Positions 1 through 64,000 are shown, counted from the stretch's first letter. The stretch is DNA of 64,000 bases from an uncultured Lutimaribacter sp. (GCA_913061505.1 CAJXSO010000005.1:1-64000); one strand, 5' to 3'. Notes: generated by a model not told the origin, from the sequence alone. Translations and numbers: made by a program.

Positions 1-249
1 GGGCTGGCGCAATATCTGGTTGAGGATTCCGAGGCCAAGGCGCTGGAATTGGCGCAGCGCGCGGCGCAAAACCTGCCGCTGACCAATTTCGCCATCTGCA
101 GTGCGATCAGCCATATGCAAAATATGTCGGCGCTGGATGCCGCCTATGCCGAGGCCTGCGTGGCGGGTATTGTGAACACCCAAGAACCGGCGCGTGCACG
201 CCTGCAGGCCTTTGCCGATAAAACCGCCGCGCGCGTGCGCCCGGACTAA
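1..249 (+). CDS. Crotonase (enoyl-CoA hydratase/isomerase) family, C-terminal fragment
   Basis: The window opens inside this gene; 82 codons remain before the stop. The tail ([12 protein letters not shown], then [20 protein letters not shown] and [10 protein letters not shown]) matches the C-terminal helical part of crotonase-fold enzymes, where residues near TNFA and the segment before PEARAR-like repeats pack against the trimer. The catalytic oxyanion-hole region lies upstream and is not visible, so substrate and reaction (hydratase, isomerase or CoA lyase) cannot be told. It converges on eda with only about 10 bp between the two stops. Confidence 0.7.
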
Positions 250-259
250 GCCCGCCGGG

Positions 260-898
260 CTAGCCCAATTGCGCCGCGGCGCGGGCCAGCGTGGTGATCT
301 GATCCCAGGCGCCGGCCTGCACCAATGGGGCGGGGGCCACCCAGCTGCCGCCCACGCAGGCCACATTGGCAAGTGCCAAAAATTCGGCGGCATTTGCCGC
401 GTCGATCCCCCCGGTTGGGCAAAACTGCACCAAAGGCAGGGGCCCGGCCAAGGATTTCAGCGCCGCAACCCCGCCTGCCGCCTTGGCTGGGAAAAATTTC
501 TGCATCACATAGCCGCGTTCGGCCAGGGCCATCACCTCGCTTGCGGTGGCGGCGCCGGGCAGCAGGGGCAGGGGGCTGTTTTCTGCCCCCTCCAGCAAGG
601 CGGCTGTGGTGCCGGGGCTGACGGCAAAGCGCGCGCCGGCCTGTTCGGCTGCGTGCAAATCCGCAGCCCCCAGAACGGTGCCTGCCCCCACGATGGCCCC
701 GGGCACCTGCGCCATTTCGGCAATCACCTCTAGCGCGGCGGGGGTGCGCAATGTGACCTCAAGCACCGGCAAGCCCCCCGCCACCAGCGCCTGTGCCAGG
801 GGCTGGGCCGCGGCGGGGCTATCGACCACCAACACCGGAATAACCGGGGCAATGGCGCATAGGGCGGTGGCGGTTAAGGGGGGGGCTGGCTGTGGCAT
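260..898 (-). CDS. eda: KDPG/KHG aldolase
   Basis: Cleaves 2-dehydro-3-deoxy-6-phosphogluconate to pyruvate and glyceraldehyde 3-phosphate, the last step of the Entner-Doudoroff pathway; cytoplasmic class I aldolase. The 212-residue length is normal. The LEVTLRTP motif carries the general-base glutamate (about E47), and K134 in QKFFPAKAAGG is at the Schiff-base lysine position, followed by the phosphate-binding FCPTGGI. It begins 8 bp after the edd stop, so the two are clearly one operon, edd first. Expression should follow the promoter upstream of edd. Confidence 0.95.
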   Translation of the reverse strand: MPQPAPPLTATALCAIAPVIPVLVVDSPAAAQPLAQALVAGGLPVLEVTLRTPAALEVIAEMAQVPGAIVGAGTVLGAADLHAAEQAGARFAVSPGTTAALLEGAENSPLPLLPGAATASEVMALAERGYVMQKFFPAKAAGGVAALKSLAGPLPLVQFCPTGGIDAANAAEFLALANVACVGGSWVAPAPLVQAGAWDQITTLARAAAQLG

Positions 899-906
899 GT
901 GGGGCC

Positions 907-2733
907 TTATTCGTTGGGGCTGTGCGGTAAGATCACGCTGGCGCCGGTGTTGGCATGGCCCACGTTGCGGCGAAACACCTCGAACAGGCCCAGCCCCGCG
1001 CCCAGCGGGTCGGGGCCCGGTGGCGGCGGGCTGGCGGGGCTGCGCTGCAGCGCGCCGGGGGTCAGCACCTCGAGCCGCCCCTGGCTGGCATCTAGGCGCA
1101 GCAGGTCGCCATCTTGCAGCCGCGCCAATGGGCCACCGGCTGCGGCCTCGGGGGAAAGGTGAATGGCGGCGGGCACCTTGCCGCTGGCCCCCGACATGCG
1201 CCCATCGGTGACCAGCGCCACCTTAAAGCCGCGCCCCTGCAAAACCCCCAAGGCGGGCGTCAGCCCGTGCAATTCGGGCATGCCATTGGCCTGCGGCCCC
1301 TGAAAGCGCACCACCACGATCACATCGCGGTTCAGCTGGCCTGCCTTAAAGGCTGCGCGCACCGCCTCTTGGCTGTTGAACACCGCGGCGGGGGCTTCGA
1401 TGATATGCGCCTCTGGGGCAATGGCCGAGGTTTTGATCAGCGCCTCGCCCAGATTGCCGGCCAAATGCACCAGCCCGCCACTGGGCTGGAAGGGCGCAGT
1501 ATGGGGGCGCAAAATAGCGGTGTTTTCGGGGTCTTTCGGGGCAGGCCTGTAGCACAGCGCCCCTTTGTCGAGCTGTGGCTCGGCGGCGTAGCGCGACAGC
1601 CCCGGCCCGGCCACCGTGCTGACATCGGCATGCACCAGCCCCGCATCCAGCAGCTGGGCAATCACATAGGCCATGCCGCCGGCTGCGTGAAAATGGTTCA
1701 CATCGGCCAGACCATTGGGATAGATCCGCGCCAAAAGCGGTGTGATGGCGGAAAGATCGGCAAAATCTTGGGCGGTGATCTCGTGCCCTGCTGCGCGCGC
1801 CATGGCGGGCAAATGCAGCGCCAGGTTGGTTGACCCGCCAGTGGCCATCAGCCCAACGATGCCATTCACAAAGGCGCGGGCGTCTAGAATATCGCACAGC
1901 GGTGTATAGCTATCCCCCAGCGCCGTAATGGCCAGCGCCCGCTGCACCCCCGCACGGCTTAGCGCCGTGCGCAGTTCCCCATCGGGGGGCACAAAGGCCG
2001 CCCCGGGCATGTGCAGGCCCATCATCTCCATCAGCATTTGGTTGGAATTGGCGGTGCCATAAAAGGTGCAGGTGCCCGGCCCATGATAGCTGGCCATTTC
2101 CGCCTGCATCAGCGCCGCGCGGTCCAGCTTGCCATCGGCATATTCGCGGCGAATGCGGGCCTTTTCCTCGTTTGGCAGGCCGCTGGCCATGGGGCCTGCG
2201 GGCAAAAACACCGCCGGCAGATGGCCAAAGCTGGCCGCGGCCATCACCAGCCCCGGCACGATTTTGTCGCAAACCCCTAAAAACACTGCCGCATCAAAGG
2301 TGTTATGCGATAGCGCCACGGCCGCGGCCAAGGCGATGACATCGCGCGAAAACAACGACAGCTCCATCCCCGCCTCGCCCTGTGTCACGCCATCGCACAT
2401 GGCCGGCACGCCGCCTGCCACCTGCGCGGTGGCGCCTATATCGCGGGCGGCTTGGCGGATGAGTTCGGGGTAGGTTTCATAGGGGCGGTGGGCCGAGAGC
2501 ATATCGTTATAGGCGCTGATGATGCCCAGGTGCGGGGCATGGCCCGTGGCCAGGGCGCCCTGGTCGGGGCCGGTGGCGGCATAGGCATGCGCCTGGTTCG
2601 AGCAGCCCAGATGCCCGCGGTTTGGCCCTTGTTTGCGCGCGCTATGCATCGCGGCCAAATATGCCGCGCGCCGCTTGGCCGAACGGGCGCGAATACGGTC
2701 TGTAACCTCGTCGACAACGGGATGTAGGGGCAT
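907..2733 (-). CDS. edd: 6-phosphogluconate dehydratase
   Basis: Dehydrates 6-phosphogluconate to KDPG, the committed Entner-Doudoroff step. It is an IlvD/Edd-family iron-sulfur dehydratase of normal length (608 residues). Family segments are clear: the early [14 protein letters not shown] region, GVCDKIVPG with a cluster cysteine, [13 protein letters not shown], and [18 protein letters not shown] near the C-terminus. Translation starts at an ATG about 35 bp downstream of a 14-bp LacI-type palindrome. With eda it forms a two-gene operon, divergent from an rRNA methyltransferase gene. Confidence 0.96.
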
Positions 2734-2742
2734 ATGGTCCTC

Positions 2743-2756
2743 GGCTATCGGTAGGG
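2743..2756 (-). promoter_or_regulatory. Weak second copy of the edd operator
   Basis: On the forward strand this reads GGCTATCGGTAGGG, which matches 9 of 14 positions of the complement of the stronger site at 2768-2781. The two sites are centred 25 bp apart and lie between the edd start codon and the probable promoter. A pair of half-conserved sites is common for LacI-family repressors. This is inference from the pattern only. Confidence 0.35.
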
Positions 2757-2767
2757 GTGCTATAGTC

Positions 2768-2781
2768 TGTTAGCGATAGCA
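2768..2781 (-). promoter_or_regulatory. LacI-family-type operator upstream of edd-eda
   Basis: TGTTAGCGATAGCA is an imperfect palindrome with a central CG, the layout of LacI-family operators. Its inner 10 bases (GTTAGCGATA) recur exactly upstream of pyc at 15843-15852, in the same orientation relative to the gene. In Rhodobacter sphaeroides the LacI-family regulator CceR controls Entner-Doudoroff and anaplerotic or gluconeogenic genes, so it is the leading candidate. The position 35-48 bp before the edd start suits repression. Confidence 0.55.
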
Positions 2782-2880
2782 GCGCAAGGCGGGGCAGGGC
2801 GCAAGGGGCCATTTCCAGGGCGTCCCCGGCGCCCAAACAATGCGCTTTCCCCAAACAGCGAAGCAGCGTAATAGGGCGCT

Positions 2881-4077
2881 ATGACAACAGCTGATATGCC
2901 CTCCCTCCGCCTGAAACCAAAGGCCAATGCCCGCGCCATTCGTCATGGTGCGCCATGGGTTTATGATAACGAATTGGTGCTAGACCGGCGCGCCCGCGCC
3001 ATGGCGCCCGGCACAATCGCTGTGCTGGAAGATGGCGAACGCCAGCCCCTGGCCTTGGTGGCGGTGAACCCACAGTCAAAAATCACGGCCCGCGTGCTGG
3101 AGCGCGATTTAAGCGCGCGCATCGATCAGGCGTGGTTTGAACAGCGTATCCAAAAGGCGCTGGATTTGCGTGCGCGTCTTTACCCGCAGCCCTATTACCG
3201 GCTGATCCACGCCGAGGCCGATGGCCTGCCGGGCGTTGTGATCGACCGTTTTGGCGATACCTGCGTGGTGCAACCCAACGCCGCCTGGGCCGATGTGTTG
3301 CTGACGCCCTTGGTGCAGGCGCTGGTGGCGGTGACAGGGGTGCGCACAGTGTTGAAAAACGCAACCGGCCGCGCCCGCGCGCTGGAAGGGCTGGATGAGG
3401 AAAGCCAGGTGCTGTGCGGCCAAGCCCCCAGCGCGCCGTTGCCGGTGCCGATGAATGGCGCCACCTATATGGCCGATGTCATGGGCGGGCAAAAAACCGG
3501 GCTGTTTTTCGATCAACGCCCCAATCACGCCTTTGCCGCCAGTTTGGCGCAGGGCGCGCGGGTTTTGGATGTGTTTTCGCATGTGGGCGGCTTTGGCCTG
3601 GCGGCCTTGGCCAATGGCGCGCAATCGGCGCTGGCGGTTGATGGCTCGGCCCCGGCTTTGGCGCTGGCCTGTCAGGGCGCCGAGGCCAGTGGCGTGGCGG
3701 GCCGCTTTGCCACCCGCCAAGGCGATGCCTTTGACACACTGGCGGCTTTGGCCGACGAGGGCGCGCAGTTTGATCTGGTCATTTGTGACCCGCCGGCATT
3801 CGCGCCCAGCAAACAGGCGCTAGAGGCAGGGTTGCGCGCCTACGAGCGCATCGCGCGGCTGGCGGCGCCCTTGGTGGCCGAGGGGGGCTATTTGGGCCTG
3901 TGTTCGTGCTCGCATGCGGCGGATCTGGCGAAATTCCGCAGCGCATCGTCGCGCGGCATTGGGCGGGCGGGGCGCACCGGGCAGATTATCTACACCGGCT
4001 TTGCCGGGCCAGACCATCCGTTGATGCCGCAATTGGCCGAAAGCGGCTATCTGAAGGCGCTGTTTTATCGCCTATGA
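2881..4077 (+). CDS. RlmI-type 23S rRNA (cytosine-C5) methyltransferase
   Basis: Class I SAM-dependent RNA methyltransferase of 398 residues. An N-terminal PUA-like RNA-binding domain (roughly 1-80, with the HGAPWVYDNELV segment) is followed by a Rossmann methyltransferase domain. FDQRPNHAF and VLDVFSHVGGFGLAAL form the SAM site, DPPAFAPSK near residue 302 is the catalytic motif IV, and LCSCSHAADL supplies the cysteine expected for m5C chemistry. RlmI in E. coli modifies C1962 of 23S rRNA; the exact target here is inferred. The stop overlaps the start of the next gene (ATGA), so the two are translationally coupled. Confidence 0.9.
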   Translation: MTTADMPSLRLKPKANARAIRHGAPWVYDNELVLDRRARAMAPGTIAVLEDGERQPLALVAVNPQSKITARVLERDLSARIDQAWFEQRIQKALDLRARLYPQPYYRLIHAEADGLPGVVIDRFGDTCVVQPNAAWADVLLTPLVQALVAVTGVRTVLKNATGRARALEGLDEESQVLCGQAPSAPLPVPMNGATYMADVMGGQKTGLFFDQRPNHAFAASLAQGARVLDVFSHVGGFGLAALANGAQSALAVDGSAPALALACQGAEASGVAGRFATRQGDAFDTLAALADEGAQFDLVICDPPAFAPSKQALEAGLRAYERIARLAAPLVAEGGYLGLCSCSHAADLAKFRSASSRGIGRAGRTGQIIYTGFAGPDHPLMPQLAESGYLKALFYRL

Positions 4078-4628
4078 AGGTGCTGCTGGATACCTGCGTT
4101 TTATACCCCACTGTTATGCGGCAGGTGCTGCTGGGGGTGGCGGCGCAAGGGGCGTTCCAGCCGCGCTGGTCGGCGCGGATCCTGGAAGAATGGGCGCGTG
4201 CCGCGCGCAAACTGGGCCCGGGTGGCGAGGCGCAGGCGCGGGGCGAGGCGGCACAGATCAGCCAAGATTGGCCGCAGGCGGCGGTTACATGGCCCCCCGG
4301 CCTGGAGGCCCGGCTGTGGCTGCCTGACCCGGCAGACACCCATGTGCTGGCTGCCGCCATTGCGGGGCATTGCGATGTGATCATCACCCAAAACCGCGCC
4401 GATTTTCCGCGCCATATTCTGGCCGAAGAAGGGCTGACGCGCGCGGATGCCGATGGGTTTTTGCATGGCATCTGGCAGGCCAGCCCGCATCTGGTGCAGC
4501 CCGCCGCATGGGCGGTGTTGCAAGAGGCGCGCCGCCTGTCCGGGCAGGACTGGCAGATGCGGGCCTTGCTGAAAAAGGCGCGCCTGCCGCGGCTGGCACG
4601 GGCGCTGCAAGATCTGGGCGCGCCCTAG
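4074..4628 (+). CDS. PIN-domain protein (putative ribonuclease), no antitoxin partner
   Basis: 184 residues. The N-terminal VLLDTCVLYP places the first acidic residue of the PIN active site; ILEEW near residue 38, DPADTHVLAAAI near 103 and VIITQNRADFP supply the other expected acidic and asparagine positions. PIN proteins are metal-dependent RNases, often VapC toxins. Here the upstream partner is an rRNA methyltransferase with a 4-bp overlap, not a VapB-type antitoxin, and the C-terminal 60 residues exceed the minimal PIN fold. A role in RNA processing is more likely than toxin-antitoxin activity, but this is inference. Confidence 0.75.
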   Translation: MKVLLDTCVLYPTVMRQVLLGVAAQGAFQPRWSARILEEWARAARKLGPGGEAQARGEAAQISQDWPQAAVTWPPGLEARLWLPDPADTHVLAAAIAGHCDVIITQNRADFPRHILAEEGLTRADADGFLHGIWQASPHLVQPAAWAVLQEARRLSGQDWQMRALLKKARLPRLARALQDLGAP

Positions 4629-5335
4629 CCCTGCCCGATACCCCAGGCCTTTTCCAGCCGTTCAATGGCGGCGATGCGATCGGCGGTTTTGGGGTGCGAC
4701 ATCAGCCACGCCGGCGCGCTGCCGGCGCGTGCCTGGGTCAGCGCCTCTAGCTTTTCAAACAGCGATTTTTGCGGCGCGGTGCCAAAGCCTGCTTTCACCA
4801 TCAAGGCCGAGGCATATTCATCGGCCTCGTATTCATCATTGCGCGACAGCCGGGCCGCCACCAGCGTGGTCAGCGCATTGGCAATCCACACCCCCAGCCC
4901 CGGAATGAAGCGCGACAATACCATGGCCAGCGCCGTGCGCAGCGCGTTTTGGCCTGAAAAATCGATCATCCGCTTGCGCGTATGCCCCAGCGCCACATGG
5001 CCCAGCTCATGCGCGATCACGCTGGCGATTTCCTCGGCCGTTACCACGCCCTCGTTGAATTTGCGCAAAAAGCCCCGGGTCAAAAAGATGCGCCCATCGG
5101 GGGCGGCCAGGCCATTGACCGGCTCGATCTCGTAGACATGCACGGTGATCTTTTGCATCTCTAGGGCGGCGGCCAGCCTGTCGGTGATGGGCAGCAGCGC
5201 CGGGTCGCGCAGCGGCGTGGATTTGGCCGACAGCTCGGCCTTGGTGCGCCAGACGGAAAACCGCCAGCTGAGCACGCCGTAAATCACTGCAAGCAAGATG
5301 GGGGCAAGTTTCAACATATGCCTGATATGGGGCAT
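4625..5335 (-). CDS. M48-family zinc metalloprotease
   Basis: 236 residues. An N-terminal hydrophobic stretch (about 8-23, LAPILLAVIYGVLSW) anchors or exports the protein. HELGH at 109-113 gives the two zinc histidines and catalytic glutamate, and EYEADEYA near 170 gives the third ligand. This is the HtpX/Oma1-like M48 fold without the four-helix membrane arrangement of HtpX, so periplasmic or membrane-protein quality control is the best guess. ATG codons at residues 1 and 7 are both possible starts. The gene converges on the PIN gene with a 4-bp overlap of the stops. Confidence 0.87.
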   Translation of the reverse strand: MPHIRHMLKLAPILLAVIYGVLSWRFSVWRTKAELSAKSTPLRDPALLPITDRLAAALEMQKITVHVYEIEPVNGLAAPDGRIFLTRGFLRKFNEGVVTAEEIASVIAHELGHVALGHTRKRMIDFSGQNALRTALAMVLSRFIPGLGVWIANALTTLVAARLSRNDEYEADEYASALMVKAGFGTAPQKSLFEKLEALTQARAGSAPAWLMSHPKTADRIAAIERLEKAWGIGQG

Positions 5336-5393
5336 CTGCCCGCGCCCGGCAAGCGGCTTGGGCCCGGCTAATGGCGCTGGCTAATAGCGCTGG

Positions 5394-5996
5394 CTAATGG
5401 CCGCGGCGGCGCATCATGCGTGGCACCCGCCGATAAAGCCACGCGCCCAGGGCCGCGGCCAGGATACCTGCGCTGAACAGGCCCGTGGTGTCTTGGGCCA
5501 ATTCTGCCGCCAAGGTGATGTTGCTGGCAAAGCCCACCCCAAGCGCCACATAGGCAGCCACCCAAACAATCTCGCCCAACACCGCCCATAGGGTAAAGCG
5601 CAGCGGTGCCATCGCCAGCGCCCCTGCTGCGACATTCACATAAGGGCCCAGCGGGCTAAACAGCCAACGGCTGAGAAACACCCCCATGGCCCCGCGTTTT
5701 TGCAAAATGGCCCGGGCGCCACGCCACGCTTTGCCGGCATTTTTGCCGCCCCGCCCACCCAGCCGCGCGTGCCCCAGCCGCCCCAGCCAATAGCCCAGCT
5801 GATCGCCTGCAATCGCCCCGGTCAGTGCGGCCAAAACCACCCCGCTGACGGGCAAATCACCGCTGGCCACAAAAGCGCCCGCCGCCAGCATCAGCAACGA
5901 CGATGGCACAGGCAGCGCCAGGCACGAGGCAAAGGTTGTGGCAAAAAGCAGCGGCAAGCCCCATGTGGCCAGGCTTTGCAGCAGCCACGCGCTCAA
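5394..5996 (-). CDS. DedA-family membrane protein
   Basis: 200 residues, mostly hydrophobic, with the VTT/SNARE-associated core: a re-entrant GAIAGDQLGYWLGR segment and FLSRWLFSPLGPYVNVAAG, which carry the conserved acidic and arginine residues. DedA proteins are inner-membrane transporters; members act as undecaprenyl-phosphate or phospholipid translocases, and the substrate here is not known. The start overlaps the stop of the upstream small membrane-protein gene (ATGA), so the two are co-translated. Confidence 0.88.
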   Translation of the reverse strand: MSAWLLQSLATWGLPLLFATTFASCLALPVPSSLLMLAAGAFVASGDLPVSGVVLAALTGAIAGDQLGYWLGRLGHARLGGRGGKNAGKAWRGARAILQKRGAMGVFLSRWLFSPLGPYVNVAAGALAMAPLRFTLWAVLGEIVWVAAYVALGVGFASNITLAAELAQDTTGLFSAGILAAALGAWLYRRVPRMMRRRGH

Positions 5997-6346
5997 TTTT
6001 CCGCCCCGCCTTGCAGGGTTTGCAACGTGGCTTGCAACTGCGCCAGCAGCACATCAATGGGCAGATCGCGGGCCTTGGCAATATCTTGCAGCGTGGGGCG
6101 GGCGGGCAGGCCCGGGGGAATTTGCAGCGCCTTGGCCACCTGTTCGGGGGGCAGCTGCCAGGAATGGGCCACGTAGCGCGGGGTCATCCAGGGGGCAGGG
6201 GGCTGGTGCAAATGCAGCGGGTTCGACCAGTAAAACACCGCCCATAGAAAACGCAGGGCAAAAAACACCATCACCGCCAAAGCGGCAAGAAACAGCAGCA
6301 CTGCGGGGCGATGGGACTGCCAGAGATGAGCGATGATCTGGCGCAT
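5993..6346 (-). CDS. Small membrane-anchored protein of unknown function
   Basis: 117 residues. One N-terminal transmembrane segment (about 14-36, VLLFLAALAVMVFFALRFLW) is followed by a soluble part. It begins WMTPRYVAHSWQLPPEQVAKAL and continues IPPGLPARPTLQDIAKARDLP, which looks like a small helical domain repeated twice with a helix-turn-helix feel. It sits between the CoxE-type VWA gene and the DedA gene, overlapping the latter by 4 bp. I do not recognise a named family; the context suggests an envelope-associated accessory. Confidence 0.75.
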   Translation of the reverse strand: MRQIIAHLWQSHRPAVLLFLAALAVMVFFALRFLWAVFYWSNPLHLHQPPAPWMTPRYVAHSWQLPPEQVAKALQIPPGLPARPTLQDIAKARDLPIDVLLAQLQATLQTLQGGAEN

Positions 6347-6363
6347 GGGCCGGCCCCCCAGGC

Positions 6364-7548
6364 TTAGCGTGTCAGCTCTTTCATACCGGCCTCGAGGCCG
6401 CTTAACGTCATTGGCACCATGCGGTTTTCAAAGATCTCTTTGATCATGGCGATCGACTGGGTGTAGCCCCAGTATTTTTCCGGCACCGGGTTGATCCACA
6501 AGTGGTTTGGCCATTGCTCGCGGGCGCGCTGCAGCCATGTTTGGCCGGCTTCTGCGTTCCAATGTTCGTTGGCGCCCCCGGGATAGGCAATTTCATAAGG
6601 GCTCATGCTGGCATCGCCCACGAAGATGCATTTATAGTCGCTGCCATAGGTGCGCAGCACCTCCCAGGTGGGGGTTTGATCATCCCAGCGGCGGCGATTG
6701 TCGCGCCAGACACCCTCGTAAAGGCAATTATGGAAATAGAAATATTCCATATGTTTGAATTCGCTGCGCGCGGCTGAAAACAGCTCTTCGACGATTTTCA
6801 CATGCGGGTCCATCGAGCCGCCCACATCTAAAAATAGCAGCACCTTTACGGCATTGCGCCGTTCGGGGCGGGTTTTCACATCGAGATAGCCATGTTCGGC
6901 CGTGGCGCGAATGGTGCCATCCAGATCGAGCTCGTCATGCGCCCCGTCGCGCGCCCAGCGGCGCAGGCGTTTCAGCGCCACCTTGATGTTGCGCGTGCCC
7001 AGCTCGACCGTGTCATCGAGGTTTTTGAACTCGCGCTTGTCCCACACTTTGACGGCGCGTTGATGGCGGCTTTCGTTTTGGCCGATGCGCACGCCCTCGG
7101 GGTTATAGCCATGGGCGCCAAAGGGGCTGGTGCCGGCGGTGCCGATCCATTTATTGCCACCCTGATGGCGCTCTTTTTGCTCTTCCAGGCGCTTTTTCAG
7201 GGTTTCCATCAGCTTGTCAAAGCCACCCAGCGCCTCGATCTCGCGCTTTTCCTCGTCGCTCAGGTGCTTTTCGGCCATCTTGCGCAGCCAATCAGCGGGG
7301 ATTTCGACCGCTTTCATCACATCATCAAAGCTGATGTTTTCCAGCCCCTTAAAGGTGGCGGCAAAGGCGCGATCAAATTTGTCTAGGTTGCGCTCGTCCT
7401 TGACCATGGCGGTGCGGGCCAAAAAGTAAAAGCCTTCGACGTCATAGGTGACAAGGCCGCGCTTCATGCCTTCCAAAAACGCCAAATATTCCCGCAGCGA
7501 TACGGGAATACCCACCTGCCTTAGGTTGTCGAAAAAGGGCAAAAACAT
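6364..7548 (-). CDS. CoxE-like VWA-domain protein
   Basis: 394 residues. The N-terminal half (FLPFFDNLRQVGIPVSLREY onward) is typical of CoxE-like proteins that pair with MoxR AAA+ ATPases. The VWA domain begins around residue 235 with LLFLDVGGSMDPHV; D241 starts the MIDAS, where the usual DxSxS reads DVGGS, so one serine ligand is glycine. MoxR/VWA pairs act as chaperones that insert metals or cofactors or remodel complexes. The matching MoxR gene lies about 2 kb upstream on the same strand. The start lies 2 bp after the small upstream gene and lacks a clear ribosome binding site, which suggests translational coupling. Confidence 0.88.
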   Translation of the reverse strand: MFLPFFDNLRQVGIPVSLREYLAFLEGMKRGLVTYDVEGFYFLARTAMVKDERNLDKFDRAFAATFKGLENISFDDVMKAVEIPADWLRKMAEKHLSDEEKREIEALGGFDKLMETLKKRLEEQKERHQGGNKWIGTAGTSPFGAHGYNPEGVRIGQNESRHQRAVKVWDKREFKNLDDTVELGTRNIKVALKRLRRWARDGAHDELDLDGTIRATAEHGYLDVKTRPERRNAVKVLLFLDVGGSMDPHVKIVEELFSAARSEFKHMEYFYFHNCLYEGVWRDNRRRWDDQTPTWEVLRTYGSDYKCIFVGDASMSPYEIAYPGGANEHWNAEAGQTWLQRAREQWPNHLWINPVPEKYWGYTQSIAMIKEIFENRMVPMTLSGLEAGMKELTR

Positions 7549-7552
7549 GGGG

Positions 7553-7720
7553 CTAAAGCGATGCGCGGTGGATGAACAGCGTAACGAACAAGCCGATAAT
7601 CATAAACAAAATGGCAAAGCCCGCAGCATATTGCGCCATATCCAGCGCGCGGCCTTTGCGCTTTGACGCCAATAAAGCGCCCAGAATGGCGCCGATAAGC
7701 GCCCCCGACAATACGATCAT
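7553..7720 (-). CDS. Small two-helix membrane protein
   Basis: 55 residues with two hydrophobic segments (LSGALIGAILGALLA and YAAGFAILFMIIGLFVTLFI) separated by a basic loop, KRKGRALD. I chose the ATG at 7720 over a longer upstream reading because GGAAGAA sits just before it and the longer frame would run back into the lipoprotein gene. The protein has the look of a conserved apolipoprotein-like membrane peptide. It lies 10 bp after the lipoprotein stop and just before the VWA gene, so all three probably share a transcript. Function unknown. Confidence 0.72.
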   Translation of the reverse strand: MIVLSGALIGAILGALLASKRKGRALDMAQYAAGFAILFMIIGLFVTLFIHRASL

Positions 7721-7730
7721 TTCTTCCGCC

Positions 7731-9098
7731 TCAGCTGCGACCTTTAAGCGGATTGAGCGCAGCCACCTCGCGTAGCTTGGCCCGCACCGCCCAATCTGCG
7801 CCAAATCCGTAACGCGCCCAGCCAAGGCTGTCCAGCCTCACGGCCTCGGCCTCGGCGCTACGTCCCGTCAAATCTAGCGCCTCGGCGCGCAGCATCAAAA
7901 GCTGGGCCAAGAGGGCGGCGTTTTCGTGTTGGGCCGCGCTGGCCTCGGCCGGGGCAATCAGCGCAAGGGCCGCGGGGGCATCGCCATCGGCCAGGGCATA
8001 GGCGGCAAGAGCGGCGCTGACATAGGCCATATGCAGGTCGCAATCAGGCAATTGTGAATAGATGTGATAGGCCGCCTGAAACTGCAATCGCGCCTCGGCA
8101 GGGTGATCGGCCTGCAAAATGCGGCCCATCGCATAATGCGAAAACCCCATGCGGTGATCATACCAGCCCATCACGCGGGCGATGTTTAATGCGCTGCGGG
8201 CCGCCGCCAACCGCCCCTGTGGCGGGGTGCCGGGGCCAAGCGCCTGCTGCACCGTGGCCACCCAGCTGCGCGGGGTGGCATCGCGGCGCTGGGGCAGGCG
8301 CGATTGGCCGGCGGGGTTCAGCTGTGCCAAAATGGCGGGCAGGCGCGCGGCCACCTCGGCGCGGGTCATGCCGCTGCGCAGCTGGGGGCTGTAGAACACC
8401 CGCAAAATCAGCATGTCAAAGCCGGTCAGCACAGTGTGCATATTGTCGTCGTTAAAGACGCTGTCAGACAGGCGATAGAGGTCGTTTAAGGGGCCAAGCG
8501 CCTGCGCCAGTTCCTCGTGCAGGCAATCGCGCACCTCTTGTGGGCTGGTATCGTTGGGCAGGAAAATGGCCAGCTTTTGGCGTTGGGTGATGCGCGCCCA
8601 ATCGGTGCGCTGGGTGCGCCTGGCGCCGGCGTATTCGGAGAGATCGCTGATGTTTGGCACCACAAAACAGGCGGCTTGGGGCAGGTTCTTTTGTATCTCG
8701 GCGCGGCTGACGGCCTGGATGGTGATATTGGCGCCCGGTGCATCGGTGCGGGCGATGGCAATGCCTGCCTCGGTGCGCAGCCGGTGCAATACCGCATCCA
8801 GATCGGCCCCCAGATGGGCAGGCGCAGCCCCCGTCACGCGCAAGGAAACCGGCCCCTCGAAGCGCGAGAAATACGGCAGGCGGCGCCCTGATTCCAACGT
8901 AAAGGCCAGATCCAGAAAATCGCGTGCAATGTCGGAATTGGCCGCGATAGGCGCTTTGGGCTGCGCGCGTGCAAAGCTTTTGATCGGGGGCAGGGCGCTG
9001 TCGCCGGCGGGGGCGGCGCGGCTGACCGTATCGTGGGGCGCCACCGGCATGCAGGCGCCCAACATCACGCATAAGGGCAAAAGAAAACGGCGCATCAT
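7731..9098 (-). CDS. DUF2927-type lipoprotein
   Basis: I place the start at the tandem ATG at 9098, giving 455 residues. It is the start that yields a lipoprotein signal: MRRFLLPLCVMLGAC with an LGAC lipobox, so the cysteine would be lipidated. The mature N-terminal half (DFLDLAFTLESGRRLPYFSRFE through CLHEELAQALGPLNDLY) resembles DUF2927, which carries an HEE motif reminiscent of metalloproteases. The C-terminal third is helical, TPR-like (AAYHIYSQLPDCDLHMAYVS). Family function is unknown. It lies at the head of a probable operon with a small membrane protein and the VWA protein. Confidence 0.8.
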   Translation of the reverse strand: MMRRFLLPLCVMLGACMPVAPHDTVSRAAPAGDSALPPIKSFARAQPKAPIAANSDIARDFLDLAFTLESGRRLPYFSRFEGPVSLRVTGAAPAHLGADLDAVLHRLRTEAGIAIARTDAPGANITIQAVSRAEIQKNLPQAACFVVPNISDLSEYAGARRTQRTDWARITQRQKLAIFLPNDTSPQEVRDCLHEELAQALGPLNDLYRLSDSVFNDDNMHTVLTGFDMLILRVFYSPQLRSGMTRAEVAARLPAILAQLNPAGQSRLPQRRDATPRSWVATVQQALGPGTPPQGRLAAARSALNIARVMGWYDHRMGFSHYAMGRILQADHPAEARLQFQAAYHIYSQLPDCDLHMAYVSAALAAYALADGDAPAALALIAPAEASAAQHENAALLAQLLMLRAEALDLTGRSAEAEAVRLDSLGWARYGFGADWAVRAKLREVAALNPLKGRS

Positions 9099-9500
9099 GC
9101 CTGCCCCCACTGGCGGCACAGCCGTGCCAAGGGGGGGCGGGGTATCAGCTGGGGTGCGCCAAAATAGCCAGTCATCTTTTGCCTCTGTGCTGCGATTTTC
9201 TGGCAAATTCACCGCAAGTCGTGACGCAGATATGGGCGCAATGCGGCGCCATTAAGAAATGGTAAACATGCGCTGTGCCATTGGTGTGGATCACTTTGTT
9301 TTTCACGTTAAACCAATGGGTTGAGCGATTATCCGCAGTTTGGAAACAGCGCATTTCTGGTGGTTTTTCCCAAAAGATACGTGCCTAAGCGCTGTTTTTT
9401 CGGCCAAATGTGGCAAAATTAAGGCGCAAGGCGCCGGATGCAGGGCACAAAAAAGGGCAGCACTGTGGCTGCCCTTTGTGGTTTGCCCTGTAAAAGCCGC
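9099..9500. other. 402-bp gene-free region between the lipoprotein and moxR genes
   Basis: More AT-rich than its surroundings. From the right it holds the moxR terminator (9446-9477), then a stretch likely to carry the promoter for the lipoprotein operon. An inverted repeat CCATTGG (9278-9284) / CCAATGG (9313-9319) with a 28-bp spacer lies in the middle, and one near-match to a DnaA box (TTATCCGCA, about 9331) is visible. I see no tRNA, small ORF with a ribosome binding site, or riboswitch. Confidence 0.6.
9446..9477 (-). terminator. Rho-independent terminator after moxR
   Basis: Read on the minus strand: a perfect 10-bp stem AAAGGGCAGC / GCTGCCCTTT with a 6-base loop, followed by TTTTTTGT. 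It lies about 25 bp after the moxR stop and separates moxR from the downstream lipoprotein-VWA genes. Confidence 0.88.
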
Positions 9501-10340
9501 CTAGCCGCCGCGCCGCGCCATGAACGCCAGACGTTCGAACAAATGCACGTCTTGTTCGTTTTTCAGCAGCGCACCGTGCAGCTTGGGCAGCGCATTCGCG
9601 CCATCGCGGCGCAGGTCTTCGGCGGTTAGATCCTCGGCCAAAAGCAGTTTTAGCCAATCCAGCACCTCGGATGTCGAGGGCTTTTTCTTAAGCCCGGCCA
9701 TATCGCGGATTTCGTAAAACTGGGTCAGGGCCGAGGTTAGCAGCGCCTCTTTGATGCCGGGGTGGTGCACCTCGACGATCTTGCGCATCGTGTCGGCATC
9801 GGGGAAGCGGATATAGTGGAAAAAGCAGCGGCGTAAAAACGCGTCGGGCAGCTCTTTTTCATTATTCGAGGTGATAATCACAATCGGGCGCTGGCGGGCG
9901 CGGATGGTTTCGCCCGTCTCGTAGACGTGAAATTCCATCTTGTCCAATTCCTGCAGCAGGTCGTTTGGAAATTCGATATCGGCTTTGTCTACTTCGTCGA
10001 TCAGCAGCACCACTTTTTGATCAGCCTCAAAAGCCTGCCACAGCTTGCCCTTGCGGATATAGTTTTTCACGTCATGCACGCGCTCTTCGCCCAGCTGGCT
10101 GTCGCGCAGGCGGCTGACGGCATCGTATTCGTAAAGACCTTGCTGCGCCTTGGTGGTGGATTTGATGTTCCATTCGATCATTTCCAGCCCCAGCGCCTGT
10201 GCCACCTGGCGGGCCAGCTCGGTTTTGCCTGTGCCCGGCTCGCCCTTGACCAGCAAGGGGCGTTCCAAGGTGACAGCGGCGTTTACCGCGACGGTCAGAT
10301 CTTCGGTTGCAACATATGCCTCTGTGCCCTGAAATTTCAT
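9501..10340 (-). CDS. MoxR-family AAA+ ATPase
   Basis: 279 residues. Walker A is GEPGTGKTELA (about 36-43), Walker B VVLLIDEVDKAD, and sensor 1 ITSNNEKELPDAFLRRC. The linker KKPSTSEVLDWLKLLLAEDL and C-terminal lid are typical of the MoxR group. These ATPases work with VWA-domain partners to assemble or activate enzyme complexes; the CoxE-type gene about 2 kb downstream on the same strand is the likely partner. A strong terminator directly after this gene means the two are probably expressed from separate promoters. Confidence 0.92.
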   Translation of the reverse strand: MKFQGTEAYVATEDLTVAVNAAVTLERPLLVKGEPGTGKTELARQVAQALGLEMIEWNIKSTTKAQQGLYEYDAVSRLRDSQLGEERVHDVKNYIRKGKLWQAFEADQKVVLLIDEVDKADIEFPNDLLQELDKMEFHVYETGETIRARQRPIVIITSNNEKELPDAFLRRCFFHYIRFPDADTMRKIVEVHHPGIKEALLTSALTQFYEIRDMAGLKKKPSTSEVLDWLKLLLAEDLTAEDLRRDGANALPKLHGALLKNEQDVHLFERLAFMARRGG

Positions 10341-10530
10341 GTCTTGCGCAATCCTATGCTTGGCTGGTTTGCCTGCAAACTAGACATAAGTTTGCCCATG
10401 GGCAATGCGGGTGGCTTTATTGCGACGTAGGGTAGTGACATTCGCCCGGGCGGCGTGTAATGCACCGCCCAAGGGGGTGCCTATGACTGAGTTAGACATG
10501 ACAGTTGATGGCCTGCACGAGGGAGCGGAT

Positions 10531-10953
10531 ATGAAGGCAGAAGTCTTTCTTCCCAACGATTATCGTCCTGCGGAAGATGAACCATTCATGAATGATCGCC
10601 AGCTGGAATACTTCCGTCGGAAGCTGCTGGCATGGAAATACGAGATTTTGGAAGATAGCCGCGAAACCATCGAGGGGCTGCAGGGCAACACCCGCAACAT
10701 TCCCGATGTGGCCGATCGCGCCTCGGAGGAAACCGACCGCGCGCTCGAGCTGCGCACGCGCGACCGCCAGCGCAAATTGGTCTCGAAAATCGATGCCGCC
10801 CTGCGCCGGATCGATGAGGGCGAATATGGCTATTGCGAAGTAACCGGCGAGCCGATCAGCCTAAAACGGCTGGATGCACGCCCCATCGCCACCATGAGCC
10901 TAGAGGCGCAAGAACGCCACGAGCGCCGCGAGAAAGTGCACCGCGACGACTAA
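10531..10953 (+). CDS. dksA: RNA polymerase-binding transcription factor DksA
   Basis: 140 residues. Binds the RNA polymerase secondary channel and, with ppGpp, adjusts rRNA and amino-acid gene promoters. The coiled-coil tip region (NIPDVADRASEETDRALEL) carries the expected acidic DxxDxA-type residues. The zinc finger is degenerate: one cysteine remains (YGYCEVTGEP), while the other three positions are T, S and A. A single-cysteine DksA is known to work in Rhodobacter sphaeroides. I chose the ATG at 10531 (GGAG upstream, family-like N-terminus MKAEVFLP); ATGs at 10483 and 10498 would add 11-16 unusual residues. A terminator follows. Confidence 0.92.
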   Translation: MKAEVFLPNDYRPAEDEPFMNDRQLEYFRRKLLAWKYEILEDSRETIEGLQGNTRNIPDVADRASEETDRALELRTRDRQRKLVSKIDAALRRIDEGEYGYCEVTGEPISLKRLDARPIATMSLEAQERHERREKVHRDD

Positions 10954-10993
10954 ACCCGCGGCAAGCGCGGGCCATCATGGCCAACGTAGTTGC

Positions 10994-11019
10994 GCCGGGG
11001 CTTTCGCCCCGGCGTTTTT
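10994..11019 (+). terminator. Rho-independent terminator after dksA
   Basis: Perfect 8-bp stem GCCGGGGC / GCCCCGGC with a TTTC loop, followed by GTTTTT. It lies about 40 bp after the dksA stop and ends only 16 bp before the next start codon. Confidence 0.88.
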
Positions 11020-11035
11020 CGTTGCAAAAACGCAC

Positions 11036-12205
11036 ATGGATTTGGCCCGACTCAGAACATATGTGATTGGCGGCGGCATTGGCGGGCTGGCCACGGCCTT
11101 GGCCCTTGCGCAACGCGGTGCCGATGTGACGGTTCTGGAACAGGCCCCCGAAATTACCGAGGTGGGCGCGGGCCTGCAGATCAGCCCAAATGGCTTTGCC
11201 GTGCTGGCGGCCTTGGGGCTAGGGGGGCAGCTGGCGCAGGCCGGCGTGCAGGCCCAAGGTGTCAGCCTGCGCGATTATCGCAAGGGCCAGGTGGTGGCGC
11301 TGGATTTGCAGCGCTTGGTGCGGCGCGATTATTATTTCGTGCACCGCGCCGATCTGATCGCGATTTTGGCACAGGCCGTGCGCGCCGCAGGGGTGCGGCT
11401 GCGCCTGCTGCAGCGGGTGGATCAGGTGGATCTGCAGGGCGAAAAGCCCGCGCTTATTTTGCGCGATGGCACCAAACTATCGGCCGATCTGCTGGTGGGG
11501 GCCGATGGCGTGCATTCGGTGCTGCGCCCTGCCATTCTGGGCCCGGCCCAGCCCCGCTTTACCGGGCAGGTGGCCTGGCGCGCGATTGTGCCCAACACCC
11601 AAGGGCGCGGCCCGGTGGCGCATGTGCATATGGGGCCGGGGCGGCATGTGGTCAGCTACCCGCTGCGGGGGGGCGAATGGCTAAATGTGGTGGCAGTGCG
11701 CGAACAGGCTGACTGGGCCGATGAAAGCTGGACTGCGGCCGATGATCCGGCCAATCTGCGCGCCCATTTTGCCGATTTCGGCCCCGAGGTGCAGGGACTG
11801 TTGGCGCAGATCACCGAGGTGCGGCGCTGGGGGCTGTTTCGCCACCCCGTTGCGCCGCAGTGGTATCGTGGCCAAGCGGCCTTGCTAGGCGATGCCGCCC
11901 ACCCCACGCTGCCCTTTCTGGCGCAGGGGGCCAATATGGCGCTGGAGGATGCCTGGGCGCTGGCCATGATGGCGGCCCGCCACGACACGCTGGCCCAGGC
12001 GCTGGCGGGCTATCAGGCGCTGCGCCACGCGCGTGCCTGCAAGGTGATCAATGCCGCCAGCGGGAATGCATGGAAATACCACCTGTCCTGGCCACCCCTG
12101 CGCTGGGCGGCCCATAGCGCGCTGCGCTTGGGCGGGGGTTTGGCCCCAGATAAAATGGTGCACCAGTTCGATTGGCTTTATGGCTACGATATCACCCGCA
12201 TCTAG
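11036..12205 (+). CDS. FAD-dependent monooxygenase (salicylate-hydroxylase type)
   Basis: 389 residues, group A flavoprotein hydroxylase. VIGGGIGGLATALALAQRG is the FAD Rossmann motif, LVGADGVHS the DG motif, and LLGDAAHPTLPFLAQGANMALEDA the GD motif that binds FAD and pyridine nucleotide. The substrate cannot be read from sequence; aromatic acids such as salicylate or 6-hydroxynicotinate are typical for the subgroup. The ATG lies 16 bp behind the dksA terminator with no convincing ribosome binding site, so a leaderless or very short leader transcript is possible. It converges on pyc. Confidence 0.87.
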   Translation: MDLARLRTYVIGGGIGGLATALALAQRGADVTVLEQAPEITEVGAGLQISPNGFAVLAALGLGGQLAQAGVQAQGVSLRDYRKGQVVALDLQRLVRRDYYFVHRADLIAILAQAVRAAGVRLRLLQRVDQVDLQGEKPALILRDGTKLSADLLVGADGVHSVLRPAILGPAQPRFTGQVAWRAIVPNTQGRGPVAHVHMGPGRHVVSYPLRGGEWLNVVAVREQADWADESWTAADDPANLRAHFADFGPEVQGLLAQITEVRRWGLFRHPVAPQWYRGQAALLGDAAHPTLPFLAQGANMALEDAWALAMMAARHDTLAQALAGYQALRHARACKVINAASGNAWKYHLSWPPLRWAAHSALRLGGGLAPDKMVHQFDWLYGYDITRI

Positions 12206-12234
12206 CGCCGCCCGGGGCCGGGCCCAGGCGGCGC
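12205..12234. terminator. GC-rich hairpin between convergent monooxygenase and pyc genes
   Basis: 8-bp stem GCGCCGCC / GGCGGCGC around a 14-base GC-rich loop, starting at the last base of the monooxygenase stop codon. There is no T-run on either side, so intrinsic termination is uncertain; it may still separate the two converging transcripts. Confidence 0.35.
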
Positions 12235-12240
12235 AGGCGC

Positions 12241-15200
12241 TTATTCCAGCTCGATCAGCAGGTCTTTGGCATCGATCTGGCCACCGGCGTTGACATGCAC
12301 CGCTGCAACCTTGCCATCGCGCTCGGCGTGCAGGCCGGTTTCCATCTTCATCGCCTCGATCGTCAGCAACAGATCGCCGGTTTTCACCTCTTGGCCCACA
12401 CTCACTGCCACCGAGGCCACAACCCCCGGCATCGGCGCGCCGATATGGTTGGGGTTTGCGGCATCCATCTTGGGCCGCGCAAGGGTGCTTGATTTCACCA
12501 AACGGTTGGGCACCCGAATGCTGCGGGGCTGGCCGTTGAGTTCGAAAAACACCTTAACCTCGCCTTTTTCATCGGTTTCACCCACCGCTTGCAGGCGGAT
12601 TTCCAGCGTTTTGCCGGGATCGATTTCGGCGCTGATTTCTTCCCCGGGCTGCATGCCATAGAAAAAGGTTTTCGTGGGCAGGGTGCGCACGGGGCCATAT
12701 TGGCGATGGCGGCCCATGTAATCTAAAAACACCTTGGGATACATCAAATACCCGTTCAGATCTTCGTCATCCACCTCTTTGCCCTCAAGCTGGGCGCGCA
12801 GCTCGGTGCGGGTGGCCTCGATATCGACGGGGGGCAGATGGGCGCCGGGGCGGTCGGTGTTGGGTGCCTCGCCCTTTAGCACCTTGGCCACGATCCCTGC
12901 GGGAAAGCCGCCGGGGGGCTGGCCCAGATTGCCGCGCATCATATCGATCACGGAATCGGGAAAGGCCACATCGCGGGCCGGGTCTTCGACATCGCTGCGG
13001 CTGAGGCCCTGCGCCACCATCATCAGCGCCATATCCCCCACCACTTTCGACGAGGGCGTGACCTTGACGATATCGCCAAACATCTGGTTCACATCGGCAT
13101 AGGTGCGCGCAACGTCGGGCCATTTTTCTTCCAGCCCCATGGAACGCGCCTGCGCCTTGAGGTTGGTAAACTGCCCGCCCGGCATTTCGTGCAAATAAAC
13201 CTCGGATGCCGGTGCCGCCAGCCCCGATTCAAAGGCTGCGTATTGCGCGCGCACCTGTTCCCAATAATCGCTGATGGCGCGGATGTTGTTGATATCCAGC
13301 CCGGTATCGCGCGGGCTGTGGCGCAGCGCCTCGACGATCGAGCCCAGGCAGGCCTGCGATGTGCCCCCCGAAAACGCATCCATCGCCGCATCGACCGCAT
13401 CAACCCCGGCTTCGGCCGCGGCCAAAATGGTGGCGCCTGCCATGCCGCTGGTATCGTGGGTGTGGAAATGCACGGGGATCGTCAGCTCGTCTTTCAGCGC
13501 CGCCACCAGCGCCTTGGCGGCTGCAGGTTTCAATAGCCCCGCCATATCTTTCAGCCCCAGAACATGGGCGCCGGCCGCCTCTAGCTCTTTGGCCATGGCG
13601 ACGTAATATTTCAGGTCATATTTCGCGCGCGCGGGGTCCAAAATATCGCCGGTATAGCACATCGTGCCTTCGCATATTTTGCCCGTGTCCAGCACGGCAT
13701 CCATGGCCACGCGCATGTTTTCCACCCAGTTCAGGCTGTCAAACACGCGGAAAATATCCACCCCGGTCGATGCGGCCTGGCGCACGAATTCCTGCACCAC
13801 ATTATCGGGGTAATTGGTATAGCCCACCCCGTTCGAGGCGCGCAGCAGCATCTGCGTCAGCAGGTTGGGCATGGCGCTACGCAGATCGCGCAGGCGCTGC
13901 CAGGGGCATTCTTGCAAAAAGCGATAGGCCACATCAAAGGTGGCGCCGCCCCAGCATTCTACCGAAAACAGCTGCGGCAGGTTTGCGGCATAGGCCGGCG
14001 CCACGCGGATCATATCGATCGAGCGCATGCGCGTGGCCAGCAGCGATTGGTGCCCGTCGCGCATGGTGGTATCGGTCAGCAGCAGCCGATCCTGCGCCAG
14101 CATCCAATCGGCCACGGCCTTGGGGCCTTTGGTTTCCAGCAAGGTTTTGCTGCCTGCCACGGGCGCGCCCTGGGGCGCGGGTGCGCGCGGGTCTTTCAAA
14201 TCAGCGGCCGGGCGCGGGCGACCGGCGGTTTCGGGGTGCCCGTTGACCGTGATATCGGCGATGTAGCTTAGCACCTTGGTGCCGCGGTCGCGGCGCTTTT
14301 TGAAATCAAACAGATCCGCCGTTTCATCGATAAACTTGGTGGTATATTGGTTTGACAGAAAGGTGGGGTGTTTCAGCAGGTTTTCGACAAAGGCGATATT
14401 GGTGCTGACGCCGCGAATACGAAATTCGCGCAAGGCGCGGTCCATGCGGGCGATGGCCTTTTCAGGGGTGGGGGCCCAGGCGGTGATTTTGGTCAGCAAG
14501 CTGTCGTAATAGCGGGTGATCACGCCGCCGGCATAGGCTGTGCCACCATCCAGGCGAATACCCATGCCCGTGGCGCTGCGATAGGCGGTGATGCGGCCAT
14601 AATCGGGGATGAAATTGTTTTGCGGGTCTTCGGTGGTGACGCGGCATTGCAGGGCATGGCCATTCAGGCGGATGTCATACTGGCTGGCTTTGCCCGTGGC
14701 CTCGGCCAGGCTTTTGCCCTCGGCGATCATGATCTGGGCCTGCACGATATCGATGCCTGTCACCTCTTCGGTGACGGTGTGTTCCACCTGCACGCGGGGG
14801 TTGACCTCGATGAAATAGAACTTGCCGGTTTCCATATCCATCAGGAATTCAACGGTGCCGGCGCATTCGTAATTCACATGGGCACAGATTTTGCGGCCCA
14901 GCTCGCACAGCTCTTCGCGTTGGGCCTCGCTGAGATAGGGCGCCGGGGCGCGTTCCACCACTTTTTGGTTGCGCCGCTGCACCGAACAATCGCGCTCGTA
15001 TAGGTGATAAATGGTGCCGTGGCTGTCGCCCAAGATCTGCACTTCGACGTGGCGGGCACGGGTGATCATCTTTTCCAGATAGCCCTCGCCATTGCCAAAG
15101 GCGGCTTCGGCCTCGCGGCGGCCCTCGAGCACCTTTTCACGCAGCTCGGCCGGGCCCATGATGGGGCGCATCCCGCGCCCGCCGCCGCCCCAGCTGGCCT

Positions 15201-15681
15201 TTAGCATCAGCGGATAGCCAATGGCCTCGGCCTCGGCGGTGATGGCATCGAAATCATCGCCCAGCACTCCGGTTGCGGGAATAACCGGTACGCCCGCGGC
15301 AATCGCCACCTTGCGCGCGCTGGCCTTATCGCCCAAGGCGCGCATGGTTTCGGCCTTTGGCCCGATGAAGGTAATGCCATTGGCGGCGCAGGCATCGACA
15401 AAATCGGGGTTTTCCGACAACAGCCCATAGCCGGGGTGAATGGCATCTGCCCCCGAGGCCAACGCCACGCGGATCATTTCCGGGATCGACAGATAGGCCG
15501 CTACCGGGCCCAGCCCCTCGCCGATGCGATAGGCCTCGTCGGCCTTAAAGCGATGCAGGCCCAGCTTGTCTTCCTCGGCATAAACCGCCACGGTTTTCTT
15601 GCCCATTTCATTGGCTGCGCGCATCACGCGGATGGCAATCTCGCCGCGGTTGGCGATCAGGATTTTCTTGAAATCGGGCAT
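12241..15681 (-). CDS. pyc: Pyruvate carboxylase
   Basis: 1146 residues, the normal length of the single-chain enzyme that makes oxaloacetate from pyruvate, bicarbonate and ATP. Order: biotin carboxylase (KILIANRGEIAIRVMRAANE at the start, GGGGRGMR ATP-grasp loop, FIEVNPRVQVEHTVTE), carboxyltransferase (TTMRDGHQSLLATR, metal-binding HFHTHDTSG), and a C-terminal biotinyl domain with the biotinylated lysine near 1112 in EAMKMET. The ATG at 15681 is chosen because AGGAA precedes it and the protein then begins MPDFKKIL as in homologs. An operator-like palindrome lies about 160 bp upstream. Confidence 0.97.
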   Translation of the reverse strand: MPDFKKILIANRGEIAIRVMRAANEMGKKTVAVYAEEDKLGLHRFKADEAYRIGEGLGPVAAYLSIPEMIRVALASGADAIHPGYGLLSENPDFVDACAANGITFIGPKAETMRALGDKASARKVAIAAGVPVIPATGVLGDDFDAITAEAEAIGYPLMLKASWGGGGRGMRPIMGPAELREKVLEGRREAEAAFGNGEGYLEKMITRARHVEVQILGDSHGTIYHLYERDCSVQRRNQKVVERAPAPYLSEAQREELCELGRKICAHVNYECAGTVEFLMDMETGKFYFIEVNPRVQVEHTVTEEVTGIDIVQAQIMIAEGKSLAEATGKASQYDIRLNGHALQCRVTTEDPQNNFIPDYGRITAYRSATGMGIRLDGGTAYAGGVITRYYDSLLTKITAWAPTPEKAIARMDRALREFRIRGVSTNIAFVENLLKHPTFLSNQYTTKFIDETADLFDFKKRRDRGTKVLSYIADITVNGHPETAGRPRPAADLKDPRAPAPQGAPVAGSKTLLETKGPKAVADWMLAQDRLLLTDTTMRDGHQSLLATRMRSIDMIRVAPAYAANLPQLFSVECWGGATFDVAYRFLQECPWQRLRDLRSAMPNLLTQMLLRASNGVGYTNYPDNVVQEFVRQAASTGVDIFRVFDSLNWVENMRVAMDAVLDTGKICEGTMCYTGDILDPARAKYDLKYYVAMAKELEAAGAHVLGLKDMAGLLKPAAAKALVAALKDELTIPVHFHTHDTSGMAGATILAAAEAGVDAVDAAMDAFSGGTSQACLGSIVEALRHSPRDTGLDINNIRAISDYWEQVRAQYAAFESGLAAPASEVYLHEMPGGQFTNLKAQARSMGLEEKWPDVARTYADVNQMFGDIVKVTPSSKVVGDMALMMVAQGLSRSDVEDPARDVAFPDSVIDMMRGNLGQPPGGFPAGIVAKVLKGEAPNTDRPGAHLPPVDIEATRTELRAQLEGKEVDDEDLNGYLMYPKVFLDYMGRHRQYGPVRTLPTKTFFYGMQPGEEISAEIDPGKTLEIRLQAVGETDEKGEVKVFFELNGQPRSIRVPNRLVKSSTLARPKMDAANPNHIGAPMPGVVASVAVSVGQEVKTGDLLLTIEAMKMETGLHAERDGKVAAVHVNAGGQIDAKDLLIELE

Positions 15682-15770
15682 TGGCAGGTTCCTTTTGGCA
15701 CTGTCATGTCTGTTGCTGCGCCTAGCTAGGCTTATGCTGCGGTGCAGAGCAATGCCCGGGCAGGGATTGC

Positions 15771-15790
15771 ATGTTAGATTTTTGTAACAT
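15771..15790. promoter_or_regulatory. Inverted repeat in the pyc promoter region
   Basis: ATGTTA - 8 bases - TAACAT, about 90-110 bp before the pyc start, in an AT-rich patch that continues with TTTCA-N9-TGAAA. Such spaced inverted repeats are common regulator sites; no regulator can be named from this alone. Confidence 0.35.
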
Positions 15791-15841
15791 TTCACAACAA
15801 ACTTGAAACGCGAAGGCGACGCCTTGCCCCATGCCTGCGAC

Positions 15842-15855
15842 GGTTAGCGATAACG
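15842..15855 (-). promoter_or_regulatory. LacI-family-type operator upstream of pyc
   Basis: GGTTAGCGATAACG contains the inner palindrome GTTA-GCGA-TAAC and shares ten consecutive bases with the edd operator at 2768-2781. It lies about 160 bp upstream of the pyc start, between pyc and the end of the alpha-hydroxy-acid dehydrogenase gene. A distal site fits activation or looping better than simple repression. CceR, which treats glycolytic and gluconeogenic genes in opposite ways in Rhodobacter sphaeroides, is the best known candidate. Confidence 0.5.
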
Positions 15856-15859
15856 GCGC

Positions 15860-16990
15860 CTAGCGCAGCCGGCTGGCGGCCTGGTGCAGGGTTTCAAGGC
15901 CCAGCTGGCCCATATTGGCCTGCAGATCCTTTTGGAACATGTCGATCAAATGGCCCGGCCCATCCAGCCCCAAAGCGGCCAGCGCATAATGCCAGGCGCG
16001 CCCCATCATCACGAAATCAGCCCCCAGCGCGAAGGCGCGCAAAATATCCAAGCCCCCTTCGATGCCGCTGTCATAAATCAGCGGCAGGCCGGTGGCGGCG
16101 CGCATGGCGGGCAGCACCTCGGCGGGGCCGGGGGCGGCATCGAATTGCCGCCCGGCGTGGTTCGAAATCCAGATCCCATCCACCCCGGCTTGTTCCAGTT
16201 TCGGGGCATCTGCCGGATCCATCACACCTTTCACCACGAAAGGGCCATCCCAGGCATCGCGCAGCCAGCGCAGATAATCCCAGTCGGGCGAGGTGCGCAG
16301 CAAATAGCCGATATGTTCGGTGGGGGGCAGGCCGGGCTTGTCTTTGGCATAGCGCGCGATCGTTGGCATGCGCGGGCGGCCATGGGCCAGCGTGGCCATA
16401 GCCCATGCCGGGCGCATGGCGATTTGGGCCAGCAGGCGCGGTGTCATCCGCGGCGGCTGTGTCAGCCCCGAGCGCGTTTGCCGCTCGCGGCGGCTGGCGA
16501 CGGGCACATCGACGGTCATGACCAGGGTGCGAAAGCCAGAAGCGCGGGCGCGATCCAGCAAATCGCGGCGGATCTCTGGGTTTTTGGGCGGGTATAGCTG
16601 AAACCACCCCTTGCCATCCACGCAAGGGCCCACGGTTTCAGGATCGGCCGAGGCGACAGTAGACAGGGTGTAGGGAATGCCCGTGGCTGTGGCCACGCGG
16701 GCCAATTGCCGCTCGGCATCGGGCCAGATCAGCCCCGACATGCCCACAGGCGCCACGCCAAAGGGCAGGGGGTGGGTTTGGCCAAACAAGGTGACGCTGG
16801 TGTCGAAATCGATCGGGCCATGCAAGATCGAGGGCATCATCGTGATCGCATCCAGCGTGGCGCGATTGCGGTGTTTGGTGGCCTCTTGCCCGGTGGCGCT
16901 GTCAAGATATTCCCAAACAAACAAGGGCAGGCGCTGTTTGGCGCGGCGTTTCAGGTCGCTCAGACCGGGGTATTTTGCGTGCAGATCCAT
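15860..16990 (-). CDS. FMN-dependent alpha-hydroxy-acid dehydrogenase (L-lactate dehydrogenase type)
   Basis: 376 residues of the glycolate oxidase / LldD family, which oxidises L-2-hydroxy acids to 2-oxo acids with FMN. FMN and active-site motifs are in place: PFGVAPVGMSGLIWPDAE, WFQLYPPK with the substrate tyrosine, the catalytic histidine in SNHAGRQFD, and the phosphate-binding DSGIEGGLDILRA and GRAWHYALAA. Usual family wording is SNHGGRQLD, so the active site loop is slightly altered. It starts 4 bp after the stop of the reductive-dehalogenase-like gene and must be co-transcribed with it, which points to a substrate linked to that protein rather than routine lactate use. Confidence 0.88.
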   Translation of the reverse strand: MDLHAKYPGLSDLKRRAKQRLPLFVWEYLDSATGQEATKHRNRATLDAITMMPSILHGPIDFDTSVTLFGQTHPLPFGVAPVGMSGLIWPDAERQLARVATATGIPYTLSTVASADPETVGPCVDGKGWFQLYPPKNPEIRRDLLDRARASGFRTLVMTVDVPVASRRERQTRSGLTQPPRMTPRLLAQIAMRPAWAMATLAHGRPRMPTIARYAKDKPGLPPTEHIGYLLRTSPDWDYLRWLRDAWDGPFVVKGVMDPADAPKLEQAGVDGIWISNHAGRQFDAAPGPAEVLPAMRAATGLPLIYDSGIEGGLDILRAFALGADFVMMGRAWHYALAALGLDGPGHLIDMFQKDLQANMGQLGLETLHQAASRLR

Positions 16991-16994
16991 AGGC

Positions 16995-18203
16995 CTATTT
17001 GGCGTGGGGTTTTTCGGTTTGTCCAGCGCTCTTTGGCGCCCACCATTGCCCCGGCTTGCGCCGCCCGCCGCGCCCCTTGTCAAGCCACAGCGCAAACCGG
17101 CGCAGCGGCGACAGCGCCAGGCGCCGCCACAGCCGGTGGCGCAGTTTCGAAAAATCGCGGTTAAAGGGGCACACACGCATGCATATGGCGCAATCCGAGG
17201 CCATTTTGGCCCAAAACCCAAAACATTTCTCGGCGTCTGATGTCCATTTCTTTACCCCCCGAATGGCCGAGATATTGGGCGTGTCAAAACTGGGCGGTCC
17301 ATAGGGCAGGGCCTTAACCGGGCAGGCATCGGCGCATTTGGTGCAGATATCGCAAAACCGCGCCACGCCCTGGGGGCGGGGCCTGTCATGGGCCAGCGGC
17401 AGGTTTGTGTAGATCTTGGAAAAGCGCAGCCGCGGGCCAAATTCGGGGGTGATCACCATCTGGTTGCGCCCATATTCCCCCAACCCCGCCTGCAGCGCAT
17501 AGGGAATGGCCAGGCCCGTGTCGTTCATCGAGGCCACAGCCTGATAGCCCAGGTTGCGAATGTAGGCCGCCAGCTGCATGACCACCGCCGCCTCGTGGCT
17601 ATAGGCGCGGCCCGTCGCAGCCCCCGCCAGCGCGGAAGGGTAGGTATCAACCAAGGCGCCATCCATCGCATGGCCCAGAACGATCACATGATCCAGCCCC
17701 GGCGGCAGGGTGTTTGGCGCCTCTTGCAGGGTGCGCGTGTCAACCCGGCTGGCGTATTGCCAGCGCGGATCAAAGGCGGTGATGCCGCAGAGATCGGCGC
17801 CGAAAAACTGCGCCACCTGTTTGATTTCGCGGGCCATATCTGCGGGGCTTTCAACGGCTATGGCCTGGGGGGCAACTGGGGTGTCGGGCTGGATCGGCGC
17901 CTGAAACCCCTCGCGCAGGCCATCGCTGGCGCGCCGGTTGGCCACGATATCGGCCAGCAGCCAGGCGGCGTTGCGCAGGGCAAAATCGCGGTGCTGAAAC
18001 CCCTCGCCGCGCCTTGGGGCGGCCTCGATCCGATACGAGGCGAAAAACCCATCGGTTTGGGCGCTGCGCAGGGTGTCATCCCACATGGCGCGGGTGAAAA
18101 TATCGTTGCGCTGCACGAAGGGGGCAAAATCGGCGTTGGTGTGAATGCCGGCGTCGGCGTCGGCGTCGCTGGGGGGCTGGGGCTGTGTCGTGCGCTGTGT
18201 CAT
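16995..18203 (-). CDS. Reductive-dehalogenase-like cobalamin/4Fe-4S protein
   Basis: 402 residues from the ATG at 18203; a TTG 45 bp further upstream is also possible. RdhA-type features: FFGADLCGITAFDPRWQY near 133-150, DTYPSALAGAATGRAYS with Y201 where RdhA enzymes keep a catalytic tyrosine, and AGLGEYGRNQMVITPEFGP. Two ferredoxin-type 4Fe-4S sites follow: C284, C287, C290, C294, and C327, C338, C341, C345 (spacing 10-2-3), inside the pattern CFGFW...DC..C...CPF. There is no Tat signal, no RdhB anchor gene and no fused reductase, so it would be a small cytoplasmic enzyme. QueG has a different C-terminal layout. Substrate unknown. Probably one operon with the dehydrogenase gene after it. Confidence 0.82.
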   Translation of the reverse strand: MTQRTTQPQPPSDADADAGIHTNADFAPFVQRNDIFTRAMWDDTLRSAQTDGFFASYRIEAAPRRGEGFQHRDFALRNAAWLLADIVANRRASDGLREGFQAPIQPDTPVAPQAIAVESPADMAREIKQVAQFFGADLCGITAFDPRWQYASRVDTRTLQEAPNTLPPGLDHVIVLGHAMDGALVDTYPSALAGAATGRAYSHEAAVVMQLAAYIRNLGYQAVASMNDTGLAIPYALQAGLGEYGRNQMVITPEFGPRLRFSKIYTNLPLAHDRPRPQGVARFCDICTKCADACPVKALPYGPPSFDTPNISAIRGVKKWTSDAEKCFGFWAKMASDCAICMRVCPFNRDFSKLRHRLWRRLALSPLRRFALWLDKGRGGRRKPGQWWAPKSAGQTEKPHAK

Positions 18204-18254
18204 GGTCTGACCGTATTTCTTGCGCGTAATCCTGTCTATGGGTCGCAAACAGAG

Positions 18255-18266
18255 GCGACATGTCGC
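18255..18266. promoter_or_regulatory. Perfect 12-bp palindrome in a divergent promoter
   Basis: GCGACATGTCGC lies between the start codons of the reductive-dehalogenase-like gene (18203, minus) and the beta-hydroxyacid dehydrogenase gene (18309, plus). The heptamer GTCGCAA also occurs twice, at 18242-18248 and 18262-18268, 20 bp (two helical turns) apart. The arrangement suggests a dimeric repressor or activator controlling both directions; none is encoded next door. Confidence 0.5.
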
Positions 18267-18308
18267 AATGGCGGCGTTGGATTGGGCGCAACCAGAGGAG
18301 GGGAATTT

Positions 18309-19259
18309 ATGAACGTAGGATTTATCGGCCTGGGCGCTGTGGGGGGCAAATTGGCGGGCAGCCTGCTGCGCAATGGCATTTCCTTAAGCGTGTTTGATCT
18401 GGATGGCGCACGGGTGCAGGAGTTTGTGCAGCGCGGCGCGCGCGATGGTGGATCGGCCGCTGAGCTGATGCAATATTGCGATGTGGTGATCACCAGCCTG
18501 CCCAGCCCGGCGGCCAGCGCGGCTGTGCTGGATGAAATGATGCCCCATATCGCGGGCAAGACATGGATGGAAATGTCGACAACCGACGCCGCGCAAATCG
18601 TGGCGCAGGCACAGGCCGTGGCCGCGGCAGGCGGGCGCGCGGTGGATTGCCCGGTATCGGGGGGCTGCCACCGGGCGGGCACGGGCAATATCAGCATCTT
18701 TGCCGCCTGCGACCGCCCCACATTCGAGCAGGTTTTGCCGCTGCTGACTATCATGGGCCGGCGCGTTCTGCATACAGGCGATGTAGGCACGGCATCGACC
18801 TTGAAAGTGATGACCAACTATCTGGCCACCGCCAATTTGCTGACCTGCTGCGAGGCGCTGGTTACGATGAAGGCGGCGGGTATGGATCTGGCCACCACCT
18901 ATGAGGCTATTCGCATCAGCTCGGGCACGTCATTTGTGCATGAAACCGAAAGCCAGCTGATCTTGTCTGGCTCGCGCGATGTGGATTTCACCATGGATCT
19001 GGTGTTGAAAGATATCGGCCTGTTCCAGCGCATCGCCGAAGAAAATGGCGTGCCGTTGGAAATTTCGCCCGAGATTATTCGCATCATGAAAGACGGGCAG
19101 GCGCGCTATGGCGACCGGGCGCAATCTGATCGTATCATCGAGCGGCTGGAAGAGGCGACAGGGCTGCAAATTCTGGCCGATGGTTTCCCCCAAGAGCTGG
19201 TGGATGACGAACCCGAAGAGCGCGGCTACGAAGTGGGCCGCGGTTTGGGCCGGGCGTGA
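18309..19259 (+). CDS. NAD(P)-dependent beta-hydroxyacid dehydrogenase (3-hydroxyisobutyrate dehydrogenase family)
   Basis: 316 residues. The Rossmann motif FIGLGAVGGKLAGSLL opens the protein, MEMSTTDAAQ and DCPVSGGCHRAGTGN form the substrate-binding part, and the catalytic lysine is in STLKVMTNYL. Family members reduce or oxidise 3-hydroxyisobutyrate, tartronate semialdehyde and similar C3-C4 acids. The CH in the usual glycine-rich SGG loop is unusual. A strong AGAGGAGGGG ribosome binding site fixes the start. It is divergent from the reductive-dehalogenase-like/alpha-hydroxy-acid dehydrogenase operon and may share its regulation. Confidence 0.87.
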   Translation: MNVGFIGLGAVGGKLAGSLLRNGISLSVFDLDGARVQEFVQRGARDGGSAAELMQYCDVVITSLPSPAASAAVLDEMMPHIAGKTWMEMSTTDAAQIVAQAQAVAAAGGRAVDCPVSGGCHRAGTGNISIFAACDRPTFEQVLPLLTIMGRRVLHTGDVGTASTLKVMTNYLATANLLTCCEALVTMKAAGMDLATTYEAIRISSGTSFVHETESQLILSGSRDVDFTMDLVLKDIGLFQRIAEENGVPLEISPEIIRIMKDGQARYGDRAQSDRIIERLEEATGLQILADGFPQELVDDEPEERGYEVGRGLGRA

Positions 19260-19323
19260 GCCGCGATTGACCTGGGCCCTGCGCTGGGGCACATCAGCCC
19301 CAGCGGTGATATGAGGGCGGAAA

Positions 19324-19800
19324 ATGGATGACAATGTTTTGGCGCGGCTGCATGCCTCGCCCATCCGGCGTTGGCTGGGTGTGGGTATGCTGGGCGTCTT
19401 GGGTGCTGCGCTGATTTGGCTGGCCCTGTCTGGCCCGGCACAGCAGGGCTGGGCGCGGGCGCTGTTGGCCTTGGCCGGTCTTGCGGCAGTGGCTTTGGGC
19501 GATGTGATGCGGCGCGCCACGGCCCATGGGCTGGAACTGACGCGCTACGCCCTGCGCGATAGCAGCGGGCGGGTGCTGGCCGAGGTCGACCAGATCGTGC
19601 GGGTGCATCGCGGGGTGTTTGCCTTTAAGCCATCAAACGGGTTCAAGCTGACGCTGTCGCGTGCGCATGATGCGGCATGGATGCCGGGCCTTTGGTGGCG
19701 CTTTGGCCGCCAGCTTGGGGTGGGCGGCGTGATCCCGGGCACCCAGGCCAAATACATGGCCGAGGTGCTGGAACATTTGATTGCCGAACGTGGCGCTTAG
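19324..19800 (+). CDS. Membrane protein of unknown function with a PH-like soluble domain
   Basis: 158 residues. Two transmembrane segments (about 17-36, VGMLGVLGAALIWLALSG, and 43-60, ARALLALAGLAAVALGD) precede a beta-rich part: GLELTRYALRDSSGRVLAEV, IVRVHRGVFAFKPSNGFKLTL, then WWRFGRQLGVGGVIPGTQAK. The pattern is like small bPH2-type membrane proteins. Function not known. It follows the dehydrogenase gene by about 65 bp on the same strand and its stop overlaps the end of the convergent TadE-like gene by 4 bp. Confidence 0.75.
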   Translation: MDDNVLARLHASPIRRWLGVGMLGVLGAALIWLALSGPAQQGWARALLALAGLAAVALGDVMRRATAHGLELTRYALRDSSGRVLAEVDQIVRVHRGVFAFKPSNGFKLTLSRAHDAAWMPGLWWRFGRQLGVGGVIPGTQAKYMAEVLEHLIAERGA

Positions 19801-20369
19801 CCGCCAGCCCATTGCAGCTGCGGGGTAAAGCGGGGCGTGAAAAAAGTGGCATTGTGGATCGTGCCGCCATTCACCCCCGCAACCCCCTGCGCCATCACCC
19901 GAATCGAGGGGGTAAAGGGCGCCCAGGTTTCCACGTAGATAATGCGCCCGTAATTGGGCTGTGCGGGCAGGCTGGTGGCCAGCGTGGCCAGATGCTCGGC
20001 GCTGATTGCGCCGGTTTCGGCACTTGTGCTGCGCGACCATTCGGCCACGAATTGTGAGGCTTGCGCATCCCAGCGCAGCACCGACACGCGCAAGGCGCTG
20101 CCGGGTTCGGCCCGGGCCAGCAAGTTGAACGTGCTGTGCATTGCGGCCAGATAGGCAGGCGTGATCTCCCCGGTTTCGCGCGACAAGATATCGCCCACAA
20201 TTTCCGTGGCTTTCAGGTTCAGGCTGGCCTCGCGGTGCATATCAAACACCCCATAGCCCCCCACAACACCCAGCATAATGACAGGCAGGCCAATCACGCT
20301 TTCGATGGTGATGCTGCCCCGCTCGTCGCGTTGAAACCGGGAAAGGGCGCGTTTTAGTTTTTTGAACAT
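19797..20369 (-). CDS. TadE/TadG-like pilus-assembly protein
   Basis: 190 residues. The N-terminal part FQRDERGSITIESVIGLPVIML is the TadE-type leader: a basic start, then a glutamate in a hydrophobic transmembrane helix (E24). The rest is a small extracytoplasmic domain. TadE/TadG pseudopilins take part in Flp-type pilus (tight adherence) assembly. It is the last of three such genes in a row, 10 bp after the preceding one, so they form one operon. No tadABC or flp gene lies nearby. Confidence 0.8.
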   Translation of the reverse strand: MFKKLKRALSRFQRDERGSITIESVIGLPVIMLGVVGGYGVFDMHREASLNLKATEIVGDILSRETGEITPAYLAAMHSTFNLLARAEPGSALRVSVLRWDAQASQFVAEWSRSTSAETGAISAEHLATLATSLPAQPNYGRIIYVETWAPFTPSIRVMAQGVAGVNGGTIHNATFFTPRFTPQLQWAGG

Positions 20370-20378
20370 GGGCTTACC

Positions 20379-20909
20379 TCACTGTGCTTGCACATAGGCT
20401 GATGTTGCGGTCACGCGCGCCCAGCCATCATTGCCATCGGTCATGGCCTGGCCAAAGCTGCTAAGCGGCAGATAGGGGCGGTATTGGGCGCAGGCGCGCA
20501 GCAAAACCACCCGTTCCGACACCCCATTGGTAAATTTGTGCAAGGGCGCCACGGGGGCGATTGTGTCGGTGCAGCTGGGGGCGGCTGGATCGACCCAGTT
20601 GTTGGGGTCCAGCACCACCATTTCCAAGCGCAGGTTTTCGACGCAATTGCTGATCAACACCGTTTTATCGCAAATCGCGGCCTTGATTTCGGCGTGTTGC
20701 ATGGGGGTGCTGCTGGGCAGGCGCAATTCGCGGGCTGTGCGGTCAAGCGCGGTTTCCAGCGCCGCGTTGCGCCAGCTGGCACTGCCCATTTCCAGCCCTG
20801 CCACCAGCAAGAACAGATAGATGGGAAACCAGATGACAAATTCGATCGTGGCATTGCCTGATTGGTCGGCGGCAAGGCGGCGCAGCTTGTGCAGGAAGGA
20901 TGCGATCAT
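20379..20909 (-). CDS. TadE-like pilus-assembly protein
   Basis: 176 residues. I start at the ATG at 20909, which overlaps the stop of the upstream TadG-like gene (ATGA). The N-terminus has the TadE signature: AADQSGNATIEFVIWFPIYLFLLVAGLEMG, with the conserved glutamate after ATI. Four cysteines (C98-type pair ICDKTVLISNC plus C in SCTDT and RACAQY) could form disulfides in the periplasm. Middle gene of the three-gene pseudopilin operon. Confidence 0.83.
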   Translation of the reverse strand: MIASFLHKLRRLAADQSGNATIEFVIWFPIYLFLLVAGLEMGSASWRNAALETALDRTARELRLPSSTPMQHAEIKAAICDKTVLISNCVENLRLEMVVLDPNNWVDPAAPSCTDTIAPVAPLHKFTNGVSERVVLLRACAQYRPYLPLSSFGQAMTDGNDGWARVTATSAYVQAQ

Positions 20910-22339
20910 TGCGAAAGCCTTTGGTTGGTGATGGAGCGTGCGATGCTGCTTAGGGCGCCGGTGAGCTGGCTGCCTGCCACTGCAAAGCTGTGATTGGGGC
21001 TTGAGGCACAATCGCGCATCAAGCTGTCGGTGGCGGCGTCGCCCTCAAAGCTGACTGCCCAGATGATGATGCCGGCCGCCTTGGCGCTGGCGCAGATGTC
21101 GCGTGTCATCTGGTCGCCGGCGCTGCCCGGGTAATAAAAGCGCCACCAGTTGTTGCGCTGCGATAAGGGCACGTAGCTAGAGACGTAGTACCAAAAGTTA
21201 TAGGCGTTCCAATGCGCGTAGTGGCTTTGGTTGGCATAAAGGCTGGGGTTGATCCGGTAGCTATCGGTATTGGTGCCGCTGGCCACAACCACCAGTGATT
21301 TTTGGGTGTTGGTATCGGTGGCCAGCGCTGGGCGGCCGCGAAACGCCTCGGGGGTTGTGCCCTGTGTGGCCAGGCCATTCACCAGGTTGGCGCTGCCGCT
21401 ATCCAGCAGGGTTGTGCCCCATTTGACACCGGCAAACACCGACACGCCCGCGCGCGGCTGCAATTGCGCCACCTGTGCCTTAAGCGCGGTGCCATCATTG
21501 CTGAGCGGGCTGATTGCCTCGTAGGAATAGCGCGGGCACACGGTGTTGGTGCGGGTGTTGCTGAACCCGTCATAATCCCATTGGAAATGCTGCACCTGTG
21601 GGTAGGTAAAGGCCTGTGTCAGCGTGGCGGTGCGGTATTCGGCTGCGGGCATTTCCACGCAATACGAATAGTTATGCACCCAGTTCGTGCTGAGCTGGCT
21701 GAACAGTGGCCAGCCAATGTTGACCTGTTCGGAATAGGGCACAAGGCTGACGGAAACCTGGCTGTTGCCATCGGCGGGCAGCACGGTGTTGATAAACGCA
21801 TCCGCCGCGCTGCGCAGGTTTTGCATGCGCGTGCCGGTGGCCATGTTGCGCGAAATATCCAGCACCAGCGAAATTTCCAAGTTGCCCACGGTTTCGGCCA
21901 CATTTGTGGTGGCCCGCGCCGTGCCAAGCGCCGGCACCACCCGGCCCGCGCCTTGCGGCAGGGCCAGGCTGGCGCTGGTTGCAACCGAGCGCGCATTTTG
22001 CGTGGTTTGTGCAGCAAAGGGCGCCAGCGTTGCGGCCACGCCCGCCTGCGCCAGATAGGCATCGACCGTTTCGCGTGGCGTTTGCACGCGGGCGGTATCG
22101 GCTGCCGCTAATGCCGCGCGATCCAGCGTTGCCTGCAGCTTGGTGCGGTAAAGCTCGTGACGCATCAAATCAACGCCGATATACGAGATCGCCCCCACAG
22201 CCACCACCAGCGGGATGGCAAAGGGCAATATTGTGCCATCTTCAGCGCGCGCAAACCGGGCCAGCCACGACCAAGCTGGCCGAAGATGCTGTGCTGTCGC
22301 GCCTGATGCAGGCGAAAGGTGATCTTGATGCAATGTCAT
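20906..22339 (-). CDS. TadG-like protein with VWA domain
   Basis: 477 residues. The N-terminal RAEDGTILPFAIPLVVAVGAIS (about 31-52) is the TadG transmembrane leader with a downstream helical stalk rich in alanine. A VWA domain begins near 157 with LVLDISRNM; D161 heads a MIDAS that reads DxSxN instead of DxSxS. The C-terminal part is rich in Tyr, Trp and Asn (NAYNFWYYVSSYVPL, NNWWRFYYPGS), which suits surface adhesion. It heads the operon of three Tad-like genes. Translation start at 22339 has only a weak GGACC upstream. Confidence 0.84.
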   Translation of the reverse strand: MTLHQDHLSPASGATAQHLRPAWSWLARFARAEDGTILPFAIPLVVAVGAISYIGVDLMRHELYRTKLQATLDRAALAAADTARVQTPRETVDAYLAQAGVAATLAPFAAQTTQNARSVATSASLALPQGAGRVVPALGTARATTNVAETVGNLEISLVLDISRNMATGTRMQNLRSAADAFINTVLPADGNSQVSVSLVPYSEQVNIGWPLFSQLSTNWVHNYSYCVEMPAAEYRTATLTQAFTYPQVQHFQWDYDGFSNTRTNTVCPRYSYEAISPLSNDGTALKAQVAQLQPRAGVSVFAGVKWGTTLLDSGSANLVNGLATQGTTPEAFRGRPALATDTNTQKSLVVVASGTNTDSYRINPSLYANQSHYAHWNAYNFWYYVSSYVPLSQRNNWWRFYYPGSAGDQMTRDICASAKAAGIIIWAVSFEGDAATDSLMRDCASSPNHSFAVAGSQLTGALSSIARSITNQRLSQ

Positions 22340-22757
22340 ACGAACGGTCCCCAGCGTCGATTCCTATCCAAAAGGATCAGTGTGTCTCGAACGGTTATGG
22401 GGGGCGGTTATGGCTGAAATAAGGCAGGTTTTGAGTGAAAAAGGTGCCAATTGTTGCAATGTTTTGGGCAGTTTGCCCGAATTTTGCGGGTTGTCTGTGA
22501 TCTGGGAAACAATAGGCCCAAAGGCGCATCCAGATGCACCCAAAGCGCAGTAGGGCAGCATTGGCTGTTGCCACAGTTATGAACCAATCCTTAACAGGCC
22601 CCAGCTTTGGGGTGATTTACCCACCCCGGGGCGTGTTCGCGACAAAGACAGTCGCGGGTTGGCGATTTTGTGTCGAAAACCTCTGTGCAAGGCAAACTTC
22701 ACCATTGCACCACGGGGGCTGAGTTGTTTCATTCCGGTCAGGCAAACGGAGACCAGC
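22340..22757. other. 418-bp gene-free region between the tad-like and sox operons
   Basis: Holds the outward promoters of two divergent operons. I note a direct repeat CGGTTATGG at 22392-22400 and 22405-22413 (13-bp period), close to the tad side, and a GTTCGCGAC / GTCGCGG-type inverted repeat near 22635-22660 on the sox side. A 62-codon reading frame exists but has no ribosome binding site or family look. No tRNA or recognisable glycine, SAM or folate riboswitch is visible. Confidence 0.55.
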
Positions 22758-24011
22758 ATGCGCTTTTCAGGATTTCGCATCCTTAAAGAAGGACTGACCG
22801 GAAACAAGGGCTGGCGCCCGCATTGGCGCGACCCTGAACCAAAGGCCGAATATGATATCGTGATCATCGGTGGCGGCGGGCATGGCCTGTCGACCGCCTA
22901 TTACCTGGCCAAGGAACATGGGCTGCGCAATATCGCGGTGCTGGAAAAAGGCTATATCGGGGGCGGCAATGTGGGGCGTAACACCACCATCGTGCGCGCC
23001 AATTACAACCTGCCGGGCAACTCGGAATTCTACTCGCATTCCCTGAAGCTGTGGGAAGGGCTAGAGCAAGACCTGAACTACAATGTGATGATGTCGCAGC
23101 GTGGGGTGTTGAACCTGTTTCATTCCGATGGGCAGCGCGATTACGCCGCCCGCCGGGCAAATTCGATGATCAACCAAGGTGATGACGCGCAATTGCTGGA
23201 TCGCGAGGCCGTGCGCCGCATGGTGCCCTTTCTAGATTTCGACAATGTGCGCTTTCCCATCTTTGGCGGGCTCTTTCACGCCCGTGGCGGCACGGCGCGC
23301 CATGATGCGGTGGCCTGGGGCTATGCCCGCGGCGCTGATCAGCGCGGGGTGGATTTGCTGCAAAACTGCGAAGTTACCGGGATCGACGTGGAAAATGGCC
23401 GCGTGCGCGGGGTGCAAACCAGCCGCGGGCCCATTCGCGCCAAGAAAGTGGCCATGGTGGTGGCTGGGCGCACCAGCCAGGTGGCGGCGATGGCCGGGAT
23501 GCGCCTGCCGATCGAAAGCCATATTTTGCAAGCCTTCGTCACCGAAGGGTTAAAGCCCCTGATTGACAATGTGGTGACCTTTGGGATGGGCCATTTCTAT
23601 ATCAGCCAATCCGATAAGGGCGGGCTGGTGTTCGGGGGCGATCTGGATTTTTACGCCTCTTACGCGGCGCGGGGCAATCTGCCGATGGCCGAACATGTGA
23701 TGGAGGCCGCAATGACCTTGATGCCCGCCATCGGCAAGGCGCGTGTGCTGCGCAGCTGGGGCGGCATTATGGATATGTCGCCCGATGGCAGCCCGATTAT
23801 CGACAAGACCGATATCGAAGGGCTCTATCTGAATTGCGGCTGGTGCTATGGCGGCTTCAAGGCGGTGCCAGGATCGGGCAATTGCTTTGCCCATCTGATC
23901 GCCCAAGACCGCCCCCACCCGGCCGCCGCACGGCTGCGGCTGGACCGGTTCCGCACCGGGCGCGGGCTGATGGATGAAGAGGGCACCGGCGCCCAGCACA
24001 ACCTGCATTGA
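22758..24011 (+). CDS. soxB: Sarcosine oxidase, beta subunit
   Basis: 417 residues. The enzyme oxidatively demethylates sarcosine to glycine, passing the C1 unit to tetrahydrofolate. VIIGGGGHGLSTAYYLAKEHG is the FAD site, and the histidine in GGTARHDAVAWGYARGA matches the residue that holds FMN covalently in heterotetrameric enzymes. SWGGIMDMSPDGSPIIDKT and CGWCYGGFKAVPGSG near the C-terminus are also standard. The ATG at 22758 has GGAGA before it. First gene of the soxB-soxD-soxA-soxG operon, typical of glycine betaine/creatine use. Confidence 0.95.
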   Translation: MRFSGFRILKEGLTGNKGWRPHWRDPEPKAEYDIVIIGGGGHGLSTAYYLAKEHGLRNIAVLEKGYIGGGNVGRNTTIVRANYNLPGNSEFYSHSLKLWEGLEQDLNYNVMMSQRGVLNLFHSDGQRDYAARRANSMINQGDDAQLLDREAVRRMVPFLDFDNVRFPIFGGLFHARGGTARHDAVAWGYARGADQRGVDLLQNCEVTGIDVENGRVRGVQTSRGPIRAKKVAMVVAGRTSQVAAMAGMRLPIESHILQAFVTEGLKPLIDNVVTFGMGHFYISQSDKGGLVFGGDLDFYASYAARGNLPMAEHVMEAAMTLMPAIGKARVLRSWGGIMDMSPDGSPIIDKTDIEGLYLNCGWCYGGFKAVPGSGNCFAHLIAQDRPHPAAARLRLDRFRTGRGLMDEEGTGAQHNLH

Positions 24012-24033
24012 GGGCTGGGGCGATGGCGCGATT

Positions 24034-24055
24034 GAGTATTTTTGGCAAGATGAAA
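24034..24055 (+). repeat. Dispersed 22-bp repeat, copy 1
   Basis: GAGTATTTTTGGCAAGATGAAA, in the 79-bp gap between soxB and soxD. Copies at 53892-53913 and 63717-63738 differ from it by three and one bases. It lies inside an operon, unlike the other two copies. Confidence 0.8.
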
Positions 24056-24090
24056 TGGCGGCCGCTTGGGGCCGGCCCCAGGGGGATGGC

Positions 24091-24363
24091 ATGAGGCTAC
24101 CTTGTCCGCATTGTGGCAGCCGGGATATCCGGGAATTTGACTATATGGGCCATGCGTTGGCGCTAGAGCGCCCGGCACCCGATGCAGGTGCGCAGGTGTG
24201 GGACGATTATGTGCACAACCGCGAGAACCCCGCCGGTGAGACCCGTGATCTGTGGTATCACGGATTGGGCTGTGGGGCGTGGCTGGTGGTGCATCGCAAC
24301 ACCGTGACCCATGAAATCTATGGCGCGGCGCTGGCGCGGGATGTGAAGGGGGCGGGCCAATGA
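24091..24363 (+). CDS. soxD: Sarcosine oxidase, delta subunit
   Basis: 90 residues, the small zinc-binding subunit. CPHCGSRDIREFDYMGH near the N-terminus and HGLGCGAW later supply the Cys/His ligands. WDDYVHNRENPAGETRDLWYH is the highly conserved core of SoxD. The ATG at 24091 follows GGGGGAT; the frame is open further upstream but that part matches the dispersed repeat, not SoxD. The stop overlaps the soxA start (ATGA). Confidence 0.94.
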   Translation: MRLPCPHCGSRDIREFDYMGHALALERPAPDAGAQVWDDYVHNRENPAGETRDLWYHGLGCGAWLVVHRNTVTHEIYGAALARDVKGAGQ

Positions 24364-27290
24364 GGGTGCAAAGCGGAGGGCTGATTGACCGCAATACGCG
24401 GCTGACGTTTCGGTTTGACGGGCAAAGCTACCAGGGGTTTGCGGGCGATACGCTGGCCTCGGCGCTATTGGCCAATGATATTCGCTTGGTGGGGCGCTCG
24501 TTTAAATACCACCGTCCACGCGGCATATTGAGCGCGGGCTCGGAAGAGCCGAACGCCTTGATGACGATTGGGCAGGGCGCCTATGCCGAGCCAAATATGC
24601 GCGCCACCACCGCCGAATTGTTTGACGGGATGGTGGCGCAGAGCCAAAATCGCTGGCCCAGTTTGGGGCTGGATTTGCTGGCGATAAACAACCTGGCGGC
24701 GCCGTTTCTGGGGGCGGGGTTTTATTATAAAACCTTCATGTGGCCCAAGGCGTTTTGGGAAAAACTATACGAGCCGATCATCCGCCGTGCAGCGGGGTTG
24801 GGGGCGTTGTCGATGGCGCATAACCCCGACACATACGAGCGCGCCTGGGCGCATTGCGATCTGTTGGTGATCGGGGCGGGGCCTGCGGGGCTGATGGCGG
24901 CGAAAGCGGCGGCGCTGGCGGGCCTGGATGTGATCATCTGCGATGAAGATACGCGCAGCGGTGGGCGGCTGAATGCCGAACGGCTAGAGGTAGGCGGGCT
25001 GCCCGGTGCGGATTGGGCGCAGGCGCTGGAGGCCGAGCTGCGCGCCATGCCGAATGTGCGCATTTTGCTGCGCACCACGGTAACCGGGGCCTATGACGGT
25101 GGCACATTTGGCGCGCTAGAGGTGCTGCCGGAAACGGTGGCGCGCAAAACCGGGGGCGCGCGCGCGTGTTTTTGGCGCATTGTGGCGCGCCAAAGCGTGC
25201 TGGCGGCGGGCGCGATAGAGCGGCCCGTGGCATTTCGCAACAATGATCGCCCCGGTATCATGACCGCGGGTGCTGTGCGCGCCTATATCAACCGCTGGGC
25301 CGTGGCGCCCGGGCGGGTGGTGACGGTGTTTGGCAATAATGACGATGCGCATAAAACCGCGGCAGATTTGCTGGCGGCGGGGGTGCATGTTGCCGCCCTG
25401 ATTGATGCGCGCCCTGATGCCACGACCGAATTGGATGTGCCCTTTTACCCCGGTGCTGTGGTCTGCGATGCCCATGGCAGCAAGGGCTTAGAGGCGATCA
25501 CGCTGCAGGGCCCCAAGGGGCAAGAAAAGATCAGCACCGATTGTTTGGCCATGTCGGGTGGCTGGAACCCAAGCGTGCATCTGAGCTGCCATATGAATGG
25601 CCGCCCCGAATGGCGCGATGATTTGGCCAGTTTCGTGCCGCGCGCGGGCGCTGTGCCCGGCATGCACGCGGCGGGCTGTTGTGCGGGCCAGATGTCGACC
25701 CATGCAGCGCTGCAGGGCGGGCTGCAGGCGGCGCAGGTGGCAGCGCAGGCTTTGGGCGTGGATCTGCCCGATCTGGCCCCGCCCCAGGCCGAGGATGCGC
25801 CTTATCGTTTGGCGCCGCTTTGGGCGGTGCCGGGCAAGGGCCGGGCATGGCTGGATTTTCAAAACGATGTCACGGTGAAAGACGTGCGCCAGGCCGCGCA
25901 GGAAAACTTCCGCTCGGTCGAGCATATGAAGCGCTACACCACCCAAGGTATGGCCACAGACCAGGGGAAAAACTCGAATGTGGCGGCGCTGGCTGTTTTG
26001 GCCGATGCCACCGGGCGTGGCATTCCTGAAACCGGCACCACCACATTCCGCCCGCCCTATGTGCCGGTGCCGATTGCGGCGATGGGGGCAGGGGCGCAGG
26101 GCAAGGGCTTTGCGCCCGAGCGGCTGACCACCAGCCATGCGGCCAGCCTAGAGATGGGCGCGCCGATGATTGCTGTGGGCCTGTGGTACCGGCCCAGCTA
26201 TTTCCCGCGTGCCGGCGAAACCCATTGGCGCCATTCCTGCGACCGCGAGGTGGCGCATGTGCGCCAGGCGGTGGGGGTGTGCGATGTATCGACCTTGGGC
26301 AAGATCGACATTCAGGGGCCTGATGCCGGCGCTTTGCTGGATTTTGTTTACACCAATACGTTCTCGACGCTGAAAGTGGGGCGCGCGCGCTACGGCTTGA
26401 TGCTGCGCGAGGATGGCCATGTGATGGATGATGGCACCACCGCACGCTTGGGCGAGACACATTTTGTGATGACCACCACAACCGCGGCCGCGGGGCAGGT
26501 GATGAAACATCTGGAATTTGTGACCCAGGCCTTGCGGCCAGATCTGGATGTCAGCTTTGCCTCGGTGACCGAGCAATGGGCGCAATTCGCCATTGCCGGG
26601 CCCAAGGCGCGCGCGCTGTTGAACGGGCTGCTGGATGCCCCCGTTGATGACAGCAATTTCCCCTTCATGGGCTGCGGTGCGGTATCTTTGCAGGGGGTTG
26701 CGGGGCGGCTTTTCCGTATCTCTTTCAGTGGCGAGCATGCCTACGAGCTGGCGGTGCCCGCGCGCTTTGGCGACAGCCTGTTCCGGCTGTTGGTGGCGCG
26801 GGCCGAAGAGATGGGCGGCGGCGCCTACGGGATGGAGGCGCTGAACGTGCTGCGGGTGGAAAAGGGCTTTATCACCCATTCCGAAATTCATGGCCGCACC
26901 ACCGCCTTTGACGTGGGGCTGGAAAAAATGATCAGCCGCAAGAAAGACTGCATCGGCCAAACCATGGCCGACCGGCCCGGCCTGTCTGGCCCCGAGCGCG
27001 AACAATTGGTGGGGCTTTTGGCGCTGGGCAATGCCCGCCCGCTGACGGCGGGTGCGCATTTGTTCAAAACCGGCGATGAAGCCATCAGCGCCAACGATCA
27101 GGGCTATATCACCTCGGTGGCATATTCGCCCAGTTTGGGGCAGTTTATCGGCCTTGGCTTTTTGCGAGATGGCCGCGCGCGCCTGGGCGAAGAGGTGCAG
27201 ATGGTGGATCATGTGCGCAATGTCAAAACCACCTGCAAGGTGGTGAACCCTGTGTTTTTTGACCCGGATGGAGGGCGTGCCCGTGGCTGA
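24360..27290 (+). CDS. soxA: Sarcosine oxidase, alpha subunit
   Basis: 976 residues, normal for the large subunit. An N-terminal ferredoxin-like beta-grasp region (RLTFRFDGQSYQGFAGDTLA) is followed by a dinucleotide-binding domain with VIGAGPAGLMAAKAAALAG that holds NAD. The C-terminal 380 residues are an aminomethyltransferase (GCV_T-like) domain, the folate-binding half, including GAYGMEALNVLRVEKGF. It accepts formaldehyde equivalents to make 5,10-methylene-THF. Overlaps soxD at its start and soxG at its end, which indicates tight stoichiometry. Confidence 0.96.
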   Translation: MRVQSGGLIDRNTRLTFRFDGQSYQGFAGDTLASALLANDIRLVGRSFKYHRPRGILSAGSEEPNALMTIGQGAYAEPNMRATTAELFDGMVAQSQNRWPSLGLDLLAINNLAAPFLGAGFYYKTFMWPKAFWEKLYEPIIRRAAGLGALSMAHNPDTYERAWAHCDLLVIGAGPAGLMAAKAAALAGLDVIICDEDTRSGGRLNAERLEVGGLPGADWAQALEAELRAMPNVRILLRTTVTGAYDGGTFGALEVLPETVARKTGGARACFWRIVARQSVLAAGAIERPVAFRNNDRPGIMTAGAVRAYINRWAVAPGRVVTVFGNNDDAHKTAADLLAAGVHVAALIDARPDATTELDVPFYPGAVVCDAHGSKGLEAITLQGPKGQEKISTDCLAMSGGWNPSVHLSCHMNGRPEWRDDLASFVPRAGAVPGMHAAGCCAGQMSTHAALQGGLQAAQVAAQALGVDLPDLAPPQAEDAPYRLAPLWAVPGKGRAWLDFQNDVTVKDVRQAAQENFRSVEHMKRYTTQGMATDQGKNSNVAALAVLADATGRGIPETGTTTFRPPYVPVPIAAMGAGAQGKGFAPERLTTSHAASLEMGAPMIAVGLWYRPSYFPRAGETHWRHSCDREVAHVRQAVGVCDVSTLGKIDIQGPDAGALLDFVYTNTFSTLKVGRARYGLMLREDGHVMDDGTTARLGETHFVMTTTTAAAGQVMKHLEFVTQALRPDLDVSFASVTEQWAQFAIAGPKARALLNGLLDAPVDDSNFPFMGCGAVSLQGVAGRLFRISFSGEHAYELAVPARFGDSLFRLLVARAEEMGGGAYGMEALNVLRVEKGFITHSEIHGRTTAFDVGLEKMISRKKDCIGQTMADRPGLSGPEREQLVGLLALGNARPLTAGAHLFKTGDEAISANDQGYITSVAYSPSLGQFIGLGFLRDGRARLGEEVQMVDHVRNVKTTCKVVNPVFFDPDGGRARG

Positions 27291-27828
27291 GCTGATTGCA
27301 AAATCCCCTTGCGAGGGGCTGTTGCCGCTGGATCTGGGCCAGGTTCAGGCGCGCGAGGTGGTGGGCCAGCCTATGGCGCTGGTTGCGCCCTTTAAAGGGG
27401 CGGCTGGGCCTTTGGGGGCGGCGCTGATGGCCGCGCATGGGCTGTCATGGCCTGATCCCGGCAAGGTGGTGCAGGGGCAGGGATGCCAGCTGCAGTGGTT
27501 TGGCCACAGCCATGCCATGCTGGTTGGTTGCCCCCCAAGCGACAGTTTGCGCACCCATGCGGCGATCAGCGATCAAAGCGATGCTTGGGCGGTTGTGGCG
27601 CTCGAGGGGCCAGATGCGGCGGCGGTTTTGGCCCGCCTGACCCCCCTTGATCTGCGCGACAGCCAGTTTGGCCCGGGCGATACCGCCCGCACCGAGCTGT
27701 TTCACATGAGCGCGGCCATCACCCGCAGCGGCGCGCAAAGCTACCAGATCATGGTGTTTCGGTCGATGGCGGGCACATTGGTGCATGATCTGAAAACCGC
27801 CATGCAGGCGGTGGCCGCGCGCAGCTGA
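27283..27828 (+). CDS. soxG: Sarcosine oxidase, gamma subunit
   Basis: 181 residues. I choose the GTG at 27283 because GGAGGG lies 8 bp before it; ATG at 27268 and TTG at 27259 in frame have no such signal. The body (AISDQSDAWAVVALEGPDAA, LTPLDLRDSQFGPGDTARTELFHM, YQIMVFRSMAGTLVHDLKTA) follows SoxG throughout and is a shortened GCV_T-like fold that completes the folate site. It overlaps the soxA stop by 8 bp and ends the operon, about 70 bp before dnaG. Confidence 0.92.
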   Translation: MAELIAKSPCEGLLPLDLGQVQAREVVGQPMALVAPFKGAAGPLGAALMAAHGLSWPDPGKVVQGQGCQLQWFGHSHAMLVGCPPSDSLRTHAAISDQSDAWAVVALEGPDAAAVLARLTPLDLRDSQFGPGDTARTELFHMSAAITRSGAQSYQIMVFRSMAGTLVHDLKTAMQAVAARS

Positions 27829-27899
27829 GGCGCCAATCCGCGCCCAGCCACAGCAGTGCTGGCCCTTTTCATGGGGCGGGAAATGGCGGATAAGGGGGC

Positions 27900-29906
27900 A
27901 TGTCATTGCCACCCGGATTCCTTGATGAATTGCGCGGACGCACCAGCCTGTCACAGGTGGTGGGGCGCAAGGTTATTTGGGATACGCGCAAGTCAAACCA
28001 GGGCAAGGGCGATATGTGGGCGCCGTGCCCCTTTCACCACGAAAAAACCGCCAGTTTTCATGTCGATGATCGCAAAGGGTTTTATTACTGCTTTGGGTGC
28101 CAGGCCAAAGGGGATGCCATCTCGTTTGTGAAAGAAACCGAGAATGTGTCCTTCATCGAAGCGGTCGAGATCTTGGCGCGCGAGGTGGGCATGCCGATGC
28201 CCGCGCGCGACCCGCAAGCCCAGCAAAAAACCGACAGGCGCGCCGCGCTGGCCGAGGTGCTGGAACAGGCGGTGCGGTTTTATCGCATGTCGCTGCAGCA
28301 GCAGGCGGCAGGCCCTGCGCGCGATTATTTGCAGCGCCGTGGCCTTGGGGCCGATGCGCTAGAGCGGTTTGAAATTGGCTATGCGCCCGAAGGCAACGCG
28401 CTGTTTGCCCACCTGGCGGGCAAGGGTGTCGAGGCGCAGATGATCATCGATGCCGGGCTGGCCGCCCGCCCCGATGACGGGCGCGCGCCCTATGACAGGT
28501 TTCGCGGGCGCATCATGTTTCCCATCCGCGATGGGCGGGGGCGTTGCATTTCCTTTGGGGGCCGGGCGATGGACCCGAACGCGCGGGCCAAATACCTCAA
28601 TGGCCCGGAAACCGAGCTGTTCGATAAGGGCCGCAGCCTGTATAACCACGCCCCCGCACGCGAGGCGGCAGGCAAGGGCCAGCCGTTGATTGTGGCCGAG
28701 GGCTATATGGATGTGATCGCGCTGTCTGTGGCCGGGTTCGAGGCGGCCGTGGCGCCCCTTGGCACCGCGGTGACAGAAGACCAGCTGCGCCTGCTGTGGC
28801 GCATCGCAGACGAGCCGATTGTGGCGCTTGATGGCGATAAGGCGGGCATTCGCGCGGGCCATCGGGTGGTGGATTTGGCCTTGCCCTTGCTCGAGGCCGG
28901 GAAATCCTTGCGCTTTGCGATCTTGCCACAGGGCCAAGACCCCGATGACCTGATCCGCGCCAGCGGCCCCAAGGCGATGCAGGCGCTGCTGGATCAAGCC
29001 CTGCCCATGGTGCAGGTGTTATGGGCGCGCGAAACCGAAGGGCAAAGCTTTGACAGCCCCGAGCGCCGCGCCAAGCTGGATAAGGCCCTGCGCGAGCGCA
29101 TCAAAACCATCCGCGATCCATCGATCCGCGGGCATTACGGCGAGGCCATTGCCAATTTGCGCCGCGGGCTTTTTGGCCAGCCGCAGGGGCGGGGGCAGGG
29201 CCAATGGCAGGGGGCAGGGCGCGGGCCGCGTGGGCCGGGAATGGCAGGCGGAGTGATAGGCGGCATGGGCGGGCGGCAAGGGCGGGCGCAGGGCGCCCCA
29301 TTGCCGGCAATGCCCAGCACGAAAACCTCGCTTTTGGCCGGCGCAGATGAGCGCCTGCAGCGCCGCCTGAGCGAGACAATCATTTTGGCCACCTTCATTG
29401 TCACCCCGGCGGTGTTGCCTGAATTTGACAGCCAGCTTGCGCGTATGGAATGCGCCGATCCTGACCATGCGCAGATCCGCGATATTTTGCTGGGGCTTGG
29501 CCCTGATGATGATGCCGCCGATCGGGTGGCGCAAGCCTTGGGGCAGGACGTTCTTGAAAGCGTGATGTCTGGCCCCCATGTCAGCATCTGTCCTGCGGTG
29601 CGCTATGCGGGCGATGCCGAGCAAGCGCGCCTGACCTTGCGGGAGGTATTTGGAAAACTGACAGCATTGCAGGGGTTGGATGCCGAAATTGCCGAAGCCG
29701 AAGAAGAAATCACGGGCCTGGCAGACGAGGCGGTAACATGGCGCCTGCGCGAGGCGGCCGAGGCGCGCAACCGCGCGTTGCGCAGCCAGCAAGAAGACAA
29801 AACAAGCTATGAAATGGGGCCCAATGGCATGATGATTGATAAAGACGAACGCAGCGCCTTTGATGCCCTTTTGGACAAGATTGGATATTCGAAACCTCGG
29901 CGCTAG
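27900..29906 (+). CDS. dnaG: DNA primase
   Basis: 668 residues. Makes RNA primers at the replication fork. N-terminal CHC2 zinc finger: CPFHHEKTASFHVDD then YYCFGCQAKGDAISF (about 41-66). TOPRIM domain around 260-345 with VAEGYMDVIALS and ALDGDKAGIRAG. A Gly/Gln/Arg-rich linker (about 420-460) leads to a C-terminal helicase-binding domain. The linker is richer in low-complexity GQG/GRG than I would expect. AAGGGGG gives the start. rpoD follows, the standard macromolecular-synthesis pairing. Confidence 0.96.
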   Translation: MSLPPGFLDELRGRTSLSQVVGRKVIWDTRKSNQGKGDMWAPCPFHHEKTASFHVDDRKGFYYCFGCQAKGDAISFVKETENVSFIEAVEILAREVGMPMPARDPQAQQKTDRRAALAEVLEQAVRFYRMSLQQQAAGPARDYLQRRGLGADALERFEIGYAPEGNALFAHLAGKGVEAQMIIDAGLAARPDDGRAPYDRFRGRIMFPIRDGRGRCISFGGRAMDPNARAKYLNGPETELFDKGRSLYNHAPAREAAGKGQPLIVAEGYMDVIALSVAGFEAAVAPLGTAVTEDQLRLLWRIADEPIVALDGDKAGIRAGHRVVDLALPLLEAGKSLRFAILPQGQDPDDLIRASGPKAMQALLDQALPMVQVLWARETEGQSFDSPERRAKLDKALRERIKTIRDPSIRGHYGEAIANLRRGLFGQPQGRGQGQWQGAGRGPRGPGMAGGVIGGMGGRQGRAQGAPLPAMPSTKTSLLAGADERLQRRLSETIILATFIVTPAVLPEFDSQLARMECADPDHAQIRDILLGLGPDDDAADRVAQALGQDVLESVMSGPHVSICPAVRYAGDAEQARLTLREVFGKLTALQGLDAEIAEAEEEITGLADEAVTWRLREAAEARNRALRSQQEDKTSYEMGPNGMMIDKDERSAFDALLDKIGYSKPRR

Positions 29907-29919
29907 AGGTTTGTTAAAA

Positions 29920-29986
29920 GAATCGCTAATAACAGCCTTTGACGGTGAGCGAATCACCACCCCTCGAACTGATTCGCTTGCGAATC
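29920..29986 (+). promoter_or_regulatory. GANTC cluster and GCGAATC repeats in the rpoD leader
   Basis: Four GANTC sites (29920, 29951, 29971, 29982), the CcrM methylation target, occur in 67 bp. The heptamer GCGAATC occurs at 29949-29955, inverted at 29971-29977, and again at 29980-29986; the last two form GATTCGC-TT-GCGAATC, a 7-bp inverted repeat. The block lies between the dnaG stop and the rpoD start, where an rpoD promoter is expected. Cell-cycle or methylation-dependent control is possible. Confidence 0.5.
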
Positions 29987-30022
29987 GCATCTCGGCCCGG
30001 ACGCACCCAGCAGGAGCTCTTT

Positions 30023-31999
30023 ATGGCAGCCAAAGACACCGACGACACGCCACAAGACGACACCGAAACCGAAGTATCGCTCGATATGAGCCAAGCTGCG
30101 GTCAAAAAGATGATCGCCGAGGCGCGCGAACGGGGTTACATCACCTACGATCAGCTTAATCAGGTGCTGCCGCCCGACCAGGTGTCGTCGGAGCAGATCG
30201 AAGATGTGATGTCGATGCTGTCTGAAATGGGCATCAATATCATCGAAGACGAAGAGGTTGAGGAAGAAGAAGCCAAATCAACCGCGATCGTGGAAACATC
30301 CAGCAATCGCGATGTGGCGCTGTCGTCGGGCGGGGCGGAAAAGCTGGACCGCACAGATGACCCGGTGCGCATGTATCTGCGCGAGATGGGCAGTGTCGAG
30401 CTGCTCTCGCGCGAGGGCGAGATCGCCATCGCCAAACGTATCGAGGCGGGCCGCAACACGATGATCGCCGGGCTATGCGAAAGCCCGCTGACATTTCAGG
30501 CCATCACCATCTGGCGCGACGAATTGCTGTCGGAAGATATCTTGCTGCGCGATGTGATCGATCTGGAGGCCACATTCGGCAACCAGATGGATGACGACGA
30601 AGATGCCCCCGTGGTTGAGGCCGCCAATATTCCCGCAGCCCCCCGCGCCAGCGAAGAGGACGAGCAGGAACTGGATGCCGATGGCAACCCCATCTCCAAA
30701 GACGATGACGATGACGACGAACAGGCCAACATGAGCCTTGCCGCCATGGAGGCGGCGCTGAAACCACGGGTTTTGGAAACGCTCGATCGTATCGCCGATG
30801 ACTATGTGCGCCTCAGCGAGATGCAAGACAGCCGTATCTCGGCCACGCTGAACGAAGATAGCAGTTTCTCGGCCACTGATGAAACCACCTATCAGGCCCT
30901 GCGCAGCGAAATTGTGAAGCTGGTGAATGAATTGCACCTGCACAATAACCGCATCGAGGCCTTGGTTGACCAGCTGTATGGCATCAACCGCCGCATCATG
31001 CAGATCGACAGCGCCATGGTGAAACTGGCCGATCAAGCCCGCATCAACCGCCGCGAATTTGTTGACGAATATCGCGGCCGCGAGCTGGATCCGAACTGGC
31101 TGGATGATATGTGCGAAAAGCCCGGCCGCGGCTGGCAGATGCTGATGGAACGCTCGCGCGACAAGCTGGAAGAGCTGCGCAACGACATGGCACAAGTGGG
31201 CCAATATGTGGGCCTTGATATCAGCGAATTCCGCCGCATCGTGCAGCAGGTGCAAAAGGGCGAAAAAGAAGCCCGCCAAGCCAAGAAAGAAATGGTCGAG
31301 GCAAACCTGCGCTTGGTGATCTCGATTGCCAAGAAATACACCAACCGCGGCTTGCAATTCCTTGATCTTATTCAAGAAGGCAATATCGGCCTAATGAAGG
31401 CGGTTGATAAGTTCGAATATCGCCGCGGCTATAAATTCAGCACCTATGCCACATGGTGGATCCGCCAGGCGATTACTCGCTCGATCGCAGATCAGGCGCG
31501 CACCATCCGTATTCCGGTGCATATGATCGAAACGATCAACAAACTGGTGCGCACGGGCCGCCAGATGCTGCATGAAATTGGCCGCGAACCGACACCGGAA
31601 GAGCTGGCCGACAAGCTGCAAATGCCGCTGGAAAAAGTGCGCAAGGTGATGAAAATCGCCAAAGAGCCGATCAGCCTGGAAACCCCGATTGGCGACGAAG
31701 AAGACAGCCAGCTGGGCGATTTCATCGAAGATAAGAACGCGATTTTGCCGCTAGACAGCGCCATTCAGGAAAACCTGAAAGAAACCACAACCCGCGTTCT
31801 GGCCAGCCTGACCCCCCGCGAAGAGCGGGTGCTGCGCATGCGCTTTGGCATCGGCATGAATACCGATCACACGCTGGAAGAAGTGGGCCAGCAGTTCAGC
31901 GTCACGCGCGAACGCATTCGCCAGATCGAGGCCAAAGCGCTGCGCAAGCTGAAACACCCCAGCCGCTCGCGCAAATTGCGCAGCTTTCTAGATCAATAA
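30023..31999 (+). CDS. rpoD: RNA polymerase primary sigma factor (sigma-70)
   Basis: 658 residues. Region 1.1 ([28 protein letters not shown]), region 1.2 ([21 protein letters not shown]), a long acidic non-conserved region around 190-240 with DDDDDDEQ, and regions 2-4. Region 2 ([38 protein letters not shown]) binds the -10 element, and the region 4 helix-turn-helix ([20 protein letters not shown]) binds the -35. AGGAG sets the ATG at 30023. It lies downstream of dnaG with 116 bp between, which hold the GANTC/IR block. Confidence 0.98.
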
Positions 32000-32008
32000 C
32001 GCCACAGC

Positions 32009-32031
32009 GCGCGCCCGGGCAGCGGGCGCGC
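32009..32031 (+). terminator. GC hairpin after rpoD
   Basis: Perfect 9-bp stem GCGCGCCCG / CGGGCGCGC with loop GGCAG, 10 bp after the rpoD stop. No T-run follows, so intrinsic termination is uncertain; it may also protect the 3' end. Confidence 0.45.
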
Positions 32032-32108
32032 CTGCTCACCTGAATTTGAGGGGCAGGGCGGGCCTGTGCTGTTATGATGGCCCCAGTCAAACATCCTTGG
32101 GGGCTGTC

Positions 32109-32537
32109 ATGCATCCTTTCCTAGATTTGTCGCGCCTGTCTTTGGGCCTGCTTGCCGTTATCGGGCTGGCGCAACCTGCCAGCGCCTTTACTGCCATCAA
32201 TCACCACCGTGTAAACCCGGTGCCGGGCACTGCCCAGTTCGAGGTGATCGGGCGGCCCGGGTCGGGCCCGTTGGAATATTGGTGCGCGGCGGCCGAATAT
32301 GCGCGGCTGGAATTGGGCCAGCCCACCCGCGCGCAGGTGATGATGGTTTCGCCACGCGGGCCATCTGTAACCAGCGGCTATCGTTCGGCGGTGGTCTTTC
32401 AACTGGATCCCGCAGGCACAGCCCCGCCCAGCCCCGGTACAGGCTATTCGCTGAAACAGGCAGGCTATGGCATGACCATTGGCACCGCAGGCACGTTTTG
32501 TGACAACCTGCTTGGCGAAAGGGAGTGGGTGGATTAA
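32109..32537 (+). CDS. Small secreted protein of unknown function
   Basis: 142 residues. A signal peptide (LSLGLLAVIGLAQPASA, cleavage likely after ASA at about 26) directs export. The mature part has two cysteines (YWCAAAEY and GTFCDN) that could pair, and an acidic tail EREWVD. It contains QFEVIGRPGSGPLEYWCAAAEY and YSLKQAGYGMTIG, which I recall as a short protein conserved in Rhodobacterales without known function. Followed by a good terminator, so it is a single-gene unit. Confidence 0.7.
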   Translation: MHPFLDLSRLSLGLLAVIGLAQPASAFTAINHHRVNPVPGTAQFEVIGRPGSGPLEYWCAAAEYARLELGQPTRAQVMMVSPRGPSVTSGYRSAVVFQLDPAGTAPPSPGTGYSLKQAGYGMTIGTAGTFCDNLLGEREWVD

Positions 32538-32562
32538 CGCCGCCCCTTGCCGTGCCTGTTGC

Positions 32563-32587
32563 GGCGCCGCCTTTCGCGGCGCCTTTT
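32563..32587 (+). terminator. Rho-independent terminator after the secreted-protein gene
   Basis: Perfect 8-bp stem GGCGCCGC / GCGGCGCC, loop CTTTC, then TTTT. It lies about 25 bp after the stop and 20 bp before the next start. Confidence 0.82.
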
Positions 32588-32606
32588 GTGCTGATACCAT
32601 GCGCCC

Positions 32607-33014
32607 ATGCAGCACCAGTTTAGCATCGATACCAATGGCCCGGGCCTTTACGAAATCACCCCGCTGGTGGCGCAATGGGTGCGTGGCACTGGCCTTTTGA
32701 CCTTGTTTATCCGCCACACATCGGCCAGCCTGCTGGTGCAAGAAAACGCCGACCCCGAGGTGCAGACCGATCTACAGGGGTTTTTCAGCCGCCTTGTGCC
32801 CCCCGCCGATCACCCAGCGATGGCCTATCTGACCCACCGATACGAAGGCCCCGATGATATGCCCGCCCATATCAAGGCCGCGCTTTTGCCGGTGTCTTTG
32901 GCGATCCCGGTGCACAACGGGCGCTTGGCGCTGGGGCGTTGGCAGGGGATCTATGTGTTCGAGCATCGCCACGCCCCGCACCACCGCCAGATCGCGGCGC
33001 ATTTCACCGGCTAA
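32607..33014 (+). CDS. YjbQ-family protein (UPF0047)
   Basis: 135 residues with the whole YjbQ/UPF0047 pattern: LLTLFIRHTSASLLVQENADPEV, DDMPAHIKAALLPVSLAIPV, and the terminal GRWQGIYVFEHR. Family members have been described as secondary thiamine-phosphate synthases; the physiological role is still unsettled. The conserved His and Asp residues of the trimeric active site (FIRHTS, ENADPE, the EHR at the end) are in place. Begins about 20 bp after a terminator, so it probably has its own promoter. Confidence 0.87.
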   Translation: MQHQFSIDTNGPGLYEITPLVAQWVRGTGLLTLFIRHTSASLLVQENADPEVQTDLQGFFSRLVPPADHPAMAYLTHRYEGPDDMPAHIKAALLPVSLAIPVHNGRLALGRWQGIYVFEHRHAPHHRQIAAHFTG

Positions 33015-33098
33015 CTTTGGCGCAGGGGCCCGCGCAATAGCCGATCTAGCGGTGTCATTTGCCCCCTACCCAAATGCTTGCGGTTCTCCTATAGTGCC

Positions 33099-33107
33099 TG
33101 TGGATAA
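33099..33107 (-). other. Perfect DnaA-box match upstream of nrdR
   Basis: TGTGGATAA (complement TTATCCACA) lies about 50 bp before the nrdR start. DnaA often tunes ribonucleotide reductase genes, but a single box also occurs by chance. Confidence 0.3.
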
Positions 33108-33157
33108 GTGGGGCAAACCCACCACCAGAGGCAGGTTTATCAAAAAGGGGGACGGCT

Positions 33158-33625
33158 ATGCGCTGCCCGTTTTGCGGAAATGTAGACACACAAGTAAAAG
33201 ATTCACGCCCCGCGGAAGACCACGTGTCGATCCGCCGCCGCCGGTTTTGCCCGGCCTGTGGGGGGCGCTTTACCACCTACGAGCGGGTGCAGCTGCGTGA
33301 CTTGGTGGTGATCAAAAGCAGCGGCCGCCGCGAAGATTTCGACCGCGACAAGCTGGAACGCTCGATCCGTATTTCGATGCAAAAACGCCCGATCGAGCCG
33401 GAGCGGATCGATCAAATGATCTCGGGCATCGTGCGCCGCCTGGAATCGCTGGGCGACAGCGATATTCCCTCAAAAACCATTGGCGAGATCGTGATGGAAA
33501 CACTGGCCCGTATCGATACCGTCGCCTATGTGCGATTTGCCAGCGTTTACAAAAACTTCCAGGCCGCAGATGATTTCGATAAATTCGTCAGCGAACTGCG
33601 CCCCGCCGCCGTAAAGGACGAATAG
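33158..33625 (+). CDS. nrdR: Transcriptional repressor of ribonucleotide reductase genes
   Basis: 155 residues. Zinc ribbon at the N-terminus: MRCPFCGN, then [18 protein letters not shown]; the two CxxC pairs bind zinc. The ATP-cone domain starts at [20 protein letters not shown]. NrdR senses dATP/ATP and represses nrd operons. Its stop overlaps the ribD start by 1 bp; nrdR-ribD is the normal alphaproteobacterial order. Confidence 0.97.
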
Positions 33626-34722
33626 TGCAAGACACTGACCGCCGTTTTATGGCGCTGGCCCTTGGCTTGGGCCGGCGTGGTCAGGGCAATGCCTGGCCCA
33701 ACCCGGCGGTGGGCTGTGTGCTGGTCAAAGACGGGCGTATCATTGGCCGGGGCTGGACGGCCCCGGGCGGGCGCCCGCATGCCGAAACGCAGGCGCTGGC
33801 GCAGGCTGGCGCCGCGGCTGCGGGGGCCACGGCCTATGTCACGCTCGAGCCTTGCGCCCATCACGGCCAAACCCCGCCCTGCGCCGCGGCCTTGGTGGCG
33901 GCGGGTGTGGCGCGGGTGGTTGTGGCCACGCGCGACGAAGATCCGCGGGTTTCGGGCCGTGGGCTGCAGATGTTGCGCGATGCGGGCATCAACGTGCAGA
34001 CAGGTGTGCTCGAGGCCGAGGCCCAGGCCGATTTGGCCGGGTTTTTCAAGTCGCGCCGCCATGGTTTGCCGTTTCTCACCCTGAAACTGGCCAGCTCGTT
34101 TGATGGGCGCATTGCCACCGCAACGGGCGAAAGCCAATGGATCACCGGGCCCCAGGCGCGCCATCATGTGCACGGGCTGCGCCTGGCGCATGATGCGGTG
34201 ATGGTGGGGGCCGGCACCGCGCGCAGCGATGATCCGCTGCTGAATGTGCGCGGCTTTGGCCAGGTGCCCCAGCCCGTGCGCGTGGTGCTGTCGCGCCGCC
34301 TGGATCTGCCGTTGAACAGCCGCCTGGCCCATAGCGCAGGCGATGTGCCTTTGTGGCTGTGCCACGGCCCCGATGCAGATGCGGCGCTGGTGCAGGCCTG
34401 GCAGGGTGTTGGGGCGCGGCTGTTTGAATGCCCCGTTGTGGGGGCGCATCTGGCGCCCCATGCGGTGTTGCAGGCCCTGGCCACAGCCGGGCTGACGCGG
34501 GTGTTTTGCGAGGGCGGCAGCGCCCTTGCCGCAGCGCTTTTGGCCGAGGATCTGGTGGATCAGCTGGTGGGCTATACCGCCGGGCTGGTGATTGGCGCCG
34601 AAGGCTTTCCCGGCATTGGCGCGATGGGCCTAGATAGGTTGGGCGCCGCGGCCCGTTTCCAGCTGCACCACAGCCAAGCCTTGGGTGGCGATGTGGTGCA
34701 TATTTGGGCCCGCAGCCCCTAG
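33625..34722 (+). CDS. ribD: Bifunctional riboflavin biosynthesis deaminase/reductase
   Basis: 365 residues; makes the pyrimidine precursor of riboflavin in two steps. Deaminase domain: NPAVGCVLVKDGRIIG, the zinc histidine-glutamate pair PHAETQAL, and LEPCAHHGQTPPC with two zinc cysteines. The reductase domain begins near 145 (LPFLTLKLASSFDGRIATAT). Start is GTG at 33625, one base into the nrdR stop. Its stop overlaps the end of kpsC, which faces it. The next riboflavin gene, ribE, is about 4.8 kb away beyond the capsule cassette. Confidence 0.96.
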   Translation: MQDTDRRFMALALGLGRRGQGNAWPNPAVGCVLVKDGRIIGRGWTAPGGRPHAETQALAQAGAAAAGATAYVTLEPCAHHGQTPPCAAALVAAGVARVVVATRDEDPRVSGRGLQMLRDAGINVQTGVLEAEAQADLAGFFKSRRHGLPFLTLKLASSFDGRIATATGESQWITGPQARHHVHGLRLAHDAVMVGAGTARSDDPLLNVRGFGQVPQPVRVVLSRRLDLPLNSRLAHSAGDVPLWLCHGPDADAALVQAWQGVGARLFECPVVGAHLAPHAVLQALATAGLTRVFCEGGSALAAALLAEDLVDQLVGYTAGLVIGAEGFPGIGAMGLDRLGAAARFQLHHSQALGGDVVHIWARSP

Positions 34723-36770
34723 CGCCGCTTTAGTGCGGCCTGCGCCCATGCGGGCAGGCCCCAGCCCATTGGCCGCCCGCCCACGCCCGCGGCCAACCGC
34801 GCCAGCGCAATTTCGGGCGGGCAGGGCTGGTTGGTGATCGGGTCGTGATAGCGCGGATAATCGATCAGGGCGGCATGCACCAAGCCCAGCAGCCCGGGCC
34901 GCGCCCGGCGGCGGGGCAGGTCTATGCCCAAATGCCGCGTCAGCCCCCAGCCGGTGTAAAACGGTGCGCCCAGTGTCACCACCTGGCGCCCGCGCAACAG
35001 CGCCTCGAACCCCAAAAGCGAGGTTAGCGTCCACACCGCATCAACATGGGGCAAAAGTGCGGCACTATCGGTATGGGCCAGCACCATATCGGCCCAGCCT
35101 TCGGCATTGGCCACATGGCCGGGGCGCAGGCCTGCCTCGACATCGGGGTGGGGCTTGTAAAGCAGGGTTGCTTTGGGGTTTTCCGCCCGCACACGCGCCA
35201 AAAGCGCGCGGTTGGTGCGCAAATCGGCGGGTGCGCCTTGCAGAACCGAGGCATCGTTTTCCACCTGTCCGGGCACCAAAATCAGCGGCTGTCCGGGGCT
35301 TGGGCGCGGCAGGGCGGGGGGCGGCTGGCCGATGTTATATTTGCTCACCCCTGCCTGCAGCACGGCATGCAGCAGCGCCTCGGCCCGCAGCGCCTGATCG
35401 GGGCGCAGCTTTGCGCGTTGGGCGATCAGCTGTTCCAGCAGGCTGGGCTGGGCCGGGTTATAGTGAATGCCCAGCCCATCACAGGCCAGCGAGAGCGGCG
35501 CCACCAGCTGCGCCCCCAACCCGTTCGAGCGTAAAAAGCCGTCTTCAACCCGTGTAAGCGCCGGGTTCTGGCAGGCCGCGCCGCTGGCATGGCTGGCCCA
35601 TACCATATGCCGCGCGCCTGTGGCTGCGGCGGCCCTTGCAGCTTTTTCGGCGGTTTTGGCAAAATAAAGCCGCCCGTGCTGGCCGAAAAACGCCCGCATA
35701 TGGCGGCGTTTCCACAGGCTGATGCCTTGGCAGGCCCAGCCATGGCGGTCTTCGCGCCAGCAGCGCGTCTGCGCCTCGAGCGTGTCGATCACCTGCTCGA
35801 GCTGGCACAGCTGGTCGGTATAGGGGTCATACCACAGCGGATAAAGCAGCATGGCGGCGGTGAACAGCTGTGCTGCGGTCAGGCGGCGCTGGCGGTTGGG
35901 CAGGGGGGTGTGATCGGTGCTCAGGCCCCATCCGGCATAAAACGGGGCGCCAAACACATGCGGGCGGTGGCCTGCCACGATGGCCTCGAACCCCATTTGC
36001 GAGGACACGGTGTAAACCGCCACAGCCCCCTCAAGCAGCGCCCATGGGCTAAGCTGTGTGGCCAAAAGTGTGGTGCGTGCATCGGTATCTTTCTGGCTGA
36101 AATAGCCTGCCCTGTGCCCTTGGGCCGTTTCGGGATGGGTTTTGATGATGATCGGGTGGTGGGGGTGGTTGGCGCGCGCCGCGGCCAGCATATCGGCAAA
36201 GCTTTGCGCCGAAGCGCCGCCCATGGTGATGGCCGCATCGCCCCGCGTTTGATCGATCACCAGCACATAGCCCGGCGGGGGCAGATCGGGGCCATCGATC
36301 AGGGTGGCGCTGTATTTGCTGAGGTGTGCGGCCTGCAGGCGGGCCATGGCGTGGCGCGCCCGGCCCAGCAGGGCTGCATCATCCAGCGGGTGATTGGCCA
36401 GGATCTGCAGCAAATCCGAGCGGCTATCTGGCGCATAATGCATGCCGCCATGATCGATCACCAGGCCCAAGGGCGGGCTGCCGCTGCGCCCGGGAAAGAG
36501 GCTGCGCAAAAACGCGTCTTCCACCCGCACCAGTGTGGCGCCGCGCCGCGCCGCAACGGCCTGCCCGCGCGCAGCCGTGGGGCTGTGGCCCCATACCCCC
36601 ACCAGCCCACCCGCCTGGGGCAAGCCCAAACGCGGCGGATAGCCCGCCAGCGTGAGAATGCGCCGGATGCGGCTTTGGGTGAAAAAGCTGGTGGAATAGC
36701 AGTGCAGTGGCGCGGGGGCCGGGCGCCATGTATCGCCCGTGCCGCCCGGATTGGGCCCCGCCATGCGCAT
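34719..36770 (-). CDS. kpsC: Capsule polysaccharide protein KpsC (beta-Kdo transferase), two-domain
   Basis: 683 residues. Two homologous halves, each with the KpsC signature: VRVEDAFLRS (about 82) with IDHGGMHY, and TRVEDGFLRSNGLGA (about 405) with CDGLGIHY. Each half also has a KTHPETAQGH / YKPHPDVEAG motif and the APFYAGWGL / APFYTGWGL box. KpsC and KpsS build the Kdo linker that joins group 2 capsule to a lipid. Last of three minus-strand genes (kpsS, OPX, kpsC). Only 3 bp separate it from the OPX gene. The gene converges on ribD. Confidence 0.9.
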   Translation of the reverse strand: MRMAGPNPGGTGDTWRPAPAPLHCYSTSFFTQSRIRRILTLAGYPPRLGLPQAGGLVGVWGHSPTAARGQAVAARRGATLVRVEDAFLRSLFPGRSGSPPLGLVIDHGGMHYAPDSRSDLLQILANHPLDDAALLGRARHAMARLQAAHLSKYSATLIDGPDLPPPGYVLVIDQTRGDAAITMGGASAQSFADMLAAARANHPHHPIIIKTHPETAQGHRAGYFSQKDTDARTTLLATQLSPWALLEGAVAVYTVSSQMGFEAIVAGHRPHVFGAPFYAGWGLSTDHTPLPNRQRRLTAAQLFTAAMLLYPLWYDPYTDQLCQLEQVIDTLEAQTRCWREDRHGWACQGISLWKRRHMRAFFGQHGRLYFAKTAEKAARAAAATGARHMVWASHASGAACQNPALTRVEDGFLRSNGLGAQLVAPLSLACDGLGIHYNPAQPSLLEQLIAQRAKLRPDQALRAEALLHAVLQAGVSKYNIGQPPPALPRPSPGQPLILVPGQVENDASVLQGAPADLRTNRALLARVRAENPKATLLYKPHPDVEAGLRPGHVANAEGWADMVLAHTDSAALLPHVDAVWTLTSLLGFEALLRGRQVVTLGAPFYTGWGLTRHLGIDLPRRRARPGLLGLVHAALIDYPRYHDPITNQPCPPEIALARLAAGVGGRPMGWGLPAWAQAALKRR

Positions 36771-36773
36771 GGC

Positions 36774-37904
36774 TTAATTGCCGCCGCCTGCCGCGGTTGT
36801 CAGCGTATTGACCGCCGAAAGCGAGCCGGTCAGCGCAGCGATTGCCTTGCTCCACTGGGTGAATGGCGCCTCGGTCACATACAGCGTGTCTTCGTCGCGG
36901 ATCACGAAATCGCGGGCCATGAACATGCCATTGGGCTTGGTCAAATCCAGCACATAGATCAAGCGCTGCGCGCCTTGCAGGTCATCGCGGCCCAGCACGC
37001 GGTTGGCAATTTCGGCAGGTTCGTTGCGCAGCACGAAAACGCCCGTTGGATCGGCGGCGTTGGCCGATAGCCCGCCCACCTGGGCAATGGCCTCGAGCGC
37101 AGATAGGGTCTGGCTTTCAAAGGGCACGCGGGTTTGCGTGCCAGTGGCCCCCAGCGCGGTAAAGGCGCGGGTGTCTTCCTCGACCAAGATCCGGTCGCCG
37201 GCGCGCAGGGCAATATCGAATTCGGGATGTTTATACAGATCTTGCAGCCATACCTGCGAGCGTTGATCGCCGCGTATCACCGTAAGCTGGGCGATTTCAG
37301 GCTCGATACTGACACCGCCCGCCCGCGCCAGCATGGCCGATAGGGTGCGCGTGGGCCGCTCGATTGGAAACACGCCTTGGGCGCTGACCTTGCCAATCAG
37401 GCTGACGGTGGCCCCATCGCCTGCGGCGCGGCGCACTTCGACCTGTGGTTCGGGGGTTTGATCTTGCAGCTTTTCGGTGATGATGCGGCGCAGCGCCTCG
37501 GGGGTGTTACCTGCGGCGCGAATGCGCCCGGCATAGGGCACAAAGATAAACCCGGCGCCATCCACCTGCACCTCTTGCAGCGGTGCGGGGCTGGTGCCAA
37601 ACAGGCCCTGATCGACGTTTTCCCAAATGGTCAGGCCCAAAGTATCGCCGGGGCGGATGGTGTCAGAGCCAAGGACCGCCGCGTTTTTGAACGCATCGCT
37701 AAAGCCCAAGGCCGGGCTGATCGCGGTGGCGCGGGTGACGCGATCGTTCACGCTGATGACAAAGGCATCGCCTTGGCGCTGAACCGAGCCTGAGAAAATC
37801 TCGCCCTTGTTGGGGCCAGTGCGCGGCAGGCCGCATGCGGCAACCAGTGCCACCAAAGAGCATAGGGCGACAGACCGCGCCCAGCGGGGTGCAAGGGGTT
37901 TCAC
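36774..37904 (-). CDS. Outer-membrane polysaccharide export (OPX) lipoprotein, Wza/BexD type
   Basis: 376 residues from the GTG at 37904. I prefer it to the GTG 48 bp upstream because AGGAG lies before it and the protein then begins with a standard lipoprotein signal: basic start, SVALCSLVALVAAC, lipobox VAAC. The body has the polysaccharide export domain (DTIRPGDTLGLTIWEN and the following VDGAGFIFVPYAGRI), then SLBB-type repeats. OPX proteins form the outer-membrane exit for capsule or exopolysaccharide. It is the middle gene of the kpsS-OPX-kpsC group. No KpsE, KpsM or KpsT is in the window. Confidence 0.9.
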   Translation of the reverse strand: MKPLAPRWARSVALCSLVALVAACGLPRTGPNKGEIFSGSVQRQGDAFVISVNDRVTRATAISPALGFSDAFKNAAVLGSDTIRPGDTLGLTIWENVDQGLFGTSPAPLQEVQVDGAGFIFVPYAGRIRAAGNTPEALRRIITEKLQDQTPEPQVEVRRAAGDGATVSLIGKVSAQGVFPIERPTRTLSAMLARAGGVSIEPEIAQLTVIRGDQRSQVWLQDLYKHPEFDIALRAGDRILVEEDTRAFTALGATGTQTRVPFESQTLSALEAIAQVGGLSANAADPTGVFVLRNEPAEIANRVLGRDDLQGAQRLIYVLDLTKPNGMFMARDFVIRDEDTLYVTEAPFTQWSKAIAALTGSLSAVNTLTTAAGGGN

Positions 37905-38039
37905 TGCTCGGTCTCCTGACCTGTTATTATTCTGCCTCGGTTTTTTGGCCACTCTAGCCTATGGCGGGCGCAAAATAAAGCGCTAGTCGCACAGGTGAAA
38001 AACACCCTAGGGGCGAGTGTTGCGCATTTGCCAAGCCTA

Positions 38040-39359
38040 TTAGGGGATCATCTGCAGATATTGCCGTGGCCCGGCACGCCCTGTGTGCAGCGCATCATAC
38101 GGGTCATCAGGGCTGAGCATCATGTCTACCACCTGGCGCAGCACCTGGCGCCGCCCGCGGCTGGAATAAAACCCGCCAGGAATTTGGCTGGTTTCCAGCA
38201 GATAGGCGCGAAAATCTTGATAGGCGGTGCGATCGGGCCGGGTGGGGGCGGTGAAAAACTGTGCCAAGCCTTGGGTCGAGACGAATTCGGGCTTGTTATA
38301 AATCGCCGCGCCAAACACCTTTAGCGGGATGCCGCGCCACAGCACCTGTTGCGCTGCGGTGGAATTTACGGTCACCGCGCTGCGGGCCTCGTTTAACAGT
38401 TGCGCCAGCTTGCCGCCTTGCAAAAAATGCACCCGTCGCCCCACGCCATGCGCCTGGGCCAGGCGGGCAATATCGGCGCGCAGCGGTGCGCGCCCGGTTT
38501 CCAGCGGATGGGCCTTGAACACCAGATGATGGTGGCGCGGCGCCCCTGCGGCAAAGCCTGCGATCACCAGCTCGATAAAGGCATGCATATCGGCAAAGGG
38601 CGAATGCACCTGAAAGCTGCTGTCATGTTCCAGTTGCAACAGCACCAGATGGTAGGGAAAGCCCCCCCGCCGAATACGCGCTGTGGCTAGGCGGCGCTGC
38701 AGGCTGTGCAGGGGCATCATCACCAAGCGGCGCAGATATAGCATGAATTCGGCGCTGACGGGCAATTGCCGATGGGGTTGAAACTGCCGGTATCCACCAT
38801 TTTTGAACATCACAAACCAATGATAAAGCGCCCCGTAAAAGACATGTTGGCGCATATCCCCCCAGCGTGCCGGCGGGGCGGTGGTGGTGGTGTCGGCATG
38901 GGTGAGGGCGCGGCGCATTTCGGCCACGCTGGTCTGCATCAGGCGCGAATTGCCATTGGTGCCGCCACGCTCGTATGTCACCCAATAGGGGCGCAAATAG
39001 CCCTCTTCAAACACATGCACGCACAGGTTTTTTTCGCGCGCAAAGGCAATGGCGCTGGCATGCACAAAGCGGGTATCGCCATAAAGCACCAGATCTGTCA
39101 CCGCCTTTTCGGCCACGATCTGTGCCAGATGCGCAGGCCAGTCCTGCGGGGGGGCGCGATGGGCGATATAACTTGCGCTATGAAACCAAAAGGCCCGATC
39201 GCCGGCGTTAAACCCCACCCGCCAGGCCTGTGCCCCAGCTTGGCGCAGCATCTGTGCCAAGCCATGAAAAAACGGCCCATGGGGGCCTTGCAGAAACAAA
39301 AACACCCGCTGCGTGGGCGGGGCGCCTGCGGGGGGCTGTGCTGTGTATGCCTGCGCCAT
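38040..39359 (-). CDS. kpsS: Capsule polysaccharide protein KpsS (beta-Kdo transferase)
   Basis: 439 residues. VFLFLQGPHGPFFHGLAQML at the start, HVFEEGYLRPYWVTYERGG, the HHHLVFKAHPLETG motif and the VTVNSTAAQQVLWRGIPLKVFG box are the KpsS pattern, a Kdo glycosyltransferase related to KpsC. Works at the cytoplasmic face with KpsC on the linker of group 2 capsule. First gene of the capsule cassette, divergent from ribE. Its upstream region carries GCTCAT-N6-ATGAGC at 39379-39396. Confidence 0.88.
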   Translation of the reverse strand: MAQAYTAQPPAGAPPTQRVFLFLQGPHGPFFHGLAQMLRQAGAQAWRVGFNAGDRAFWFHSASYIAHRAPPQDWPAHLAQIVAEKAVTDLVLYGDTRFVHASAIAFAREKNLCVHVFEEGYLRPYWVTYERGGTNGNSRLMQTSVAEMRRALTHADTTTTAPPARWGDMRQHVFYGALYHWFVMFKNGGYRQFQPHRQLPVSAEFMLYLRRLVMMPLHSLQRRLATARIRRGGFPYHLVLLQLEHDSSFQVHSPFADMHAFIELVIAGFAAGAPRHHHLVFKAHPLETGRAPLRADIARLAQAHGVGRRVHFLQGGKLAQLLNEARSAVTVNSTAAQQVLWRGIPLKVFGAAIYNKPEFVSTQGLAQFFTAPTRPDRTAYQDFRAYLLETSQIPGGFYSSRGRRQVLRQVVDMMLSPDDPYDALHTGRAGPRQYLQMIP

Positions 39360-39555
39360 ATCTTACCCAAAACCTGCCGCTCATTGCGCGATGAGCAAAC
39401 ACCAAAACCACTTTTCTTATGTTAACGGCAAAACGGGGCGAATTTAAGGCGCAAATAATCTGCCATCGCCGCGCCACCCTTGCCAGCGGGGGGGCTTGGG
39501 GCTAGGTCAGGGGCAAGCCGCGGGCATGCGGCCAGACCAGCAAAACGAGGCCCCC

Positions 39556-40143
39556 ATGTTTACAGGCATCATCACCGATATCGGCCAGATCGAACAGCTA
39601 GAACAGCGCGGCGATCTGCGCGCGCGCATCGCCACCAGCTACGATATGGCGCGGGTGGATATGGGCGCCTCGATCGCCTGTGATGGCGTGTGTTTGACGG
39701 TGGTCAACAAGGGCCAGGGCTGGTTTGACGTGGATATCAGCGCCGAAAGCGTTTCAAAAACCAACATCAGCGATTGGGCGCAGGGCCACCGCATCAATCT
39801 TGAGCGGGCGCTGCGGGTGGGCGACGAACTGGGCGGGCATATCGTATCGGGCCATGTGGATGGGGTGGCCGAGGTGGTGGGCCTGCGCAAAGAGGGCGAC
39901 AGCACCCGCGTGACATTTCGCGCCCCCGAGGCGCTGGCGCGGTTCATCGCGGAGAAAGGCTCGGTTGCGCTGAATGGCACCTCGCTGACGGTGAACGAGG
40001 TGCAGGGCCGCGATTTTGGCGTGAATTTCATCCCCCATACCCAAGCCGCCACCACCTGGGGGGCCGTGGCGGTTGGGGACCGGGTGAATTTGGAAATCGA
40101 CACGCTGGCGCGCTATGTGGCGCGGCTGGCCGATTACGGCTAG
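39556..40143 (+). CDS. ribE: Riboflavin synthase
   Basis: 195 residues. Two lumazine-binding repeats: MFTGIITDIGQIE with CDGVCLTVV, then HIVSGHVDGVAEV with LNGTSLTVNEV. Converts two 6,7-dimethyl-8-ribityllumazine to riboflavin. GAGG lies 8-10 bp before the ATG at 39556. It is separated from ribD by the capsule genes and faces sdaA; the usual partners ribBA, ribH and nusB are not here. No FMN riboswitch is recognisable in the leader. Confidence 0.96.
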   Translation: MFTGIITDIGQIEQLEQRGDLRARIATSYDMARVDMGASIACDGVCLTVVNKGQGWFDVDISAESVSKTNISDWAQGHRINLERALRVGDELGGHIVSGHVDGVAEVVGLRKEGDSTRVTFRAPEALARFIAEKGSVALNGTSLTVNEVQGRDFGVNFIPHTQAATTWGAVAVGDRVNLEIDTLARYVARLADYG

Positions 40144-40168
40144 GCGGCGGGGCGCGGGGCGCTGATCC

Positions 40169-41542
40169 CTAGCAATTGGGGATATTCACAGCCAAGCCCC
40201 CAAGCGAGGTTTCTTTGTATTTCTCGTGCATATCGGCGCCGGTTTGGCGCATGGTTTCAATGGCCGCATCCAAAGGCACGAAATGCTGCCCATCGCCGCG
40301 CAGCGCCAGGCTAGCTGCGCTGACGGCCTTGATGGCGCCCAGCCCATTGCGCTCGATGCAGGGCACCTGAACCAAGCCTTTGACCGGGTCGCAGGTCATG
40401 CCAAGGTGATGTTCCAGCGCAATCTCTGCTGCATTTTCAATCTGTTCTGGCGTGCCGCCCAACACGGCGCATAGCCCGGCTGCGGCCATTGCGGCGGCGC
40501 TGCCCACCTCGGCCTGGCAGCCCGCCTCGGCGCCCGAGATCGAGGCGTTGAATTTCACCAGCCCGCCAATGGCCGCGGCGGTTAGCAAAAATTCGTCTAT
40601 CTGGCTGGCACTGGCACCGGGCACATGATCTAGCCAATAGCGGATCACCGCAGGCACCACACCGGCCGCGCCATTGGTGGGCGCGGTCACCACCTGCCCG
40701 CCGGCTGCGTTTTCTTCGTTGACCGCCATCGCATAGGCCGACATCCAATCGTTGATCACATGCGGCGCGGTCAGGTTCATGCCCCGTTCGGCCTGCAGTT
40801 TTTCGTGAATGGCCTTGGCGCGGCGGCGCACATTCAGCCCGCCGGGCAAAATGCCATCGGTGTTCAGGCCGCGATCGATACAGGCGTTCATCACCTCCCA
40901 CAGGCGGGCAATGCCACGATCCAGCCCTTGGGCGCCATTGCGGCTGATTTCATTGGCGCGTTTCATCTGGGCAATGGTTTTGCCCGATGTCTTGGCCATC
41001 TCTAGCATTTCCGCAGCAGATTTGAACGGGTAGGGCACTGGCGCGCCCTCGTCTGTGGCGCGCCCCGCTGCCAGCTCGGCCGCGCTGAGCACAAAGCCAC
41101 CGCCGATGGAATAATAGGTTTCTTGCAAGATCACATCGCCTTGCGCATCGAGCCCCATCAAGATCATGCCATTGGCGTGGCCGGGCAGGGCGGGGCCATA
41201 ATCGAAGACAAGGCTGGTTTTGGGATCAAACTGCAGCGGTGGCAGGCCCTCGACCACAATCTGGCGGGTTTCGGCGATCTGGGCTAAAACCGCCTCGGCG
41301 CGGGCATGATCGTAGGTATCGGGCAAAAAGCCTGCCAGCCCCAAGATCGTGGCGCGGTCGGTGGCATGGCCCACCCCGGTAAAGGCCAGGCTGCCATGCA
41401 GCGAGGCGCGCACACCGGCAAATTCAAACGGTGCGGCGCGCATCTGCTGCAAAAACCGGGCCGCAGCCACCATTGGCCCCATCGTATGCGAGGACGAGGG
41501 GCCGATACCAACTTTGAACATATCGAAGACAGAGAGAAACAT
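40169..41542 (-). CDS. sdaA: L-serine ammonia-lyase (iron-sulfur type)
   Basis: 457 residues; converts L-serine to pyruvate and ammonia with a 4Fe-4S cluster. N-terminal half has [21 protein letters not shown], the C-terminal half the cluster cysteines in [24 protein letters not shown] and [12 protein letters not shown] start at the ATG at 41542; a TTG 33 bp upstream runs through the gap from the GST gene and has no signal. The GST stop lies 1 bp before the start, so they share an operon. The enzyme complements glycine production by sarcosine oxidase elsewhere in the window, though no shared control is visible. Confidence 0.95.
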
Positions 41543-41543
41543 G

Positions 41544-42269
41544 TCAGACAGCGCTTCCTTCGGGAGGGGTGGCAAATGCCGGGCGGCTAAAGGGCTGTGG
41601 GCCCAGCCCCTCGGCCAAAGCCGCAGCTTGGGTGCTGGGGCGGTTTTCTAGGCGCTCGGCCATGGCCTGCAACCGGGGCGTATCGGCCAGGCAAAACCAG
41701 CCGGTTTCACCTTGTGGATAAAGCGCACACCAGCGCAGCAGCGGGGCCAAATACAGATCGATCAAACTGGGGCTTTGCCCGGCAAAAACCCCGGCGCCCT
41801 TGGCCTGTTCTGCGGCCTGATCCAGCAGCGCCAGATGCCGGGCAATATTGGTGCTGTTGATCTGGCGAAACTGGCGCTGTGCGGCGCTGTCTGGGCCCAC
41901 GTAAAGATGGGGGTAAAACTGCATGCGCAGCGCGGGGTGCAGGGTGTTGGCCACGAAAAACAGCCATTTCAGCGCAGCACCCCGCAGGGCATCGTGGGGG
42001 GCTGGAAACAGCGCTTGCGCGGCGGTCTGGGCAGGGTGGGCATCGGCCAACCACAGCAAGATCGCGCCAGTTTCGAAAATGGCGCCTTGTGGGGTTTCCA
42101 ACACCGGGATCAGCCCGGTTGGGTTCAGCGCCAGATAGGCCGGGGCCTTTTGCGCGGCGCGCGCGCGATCGACCAGGCAGGTGCTGTAGGGCAGGCGCAA
42201 TTCCTCTAGCGCCAATCGGATGATCAGCGAGGCGTTATCTGGGGCATAGTGAAGGCGCAGCGTGCTCAT
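41544..42269 (-). CDS. Glutathione S-transferase family protein
   Basis: 241 residues. An N-terminal thioredoxin-fold domain (TLRLHYAPDNASLIIRLALEE, then NPTGLIPVLETPQGAIFETGAIL with the cis-Pro and Glu/Thr glutathione contacts) and a C-terminal helical domain (DLYLAPLLRWCALYP). ATG at 42269 begins MSTLRLHYA; the open frame upstream of it has no family match. Substrate unknown. Operon with sdaA; divergent from rpiA. Confidence 0.88.
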   Translation of the reverse strand: MSTLRLHYAPDNASLIIRLALEELRLPYSTCLVDRARAAQKAPAYLALNPTGLIPVLETPQGAIFETGAILLWLADAHPAQTAAQALFPAPHDALRGAALKWLFFVANTLHPALRMQFYPHLYVGPDSAAQRQFRQINSTNIARHLALLDQAAEQAKGAGVFAGQSPSLIDLYLAPLLRWCALYPQGETGWFCLADTPRLQAMAERLENRPSTQAAALAEGLGPQPFSRPAFATPPEGSAV

Positions 42270-42411
42270 AGCGCCTTGATAGCGGGCGGCGTTGCCCGGG
42301 CGTGGTGAAAAAACGACGTTTCCCATTGGAAACGCGCAAGCCGGGGGCTGTGCCCCCTCGCATATAGGGCTAAGCTGGCCTATAAGCGCGCCAAATCAGC
42401 AGGAGTCGCCC

Positions 42412-43197
42412 ATGACCGGAGAGTTGTCGCCCATCGACAAGGCAAAATTCGTCGCCGCCAAACGCGCGGTTGATTTCGTAGAAGATGGCATGCGTGTGGG
42501 CCTTGGCACCGGCTCGACCGCGGCATGGATGGTGCGCTGCCTGGCCGAGGTTGTACGCCAGGACGGCTTGAAAATACGCGCCGTTCCCACCTCGACCCGC
42601 ACAGCCGCTTTGGCGCGCGAATTGGGCATCGAGGTGGTTTCGCTGGACGAGGCAAAATGGCTGGATCTGACGATCGATGGCGCCGATGAGTTCGATGCCG
42701 ATCTCAACCTGATCAAAGGCGGCGGCGGTGCGCTGCTGCAGGAAAAAATCGTGGCCACCGCCAGCGATCAGATGATCGTGATTGCCGATGCCGGCAAAGA
42801 AGTGGGCGCGCTGGGGGCCTTTCCGCTGCCGGTCGAGGTGATTCCCTTTGGCTGGCAAACCACCAAATCGCTGATCGAGGAAATGCTGGTCTCGATCGAT
42901 GTGTTGGGGCGTGGCACCAGCCTGCGAATGAATGGCGATCGCCCCTTTGTCACCGACGAGGGCAACCATATTCTGGATCTGCACCTGGGCCGTATCGGCA
43001 ATGCACGGCAATTGGCAATGGTGCTCAACCAGGTGCCTGGTGTGGTGGAAAACGGCCTGTTTATCGATATTTGTGATGTGGTTGTGGTGGGCTATGGCGA
43101 TGGCCGCGTGGAAACCCGCGACATCAACCAAGGCACGGTGGAAACCGAAAAGCTGGATTTTGTCGAAAGCGAAAACCTGTTTCGCGATATCGACTAA
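42412..43197 (+). CDS. rpiA: Ribose-5-phosphate isomerase A
   Basis: 261 residues. VGLGTGSTAAW binds phosphate, TIDGADEFDADLNLIKGGGGALLQEK contains the catalytic aspartate and lysine region. Interconverts ribose 5-phosphate and ribulose 5-phosphate in the pentose phosphate pathway. AGGAG sets the ATG at 42412. A strong bidirectional terminator follows, shared with the convergent desaturase gene. Confidence 0.97.
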   Translation: MTGELSPIDKAKFVAAKRAVDFVEDGMRVGLGTGSTAAWMVRCLAEVVRQDGLKIRAVPTSTRTAALARELGIEVVSLDEAKWLDLTIDGADEFDADLNLIKGGGGALLQEKIVATASDQMIVIADAGKEVGALGAFPLPVEVIPFGWQTTKSLIEEMLVSIDVLGRGTSLRMNGDRPFVTDEGNHILDLHLGRIGNARQLAMVLNQVPGVVENGLFIDICDVVVVGYGDGRVETRDINQGTVETEKLDFVESENLFRDID

Positions 43198-43220
43198 CAG
43201 CCTGTATTTCCTGTTCAAAA

Positions 43221-43245
43221 GGCGCCCGTTTGCGGGCGCCTTTTT
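43221..43245. terminator. Bidirectional terminator between rpiA and the desaturase gene
   Basis: Perfect 8-bp stem GGCGCCCG / CGGGCGCC, loop TTTG, preceded by AAAA and followed by TTTTT, so it works on both strands. It lies 24 bp after the rpiA stop. Confidence 0.9.
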
Positions 43246-43258
43246 GTTTGGGTGGGCC

Positions 43259-44284
43259 TTAGGCTGCAGCCTCGCCGCGGGTCAGATCGGAAAACGACAC
43301 CAGCTTGCCGCGTGCCTCGTCCCACAGGTGCAGGCGCACGGTGGCAAAGCTTTCGGCGATGGTCAGCCTTTGGGCCTCGGCCAGGGTGGCGTGATGGCGC
43401 AGCACCTCGGGCAGGCGATAGAAGGGGATGCGCGAATACAGGTGGTGCACATGGTGGATGCCGATATTGCCGGTCAGCCAGCGCAGGGGCTGTGGCAGCA
43501 CATAATGCGAGCTGCCCTCTAGCGCGGCATGGTGCAGCTGCCAGTCGTCGCCCTTCGACCAGTGCGTTTCCTCGAATTGGTGCTGCACGTAAAACAGCCA
43601 CACCCCAATGGTGGCAGCGCTGATTGCGCAAGGTAGATAGATCAGCAGCACAGCCGCCCAGCCGCCGGCCCAAAGCAAGCCCGCCACCACCAGGGCGATC
43701 ATGATATTGGTGCCCATCGCCGACACCCAATAGCGCCACCCCGCCCCCATCAGCCCGATCGGCAGGCGGTTTTGCAGCAAGAACAAATAGGCAGGGCCCA
43801 AAACAAACAGCACCACAGGGTGGCGATAGAGCCGATACAGCCAGCGCCCAAACCGCCCGCGCGCAAGGTATTCGGCCACGGTCAAGGTTGTGACATCGCC
43901 AATGCCGCGGGCATCAAGGTTGCCGTGGCTGGCGTGGTGAATGGCATGGGTGCGCTGCCACACTGCATAGGGCGTCAGCGTCAGCACCCCAAGGCTGCGA
44001 CCTATCCAGTTTTGCAAGCCCCGCTGTTTCAAAAACGCGCCATGGCCGCAATCGTGTTGGATGATAAACAGGCGCACCAAGAAGATGCCATTGAACAGCG
44101 CCAAGCCGAACGACGCCCAGGGCGCATCGGCCAGCAGCCACCATGCCAGCGCCCAGATCGTTAAAAACGGCAGCGCGGTCGCGGCCAGTTCAAACAAACT
44201 GCGCCCAAGCGAGGGGTCGCGGTACTGGGCAAGCACGGCCAGCCACTGGCGGGCATTCGCGGGGGTCGGCAAAGGATCGGACAT
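43259..44284 (-). CDS. Membrane fatty acid desaturase
   Basis: 341 residues. Three histidine boxes for the di-iron site: HDCGHG (about 77), HAIHHASHG (about 112), and HHVHHLYSR (about 277). Four or so hydrophobic helices surround them. Family members put double bonds in acyl chains of membrane lipids, or act on related long-chain substrates. It stands between rpiA and gor, on the opposite strand. The convergent terminator at 43221-43245 ends its transcript. Confidence 0.9.
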   Translation of the reverse strand: MSDPLPTPANARQWLAVLAQYRDPSLGRSLFELAATALPFLTIWALAWWLLADAPWASFGLALFNGIFLVRLFIIQHDCGHGAFLKQRGLQNWIGRSLGVLTLTPYAVWQRTHAIHHASHGNLDARGIGDVTTLTVAEYLARGRFGRWLYRLYRHPVVLFVLGPAYLFLLQNRLPIGLMGAGWRYWVSAMGTNIMIALVVAGLLWAGGWAAVLLIYLPCAISAATIGVWLFYVQHQFEETHWSKGDDWQLHHAALEGSSHYVLPQPLRWLTGNIGIHHVHHLYSRIPFYRLPEVLRHHATLAEAQRLTIAESFATVRLHLWDEARGKLVSFSDLTRGEAAA

Positions 44285-44547
44285 TCAGGCCTTGTCTTAT
44301 GGCCCCCCGGGCGGGGGGGCAGGTGTGGTTTTGGGCCTAGAAAGGAAATTCGTAGAATAAACCGCGATAGGCACCCACGCTGCTAAGGCGCTTCGGCCCT
44401 TTTGACAATAATCTTTATGTCGCAGCCCCAGCATTGTGTGTGGGGGGGCTGGCCATCGGGGCGGGGTCTGGCCATCAGGCCCGCCTTGTGAAATACAGCA
44501 TTTCAACCGGGTCTGGGGCGTGGCGCCGATAGGCAAAAGGAGCGGAT

Positions 44548-45906
44548 ATGCAGGATTTTGATTTTGATCTCTTTGTCATTGGCGGCGGCTCGGGTGGGGT
44601 GCGTGCGGGCCGTGTGGCGGCGCAAACCGGCGCGCGGGTGGCCTTGGCGGAAGAAGATCGCTACGGCGGCACCTGTGTGATCCGCGGCTGCGTGCCGAAA
44701 AAACTGATGGTCTTTGCCAGCGAATTTCCCACCGCCATATCCGAGGCGCGCGCCTATGGGTGGGACGTGCAGCAAGGGGCATTTGACTGGGCGCATTTCA
44801 AAACCAAGCTGCATGCCGAATTGGATCGCCTGGAAGGTATCTATCGCAACATATTGAAAAATAACGGCGTTACCACATTTGACGCCCGCGCAACGCTGGT
44901 TGATGGCCATACGGTGATGCTGGGTGATGGCCGCCGCTTTACCGCGCGCCATATCTTGCTGGCGATGGGGGGGCGGCCCGTAGTGCCCGATATGCCCGGC
45001 GCCGAGCTTGGCATCACCTCGAACGATATTTTCCATCTGCCCGAATTGCCAAAGCGCATGCTGATCATTGGCGGCGGCTATATTGCCTGCGAATTTGCCT
45101 GCATTTTGAATGGCTTGGGTGTCGAGGTCACGCAGTTTTACCGCGGCGCGCAAATCCTGCGCGGCTTTGACGACGAGGCGCGCGGGCTGGTGGCGGAAGA
45201 AATGCGCCAAAATGGTGTCGATCTGCATTTGGGCACCAATATCTTGTCGATGCAAAAAGATGGCGCGCAGATCCGCGTTTTGGCCACCAATGGCAGTGAC
45301 ATGCTGTTTGATCAGGTCATGTTTGCCACCGGCCGCGCCCCCAATACCGCCGCTATGGGGCTGGCAGAGATAGGTGTAAACCTTGGGCGGGGCGGCCAGG
45401 TTTTGGTGGATGAGTATAGCCAAACCAGCGTGCCCTCGATCTATGCGGTGGGCGATGTCACCGACCGGGTAAACCTGACGCCTGTGGCCATCCGCGAGGG
45501 CATGGCCTTTGTCGAGACGGTGTTCAACGCCAACCCAACGCCGGTCGATCACGATCTGATCCCCACCGCGATTTTTACCCAGCCCGAAATGGGCACGGTT
45601 GGCCTGTCCGAGGAAGACGCCCGCGCCAAGGGGCCGGTGGAAATTTATGCGACCTCTTTCAAGCCCATGCGCGAATCCTTTGCAGGCGGCACCCAGCGGG
45701 TGCTGATGAAACTGGTGGTCTGCGCCAATACGCGCAAGGTGCTGGGCTGCCATATTGTGGCGCCGGGGGCTGGGGAAATGATCCAGCTGGCGGGTATCGC
45801 GGTAAAGATGGGCGCCACAAAAGAGGATTTCGACCGCACCGTTGCGGTGCACCCAACCATGTCGGAAGAAATCGTGACAATGAAACAACCTGTGCGCAGC
45901 GCTTGA
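44548..45906 (+). CDS. gor: Glutathione-disulfide reductase
   Basis: 452 residues. FAD site FVIGGGSGGVRAGRVAA, redox-active disulfide GGTCVIRGCVPKKLM, NADPH site IIGGGYIACEFACILNGLG, and the C-terminal HPTMSEEIVTM with the catalytic His-Glu pair. It keeps glutathione reduced in the cytoplasm. AAGGAGCGG lies before the ATG. It is followed about 70 bp later by hflK on the same strand; rpiA-gor-hflKC is an order I recall from Rhodobacterales. Confidence 0.96.
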   Translation: MQDFDFDLFVIGGGSGGVRAGRVAAQTGARVALAEEDRYGGTCVIRGCVPKKLMVFASEFPTAISEARAYGWDVQQGAFDWAHFKTKLHAELDRLEGIYRNILKNNGVTTFDARATLVDGHTVMLGDGRRFTARHILLAMGGRPVVPDMPGAELGITSNDIFHLPELPKRMLIIGGGYIACEFACILNGLGVEVTQFYRGAQILRGFDDEARGLVAEEMRQNGVDLHLGTNILSMQKDGAQIRVLATNGSDMLFDQVMFATGRAPNTAAMGLAEIGVNLGRGGQVLVDEYSQTSVPSIYAVGDVTDRVNLTPVAIREGMAFVETVFNANPTPVDHDLIPTAIFTQPEMGTVGLSEEDARAKGPVEIYATSFKPMRESFAGGTQRVLMKLVVCANTRKVLGCHIVAPGAGEMIQLAGIAVKMGATKEDFDRTVAVHPTMSEEIVTMKQPVRSA

Positions 45907-45975
45907 AATTTGGCGGTGACTACACAGTTTAGGCATAGACAAGCTTAGTAACCTACAAAAGGGGTATGACAGGTA

Positions 45976-47133
45976 ATGGCTGGACAGTCAGGCGGCCCAT
46001 GGGGCGGCGGCGGAAACCGGGGCGATGATAATGACGGGCGTCGCGAACAGGGCGGCGGGCGTCGCCCGGGCCAACAAGAAGGGCCGCAGATACCCGAGAT
46101 CGACGAATTGGTGAAAAAGGGCCAAGAGCAACTGCGCGTGCTGATGGGCGGGCGCGGTGGCGCGGGCAATGGCGGCGGGCGTGGCACCGGCGGCGGTGGG
46201 CCGCAGGGGCCACAGCTGACGCGCTCGGGCATTTTGTTGGGCGCTGTGGGCGCGGTGGCGCTGTATCTGTTTACCAGCTTCTACACCGTCAAACCCGAAG
46301 AACAGGGCGTCGAGCTGTTTTTGGGCCAATATTACCGCACCACAGATGATGGCCCGCATTTCGCCTGGTGGCCCTTTATCAAGGCCGAGGTTGTTGCCAC
46401 CTCGACCGAGCGGACAGAAAGCATTGGTATTGCGCGCGGGCGCGAAGATACCGGGCTGATGCTGACCACCGATGCCAATATCGTGGATATCGATTTCCAG
46501 GTTGTGTGGAATATCTCTGATCCGGCGCGGTTGCTGTTTAACATCCGCGATCCGCAACAAACCGTGCAGGCGGTGTCTGAATCGGTGATGCGCGAGATTA
46601 TCGCCGCCACCCCATTGGCGCCGATCTTGAACCGTGATCGCGGGATCATTGCCGAAACCGCCCAGCTGCGCATTCAGCAGGCGCTGGATGAATACGAAAG
46701 CGGCATTCGCATCGTGCGGGTGAACCTTGAAAAAGCCGACCCCCCGCGCGAGGTGATCGATAGTTTCCGCGAGGTGCAAGCCGCCGAGCAAGAGCGCGAC
46801 CGCCTGCAACGCCAAGCGGATGCCTATGCAAACCGCGTTTTGGCCGAGGCGCGCGGTGAATCGGCCCAGATGCTGGAACAGGCCGAAGCCTACCGCGCCC
46901 AGGTGGTGAACGAAGCCCTGGGTGAGGCCAGCCGTTTTGGTGCGGTTTTGGAAGAATACAGCAAAGCACCCGATGTGACGCGGCAGCGTTTGTATCTTGA
47001 GACGATGGAAAAGGTGCTGGGCTCTGTCGATAAAACCATTCTCGACAGCAGCTTGGTTGGCTCGGAAGGTGGGCAGGGCGTGGTGCCCTACCTGCCTTTG
47101 AACGAGTTGAAACGCACGACCGGGGGTAACTAA
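45976..47133 (+). CDS. hflK: Membrane protease modulator HflK
   Basis: 385 residues. A Gly/Arg/Gln-rich cytoplasmic N-terminus (about 1-80) leads to one transmembrane segment (about 86-104, SGILLGAVGAVALYLFTS) and a SPFH/band 7 domain (YTVKPEEQGVELFLGQY onward) facing the periplasm, with a coiled-coil near 265-300. HflK and HflC form a large cage around FtsH and limit its membrane proteolysis. hflC follows after 2 bp. Confidence 0.95.
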   Translation: MAGQSGGPWGGGGNRGDDNDGRREQGGGRRPGQQEGPQIPEIDELVKKGQEQLRVLMGGRGGAGNGGGRGTGGGGPQGPQLTRSGILLGAVGAVALYLFTSFYTVKPEEQGVELFLGQYYRTTDDGPHFAWWPFIKAEVVATSTERTESIGIARGREDTGLMLTTDANIVDIDFQVVWNISDPARLLFNIRDPQQTVQAVSESVMREIIAATPLAPILNRDRGIIAETAQLRIQQALDEYESGIRIVRVNLEKADPPREVIDSFREVQAAEQERDRLQRQADAYANRVLAEARGESAQMLEQAEAYRAQVVNEALGEASRFGAVLEEYSKAPDVTRQRLYLETMEKVLGSVDKTILDSSLVGSEGGQGVVPYLPLNELKRTTGGN

Positions 47134-47135
47134 GC

Positions 47136-48020
47136 ATGAAAAAATCGACATTCTTTTTGCCGGGCATCGTGCTGGTTATCGTGGCGGCCATGTCCTCGCT
47201 GTTTGTGGTGGACGAGCGTGAAAAAGCGCTGGTGCTGCAATTTGGCCAGATCAAATCGGTCCACGAAGAACCGGGCCTTTATTTCAAGATCCCGCTGATC
47301 CAAGAGGTGGTGCGCTACGACGATCGCATCTTGTCGCTGGATACCGAGGTGATCGAGGTAACACCATCAGATGATCGCCGTTTGGTGGTTGATGCCTTTG
47401 CCCGCTATCGCATTGCCGATGTGGAAACGTTCCGCCGGGCGGTGGGTGCCGGGGGCGTGCGCCTGGCCGAAGACCGCCTGCAATCGATCCTCAACGCCCA
47501 AATCCGCGAGGTTCTGGGTGCCGATCAGGTAACATCTGATACCATCTTGTCAGAAGATCGCCGCGGGCTGATGACGCGTATCCGCGATCAGGCGCGCGCC
47601 TCGGCGCTGTCTTTGGGGCTGGATGTGGTGGATGTGCGCCTAAAGCAAACCAACCTTCCGGCGCAAAACCTGGAAGCCACCTTTGCCCGGATGCGCGCCG
47701 AGCGTGAACGCGAAGCCGCCGACGAGATCGCCCGCGGTAACGAGGCCGCCCAGCGCGTGCGCGCCCTGGCCGATAGAACCGTGGTTGAAACCCTGTCCGA
47801 GGCCGAGCGCGAAGCCAATGTGGTGCGCGGCGAGGCCGATGCCCGCCGCAACAACATCTTTGCCCAGGCCTATGGCGCCGATCCTGAATTCTTCGGCTTT
47901 TACCGCTCGCTTCAGGCCTACGAGCGGGCCATCCAATCGGGCAATTCGACGATGGTGATCACCCCCGATAGTGATTTCTTCAACTATCTGGGCGCGGTCG
48001 AGGGCCGCACCAAGAACTGA
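47136..48020 (+). CDS. hflC: Membrane protease modulator HflC
   Basis: 294 residues. N-terminal membrane anchor (FFLPGIVLVIVAAMSSLFVV), then a SPFH domain from VDEREKALVLQFGQIK, and a coiled-coil rich in Glu/Arg/Ala (ERAEREREAADEIARGNE-type, about 190-225). Partner of HflK in the FtsH cage. Its stop overlaps the next small gene by one base. Confidence 0.95.
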   Translation: MKKSTFFLPGIVLVIVAAMSSLFVVDEREKALVLQFGQIKSVHEEPGLYFKIPLIQEVVRYDDRILSLDTEVIEVTPSDDRRLVVDAFARYRIADVETFRRAVGAGGVRLAEDRLQSILNAQIREVLGADQVTSDTILSEDRRGLMTRIRDQARASALSLGLDVVDVRLKQTNLPAQNLEATFARMRAEREREAADEIARGNEAAQRVRALADRTVVETLSEAEREANVVRGEADARRNNIFAQAYGADPEFFGFYRSLQAYERAIQSGNSTMVITPDSDFFNYLGAVEGRTKN

Positions 48021-48220
48021 TGGTGGGCACCATTATTCTGGCCCTTGGGCTGGTGTTGATAATCGAGGGGCTGGCCTATGCGCTGGCCCCTTCGCTTGTC
48101 GAGCGTATGCTCGAGGCCCTGCGCACCATGCCGCTGGCTGCCCGTCGGATGATGGGGCAGCTGGCCATTCTGGCGGGTGTGGCGCTGCTGTGGCTGGCGG
48201 GGTATTTGGGGGCGTTTTAG
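48020..48220 (+). CDS. DUF2065-type small membrane protein
   Basis: 66 residues, two hydrophobic helices (TIILALGLVLIIEGLAYAL and QLAILAGVALLWLAGYLGAF) around the short loop LVERMLEALRTMPLAARR, the DUF2065 pattern. Regularly found after hflC. Starts one base into the hflC stop (TGATGG), so translation is coupled. In relatives a DegP-type protease often follows; here a bidirectional terminator and a convergent pseudoprotease gene lie downstream instead. Confidence 0.88.
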   Translation: MVGTIILALGLVLIIEGLAYALAPSLVERMLEALRTMPLAARRMMGQLAILAGVALLWLAGYLGAF

Positions 48221-48268
48221 GCGCGTCTTTTGGCCCCCGTGCGGCACGCCACTTACCCCTGAACACGA

Positions 48269-48296
48269 AAAAAGGCGCCAGATGCGGCGCCTTTTT
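48269..48296. terminator. Bidirectional terminator after the hflKC operon
   Basis: 11-bp stem AAAAAGGCGCC / GGCGCCTTTTT, loop AGATGC; its A- and T-runs let it act on both strands. It separates the hflKC operon from the convergent pseudoprotease gene. Confidence 0.9.
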
Positions 48297-48325
48297 CAAT
48301 GGCAAACGGGCCACGATCTGGGGCG

Positions 48326-50128
48326 TTATTCCCAGCAATTGACCAAAACGGTCATTTGCGCGGCTTTGTCTGTCAGCTGTTCGGCGGGCAGGCTGGGCGC
48401 AGTGGTGGTGGTGCGCGGGCTTAGGCCCAGCTGGGCCAGCGTCTCGCGCAGCACCGGGCCTGCCAGGCTGAATTGCACATCCTCAGGCAGGCTGCGCCCG
48501 CTGTTGGCCTCGGCCCCGGGCAATAGCATACCCAGCACAGCGCCGCTGGCATCAACCACCGGCCCGCCCACATCGCCGGGCAAGCTGGCCAGCTGCAAGC
48601 GGTTCAGCATGTCCTCGCCCGCCAGCCCCTGCAGATCTGCCAAGCTGCCAAAGGTCAGCGTGGGCGCGCCCAAAAGCCCCCCATAGGAATACCCGCTGAC
48701 CGCGATATCGGAATTCAGCACCGGCGTATCGGCTTGGAACGCCGCATAGGCAGGGGGGGCAATGGGGCTGCGCGGCGCCAAGATGGCGATGCCCAGCTTG
48801 GCATCTACCGCTGTCACATTGGTTTCAATCCCGGTCTCCAAGGTAACAGAGCTGCAGTTTTGCACCGCTTCCAGCGCGGTCACAACATGGCCTTGCGGAT
48901 CGACAAAAAACCCCGAGCGGGTCAGCCGCGGCGTGCGAATTTTCAAACCGGCCACCAGATCGACGCGCTGTTGTTCGCCAATCATATCGGGGGTCAGCGT
49001 GCCGGGCTGGCGCTGCAGGCTTTTTTGCATCTCGCCCAGCAGCCTTGTGCGGCGTTCTTCGTCGCCTGCGGGCCACAGCAGGGTAAAGCCCTTGATCTCG
49101 CCATTTTGCAGCGCAACCTCGGTGTGCGAGATGAAATCCGTGCCTTGGCCGATCAGGAAAAACCCATCGCTGTCGCGGCGGCGCGGCCCCTCGGGGGGAA
49201 CGATCGCCAAGGTTTGCATGATGTCGTAAAGGCCAAAGAGCGCTGTGCGATCGCCCTTTTGGCTGATCAACAGCACCTTGGCTGGCAAGTCGCCCGTGGC
49301 CGAATAATGGGCAAAGGGATATTCGTATTTTTCAAACCCCACAGCCGCCGTTGGCATGACGATGGAAATACCGGCATTGGCATCGGCCACTTGCCGCAGC
49401 TCCAGCCCCTCTAACACCGCGTTATATTGTGCCAAAAGATCGGCGCGCTGCAGGGTCGATAAAACGCCCGTGGGGGTATAGCCATTGGCAATTTGCCAGG
49501 CCTCCATGGCGCGGCGGGTGCCGCTGCCAAAGGCGCCATCGATGGCTGCGGTGTAAAACCCGGCCCATTTCAGTGCCACTTGCAAGGCCTCGCGTTGGGC
49601 TTGGCTCAGCTGCGCCTCGCTGGCGCGGGCCTCGCGCGGGGTTTCATCGGCCGGCGGCGCCGCTACCGCCGGGGCGTTTGATGCGCTTTGCTGCGGGTCG
49701 GCGGCTTGGCTGGGCGCGGCGGGGGCGGCTGCACGGGTGCGGCCCAAAATATCGGCGCCAATAGGCCAGAATTGCTGGCCAAAATCCGCCGTTGGCATCA
49801 CGTAGCTATCGCTGGGGATCAGCCCCTGCGCCCGATAGCTGCGCAGCACCAAAACCGCGTCTTCGGGGGTGTAGGGGCCCAAGGAAATACCATACCAGCC
49901 GCTGCCCAAGGCAAAGCCGTTCACATCGGGCAGGGTGGCGGAATAGATGCGCGCGCGCTCTTGCGCGGCGGCAAGGGTGGGTTGGGCCTCGATCTGCACC
50001 CAGGCAATTTGCTGGGGCGCAATGGCCTGGCTACCTACAACAGGTGCGGCCAGCGGCGCCTGCTGCGCCACCGCCCCATCTACAGCGAGAAATGTTGAAA
50101 ATAACGCGAGATAAAATTGCTGTTTCAT
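48326..50128 (-). CDS. SPOR-like/peptidoglycan-binding protein with inactive trypsin-like domain
   Basis: 600 residues. Signal peptide (YLALFSTFLAVDGAVA). A SPOR-like domain (about 45-115, WVQIEAQPTLAAAQERA to GISLGPYTPEDAV), then a peptidoglycan-binding helix bundle (about 185-240, ALKWAGFYTAAIDGAFGSGT), then a trypsin/HtrA-like fold at about 405-560. The triad is gone: E420 stands where His should be (VVTALEAV), G446 for Asp (LGIAIL), V520 for Ser (GDVGGPV). So a periplasmic pseudoprotease, probably a wall-associated scaffold or sensor. ATG at 50128 is preferred; one 12 bp upstream is also possible. Divergent from glyQ. Confidence 0.85.
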   Translation of the reverse strand: MKQQFYLALFSTFLAVDGAVAQQAPLAAPVVGSQAIAPQQIAWVQIEAQPTLAAAQERARIYSATLPDVNGFALGSGWYGISLGPYTPEDAVLVLRSYRAQGLIPSDSYVMPTADFGQQFWPIGADILGRTRAAAPAAPSQAADPQQSASNAPAVAAPPADETPREARASEAQLSQAQREALQVALKWAGFYTAAIDGAFGSGTRRAMEAWQIANGYTPTGVLSTLQRADLLAQYNAVLEGLELRQVADANAGISIVMPTAAVGFEKYEYPFAHYSATGDLPAKVLLISQKGDRTALFGLYDIMQTLAIVPPEGPRRRDSDGFFLIGQGTDFISHTEVALQNGEIKGFTLLWPAGDEERRTRLLGEMQKSLQRQPGTLTPDMIGEQQRVDLVAGLKIRTPRLTRSGFFVDPQGHVVTALEAVQNCSSVTLETGIETNVTAVDAKLGIAILAPRSPIAPPAYAAFQADTPVLNSDIAVSGYSYGGLLGAPTLTFGSLADLQGLAGEDMLNRLQLASLPGDVGGPVVDASGAVLGMLLPGAEANSGRSLPEDVQFSLAGPVLRETLAQLGLSPRTTTTAPSLPAEQLTDKAAQMTVLVNCWE

Positions 50129-50294
50129 TATGCCTGCCATTTTCCCCAGCCGGGGTGTTTATTCGGTCTCTCGTTTGTTTTAAGCAAATATGTCACGCTC
50201 TGCACCCCAAATTTGCACCCCTCACCGCATTGACCCCACATCTGCCAAGCAATAGGTAGAAGCCGATTTTAAAGGCGCGCAGGATGGTGAACCC

Positions 50295-51224
50295 ATGACA
50301 GATGCAGCAACAAAACCCCGCAGCTTTCAGGAGATTATCCTGCGGCTGCAAAATTACTGGGCGGCCAAGGGCTGCGCCGTGCTGCAACCCTACGATATGG
50401 AGGTGGGGGCGGGCACGTTTCACCCCGCCACCACGCTGCGCGCCCTGGGCACCAAGGCATGGGCTGCCGCCTATGTGCAGCCCTCGCGCCGCCCCACCGA
50501 TGGGCGCTATGGTGAAAACCCCAACCGCCTGCAGCACTATTACCAATACCAGGTGCTGATCAAACCCAGCCCGCCCGATCTGCAGGCGCTGTATCTGGGC
50601 AGTTTGCAGGCCATCGGCATTGACATGGCGCTGCATGATATCCGCTTTGTCGAGGATGATTGGGAAAGCCCCACGCTGGGGGCTTGGGGCCTGGGCTGGG
50701 AGGTATGGTGCGATGGGATGGAAGTGTCGCAATTTACCTATTTCCAACAGGTTGGCGGGCATGATTGCCACCCCGTATCGGGCGAGCTGACCTACGGGCT
50801 CGAGCGGCTGGCGATGTATGTTCTGGGCGTCGATCACGTGATGGACATGCCCTTTAACGACCCCGATGCCCCCATTGCGCTGCGCTATGGCGATGTGTTC
50901 CGCCAGACCGAGCAGGAATATTCGCGCTGGAATTTCGACGTGGCCGACACCGCCGTGTTGCTGCGCCATTTCCAAGAGGCCGAGGCCGAATGCCAGGCCA
51001 TTCTCGAGCGCCCCCATGACGACCCGAAAACCGGCAAGCGCATCATCATGGCGCATCCCGCCTATGACCAATGCATCAAGGCCAGCCATATCTTTAACCT
51101 GCTGGATGCCCGCGGCGTGATCTCTGTGACCGAACGCCAAAACTATATCGGGCGGGTGCGGGCCTTGGCCAAGAAATGCGCCGATGCCTTTGTGCAAACC
51201 GAAGCAGGGGGGCATGCAGCCTGA
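50295..51224 (+). CDS. glyQ: Glycyl-tRNA synthetase, alpha subunit
   Basis: 309 residues. [40 protein letters not shown] (motif 2 region) and [17 protein letters not shown] are invariant in the bacterial alpha2beta2 enzyme. Charges tRNA-Gly together with GlyS. The stop overlaps the start of the small membrane-protein gene by one base, with glyS right after: one operon. Confidence 0.97.
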
Positions 51225-51745
51225 TGGGAAAGTTTTTGGCGGCCCTTATCGTCTGCGCGGCTTTGGCTGCGGGCGTGGGTGTTTATTACCTGCAGGTCTA
51301 CGGCTATTACGAAGAGGTGGTGCCAAACGGGCAAACCGATGTGCAGATCACCGGGCTGGCCAGTGGCCAACCCATGCCCGTGGCCTATGATCAGTTCCAA
51401 GCCATCGATGCCAGCAGCAGCCCCATCCGCTATCGGGCCTGTTTTACCACGCCCAACAGCCTGGCCATGCTGAGCGAAACCTATAAACCCTATGACAAAC
51501 CCGTGCCGCTGCAGGCGCCGGGGTGGTTTTCGTGCTTTCAGGCCAACGAGATCGGCGCCGCGCTCGAGGCGGGGGAGGCCTTGGCCTTTATGGGGGAAGA
51601 AAACCACGTTTACGGAATCGACCGGATCGTTGCCGTGATGCCCGATGGGCGCGGTTTTGTCTGGCATCAAATAAACCATTGCGGGGAAAAGGTGTTCGAC
51701 GGCCAGCCCACCCCCGAAGATTGCCCCGAGCCGGAGGCCAAGTGA
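51224..51745 (+). CDS. Membrane-anchored protein between glyQ and glyS (DUF6446-like)
   Basis: 173 residues. One N-terminal transmembrane segment (FLAALIVCAALAAGVGVYYLQVYGYY) and an extracytoplasmic domain with four cysteines: YRACFTT, WFSCFQANE, NHCGEKV, EDCPEPE. I recall this as a family found inside the glyQ-glyS operon of Rhodobacterales; function unknown. It has AGGGGGG before its ATG and overlaps glyQ by one base, while glyS begins one base after its stop. The cysteines suggest disulfides or a metal in the periplasm. Confidence 0.72.
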   Translation: MGKFLAALIVCAALAAGVGVYYLQVYGYYEEVVPNGQTDVQITGLASGQPMPVAYDQFQAIDASSSPIRYRACFTTPNSLAMLSETYKPYDKPVPLQAPGWFSCFQANEIGAALEAGEALAFMGEENHVYGIDRIVAVMPDGRGFVWHQINHCGEKVFDGQPTPEDCPEPEAK

Positions 51746-51746
51746 T

Positions 51747-53834
51747 ATGCCCAATTTGCTGATCGAATTGTTTTCCGAGGAAATCCCGGCCCGCATGCAG
51801 GCGCGTGCGGCGCAAGATCTGAAAAAACTTGTGACCCAAGGCTTGGTTGATGCCGGGCTTAGCTATGCGGGTGCGGCCAGTTTTGCCACGCCGCGCCGGC
51901 TGGCATTGGCAATCGAGGGGCTGCTGGCCGCCTCGCCCACCTTGCGCGAAGAGCGCAAAGGCCCGCGTGTGGATGCGCCCGAACAGGCCATCGAAGGGTT
52001 TTTGCGCGGCGCTGGCCTAACCCGCGACCAGCTGGAAATTCGCGACGAAAAAAAGGGGCAGGTCTATTTCGCCACGATCGAAAAGCCCGGGCGCGCCGCC
52101 CCCGAGATTGTGGCCGAGGTGCTGGAAAATGTGGTGCGCAATTTCCCATGGCCCAAATCCATGCGCTGGGGCACGGGCAGCCTGCGTTGGGTGCGCCCGC
52201 TGCATTCGATCTTGTGCATCCTCACCAACGAGGCCGGCGAGGCCGAGGTGGTGGCGCTGGATATCGACGGCATTCAGGCAACCAACACCACCGAAGGCCA
52301 CCGCTTTATGGGCGATGGGCGCTTTGCGGTTAGCAGCTTTGACGATTACGCCACCAAACTAAAGCGCCATTTCGTGCTGCTCGATGCAAACGAACGGGCC
52401 GAAACCATCTGGGGCGAGGCCAGCAATATGGCCTTTGCCCAAGGCCTGGAGGTGATGCAAGACCCAAGCCTTTTGGCCGAGGTGGCCGGGCTGGTGGAAT
52501 GGCCTGTGGTGCTGATGGGCCAGATTGACGAGGCGTTTTTGGGCCTGCCGCCCGAGGTGCTGCAAACCTCGATGAAAGAGCACCAGAAATTCTTTTCGGT
52601 GCGCAACCCGAAAACCGGGCGGATCGAGAAATTTGTCACTGTGGCGAACCGCACCACAGCCGATCACGGCGCCACCATTCTGGCGGGCAACCAAAAAGTG
52701 CTGGCCGCGCGCCTGTCGGATGCCAAGTTTTTCTGGGAAAACGATCTGCGCGTGGCCAAGACAGATGGCCTGGGCGCATGGGTGGCTCGGCTGGAAAACG
52801 TGACATTTCACAACAAATTGGGCAGCCAGGCTGCGCGCATCTCTCGTATTGCGGCGCTGGCAGGCCAGATTGCCCCGGCCGTGGGCGCCGATGCAGCATT
52901 GGCAGAACAGGCCGCAGGCGTTGCCAAGGCCGATTTAAGCTCGGAAATGGTTTACGAATTTCCCGAGCTTCAGGGGCTGATGGGCCGCTATTACGCCACC
53001 GCCGCCGGGCTGGATGCGCAGGTGGCGGCCGCCTGCCAAGAGCATTATTCGCCCCTTGGCCCCTCGGATGCCGTGCCAAATGCGCCGGTATCTGTGGCTG
53101 TGGCGCTGGCCGACAAGCTGGATACATTGTGCGGGTTCTGGGCGATCGACGAAAAACCCACCGGCAGCAAAGACCCCTATGCGCTGCGCCGCGCAGCCCT
53201 GGGGGTGATCCGCTTGGTGCTGGAAAACACCCTGCGCTTGCCGCTGGTGGCGGTGCTGACTGCGCATCTGGCGCGCCAGCCCCAGCAGGGCGACGGGCCC
53301 GCGCTGGCGGCCGACCTGCTGGCGTTTTTCCATGACCGGCTAAAGGTGTTCCTGCGCGATCAGGGGCTGCGCCATGACGTGATTGATGCGGTGCTGGCCC
53401 AGGCTGGCAATGATGATTTGCTGCTGGTTGTGGCCCGCGCGCAGGCTTTGAATGACACGCTGGCCACCGAAGATGGCACCAACCTGGTGCAGGGCTTTAA
53501 GCGGGCCAACAATATCTTGACCCAGGCCGAGGCCAAGGATGGCGTGGAATATTCCTTTGGCGCGGATGCGAAATTTGCTGAAACCGCCGTGGAAACCGCG
53601 CTTTTTGCCGCGCTGGATGCCGCCGAGCCGCAGATCAACGCGGCGCTAAAGGCCGAGGATTTTGCCGCAGCCATGGGGGCCATGGCCGCGCTACGTGCCC
53701 CGATCGATGGGTTTTTCGAGGCGGTTCAGGTGAATTCCGACAATGAAATCATCCGCCGAAACCGCCTGAACCTGTTGCACCGTATCCGCAGCATTTGCCT
53801 AAGCGTGGCGGATTTGACCCGCATCGAGGGCTGA
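51747..53834 (+). CDS. glyS: Glycyl-tRNA synthetase, beta subunit
   Basis: 695 residues. NLLIELFSEEIPARMQARAAQDL is the classic start, and the LRPRRP-type segment, GFWAIDEKPTGSKDPYALRRAALG and the C-terminal LHRIRSICLSVADLTRIEG (anticodon-binding) are all in place. Forms the alpha2beta2 enzyme with GlyQ. Its end is followed by a GC-rich hairpin and a copy of the dispersed 22-bp repeat. Confidence 0.97.
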   Translation: MPNLLIELFSEEIPARMQARAAQDLKKLVTQGLVDAGLSYAGAASFATPRRLALAIEGLLAASPTLREERKGPRVDAPEQAIEGFLRGAGLTRDQLEIRDEKKGQVYFATIEKPGRAAPEIVAEVLENVVRNFPWPKSMRWGTGSLRWVRPLHSILCILTNEAGEAEVVALDIDGIQATNTTEGHRFMGDGRFAVSSFDDYATKLKRHFVLLDANERAETIWGEASNMAFAQGLEVMQDPSLLAEVAGLVEWPVVLMGQIDEAFLGLPPEVLQTSMKEHQKFFSVRNPKTGRIEKFVTVANRTTADHGATILAGNQKVLAARLSDAKFFWENDLRVAKTDGLGAWVARLENVTFHNKLGSQAARISRIAALAGQIAPAVGADAALAEQAAGVAKADLSSEMVYEFPELQGLMGRYYATAAGLDAQVAAACQEHYSPLGPSDAVPNAPVSVAVALADKLDTLCGFWAIDEKPTGSKDPYALRRAALGVIRLVLENTLRLPLVAVLTAHLARQPQQGDGPALAADLLAFFHDRLKVFLRDQGLRHDVIDAVLAQAGNDDLLLVVARAQALNDTLATEDGTNLVQGFKRANNILTQAEAKDGVEYSFGADAKFAETAVETALFAALDAAEPQINAALKAEDFAAAMGAMAALRAPIDGFFEAVQVNSDNEIIRRNRLNLLHRIRSICLSVADLTRIEG

Positions 53835-53891
53835 TCTTTTCGGCAAGGCTGGCGGGGGCGCTGCCCCCGCTGGCCTGCGGCCAGCCCCCCG

Positions 53892-53913
53892 GAGTATTTG
53901 TCGCAAGATGAAG
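53892..53913 (+). repeat. Dispersed 22-bp repeat, copy 2
   Basis: GAGTATTTGTCGCAAGATGAAG, in the glyS to PPDK-like gap. It follows an inverted-repeat GC block (GGGGGCGCTGCCCCC, then GGCCTGCGGCC) at about 53856-53884. Copies at 24034 and 63717 are very similar. Confidence 0.8.
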
Positions 53914-53973
53914 AGGCGGCTTGCCTTGTGTCGTGTGGGGCGTATTCTGCGACCACAAAGGAAAGGTGCCGCG

Positions 53974-56520
53974 GTGCAGCAAAACGACCCTCATATCACC
54001 CTGATTACGCCAGATGCGCCGATGTCGGCGGCAAGCCATGGGGGGCGGGCGAAATGCCTGCAGCGCCTTGTGCGGCTGCATATGCCCGTGCCCCTGACGG
54101 TGGCGCTGTCGTTTGATGCGGTGCATCGCATCGCACAGGGCGAGATGCCGGATATGGCGGCGCTGTTGACGCCCTTTGGCAGCCAGCCCTTGCTATGTGT
54201 GCGCCCCAGCTCGCAAGACCCCGATTGGGGGGGGCCGGGGGCGGTGCTGAATATTGGCATGAATGATGCCCAATATGTGGAATTGAGCGAGCGGATTGGC
54301 ACCAATGCCGCAGCGGCCGTTTATACGCGGTTTGTGCAGGCCTATGCCATTCACGTGGCGCGGTTGGACCCGGATGCGTTCGAGCATTTGACCGGCGAGG
54401 GGCTGGAGGTGCTGCGCGCGGTGCTGCGGGCCTATGAGGACGAGACGGAAGAGGCATTTCCGCAAGATCCCGGGGTGCAATTGGCCGAGGTGTTACGCTC
54501 GATGGCGCGGGCCTGGGAGGGCACGACGGCGCGATTGCTGCGCCAGGCCAAAGGGGCGCCTGCCGATGCGGGGCTGGGGCTGGTGGTGCAGGAAATGGCC
54601 CTAGGGTTGGGGCGCGAGGGCGGTGAAAACGGCTCGGGGGTGATCCAGCTGGTCAATAGCAAAACCGGCGCGCAACAGATCACGGGGCGCTATTTGCGCC
54701 AAAGCCAGGGCCGTGATGCGCTGGAGCGCGACCGTGAGGCGGCGTTTTTGGAACGCGACCCGCGCGGGCCCAGCCTGCAAGAGCTGGCGCCAGAGGCGTT
54801 TGATCGGCTGATTTCGATCACGGGTAAAATGCGCGAGCGGCTGCGCGAAGAAATGCAGGCGGAATTCACCATCGAGAACGGTGAGGTGCATATTCTCGAT
54901 GGGGTGCGGGTGGCGCGCTCGGGCCGGGCGGCGGTGCGGATTGCGGTGCGGTTGGCCGAAGATGGCATTATCTCGCGCGAGGAGGCCTTGATGCGGATCG
55001 AGCCGCGGGCGTTGAACGAATTGCTGCACCGCCAGGTAGACCCAGAGGCGCGGCGCGATGTGGTGGCGCGTGGGGTGGCGGCCAGCCCCGGGGCTGCGGC
55101 GGGGCGCATCGTGTTTTCGGCCGCGGCTGCGCAGGCCAGTGCCGCGCGCGGCGAGGCTTGCGTTTTGGTGCGGCGCGAAACCGCGCCCGAGGATATTCGC
55201 GGGATGCATGCGGCCGTGGCTGTGCTGACCGAACGCGGGGGCATGACCAGCCACGCGGCGGTGATCGGGCGTGGCATGGGCCTGCCCTGTGTGGTGGGCG
55301 CGCATGATTTGAAATTTCACACCAGCAAGCAGGCTTTGCTGACCCGGGATGGGCGCGAATTGCGGGCAGGCGATGTGATTACCGTTGATGGCACCAATGG
55401 CGAGGTTTTGGCAGGCGAGGCGCCCATGCTGGAGGCCGCCCAAGATGATGCGTTTCAAACGCTGATGGCCTGGGCCGATGCGGTGCGCGATATTGGCATC
55501 CGCGCCAATGCTGACACGCCAGCCGATGCGATGACGGCGCGCAATTTTGCCGCCCAGGGCATTGGGCTGTGCCGCACCGAGCATATGTTTTTCGAGGCCG
55601 ATCGCCTGACGGTGATGCGCGAGATGATTTTCGCCGATACCTCGAAAGACCGGGCTGCGGCGCTCGAGCGTTTGTTGCCGATGCAGCGCGCTGATTTTAT
55701 CGAGCTGTTTCGCATCATGCAGGGCCAGCCTGTGTGCATCCGCCTGTTCGACCCGCCCTTGCACGAATTTTTACCCTCCGACAGGGCCGGGCATCGCGAA
55801 TTGGCCGAGGCGCTGGATTTGCCCCTGTCAGATGTCACCCGCCGGGTCGAGGCGCTGGTGGAATATAACCCGATGCTGGGCATGCGCGGGGTGCGGCTGG
55901 GTATCACTGTGCCCGAGATTTATGAAATGCAGGCGCGCGCCATTTTCGAGGCGACAATCGCGGCCAGCCGTGATGGTGCGGCGGTGGTGCCAGAAATTAT
56001 GATCCCGCTGGTTTCGGCCAAGCGCGAAGTGGAAATGGTGAAAACCCGTATCGATGCGGTGGCTGCGGCGGTGCGCACGGAAACCGGCCAAAGCTTTACC
56101 TACCGGATGGGGGTTATGGTTGAAACCCCACGCGCGGCGCTGCGGGCGGCAGAAATTGCGCCGCATTGCGCGTTTTTGTCTTTTGGCACGAATGACCTGA
56201 CGCAAATGACCTATGGGTTGTCACGCGATGATGCGGGGCGTTTTATGTCGACCTATGTGCAACAGGGGGTATTTCCCGAAGATCCGTTTCACCGGCTTGA
56301 TGCCGATGGGGTGGGCGAATTGCTGACCATCGGGGCCGAGCGCGGGCGCCGTGCGCGCCCTGATCTGGTGGTTTCGATCTGTGGCGAACATGGCGGCAAC
56401 CCAGAATCGATTGCGTTTTGCCGGGCGGCGGGCTTTGATTACGTATCATGTTCGCCTTTCCGCGTGCCGGTTGCGCGGCTTGCCGCCGCCCAATTGGCGG
56501 TGAAAGACAAAATCGGGTAG
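53974..56520 (+). CDS. PPDK-like PEP-binding protein with degenerate ATP site
   Basis: 848 residues from the GTG at 53974 (AAGGAAAGG upstream). The swivelling phosphohistidine domain (H427 in GGMTSHAAV) and C-terminal PEP/pyruvate barrel (GLCRTEHMF, VCIRLFDPPLHEF, SFGTNDLTQMTYG, C803 in CGEHGGNPES) are complete. Of six ATP-site residues in Clostridium symbiosum PPDK, R77 and E297 stay, but the Lys is R25, Asp is Q295, Gln is D309 and the second Arg is V311. So PEP-to-His chemistry may remain while ATP use is unlikely. It may be a regulator or work with another kinase. Follows glyS. Confidence 0.82.
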   Translation: MQQNDPHITLITPDAPMSAASHGGRAKCLQRLVRLHMPVPLTVALSFDAVHRIAQGEMPDMAALLTPFGSQPLLCVRPSSQDPDWGGPGAVLNIGMNDAQYVELSERIGTNAAAAVYTRFVQAYAIHVARLDPDAFEHLTGEGLEVLRAVLRAYEDETEEAFPQDPGVQLAEVLRSMARAWEGTTARLLRQAKGAPADAGLGLVVQEMALGLGREGGENGSGVIQLVNSKTGAQQITGRYLRQSQGRDALERDREAAFLERDPRGPSLQELAPEAFDRLISITGKMRERLREEMQAEFTIENGEVHILDGVRVARSGRAAVRIAVRLAEDGIISREEALMRIEPRALNELLHRQVDPEARRDVVARGVAASPGAAAGRIVFSAAAAQASAARGEACVLVRRETAPEDIRGMHAAVAVLTERGGMTSHAAVIGRGMGLPCVVGAHDLKFHTSKQALLTRDGRELRAGDVITVDGTNGEVLAGEAPMLEAAQDDAFQTLMAWADAVRDIGIRANADTPADAMTARNFAAQGIGLCRTEHMFFEADRLTVMREMIFADTSKDRAAALERLLPMQRADFIELFRIMQGQPVCIRLFDPPLHEFLPSDRAGHRELAEALDLPLSDVTRRVEALVEYNPMLGMRGVRLGITVPEIYEMQARAIFEATIAASRDGAAVVPEIMIPLVSAKREVEMVKTRIDAVAAAVRTETGQSFTYRMGVMVETPRAALRAAEIAPHCAFLSFGTNDLTQMTYGLSRDDAGRFMSTYVQQGVFPEDPFHRLDADGVGELLTIGAERGRRARPDLVVSICGEHGGNPESIAFCRAAGFDYVSCSPFRVPVARLAAAQLAVKDKIG

Positions 56521-56538
56521 GGCCGCGCGGCGCGGCCC
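56520..56538 (+). terminator. GC hairpin at the end of the PPDK-like gene
   Basis: 8-bp stem GGGCCGCG / CGCGGCCC, loop CGG, starting at the last base of the stop codon. No T-run follows. Confidence 0.35.
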
Positions 56539-56665
56539 CAAGATCTGCTTGGCCGATAGGGGGTATGCCCTATACGCATGGCTAATGCGGCCTTTTGGGC
56601 TGGACCAAAGTGATATTTTCTGCATAAAAGCCCCGTTTTCGCCCAAAAGGCACGGAGGAAAACGC

Positions 56666-57286
56666 ATGAAACGGGTTTTTGCGCTGGTCTTGGCGCTGCT
56701 GGCGGCTGCGCCGGCCCAGGCCGAGCAGACTGTCCATGACGTTCTAAGCGTTGAAAAGCACAACATGATCCGCTTGCCCAGCGACCGGATCGATGCGTTG
56801 ATGAAACGCCCCAATGGCCATGCAGCCGCCCCCTATACCCGGGCGTGGCTGGCCAATTTGCCGCCGGTGAAATCGGGTGGCAAGCAATGGCAATGCTTGG
56901 CCGAGGCGCTGTATTTCGAGGCGCGGGGCGAAAGTGTGAAGGGCCAGTTTGCTGTGGCCGAGGTTATTTTGAACCGTGTCGATAGCCCCAATTTCCCTGA
57001 TACCGTATGCGGTGTGGTGCATCAGGGCACCGGCCGGCGCCATGCGTGCCAGTTTAGCTATACCTGCGATGGCCTGGCGGAAACCATCAGCGAACCCAAA
57101 GCATACGAGCGCGCGGGCAAGGTGGCGAAATTGCTGCTGAACGGGGCCGAGCGCAGCCTGACCAATGGCGCAACGCATTACCATGCCGAATGGGTAAAGC
57201 CGCGTTGGGCAAAGAAATTTGCCGCCACCGTAAAGATCGGCCAGCATCATTTTTATCGCCATCCGCGCGAGTTGTCGCAAAATTGA
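56666..57286 (+). CDS. Secreted cell wall hydrolase, SleB type
   Basis: 206 residues. Signal peptide (RVFALVLALLAAAPAQA). The Hydrolase_2 core starts at WQCLAEALYFEARGE, whose glutamate is the expected catalytic residue, and continues VAEVILNRVDSPNFPDTVCGVVHQG, ACQFSYTCDG and THYHAEWVKP. It is related to spore-cortex lytic SleB; in these bacteria it should cut peptidoglycan in the periplasm. The ATG at 56666 has CGGAGGAAAA before it. Stands alone after the PPDK-like gene. Confidence 0.88.
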   Translation: MKRVFALVLALLAAAPAQAEQTVHDVLSVEKHNMIRLPSDRIDALMKRPNGHAAAPYTRAWLANLPPVKSGGKQWQCLAEALYFEARGESVKGQFAVAEVILNRVDSPNFPDTVCGVVHQGTGRRHACQFSYTCDGLAETISEPKAYERAGKVAKLLLNGAERSLTNGATHYHAEWVKPRWAKKFAATVKIGQHHFYRHPRELSQN

Positions 57287-57388
57287 CGTAGGCTTGCCGC
57301 AAATGGGGGGCGTGGTGCCGCCCGTGGCCCGGCATCTGGTGCAGCGCAGCCTATTGTGCGTGCCAAAGCACATTGCTTGGGGGGCAAG

Positions 57389-58321
57389 ATGAGCCAAGAG
57401 ATCAAATGGGCCTTTGCCCATCCGGCCGAGCGGGCCGCCGGCACCGCGGGCGATGGGCCGCTTGACCGTATTTCGTTGCGCGATCACGTGGTCGAGGTGG
57501 AAATCGGCGCCTTTCAGGCCGAACGCGGCACGACCCAGCGGATATGTTTCAACGTGGTGGTCGAGGTGACGCCGGTTGACAATATCCTTGAGGATGACGT
57601 CGATAGTATTCTCTCCTACGACCGTGTGACCGAGGCCATCGCCGCCGAGCTGGCCGACGAGCGGCTGAACCTCTTGGAAACCTTGGCCGAACGCATTGCC
57701 GAGCGTATTTTGCTAGAACCACAGGCGGTGCGGGTGTTTGTGCGTATCGAAAAGCTGGATCGCGGCCCGGGCGCTTTGGGTGTTGAAATCGTGCGTGCGC
57801 GCAAACAGGCCGCCCCCCGCCGTATTGCCGCCGATAAGCCACACCCGCAGGTGGTGTATTTGTCGAATGCGGCCATTTCCTCGGCGCATTTGGGCCAATG
57901 GCTGGATCAGCTAGAGCGTGAACAGCGCCCCACGATTTTATGCGTTGGCCCAGCCGATGCCGCGGGCCTTTCTGCGCGCCTCGATGCGGGCCACGCCATG
58001 GCGCAACGCCGGATCGATCTGCTGGCCATCGAGCAAAACGCATGGATGCTGGCCGCCCGCGACCCGCGCTGCGTGGTGGTGAACTCACGCACCGAGCTTG
58101 ATTGGTCGATGCGCCATGACAAGATCAGCGTTTGGGCCCCCTCAAAACTGGTGCTGGATGCTGTCGATGGCCCGCCTGTGGGCCCGGTGGATGCGCTGGG
58201 GCTGGTGGTGTGGTTTGCCCGTTTCATGGAGGCAGCAGACCTGCTGATCATCGGTGAAAACCTGCCCGATGCGCCAGATTTGCCGCTGCGGGCGGTGGCA
58301 GCTGATGTGCGGGTGCTATAG
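57389..58321 (+). CDS. folB: Dihydroneopterin aldolase fused to a C-terminal domain
   Basis: 310 residues, more than twice the usual 120. The N-terminal part (about 28-140) is a full FolB: LDRISLRDHVVEVEIGAFQAER with the substrate glutamate, ILSYDRVTEAI with the tyrosine, and the lysine in VRIEKLDRGPGALGVEIVR. The next 160 residues (VVYLSNAAISSAHLGQWLDQ, CVGPADAAGLSARLD, and on to VVWFARFMEAADLLIIGENLPDA) form an alpha/beta domain I do not recognise. FolB makes 6-hydroxymethyl-dihydropterin for folate. folP follows 30 bp later. Confidence 0.88.
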   Translation: MSQEIKWAFAHPAERAAGTAGDGPLDRISLRDHVVEVEIGAFQAERGTTQRICFNVVVEVTPVDNILEDDVDSILSYDRVTEAIAAELADERLNLLETLAERIAERILLEPQAVRVFVRIEKLDRGPGALGVEIVRARKQAAPRRIAADKPHPQVVYLSNAAISSAHLGQWLDQLEREQRPTILCVGPADAAGLSARLDAGHAMAQRRIDLLAIEQNAWMLAARDPRCVVVNSRTELDWSMRHDKISVWAPSKLVLDAVDGPPVGPVDALGLVVWFARFMEAADLLIIGENLPDAPDLPLRAVAADVRVL

Positions 58322-58351
58322 GGCTGGCCCAGGTTCACAGCAGGCAGATCT

Positions 58352-59377
58352 ATGGCACAGTATTTCCGCCCCCTCGTGCAAAGCGGCCCCTGCCGCCCCG
58401 ATGATGCGCTGCCCCTGGCGGGCGGGCCTTTGTGGTTTACCCATGCGCAGCAGCTGTCGCGCGCGGGGCAGGGGCCGATCGTGCCCGCCCATGCGCTGCC
58501 CGAGGCCTGGCGCCAGCGTTTGAGCGCGCCGCGCGCGCCTATGGCCGGGCTCACGTTTACGCGCCCACAGGTGATGGGCATTTTAAACGCCACACCTGAC
58601 AGTTTTTCCGATGGCGGGCAGTTTTTCGACCCGGCCGATGCGCTGGCCCATGCCGCCCAGATGGTGGCCGATGGCGTGGATATCATCGATATCGGTGGCG
58701 AAAGCACCCGCCCCGGCGCCGAAACTGTGCCCCCCACAGACGAGGCCGCGCGCGTGTGCCCGGTGGTGGCGGGCATGCGTGCGGCCCACGGCGCCTTGCC
58801 CATCTCGGTTGATACGCGCAAGGCCAGCGTGGCCGAGGCCGCCCTGGCCGCAGGGGCCACGCTGGTAAACGATGTGTCGGGCTTTACCTATGACCCGGCG
58901 TTGGCGCCCCTATGTGCGGCGCAAAACACCCCCGTGTGCGTGATGCATGCGCAGGGCGATCCGCAGACCATGCAGCAAAACCCGCGCTATGAAAACGTGC
59001 TGCTCGATGTTTACGATTTTCTAGAGGCCCAGGTGCACAGCCTGACGGCAGCGGGCATCGCGCGCGATCAGATCATGGTAGACCCGGGCATCGGGTTTGG
59101 CAAAACGCTGGATCACAACCTGGCCTTGCTGGCTGGAATGTCGCTTTTTCATGGCTTGGGCTGCCCCATTTTATTGGGCGTGTCGCGCAAGAAATTCATC
59201 GCCACTTTGGGCCATGCGCCAGAACCCGCACAGCGCATGCCCGGCTCGATCGCGGTGGCGCTGGCGGGGGTAGCGCAGGGGGTGCAGGTGTTGCGGGTGC
59301 ATGATGTGCGCGAAACCGTATCGGCCCTGGCGCTGTGGCAGGCCGTGCATTGGGGCGCGCCGCCCGCGGCCAACTAG
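58352..59377 (+). CDS. folP: Dihydropteroate synthase
   Basis: 341 residues, about 60 longer than the E. coli enzyme because of an N-terminal extension. From residue 70: VMGILNATPDSFSDGGQF (loop 1), IDIGGESTRPGAETVPP (loop 2), LVNDVSGF, DPGIGFGKTLDHNLALL and GVSRKKFIATL. Couples pABA to the pterin, target of sulfonamides. Behind folB; in other Rhodobacterales glmM often follows, here the next gene is a convergent transporter that overlaps the stop by 4 bp. Confidence 0.96.
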   Translation: MAQYFRPLVQSGPCRPDDALPLAGGPLWFTHAQQLSRAGQGPIVPAHALPEAWRQRLSAPRAPMAGLTFTRPQVMGILNATPDSFSDGGQFFDPADALAHAAQMVADGVDIIDIGGESTRPGAETVPPTDEAARVCPVVAGMRAAHGALPISVDTRKASVAEAALAAGATLVNDVSGFTYDPALAPLCAAQNTPVCVMHAQGDPQTMQQNPRYENVLLDVYDFLEAQVHSLTAAGIARDQIMVDPGIGFGKTLDHNLALLAGMSLFHGLGCPILLGVSRKKFIATLGHAPEPAQRMPGSIAVALAGVAQGVQVLRVHDVRETVSALALWQAVHWGAPPAAN

Positions 59378-60291
59378 GCGCTGCGGCGCGAAAATAGCCG
59401 CTTTAAGGCGCCAAATTGTGATATGGCCACCCCGCATAGAATAAGCACCATCGCCACCAACAGGCTGGCATGCACCGGCTCGCCCAGCAAGATGACGCCC
59501 AGCAAAACCGACCACAGCGGCACCTGATAATTTGTCAGGCTCATAAAAACCGGCCCGGCGCTGCGGATCACCGAGATGCGCAGCATATTGGCCGCAGCTG
59601 TGGGCACCAGCCCCAGAAAGGCCAGCAGCAAAAACCCATAGCCGCCGGGGCTGGCAGGGCGCCCCTCAACCGCCAGCGCCAGGCCCAGCACAAATACCGC
59701 GCCAATCAGCAAGGTGATGGCCGACAGGCCCAGCGGATCTATGGCAGGCAGGCGGCGCATCAACACCGATGACATCGCATAGCAGCTGGCCGCGCCCACG
59801 CAGGCCAAACGCCCCCAGATTTCCACCTGCGATCCGCTGCTGGCAAAAGCATCTGGCCCGATCAGCACCAACACCCCGCAAAACCCGATCAAAAACCCCA
59901 GCAAGCGCCGCAGGGTAATACGCTCGCCCGGCACCAAAACATGGGCCAAGGGCAGCACGATCAGCCCCACCGCCGCCATGCTGACGCCGGCAAACCCGGC
60001 GGTGACATATTGCTGCCCCCAGGCCAACAGCATGAAGGGCACCGCGGTAGATAACAGCCCGATCACCACCAGATTTGGCCAATCAGCCTGCGGGCCCAAA
60101 AACAGCCGCCCCCCGCGCAGCTGCCAGATAGCGGTGGTCAGCACCGCGGCAAAGCCGATCCGCGCGGCGGCAATCCAAAACGGCGTCATCAGCGCAAGCG
60201 CCAGTTCTGTCACCAAAAACGTGCCGCCCCAAACCAGCCCCAATGTGGCCACCATAGCCCAGCTTTTTCCCGTGATGTCAGGCTGTTGCAT
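59374..60291 (-). CDS. EamA-family (DMT) transporter
   Basis: 305 residues, about ten hydrophobic helices in two homologous EamA halves: WAMVATLGLVWGGTFLVTELAL in the first and ASCYAMSSVLMRRLPAIDPLG in the second. Members export amino acids or metabolites; substrate unknown. I start at the ATG at 60291 (GGGGAT upstream), not at a codon further up which has no signal. The frame upstream runs through the ilvC terminator region, which rules out a longer protein. Converges on folP. Confidence 0.88.
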   Translation of the reverse strand: MQQPDITGKSWAMVATLGLVWGGTFLVTELALALMTPFWIAAARIGFAAVLTTAIWQLRGGRLFLGPQADWPNLVVIGLLSTAVPFMLLAWGQQYVTAGFAGVSMAAVGLIVLPLAHVLVPGERITLRRLLGFLIGFCGVLVLIGPDAFASSGSQVEIWGRLACVGAASCYAMSSVLMRRLPAIDPLGLSAITLLIGAVFVLGLALAVEGRPASPGGYGFLLLAFLGLVPTAAANMLRISVIRSAGPVFMSLTNYQVPLWSVLLGVILLGEPVHASLLVAMVLILCGVAISQFGALKRLFSRRSA

Positions 60292-60301
60292 CGCTATCCC
60301 C

Positions 60302-60333
60302 AAAATAAAACAACCCCGGGCTAGGCCGGGGTT
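60302..60333 (-). terminator. Rho-independent terminator after ilvC
   Basis: On the minus strand: 8-bp stem AACCCCGG / CCGGGGTT, loop CCTAGC, then GTTTTATTTT. About 65 bp after the ilvC stop; a second imperfect GC hairpin precedes it. Confidence 0.85.
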
Positions 60334-60396
60334 TGCCCGGGCGCATGCGCGCCCGGCCACCGCCGCCAGCCGGGGCTGGCAGCCTGTGTATTGGCC

Positions 60397-61440
<1,044 letters not shown>

Positions 61441-61482
61441 TTATCCTGCCATGGGTTTAGCGGCTTTTGGGCTGATAGTGGT

Positions 61483-61528
61483 TGCGTAATTCGCAGTATA
61501 TGGGCAATAAGTGGTGGAATAATTCGCA
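61483..61528. promoter_or_regulatory. TAATTCGCA direct repeat in the ilvC/Lrp divergent promoter
   Basis: TAATTCGCA at 61487-61495 and again at 61520-61528, 33 bp apart, about three helical turns. The left copy sits in TGCGTAATTCGCA (61483-61495), a 13-bp near-perfect palindrome. Lrp-family proteins bind phased AT-rich sites, so these are candidates for self-regulation and ilvC control by the flanking Lrp genes. Confidence 0.45.
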
Positions 61529-61552
61529 AAATAGCACAAAGCGTAAAAATTC

Positions 61553-62008
61553 ATGCTGGATGATGTAGATCGGCGCATATTGCGCCAATATCAGGCCGCG
61601 CCTGAATTGCCTGCCGCCGATCTGGCCCAGCGGGCAGGTGTGACGGCCAGCACGCTTGGGCGGCGCCTGCAGCGCATGCACAGCCTTGGCGTGCTGCGCG
61701 GCCTGCGCGCCCAGGTGCATTGGCCGGCGCTGGGCTATGAGCTAGAGGTCAGCTTGCGGATCACGCTGGATAAAACCCAAGCGCGCGCTTTCGACGAATT
61801 TCTGGCCGCCGCCCGCACGGTGCCAGAAGTAATTGAAATTCAAACATTTCTTGGGGTGGTTGATGCCCGGCTGTCGGTGATCGCCCGCGATCTGGCCCAT
61901 TACCAGCAGGTCTACCGCCAGCGCATTCTTACCTTGCCCCATATCGCCGATATCGAGGCGCTGATGCATGTCGCCACCCTGAAATCAGACGAGGCGCTGC
62001 CGCTATGA
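61553..62008 (+). CDS. Lrp/AsnC-family transcriptional regulator (first)
   Basis: 151 residues. N-terminal helix-turn-helix DVDRRILRQYQAAPELPAAD then LAQRAGVTASTLGRRLQRM, and a C-terminal RAM domain (LRAQVHWPALGYELEVSLRI to YQQVYRQRILTLPHIADIEA) that binds effector and oligomerises. Divergent from ilvC; overlaps a second Lrp gene by 4 bp. The likely regulon is branched-chain amino acid metabolism. Confidence 0.9.
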   Translation: MLDDVDRRILRQYQAAPELPAADLAQRAGVTASTLGRRLQRMHSLGVLRGLRAQVHWPALGYELEVSLRITLDKTQARAFDEFLAAARTVPEVIEIQTFLGVVDARLSVIARDLAHYQQVYRQRILTLPHIADIEALMHVATLKSDEALPL

Positions 62009-62460
62009 TCGATCTGGATCAAACCGATCGTGCCCTGCTGCATGCGCTGATCGATGATGCCAGCCAAAGCGCGGGCGCGCTGGGGCGCGCCTTGGGCCTG
62101 TCGCAGCCTGCCACATGGCGCCGCCTGCGCCGGTTGCGCGACCTGGGCGTTTTGGGCACACCGCGCCTGGTGCTTGATCATGCCGCCTTGGGCTTTGGGG
62201 TCAGCGTGTTTTTGGGCGTGAAACTGGCCACCAAGGGCCGCGTCAGCCTAGAAGATTTCGAACGCGCCGTAACCGCCATCCCCGAGGTGCAAACCGTCGA
62301 ACATGTGCTAGGGCTCTACGATTACCGCCTGCGCGTCGTTGCCCGCGATATCCCCGATTTCGAGCGCGTGCTGCGCCGCCGCATCATGACATTGCCCGGC
62401 GTCGGCAATGTCGAGGCCAATGTGCTCTTGTCAGAAGAGCGCCGCCCCGGCCCGATCTAG
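62005..62460 (+). CDS. Lrp/AsnC-family transcriptional regulator (second)
   Basis: 151 residues, same length and layout as its neighbour but divergent in sequence. HTH: DQTDRALLHALIDDASQSAG, LGRALGLSQPATWRRLRRLRD; RAM domain with TVEHVLGLYDYRLRVVARD. The ATG overlaps the first gene's stop, so the pair is co-translated; hetero-oligomers are possible. An aminotransferase gene follows 95 bp later. Confidence 0.9.
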   Translation: MIDLDQTDRALLHALIDDASQSAGALGRALGLSQPATWRRLRRLRDLGVLGTPRLVLDHAALGFGVSVFLGVKLATKGRVSLEDFERAVTAIPEVQTVEHVLGLYDYRLRVVARDIPDFERVLRRRIMTLPGVGNVEANVLLSEERRPGPI

Positions 62461-62555
62461 GGCCGCGCACTGCGATGAATTGTATGCCATTGTAGGCTTT
62501 GCCTTTCGCGCCCGCCCGCGCTACCACCATCGCAAACCCATATCGGAGGACTAAA

Positions 62556-63683
62556 ATGACCGCACTTCTAGACACTGTCGATCCCGATGGTCTGCTCGAA
62601 TATTCCGTGGTCTTCACCGACCGATCCCTGAACCATATGTCGCAAAGCTTTCAACAGGTGATGCGCGATATCTCGGCGATGCTGGCCCAAGTTTACCATG
62701 CCGATGGCGTGGCGCTGGTGCCCGGTGGCGGCAGCTACGCGATGGAGGCGGTCGCGCGCCAGTTTGCCACCGGCGGCCATGCCTTCGTGCTGCGCAATGG
62801 CTGGTTCAGCTACCGCTGGAGCCAGATTTTCGACGCCGGCCAATTCACCGCAAAAACCACCGTGCAAAAGGCCCGCCCCGCCGGCAACAGCCCGCAAGCC
62901 CCCTTTGCCCCCGCCCCGATAGACGAGGTCTGCGCCGCCATCCGCGCCAGCGCCCCCGATGTGGTCTTCGCCCCCCATGTCGAAACCAGCGCCGGCCTGA
63001 TCCTGCCTGATGACTATATCACCGCTATGGCCCAGGCTGCCCACGATGTGGGCGCGCTGATGGTGCTCGATTGTATCGCCTCGGGCTGTGCCTGGGTCGA
63101 TATGGCCGCGACAGGGGTCGATGTGTTGATCTCGGCGCCGCAAAAAGGCTGGTCTGCCTCGCCCTCGGCCGGGCTGGTGATGATGTCGCAGCGCGCCCTT
63201 GATCGGCTGGAAACCACCAGTTCAAACAGCTTTGCGCTGGATTTGAAAAAATGGCGCGCCATCATGGCCAGCTACGAGGCGGGTGGCCACGCCTATCATG
63301 CCACCATGCCCACCGATGCGCTGCGCGCGTTCCGCGACACCATGCTGGAAACCCGCGCCTATGGGTTCGAGGCGCTGCGCCAGGCGCAATGGCAATTGGG
63401 CGATGGCGTGCGCGCCATGCTGGCCGCGCGCGGCATTCGCTCGGTGGCCGCCCCGGGCTTTGGCGCGCCGGGCGTTGTGGTCAGCTACACCAGCGACCCC
63501 GATATCCAAAACGGCAAGAAATTTGCAGCCCTCGGCATGCAAATCGCCGCCGGCGTGCCCCTGCAATGCGACGAGCCCGAAGGCTTTATGACCTTCCGCC
63601 TGGGCCTCTTTGGCCTTGATAAGCTCTACGATGTGCCCGCAGCGCTCGCCCGGCTTGAAAAGGCGCTCGATCAGGTGCTTTAA
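62556..63683 (+). CDS. Class V aminotransferase (alanine-glyoxylate type)
   Basis: 375 residues, PLP-dependent. Family signs: VALVPGGGSYAMEAVARQF, VFAPHVETSAGLILPDD, LMVLDCIASGCAWVDM with the PLP aspartate, and the PLP lysine in ISAPQKGWSASPSAG. Possible reactions are alanine:glyoxylate, serine:glyoxylate or related transaminations. CGGAGGA before the ATG at 62556. Next to two Lrp genes, so probably controlled by amino acids; no neighbours fix the substrate. Confidence 0.87.
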   Translation: MTALLDTVDPDGLLEYSVVFTDRSLNHMSQSFQQVMRDISAMLAQVYHADGVALVPGGGSYAMEAVARQFATGGHAFVLRNGWFSYRWSQIFDAGQFTAKTTVQKARPAGNSPQAPFAPAPIDEVCAAIRASAPDVVFAPHVETSAGLILPDDYITAMAQAAHDVGALMVLDCIASGCAWVDMAATGVDVLISAPQKGWSASPSAGLVMMSQRALDRLETTSSNSFALDLKKWRAIMASYEAGGHAYHATMPTDALRAFRDTMLETRAYGFEALRQAQWQLGDGVRAMLAARGIRSVAAPGFGAPGVVVSYTSDPDIQNGKKFAALGMQIAAGVPLQCDEPEGFMTFRLGLFGLDKLYDVPAALARLEKALDQVL

Positions 63684-63696
63684 GGCGCGTAAGCCA

Positions 63697-63719
63697 AAGG
63701 GGGGCACAGCGCCCCCCTT
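63697..63719. terminator. Hairpin between the aminotransferase and UbiH-type genes
   Basis: 9-bp stem AAGGGGGGC / GCCCCCCTT, loop ACAGC. No long T-run on either side; the right arm runs into dispersed repeat copy 3. It lies between two convergent genes. Confidence 0.45.
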
Positions 63720-63738
63720 CATCTTGCCAAAAATACTC
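63717..63738 (-). repeat. Dispersed 22-bp repeat, copy 3
   Basis: Complement reads GAGTATTTTTGGCAAGATGAAG, differing from copy 1 at the last base and from copy 2 at two positions. It is attached to a GC-rich hairpin (63697-63719), like copy 2. Confidence 0.8.
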
Positions 63739-63746
63739 ACATCCCC

Positions 63747-64000
63747 TCAGCCGCGCGCGCCAAGCCCCAGTTGCATCATGGTCCGGCGCACAGGCGCCAG
63801 GCTGTAAATGGCATCCAACCCCATGGCGCGCAGGTCGCGCAAGGGGCGCGGTGCCAGCATCGAGGCGCGGTTTAGCATATCAATGCCGGCAATGCGCGCG
63901 CGCACCTCTAGGTGGCGGCGGCGGTGATAGCTGTCTAGCATCTGCGCGCTGCCCAAATCATCGGGGTTTGCCTCGGCCAGCTCGAGCAGCACGCGCATAT
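63747..64000 (-). CDS. UbiH/UbiF-type FAD hydroxylase, C-terminal fragment
   Basis: The gene enters from the right edge; its last 84 or so codons are visible. YHRRRHLEVRARIAGIDMLNR followed by APRPLRDLRAMGLDAIYSLAPVRRTMMQLGLG is the C-terminus of ubiquinone-biosynthesis flavin hydroxylases (UbiH/COQ6). The FAD-binding N-terminus is outside the window, so the step (C4, C5 or C6 hydroxylation) cannot be named. Confidence 0.82.
   Translation of the reverse strand, partial: MRVLLELAEANPDDLGSAQMLDSYHRRRHLEVRARIAGIDMLNRASMLAPRPLRDLRAMGLDAIYSLAPVRRTMMQLGLGARG

Follow-up and report, generated by a model that had tools for sequence, protein, structure and literature searches.

Described reductive dehalogenases

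A standalone reductive dehalogenase (RdhA), Ros_A3X954 of Roseobacter sp. MED193, has recently been characterised by Li et al. (AEM, April 2026; PMC13101508). According to that paper, the enzyme converts 2,6-dibromophenol to 2-bromophenol (kcat 1.1 per s; kcat/KM 1.5e4 per M per s). Each protein was found to contain about 8 Fe, with some Co, and the enzyme is oxygen-sensitive in vitro, its activity being lost in oxygen. Titanium citrate and methyl viologen served as electron donor in the assays. The protein is described there as lacking a Tat signal; it matches PF13486 at residues 174-269, and its two Fe-S motifs are CDICTKCADACP (283-294) and CAICMRVCP (337-345) (PMC13101508). A related protein, A0A2T7UTL8 of Pararhodobacter aggregans, deiodinates 2,4,6-triiodophenol to phenol (Ng and Silver 2024, cited in PMC13101508). 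Since it is reported to be 72.2% identical to Ros_A3X954, it can be placed in the same clade.

Other described systems differ in their architecture. The PceA enzymes from Sulfurospirillum multivorans (PDB 4uqu) and from the RDH complex (PDB 8q4h) are respiratory and carry Tat signals. The self-sufficient catabolic enzymes BhbA (Comamonas 7D-2) and JtRdhA (Jhaorihella thermophila) act on ortho-halophenols in aerobic hosts, including Rhodobacteraceae; they are about 1,070 residues long and combine a degenerate N-terminal copy with a fused reductase. NpRdhA (PDB 4ras) has about 700 residues and no fused reductase, and it groups with the BhbA clade.

The locus and its host

The window, by which we mean the whole analysed stretch of 64,000 nucleotides from an uncultured Lutimaribacter sp., contains a gene for a member of this family. 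The features of the gene and its surroundings are as follows.

12241..15681, minus strand: pyruvate carboxylase (PycA), an ORF with its start set at the conserved MPDFKKILIANRG; the LldD-PycA adjacency is found in loci L172-L181
15860..16990, minus strand: FMN-dependent alpha-hydroxy-acid dehydrogenase of the LldD/mandelate dehydrogenase family (PF01070, 401 bits)
16995..18203, minus strand: predicted RdhA-type reductive dehalogenase, standalone and cytoplasmic, 402 aa, from TIGR02486, PDB relatives, tree, AF2 fold and dN/dS
17166..17354, minus strand: region of the two [4Fe-4S] clusters, C284 to P346, with CDICTKCADACP and CAICMRVCP (Pfam Fer4_16)
17424..17426, minus strand: Arg260, aligned with Arg305 of PceA and Lys488 of NpRdhA; invariant
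17523-17525, minus strand: Asn227, aligned with Asn272 of PceA; invariant
17601..17603, minus strand: Tyr201, aligned with the catalytic Tyr246 of PceA and Tyr426 of NpRdhA; invariant
18204..18308, no strand: divergent RdhA/HIBADH intergenic region of 105 bases, from the gene coordinates
18309..19259, plus strand: HIBADH-family dehydrogenase (PF03446 and PF14833)

The host genome measures 3.0 Mb. It is related to Rhodobacteraceae, among them Ruegeria, Sulfitobacter and Planktotalea, a family shared with hosts of the BhbA/JtRdhA type. It encodes CobS and two COX1-type oxidases. In addition it contains a separate QueG gene (G000:C51), the product of which groups with the named QueGs, and an enzyme of the fused BhbA/JtRdhA type (G000:C2).

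Family assignment and predicted fold

The gene runs from an ATG at 18203 to a stop at 16995. The first-pass annotation had described a 402-residue RdhA-type protein at this place; the ORF call bears this out and supplies the strand, minus, which had not been given. The protein scores 177 bits against the reductive dehalogenase model TIGR02486 of NCBIfam (curated cut-off 160.35) and 24.9 bits against Pfam PF13486, barely over the cut-off of 24.3, with the match at residues 175-270. As both scores exceed the curated cut-offs, the resemblance to RdhA is more than chance. Among proteins of solved structure, phmmer ranked PceA nearest (1e-50 to 1e-48), followed by NpRdhA (1e-30) and QueG (1e-10).

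The sequence features listed earlier, namely cysteines at 284/287/290/294 and 327/338/341/345, GADLCGITAFDPRWQY, AGLGEYGRNQ and the Tyr201-Ser202 pair, are all present as described. The Fer4_16 match spans residues 284-348, with CDICTKCADACP located at 284-295 and CAICMRVCP at 338-346. In an alignment of 32 sequences all eight cysteines and both residues of the Tyr-Ser pair are invariant, and so are Asn227 and Arg260; Tyr201, Asn227 and Arg260 correspond to Tyr246, Asn272 and Arg305 of PceA. An AF2 model built with the same alignment reached a mean pLDDT of 84.6 and a pTM of 0.86. In Foldseek the model matched PceA with TM scores of 0.65-0.74 and NpRdhA with 0.65-0.69, far above QueG (0.34-0.39). 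The structure prediction that the first-pass annotation had proposed thus yields, as a model of the protein chain, the predicted fold of an RdhA-type cobalamin enzyme. Comparison with the orthologue from the same genus gave a dN/dS of about 0.094 over 290 codons: the protein is under strong purifying selection.

With respect to its architecture, the N-terminus MTQRTTQPQPPSDADADAG lacks the RR-x-F-x-K (Tat) motif, and the domain search found no fused reductase domain within the 402 residues. No RdhB membrane-anchor gene adjoins the RdhA gene in the window (ORFs of at least 100 aa), nor is a small membrane-anchor gene of the RdhB type conserved beside it across some 80 loci (ORFs of at least 80 aa). 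These three absences had been claimed before and hold up. The protein is similar to the PceAs in fold, in its two [4Fe-4S] clusters and in its Tyr/Asn/Arg set, but differs from these respiratory enzymes, as previously proposed, in having neither Tat signal nor RdhB. From BhbA and JtRdhA it differs in length, domain content and clade, although family and ortho-halophenol chemistry would be shared. NpRdhA resembles it in fold and in the lack of a fused reductase, but is longer and has Lys488 in place of Arg260. A catabolic RdhA of the fused or NpRdhA type was therefore excluded by length, domains and tree. The suggested contrast with the oxygen-tolerant NpRdhA was right for sequence and domain layout; in addition, the published member of the Ros_A3X954 clade is reported to be oxygen-sensitive in vitro (PMC13101508). 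The sequence of the window protein thus describes a protein that is predicted to be cytoplasmic and standalone, of neither the respiratory nor the BhbA/NpRdhA type.

Probable placement in the Ros_A3X954 clade

A tree computed by maximum likelihood from 71 core domains, of the kind proposed in the first-pass annotation for comparison with RdhA, NpRdhA and QueG, places the window protein outside QueG, among standalone enzymes and apart from both the BhbA/JtRdhA/NpRdhA clade and the PceA-like respiratory enzymes. Its placement inside its own clade has a support of 100/99, while the deep branches are moderately supported and some long branches meet, so that the branching among the main groups of RdhA is tentative. 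The members of the clade are standalone enzymes found in marine Alpha- and Gammaproteobacteria. Of 110 members, 106 carry CAICMRVCP, a motif that none of the compared fused, respiratory or QueG sequences has.

Like the window protein, Ros_A3X954 is standalone and reported to be Tat-less, with the same CDICTKCADACP and CAICMRVCP motifs and the same PF13486 stretch, all offset by one residue throughout; the match thus consists of exact motifs, their coordinates and taxon. Ros_A3X954 comes from another genus, and in the window an LldD-type gene adjoins RdhA. These motifs strongly suggest that the window RdhA belongs to the Ros_A3X954 clade. This clade has already been published, and the window locus adds one member to it.

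Gene context

The LldD-type gene starts 4 bases past the RdhA stop on the same strand, and by spacing alone the two would form a putative operon. Among solved structures its product is nearest to lactate oxidase and (S)-mandelate dehydrogenase. The genus is represented by one other genome, and there too RdhA and LldD are paired. Outside the genus none of the examined loci has LldD beside RdhA, with the exception of one 31% homologue on the opposite strand. Each of the eight closest LldD orthologues from other genera (68-71% identical) is followed directly by pyruvate carboxylase, and in all eight RdhA is absent. The same LldD-PycA pair is found in the window, with 178 bases between the genes. 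Judging from the family names, a route from lactate via pyruvate to oxaloacetate may be enough to explain this pair.

HIBADH adjoins RdhA in 17 of the 35 Roseobacter-type loci, a set that includes a few genomes counted from two collections, and in none elsewhere. The window thus brings together an HIBADH-RdhA block and an LldD-PycA block, both of them older. They meet exactly between the end of RdhA and the beginning of LldD, as a rearrangement would give.

Across neighbourhoods reaching about 20 kb at most, no gene was found to be a constant companion of RdhA, and no halophenol catabolic genes travel with it. Three kinds of setting recur. In Roseobacter-type genomes RdhA lies beside HIBADH and Tad-type genes, and in Octadecabacter/Roseicyclus/Nioella-type genomes it comes after an HNH endonuclease and a hydrolase gene, followed by zwf-pgl-pgi; the third kind comprises scattered settings elsewhere. 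Cobalamin-synthesis genes occur upstream of RdhA in the Octadecabacter/Yoonia-type loci. They were rejected as a functional link, since they lie several genes off, behind the HNH endonuclease and the hydrolase gene, and they are absent in the other subclades.

An orthologue of the HIBADH gene is present in 45 of the 55 genomes with a window-type RdhA and in 142 of the 342 without, and an LldD orthologue in 46 of 55 and 160 of 342, respectively; ancestry is left out of account in these figures, and both genes are often present in genomes that lack RdhA. The gene for an FAD monooxygenase at 11036-12205 is found in 339 of 397 genomes, which makes it too common to serve as a co-occurrence control.

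Proposed function

We consider it highly probable, by analogy with the characterised relatives, that the window RdhA belongs with the cytoplasmic, standalone reductive dehalogenases of the Ros_A3X954 clade, depends on cobalamin and probably carries out the ortho-dehalogenation of bromo- or iodophenols. Family, fold, clusters, active-site residues, clade, selection and gene context come from the present analysis of the window protein; substrate, cofactors and oxygen sensitivity are taken from the published relatives, whose substrate we infer to be that of the window orthologue as well. In the proposed reaction low-potential electrons, most likely delivered by the general ferredoxin/flavodoxin system, would reach cob(II)alamin by way of the two [4Fe-4S] clusters, and the resulting cob(I)alamin would take an ortho bromine or iodine off the halophenol. 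Tyr201 would be the likely proton donor, aided by Arg260 and Asn227. As the product would be a less halogenated phenol, the role may be detoxification or the opening of a substrate for catabolism. The enzyme would probably be active under low oxygen.

A different role had been proposed from the neighbouring genes: a short pathway for a (halo)hydroxy acid, in which LldD-type oxidation, dehalogenation by RdhA and reduction or oxidation by the HIBADH-family enzyme would be combined. The genes do lie close together, with 4 bases between RdhA and LldD and 105 bases to the divergent HIBADH, the RdhA-LldD pair is kept in the genus, and HIBADH and LldD orthologues are commoner in genomes with RdhA, in counts that ignore ancestry. 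The dedicated partnership read from this spacing did not stand, as LldD pairs with pyruvate carboxylase, a pairing by which LldD is excluded as partner or electron source of RdhA. Moreover, by established redox chemistry the electrons of a hydroxy-acid flavin enzyme would be too weak for making cob(I)alamin, which counts against such a pathway. HIBADH is a weak candidate for a dedicated partner, being adjacent in part of one subclade and common without RdhA. The three-gene neighbourhood RdhA-LldD-HIBADH was not found to be conserved in other genomes, LldD adjoins RdhA in a single genus, and the blocks meet at the RdhA/LldD seam in a rearrangement-like manner. We regard the pathway as very improbable; the case shows how two closely spaced genes in a single genome may hint at a pathway that disappears once more genomes are compared.

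Two further readings concern the enzyme itself. That the protein is a divergent QueG (tRNA epoxyqueuosine reductase) would be in line with the common cobalamin- and cluster-binding core and with a weak match to TIGR00276, but this match amounts to 53.7 bits against a cut-off of 200, the fold similarity to QueG is low, and the host has a QueG of its own. Model score, tree and fold together refute this identity, to which we assign a negligible probability. The first-pass annotation had also offered a non-dehalogenating B12 redox reaction. An RdhA-fold cobalamin reductase with such a natural reaction in this clade, the halophenol activity being a side reaction, would agree with the strong conservation of an orphan RdhA that lacks a halophenol operon, and with the use of artificial donors in the published assays (PMC13101508). 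The protein retains the catalytic Tyr/Asn/Arg set of PceA, however, and the kcat/KM reported for 2,6-dibromophenol also counts against a side reaction. This reading is unlikely, because two members of the clade are, in the sources cited, published halophenol dehalogenases. There is likewise a small chance that the main work of the clade is on a natural substrate other than bromophenols; its enzymes would then serve aerobic marine bacteria as B12-dependent reductases of a general kind.

Distribution

Together with the ortho-dehalogenase preferred here, a wide list of hosts is added to the recently characterised cytoplasmic debrominases, and this list bears on the turnover of natural bromophenols in oxic seawater. 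Orthologues of the window RdhA were found in 55 of the 397 sampled genomes of the family. Further orthologues are present on contigs of Hyphomicrobiales, Geminicoccaceae, Rhodovibrionaceae, Hellea, Granulosicoccaceae and Woeseiaceae.

Further RdhA-type proteins

Outside the window, the host genome (G000) encodes a second RdhA, which is of the self-sufficient, reductase-fused kind:

G000:C2:9712-10548 (locus L002), RdhA of 1,068 aa

This protein shares 49% identity with BhbA of Comamonas 7D-2, which is likewise self-sufficient and reductase-fused. Both RdhA types, the standalone and the reductase-fused, are also present in the other genome of the genus.

Divergent standalone RdhA-like proteins were found at L138 (G251:C1:496780; 46% identity to the window protein) and L142 (G211:C2:449113; about 36%), and these may constitute separate subfamilies. 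A single genome from a different alphaproteobacterial family, G771, contains five RdhA-type matches, on contigs C1, C5 and C11 (loci L132 and L141). For four of the five the reading frame is open over 349-403 aa, and a single contig carries three of these four within about 6 kb of each other.

Gene context

The region beyond the HIBADH-family gene contains:

19324-19800, small protein gene, adjoining the HIBADH-family and Tad/TadE-type genes
19797-22339 (-), three Tad/TadE-type pilus assembly genes

The order in which the three Tad/TadE-type genes stand beside the HIBADH-family and small protein genes is kept in many Roseobacter-type genomes. In the Octadecabacter- and Yoonia-type genomes an HNH endonuclease gene, followed by RdhA, is found in a gene string headed by cobalamin-synthesis genes, assigned by eye from sequence to the CbiD, CobK and CobA types (loci L053, L056, L059, L061, L070, L074, L084 and similar).
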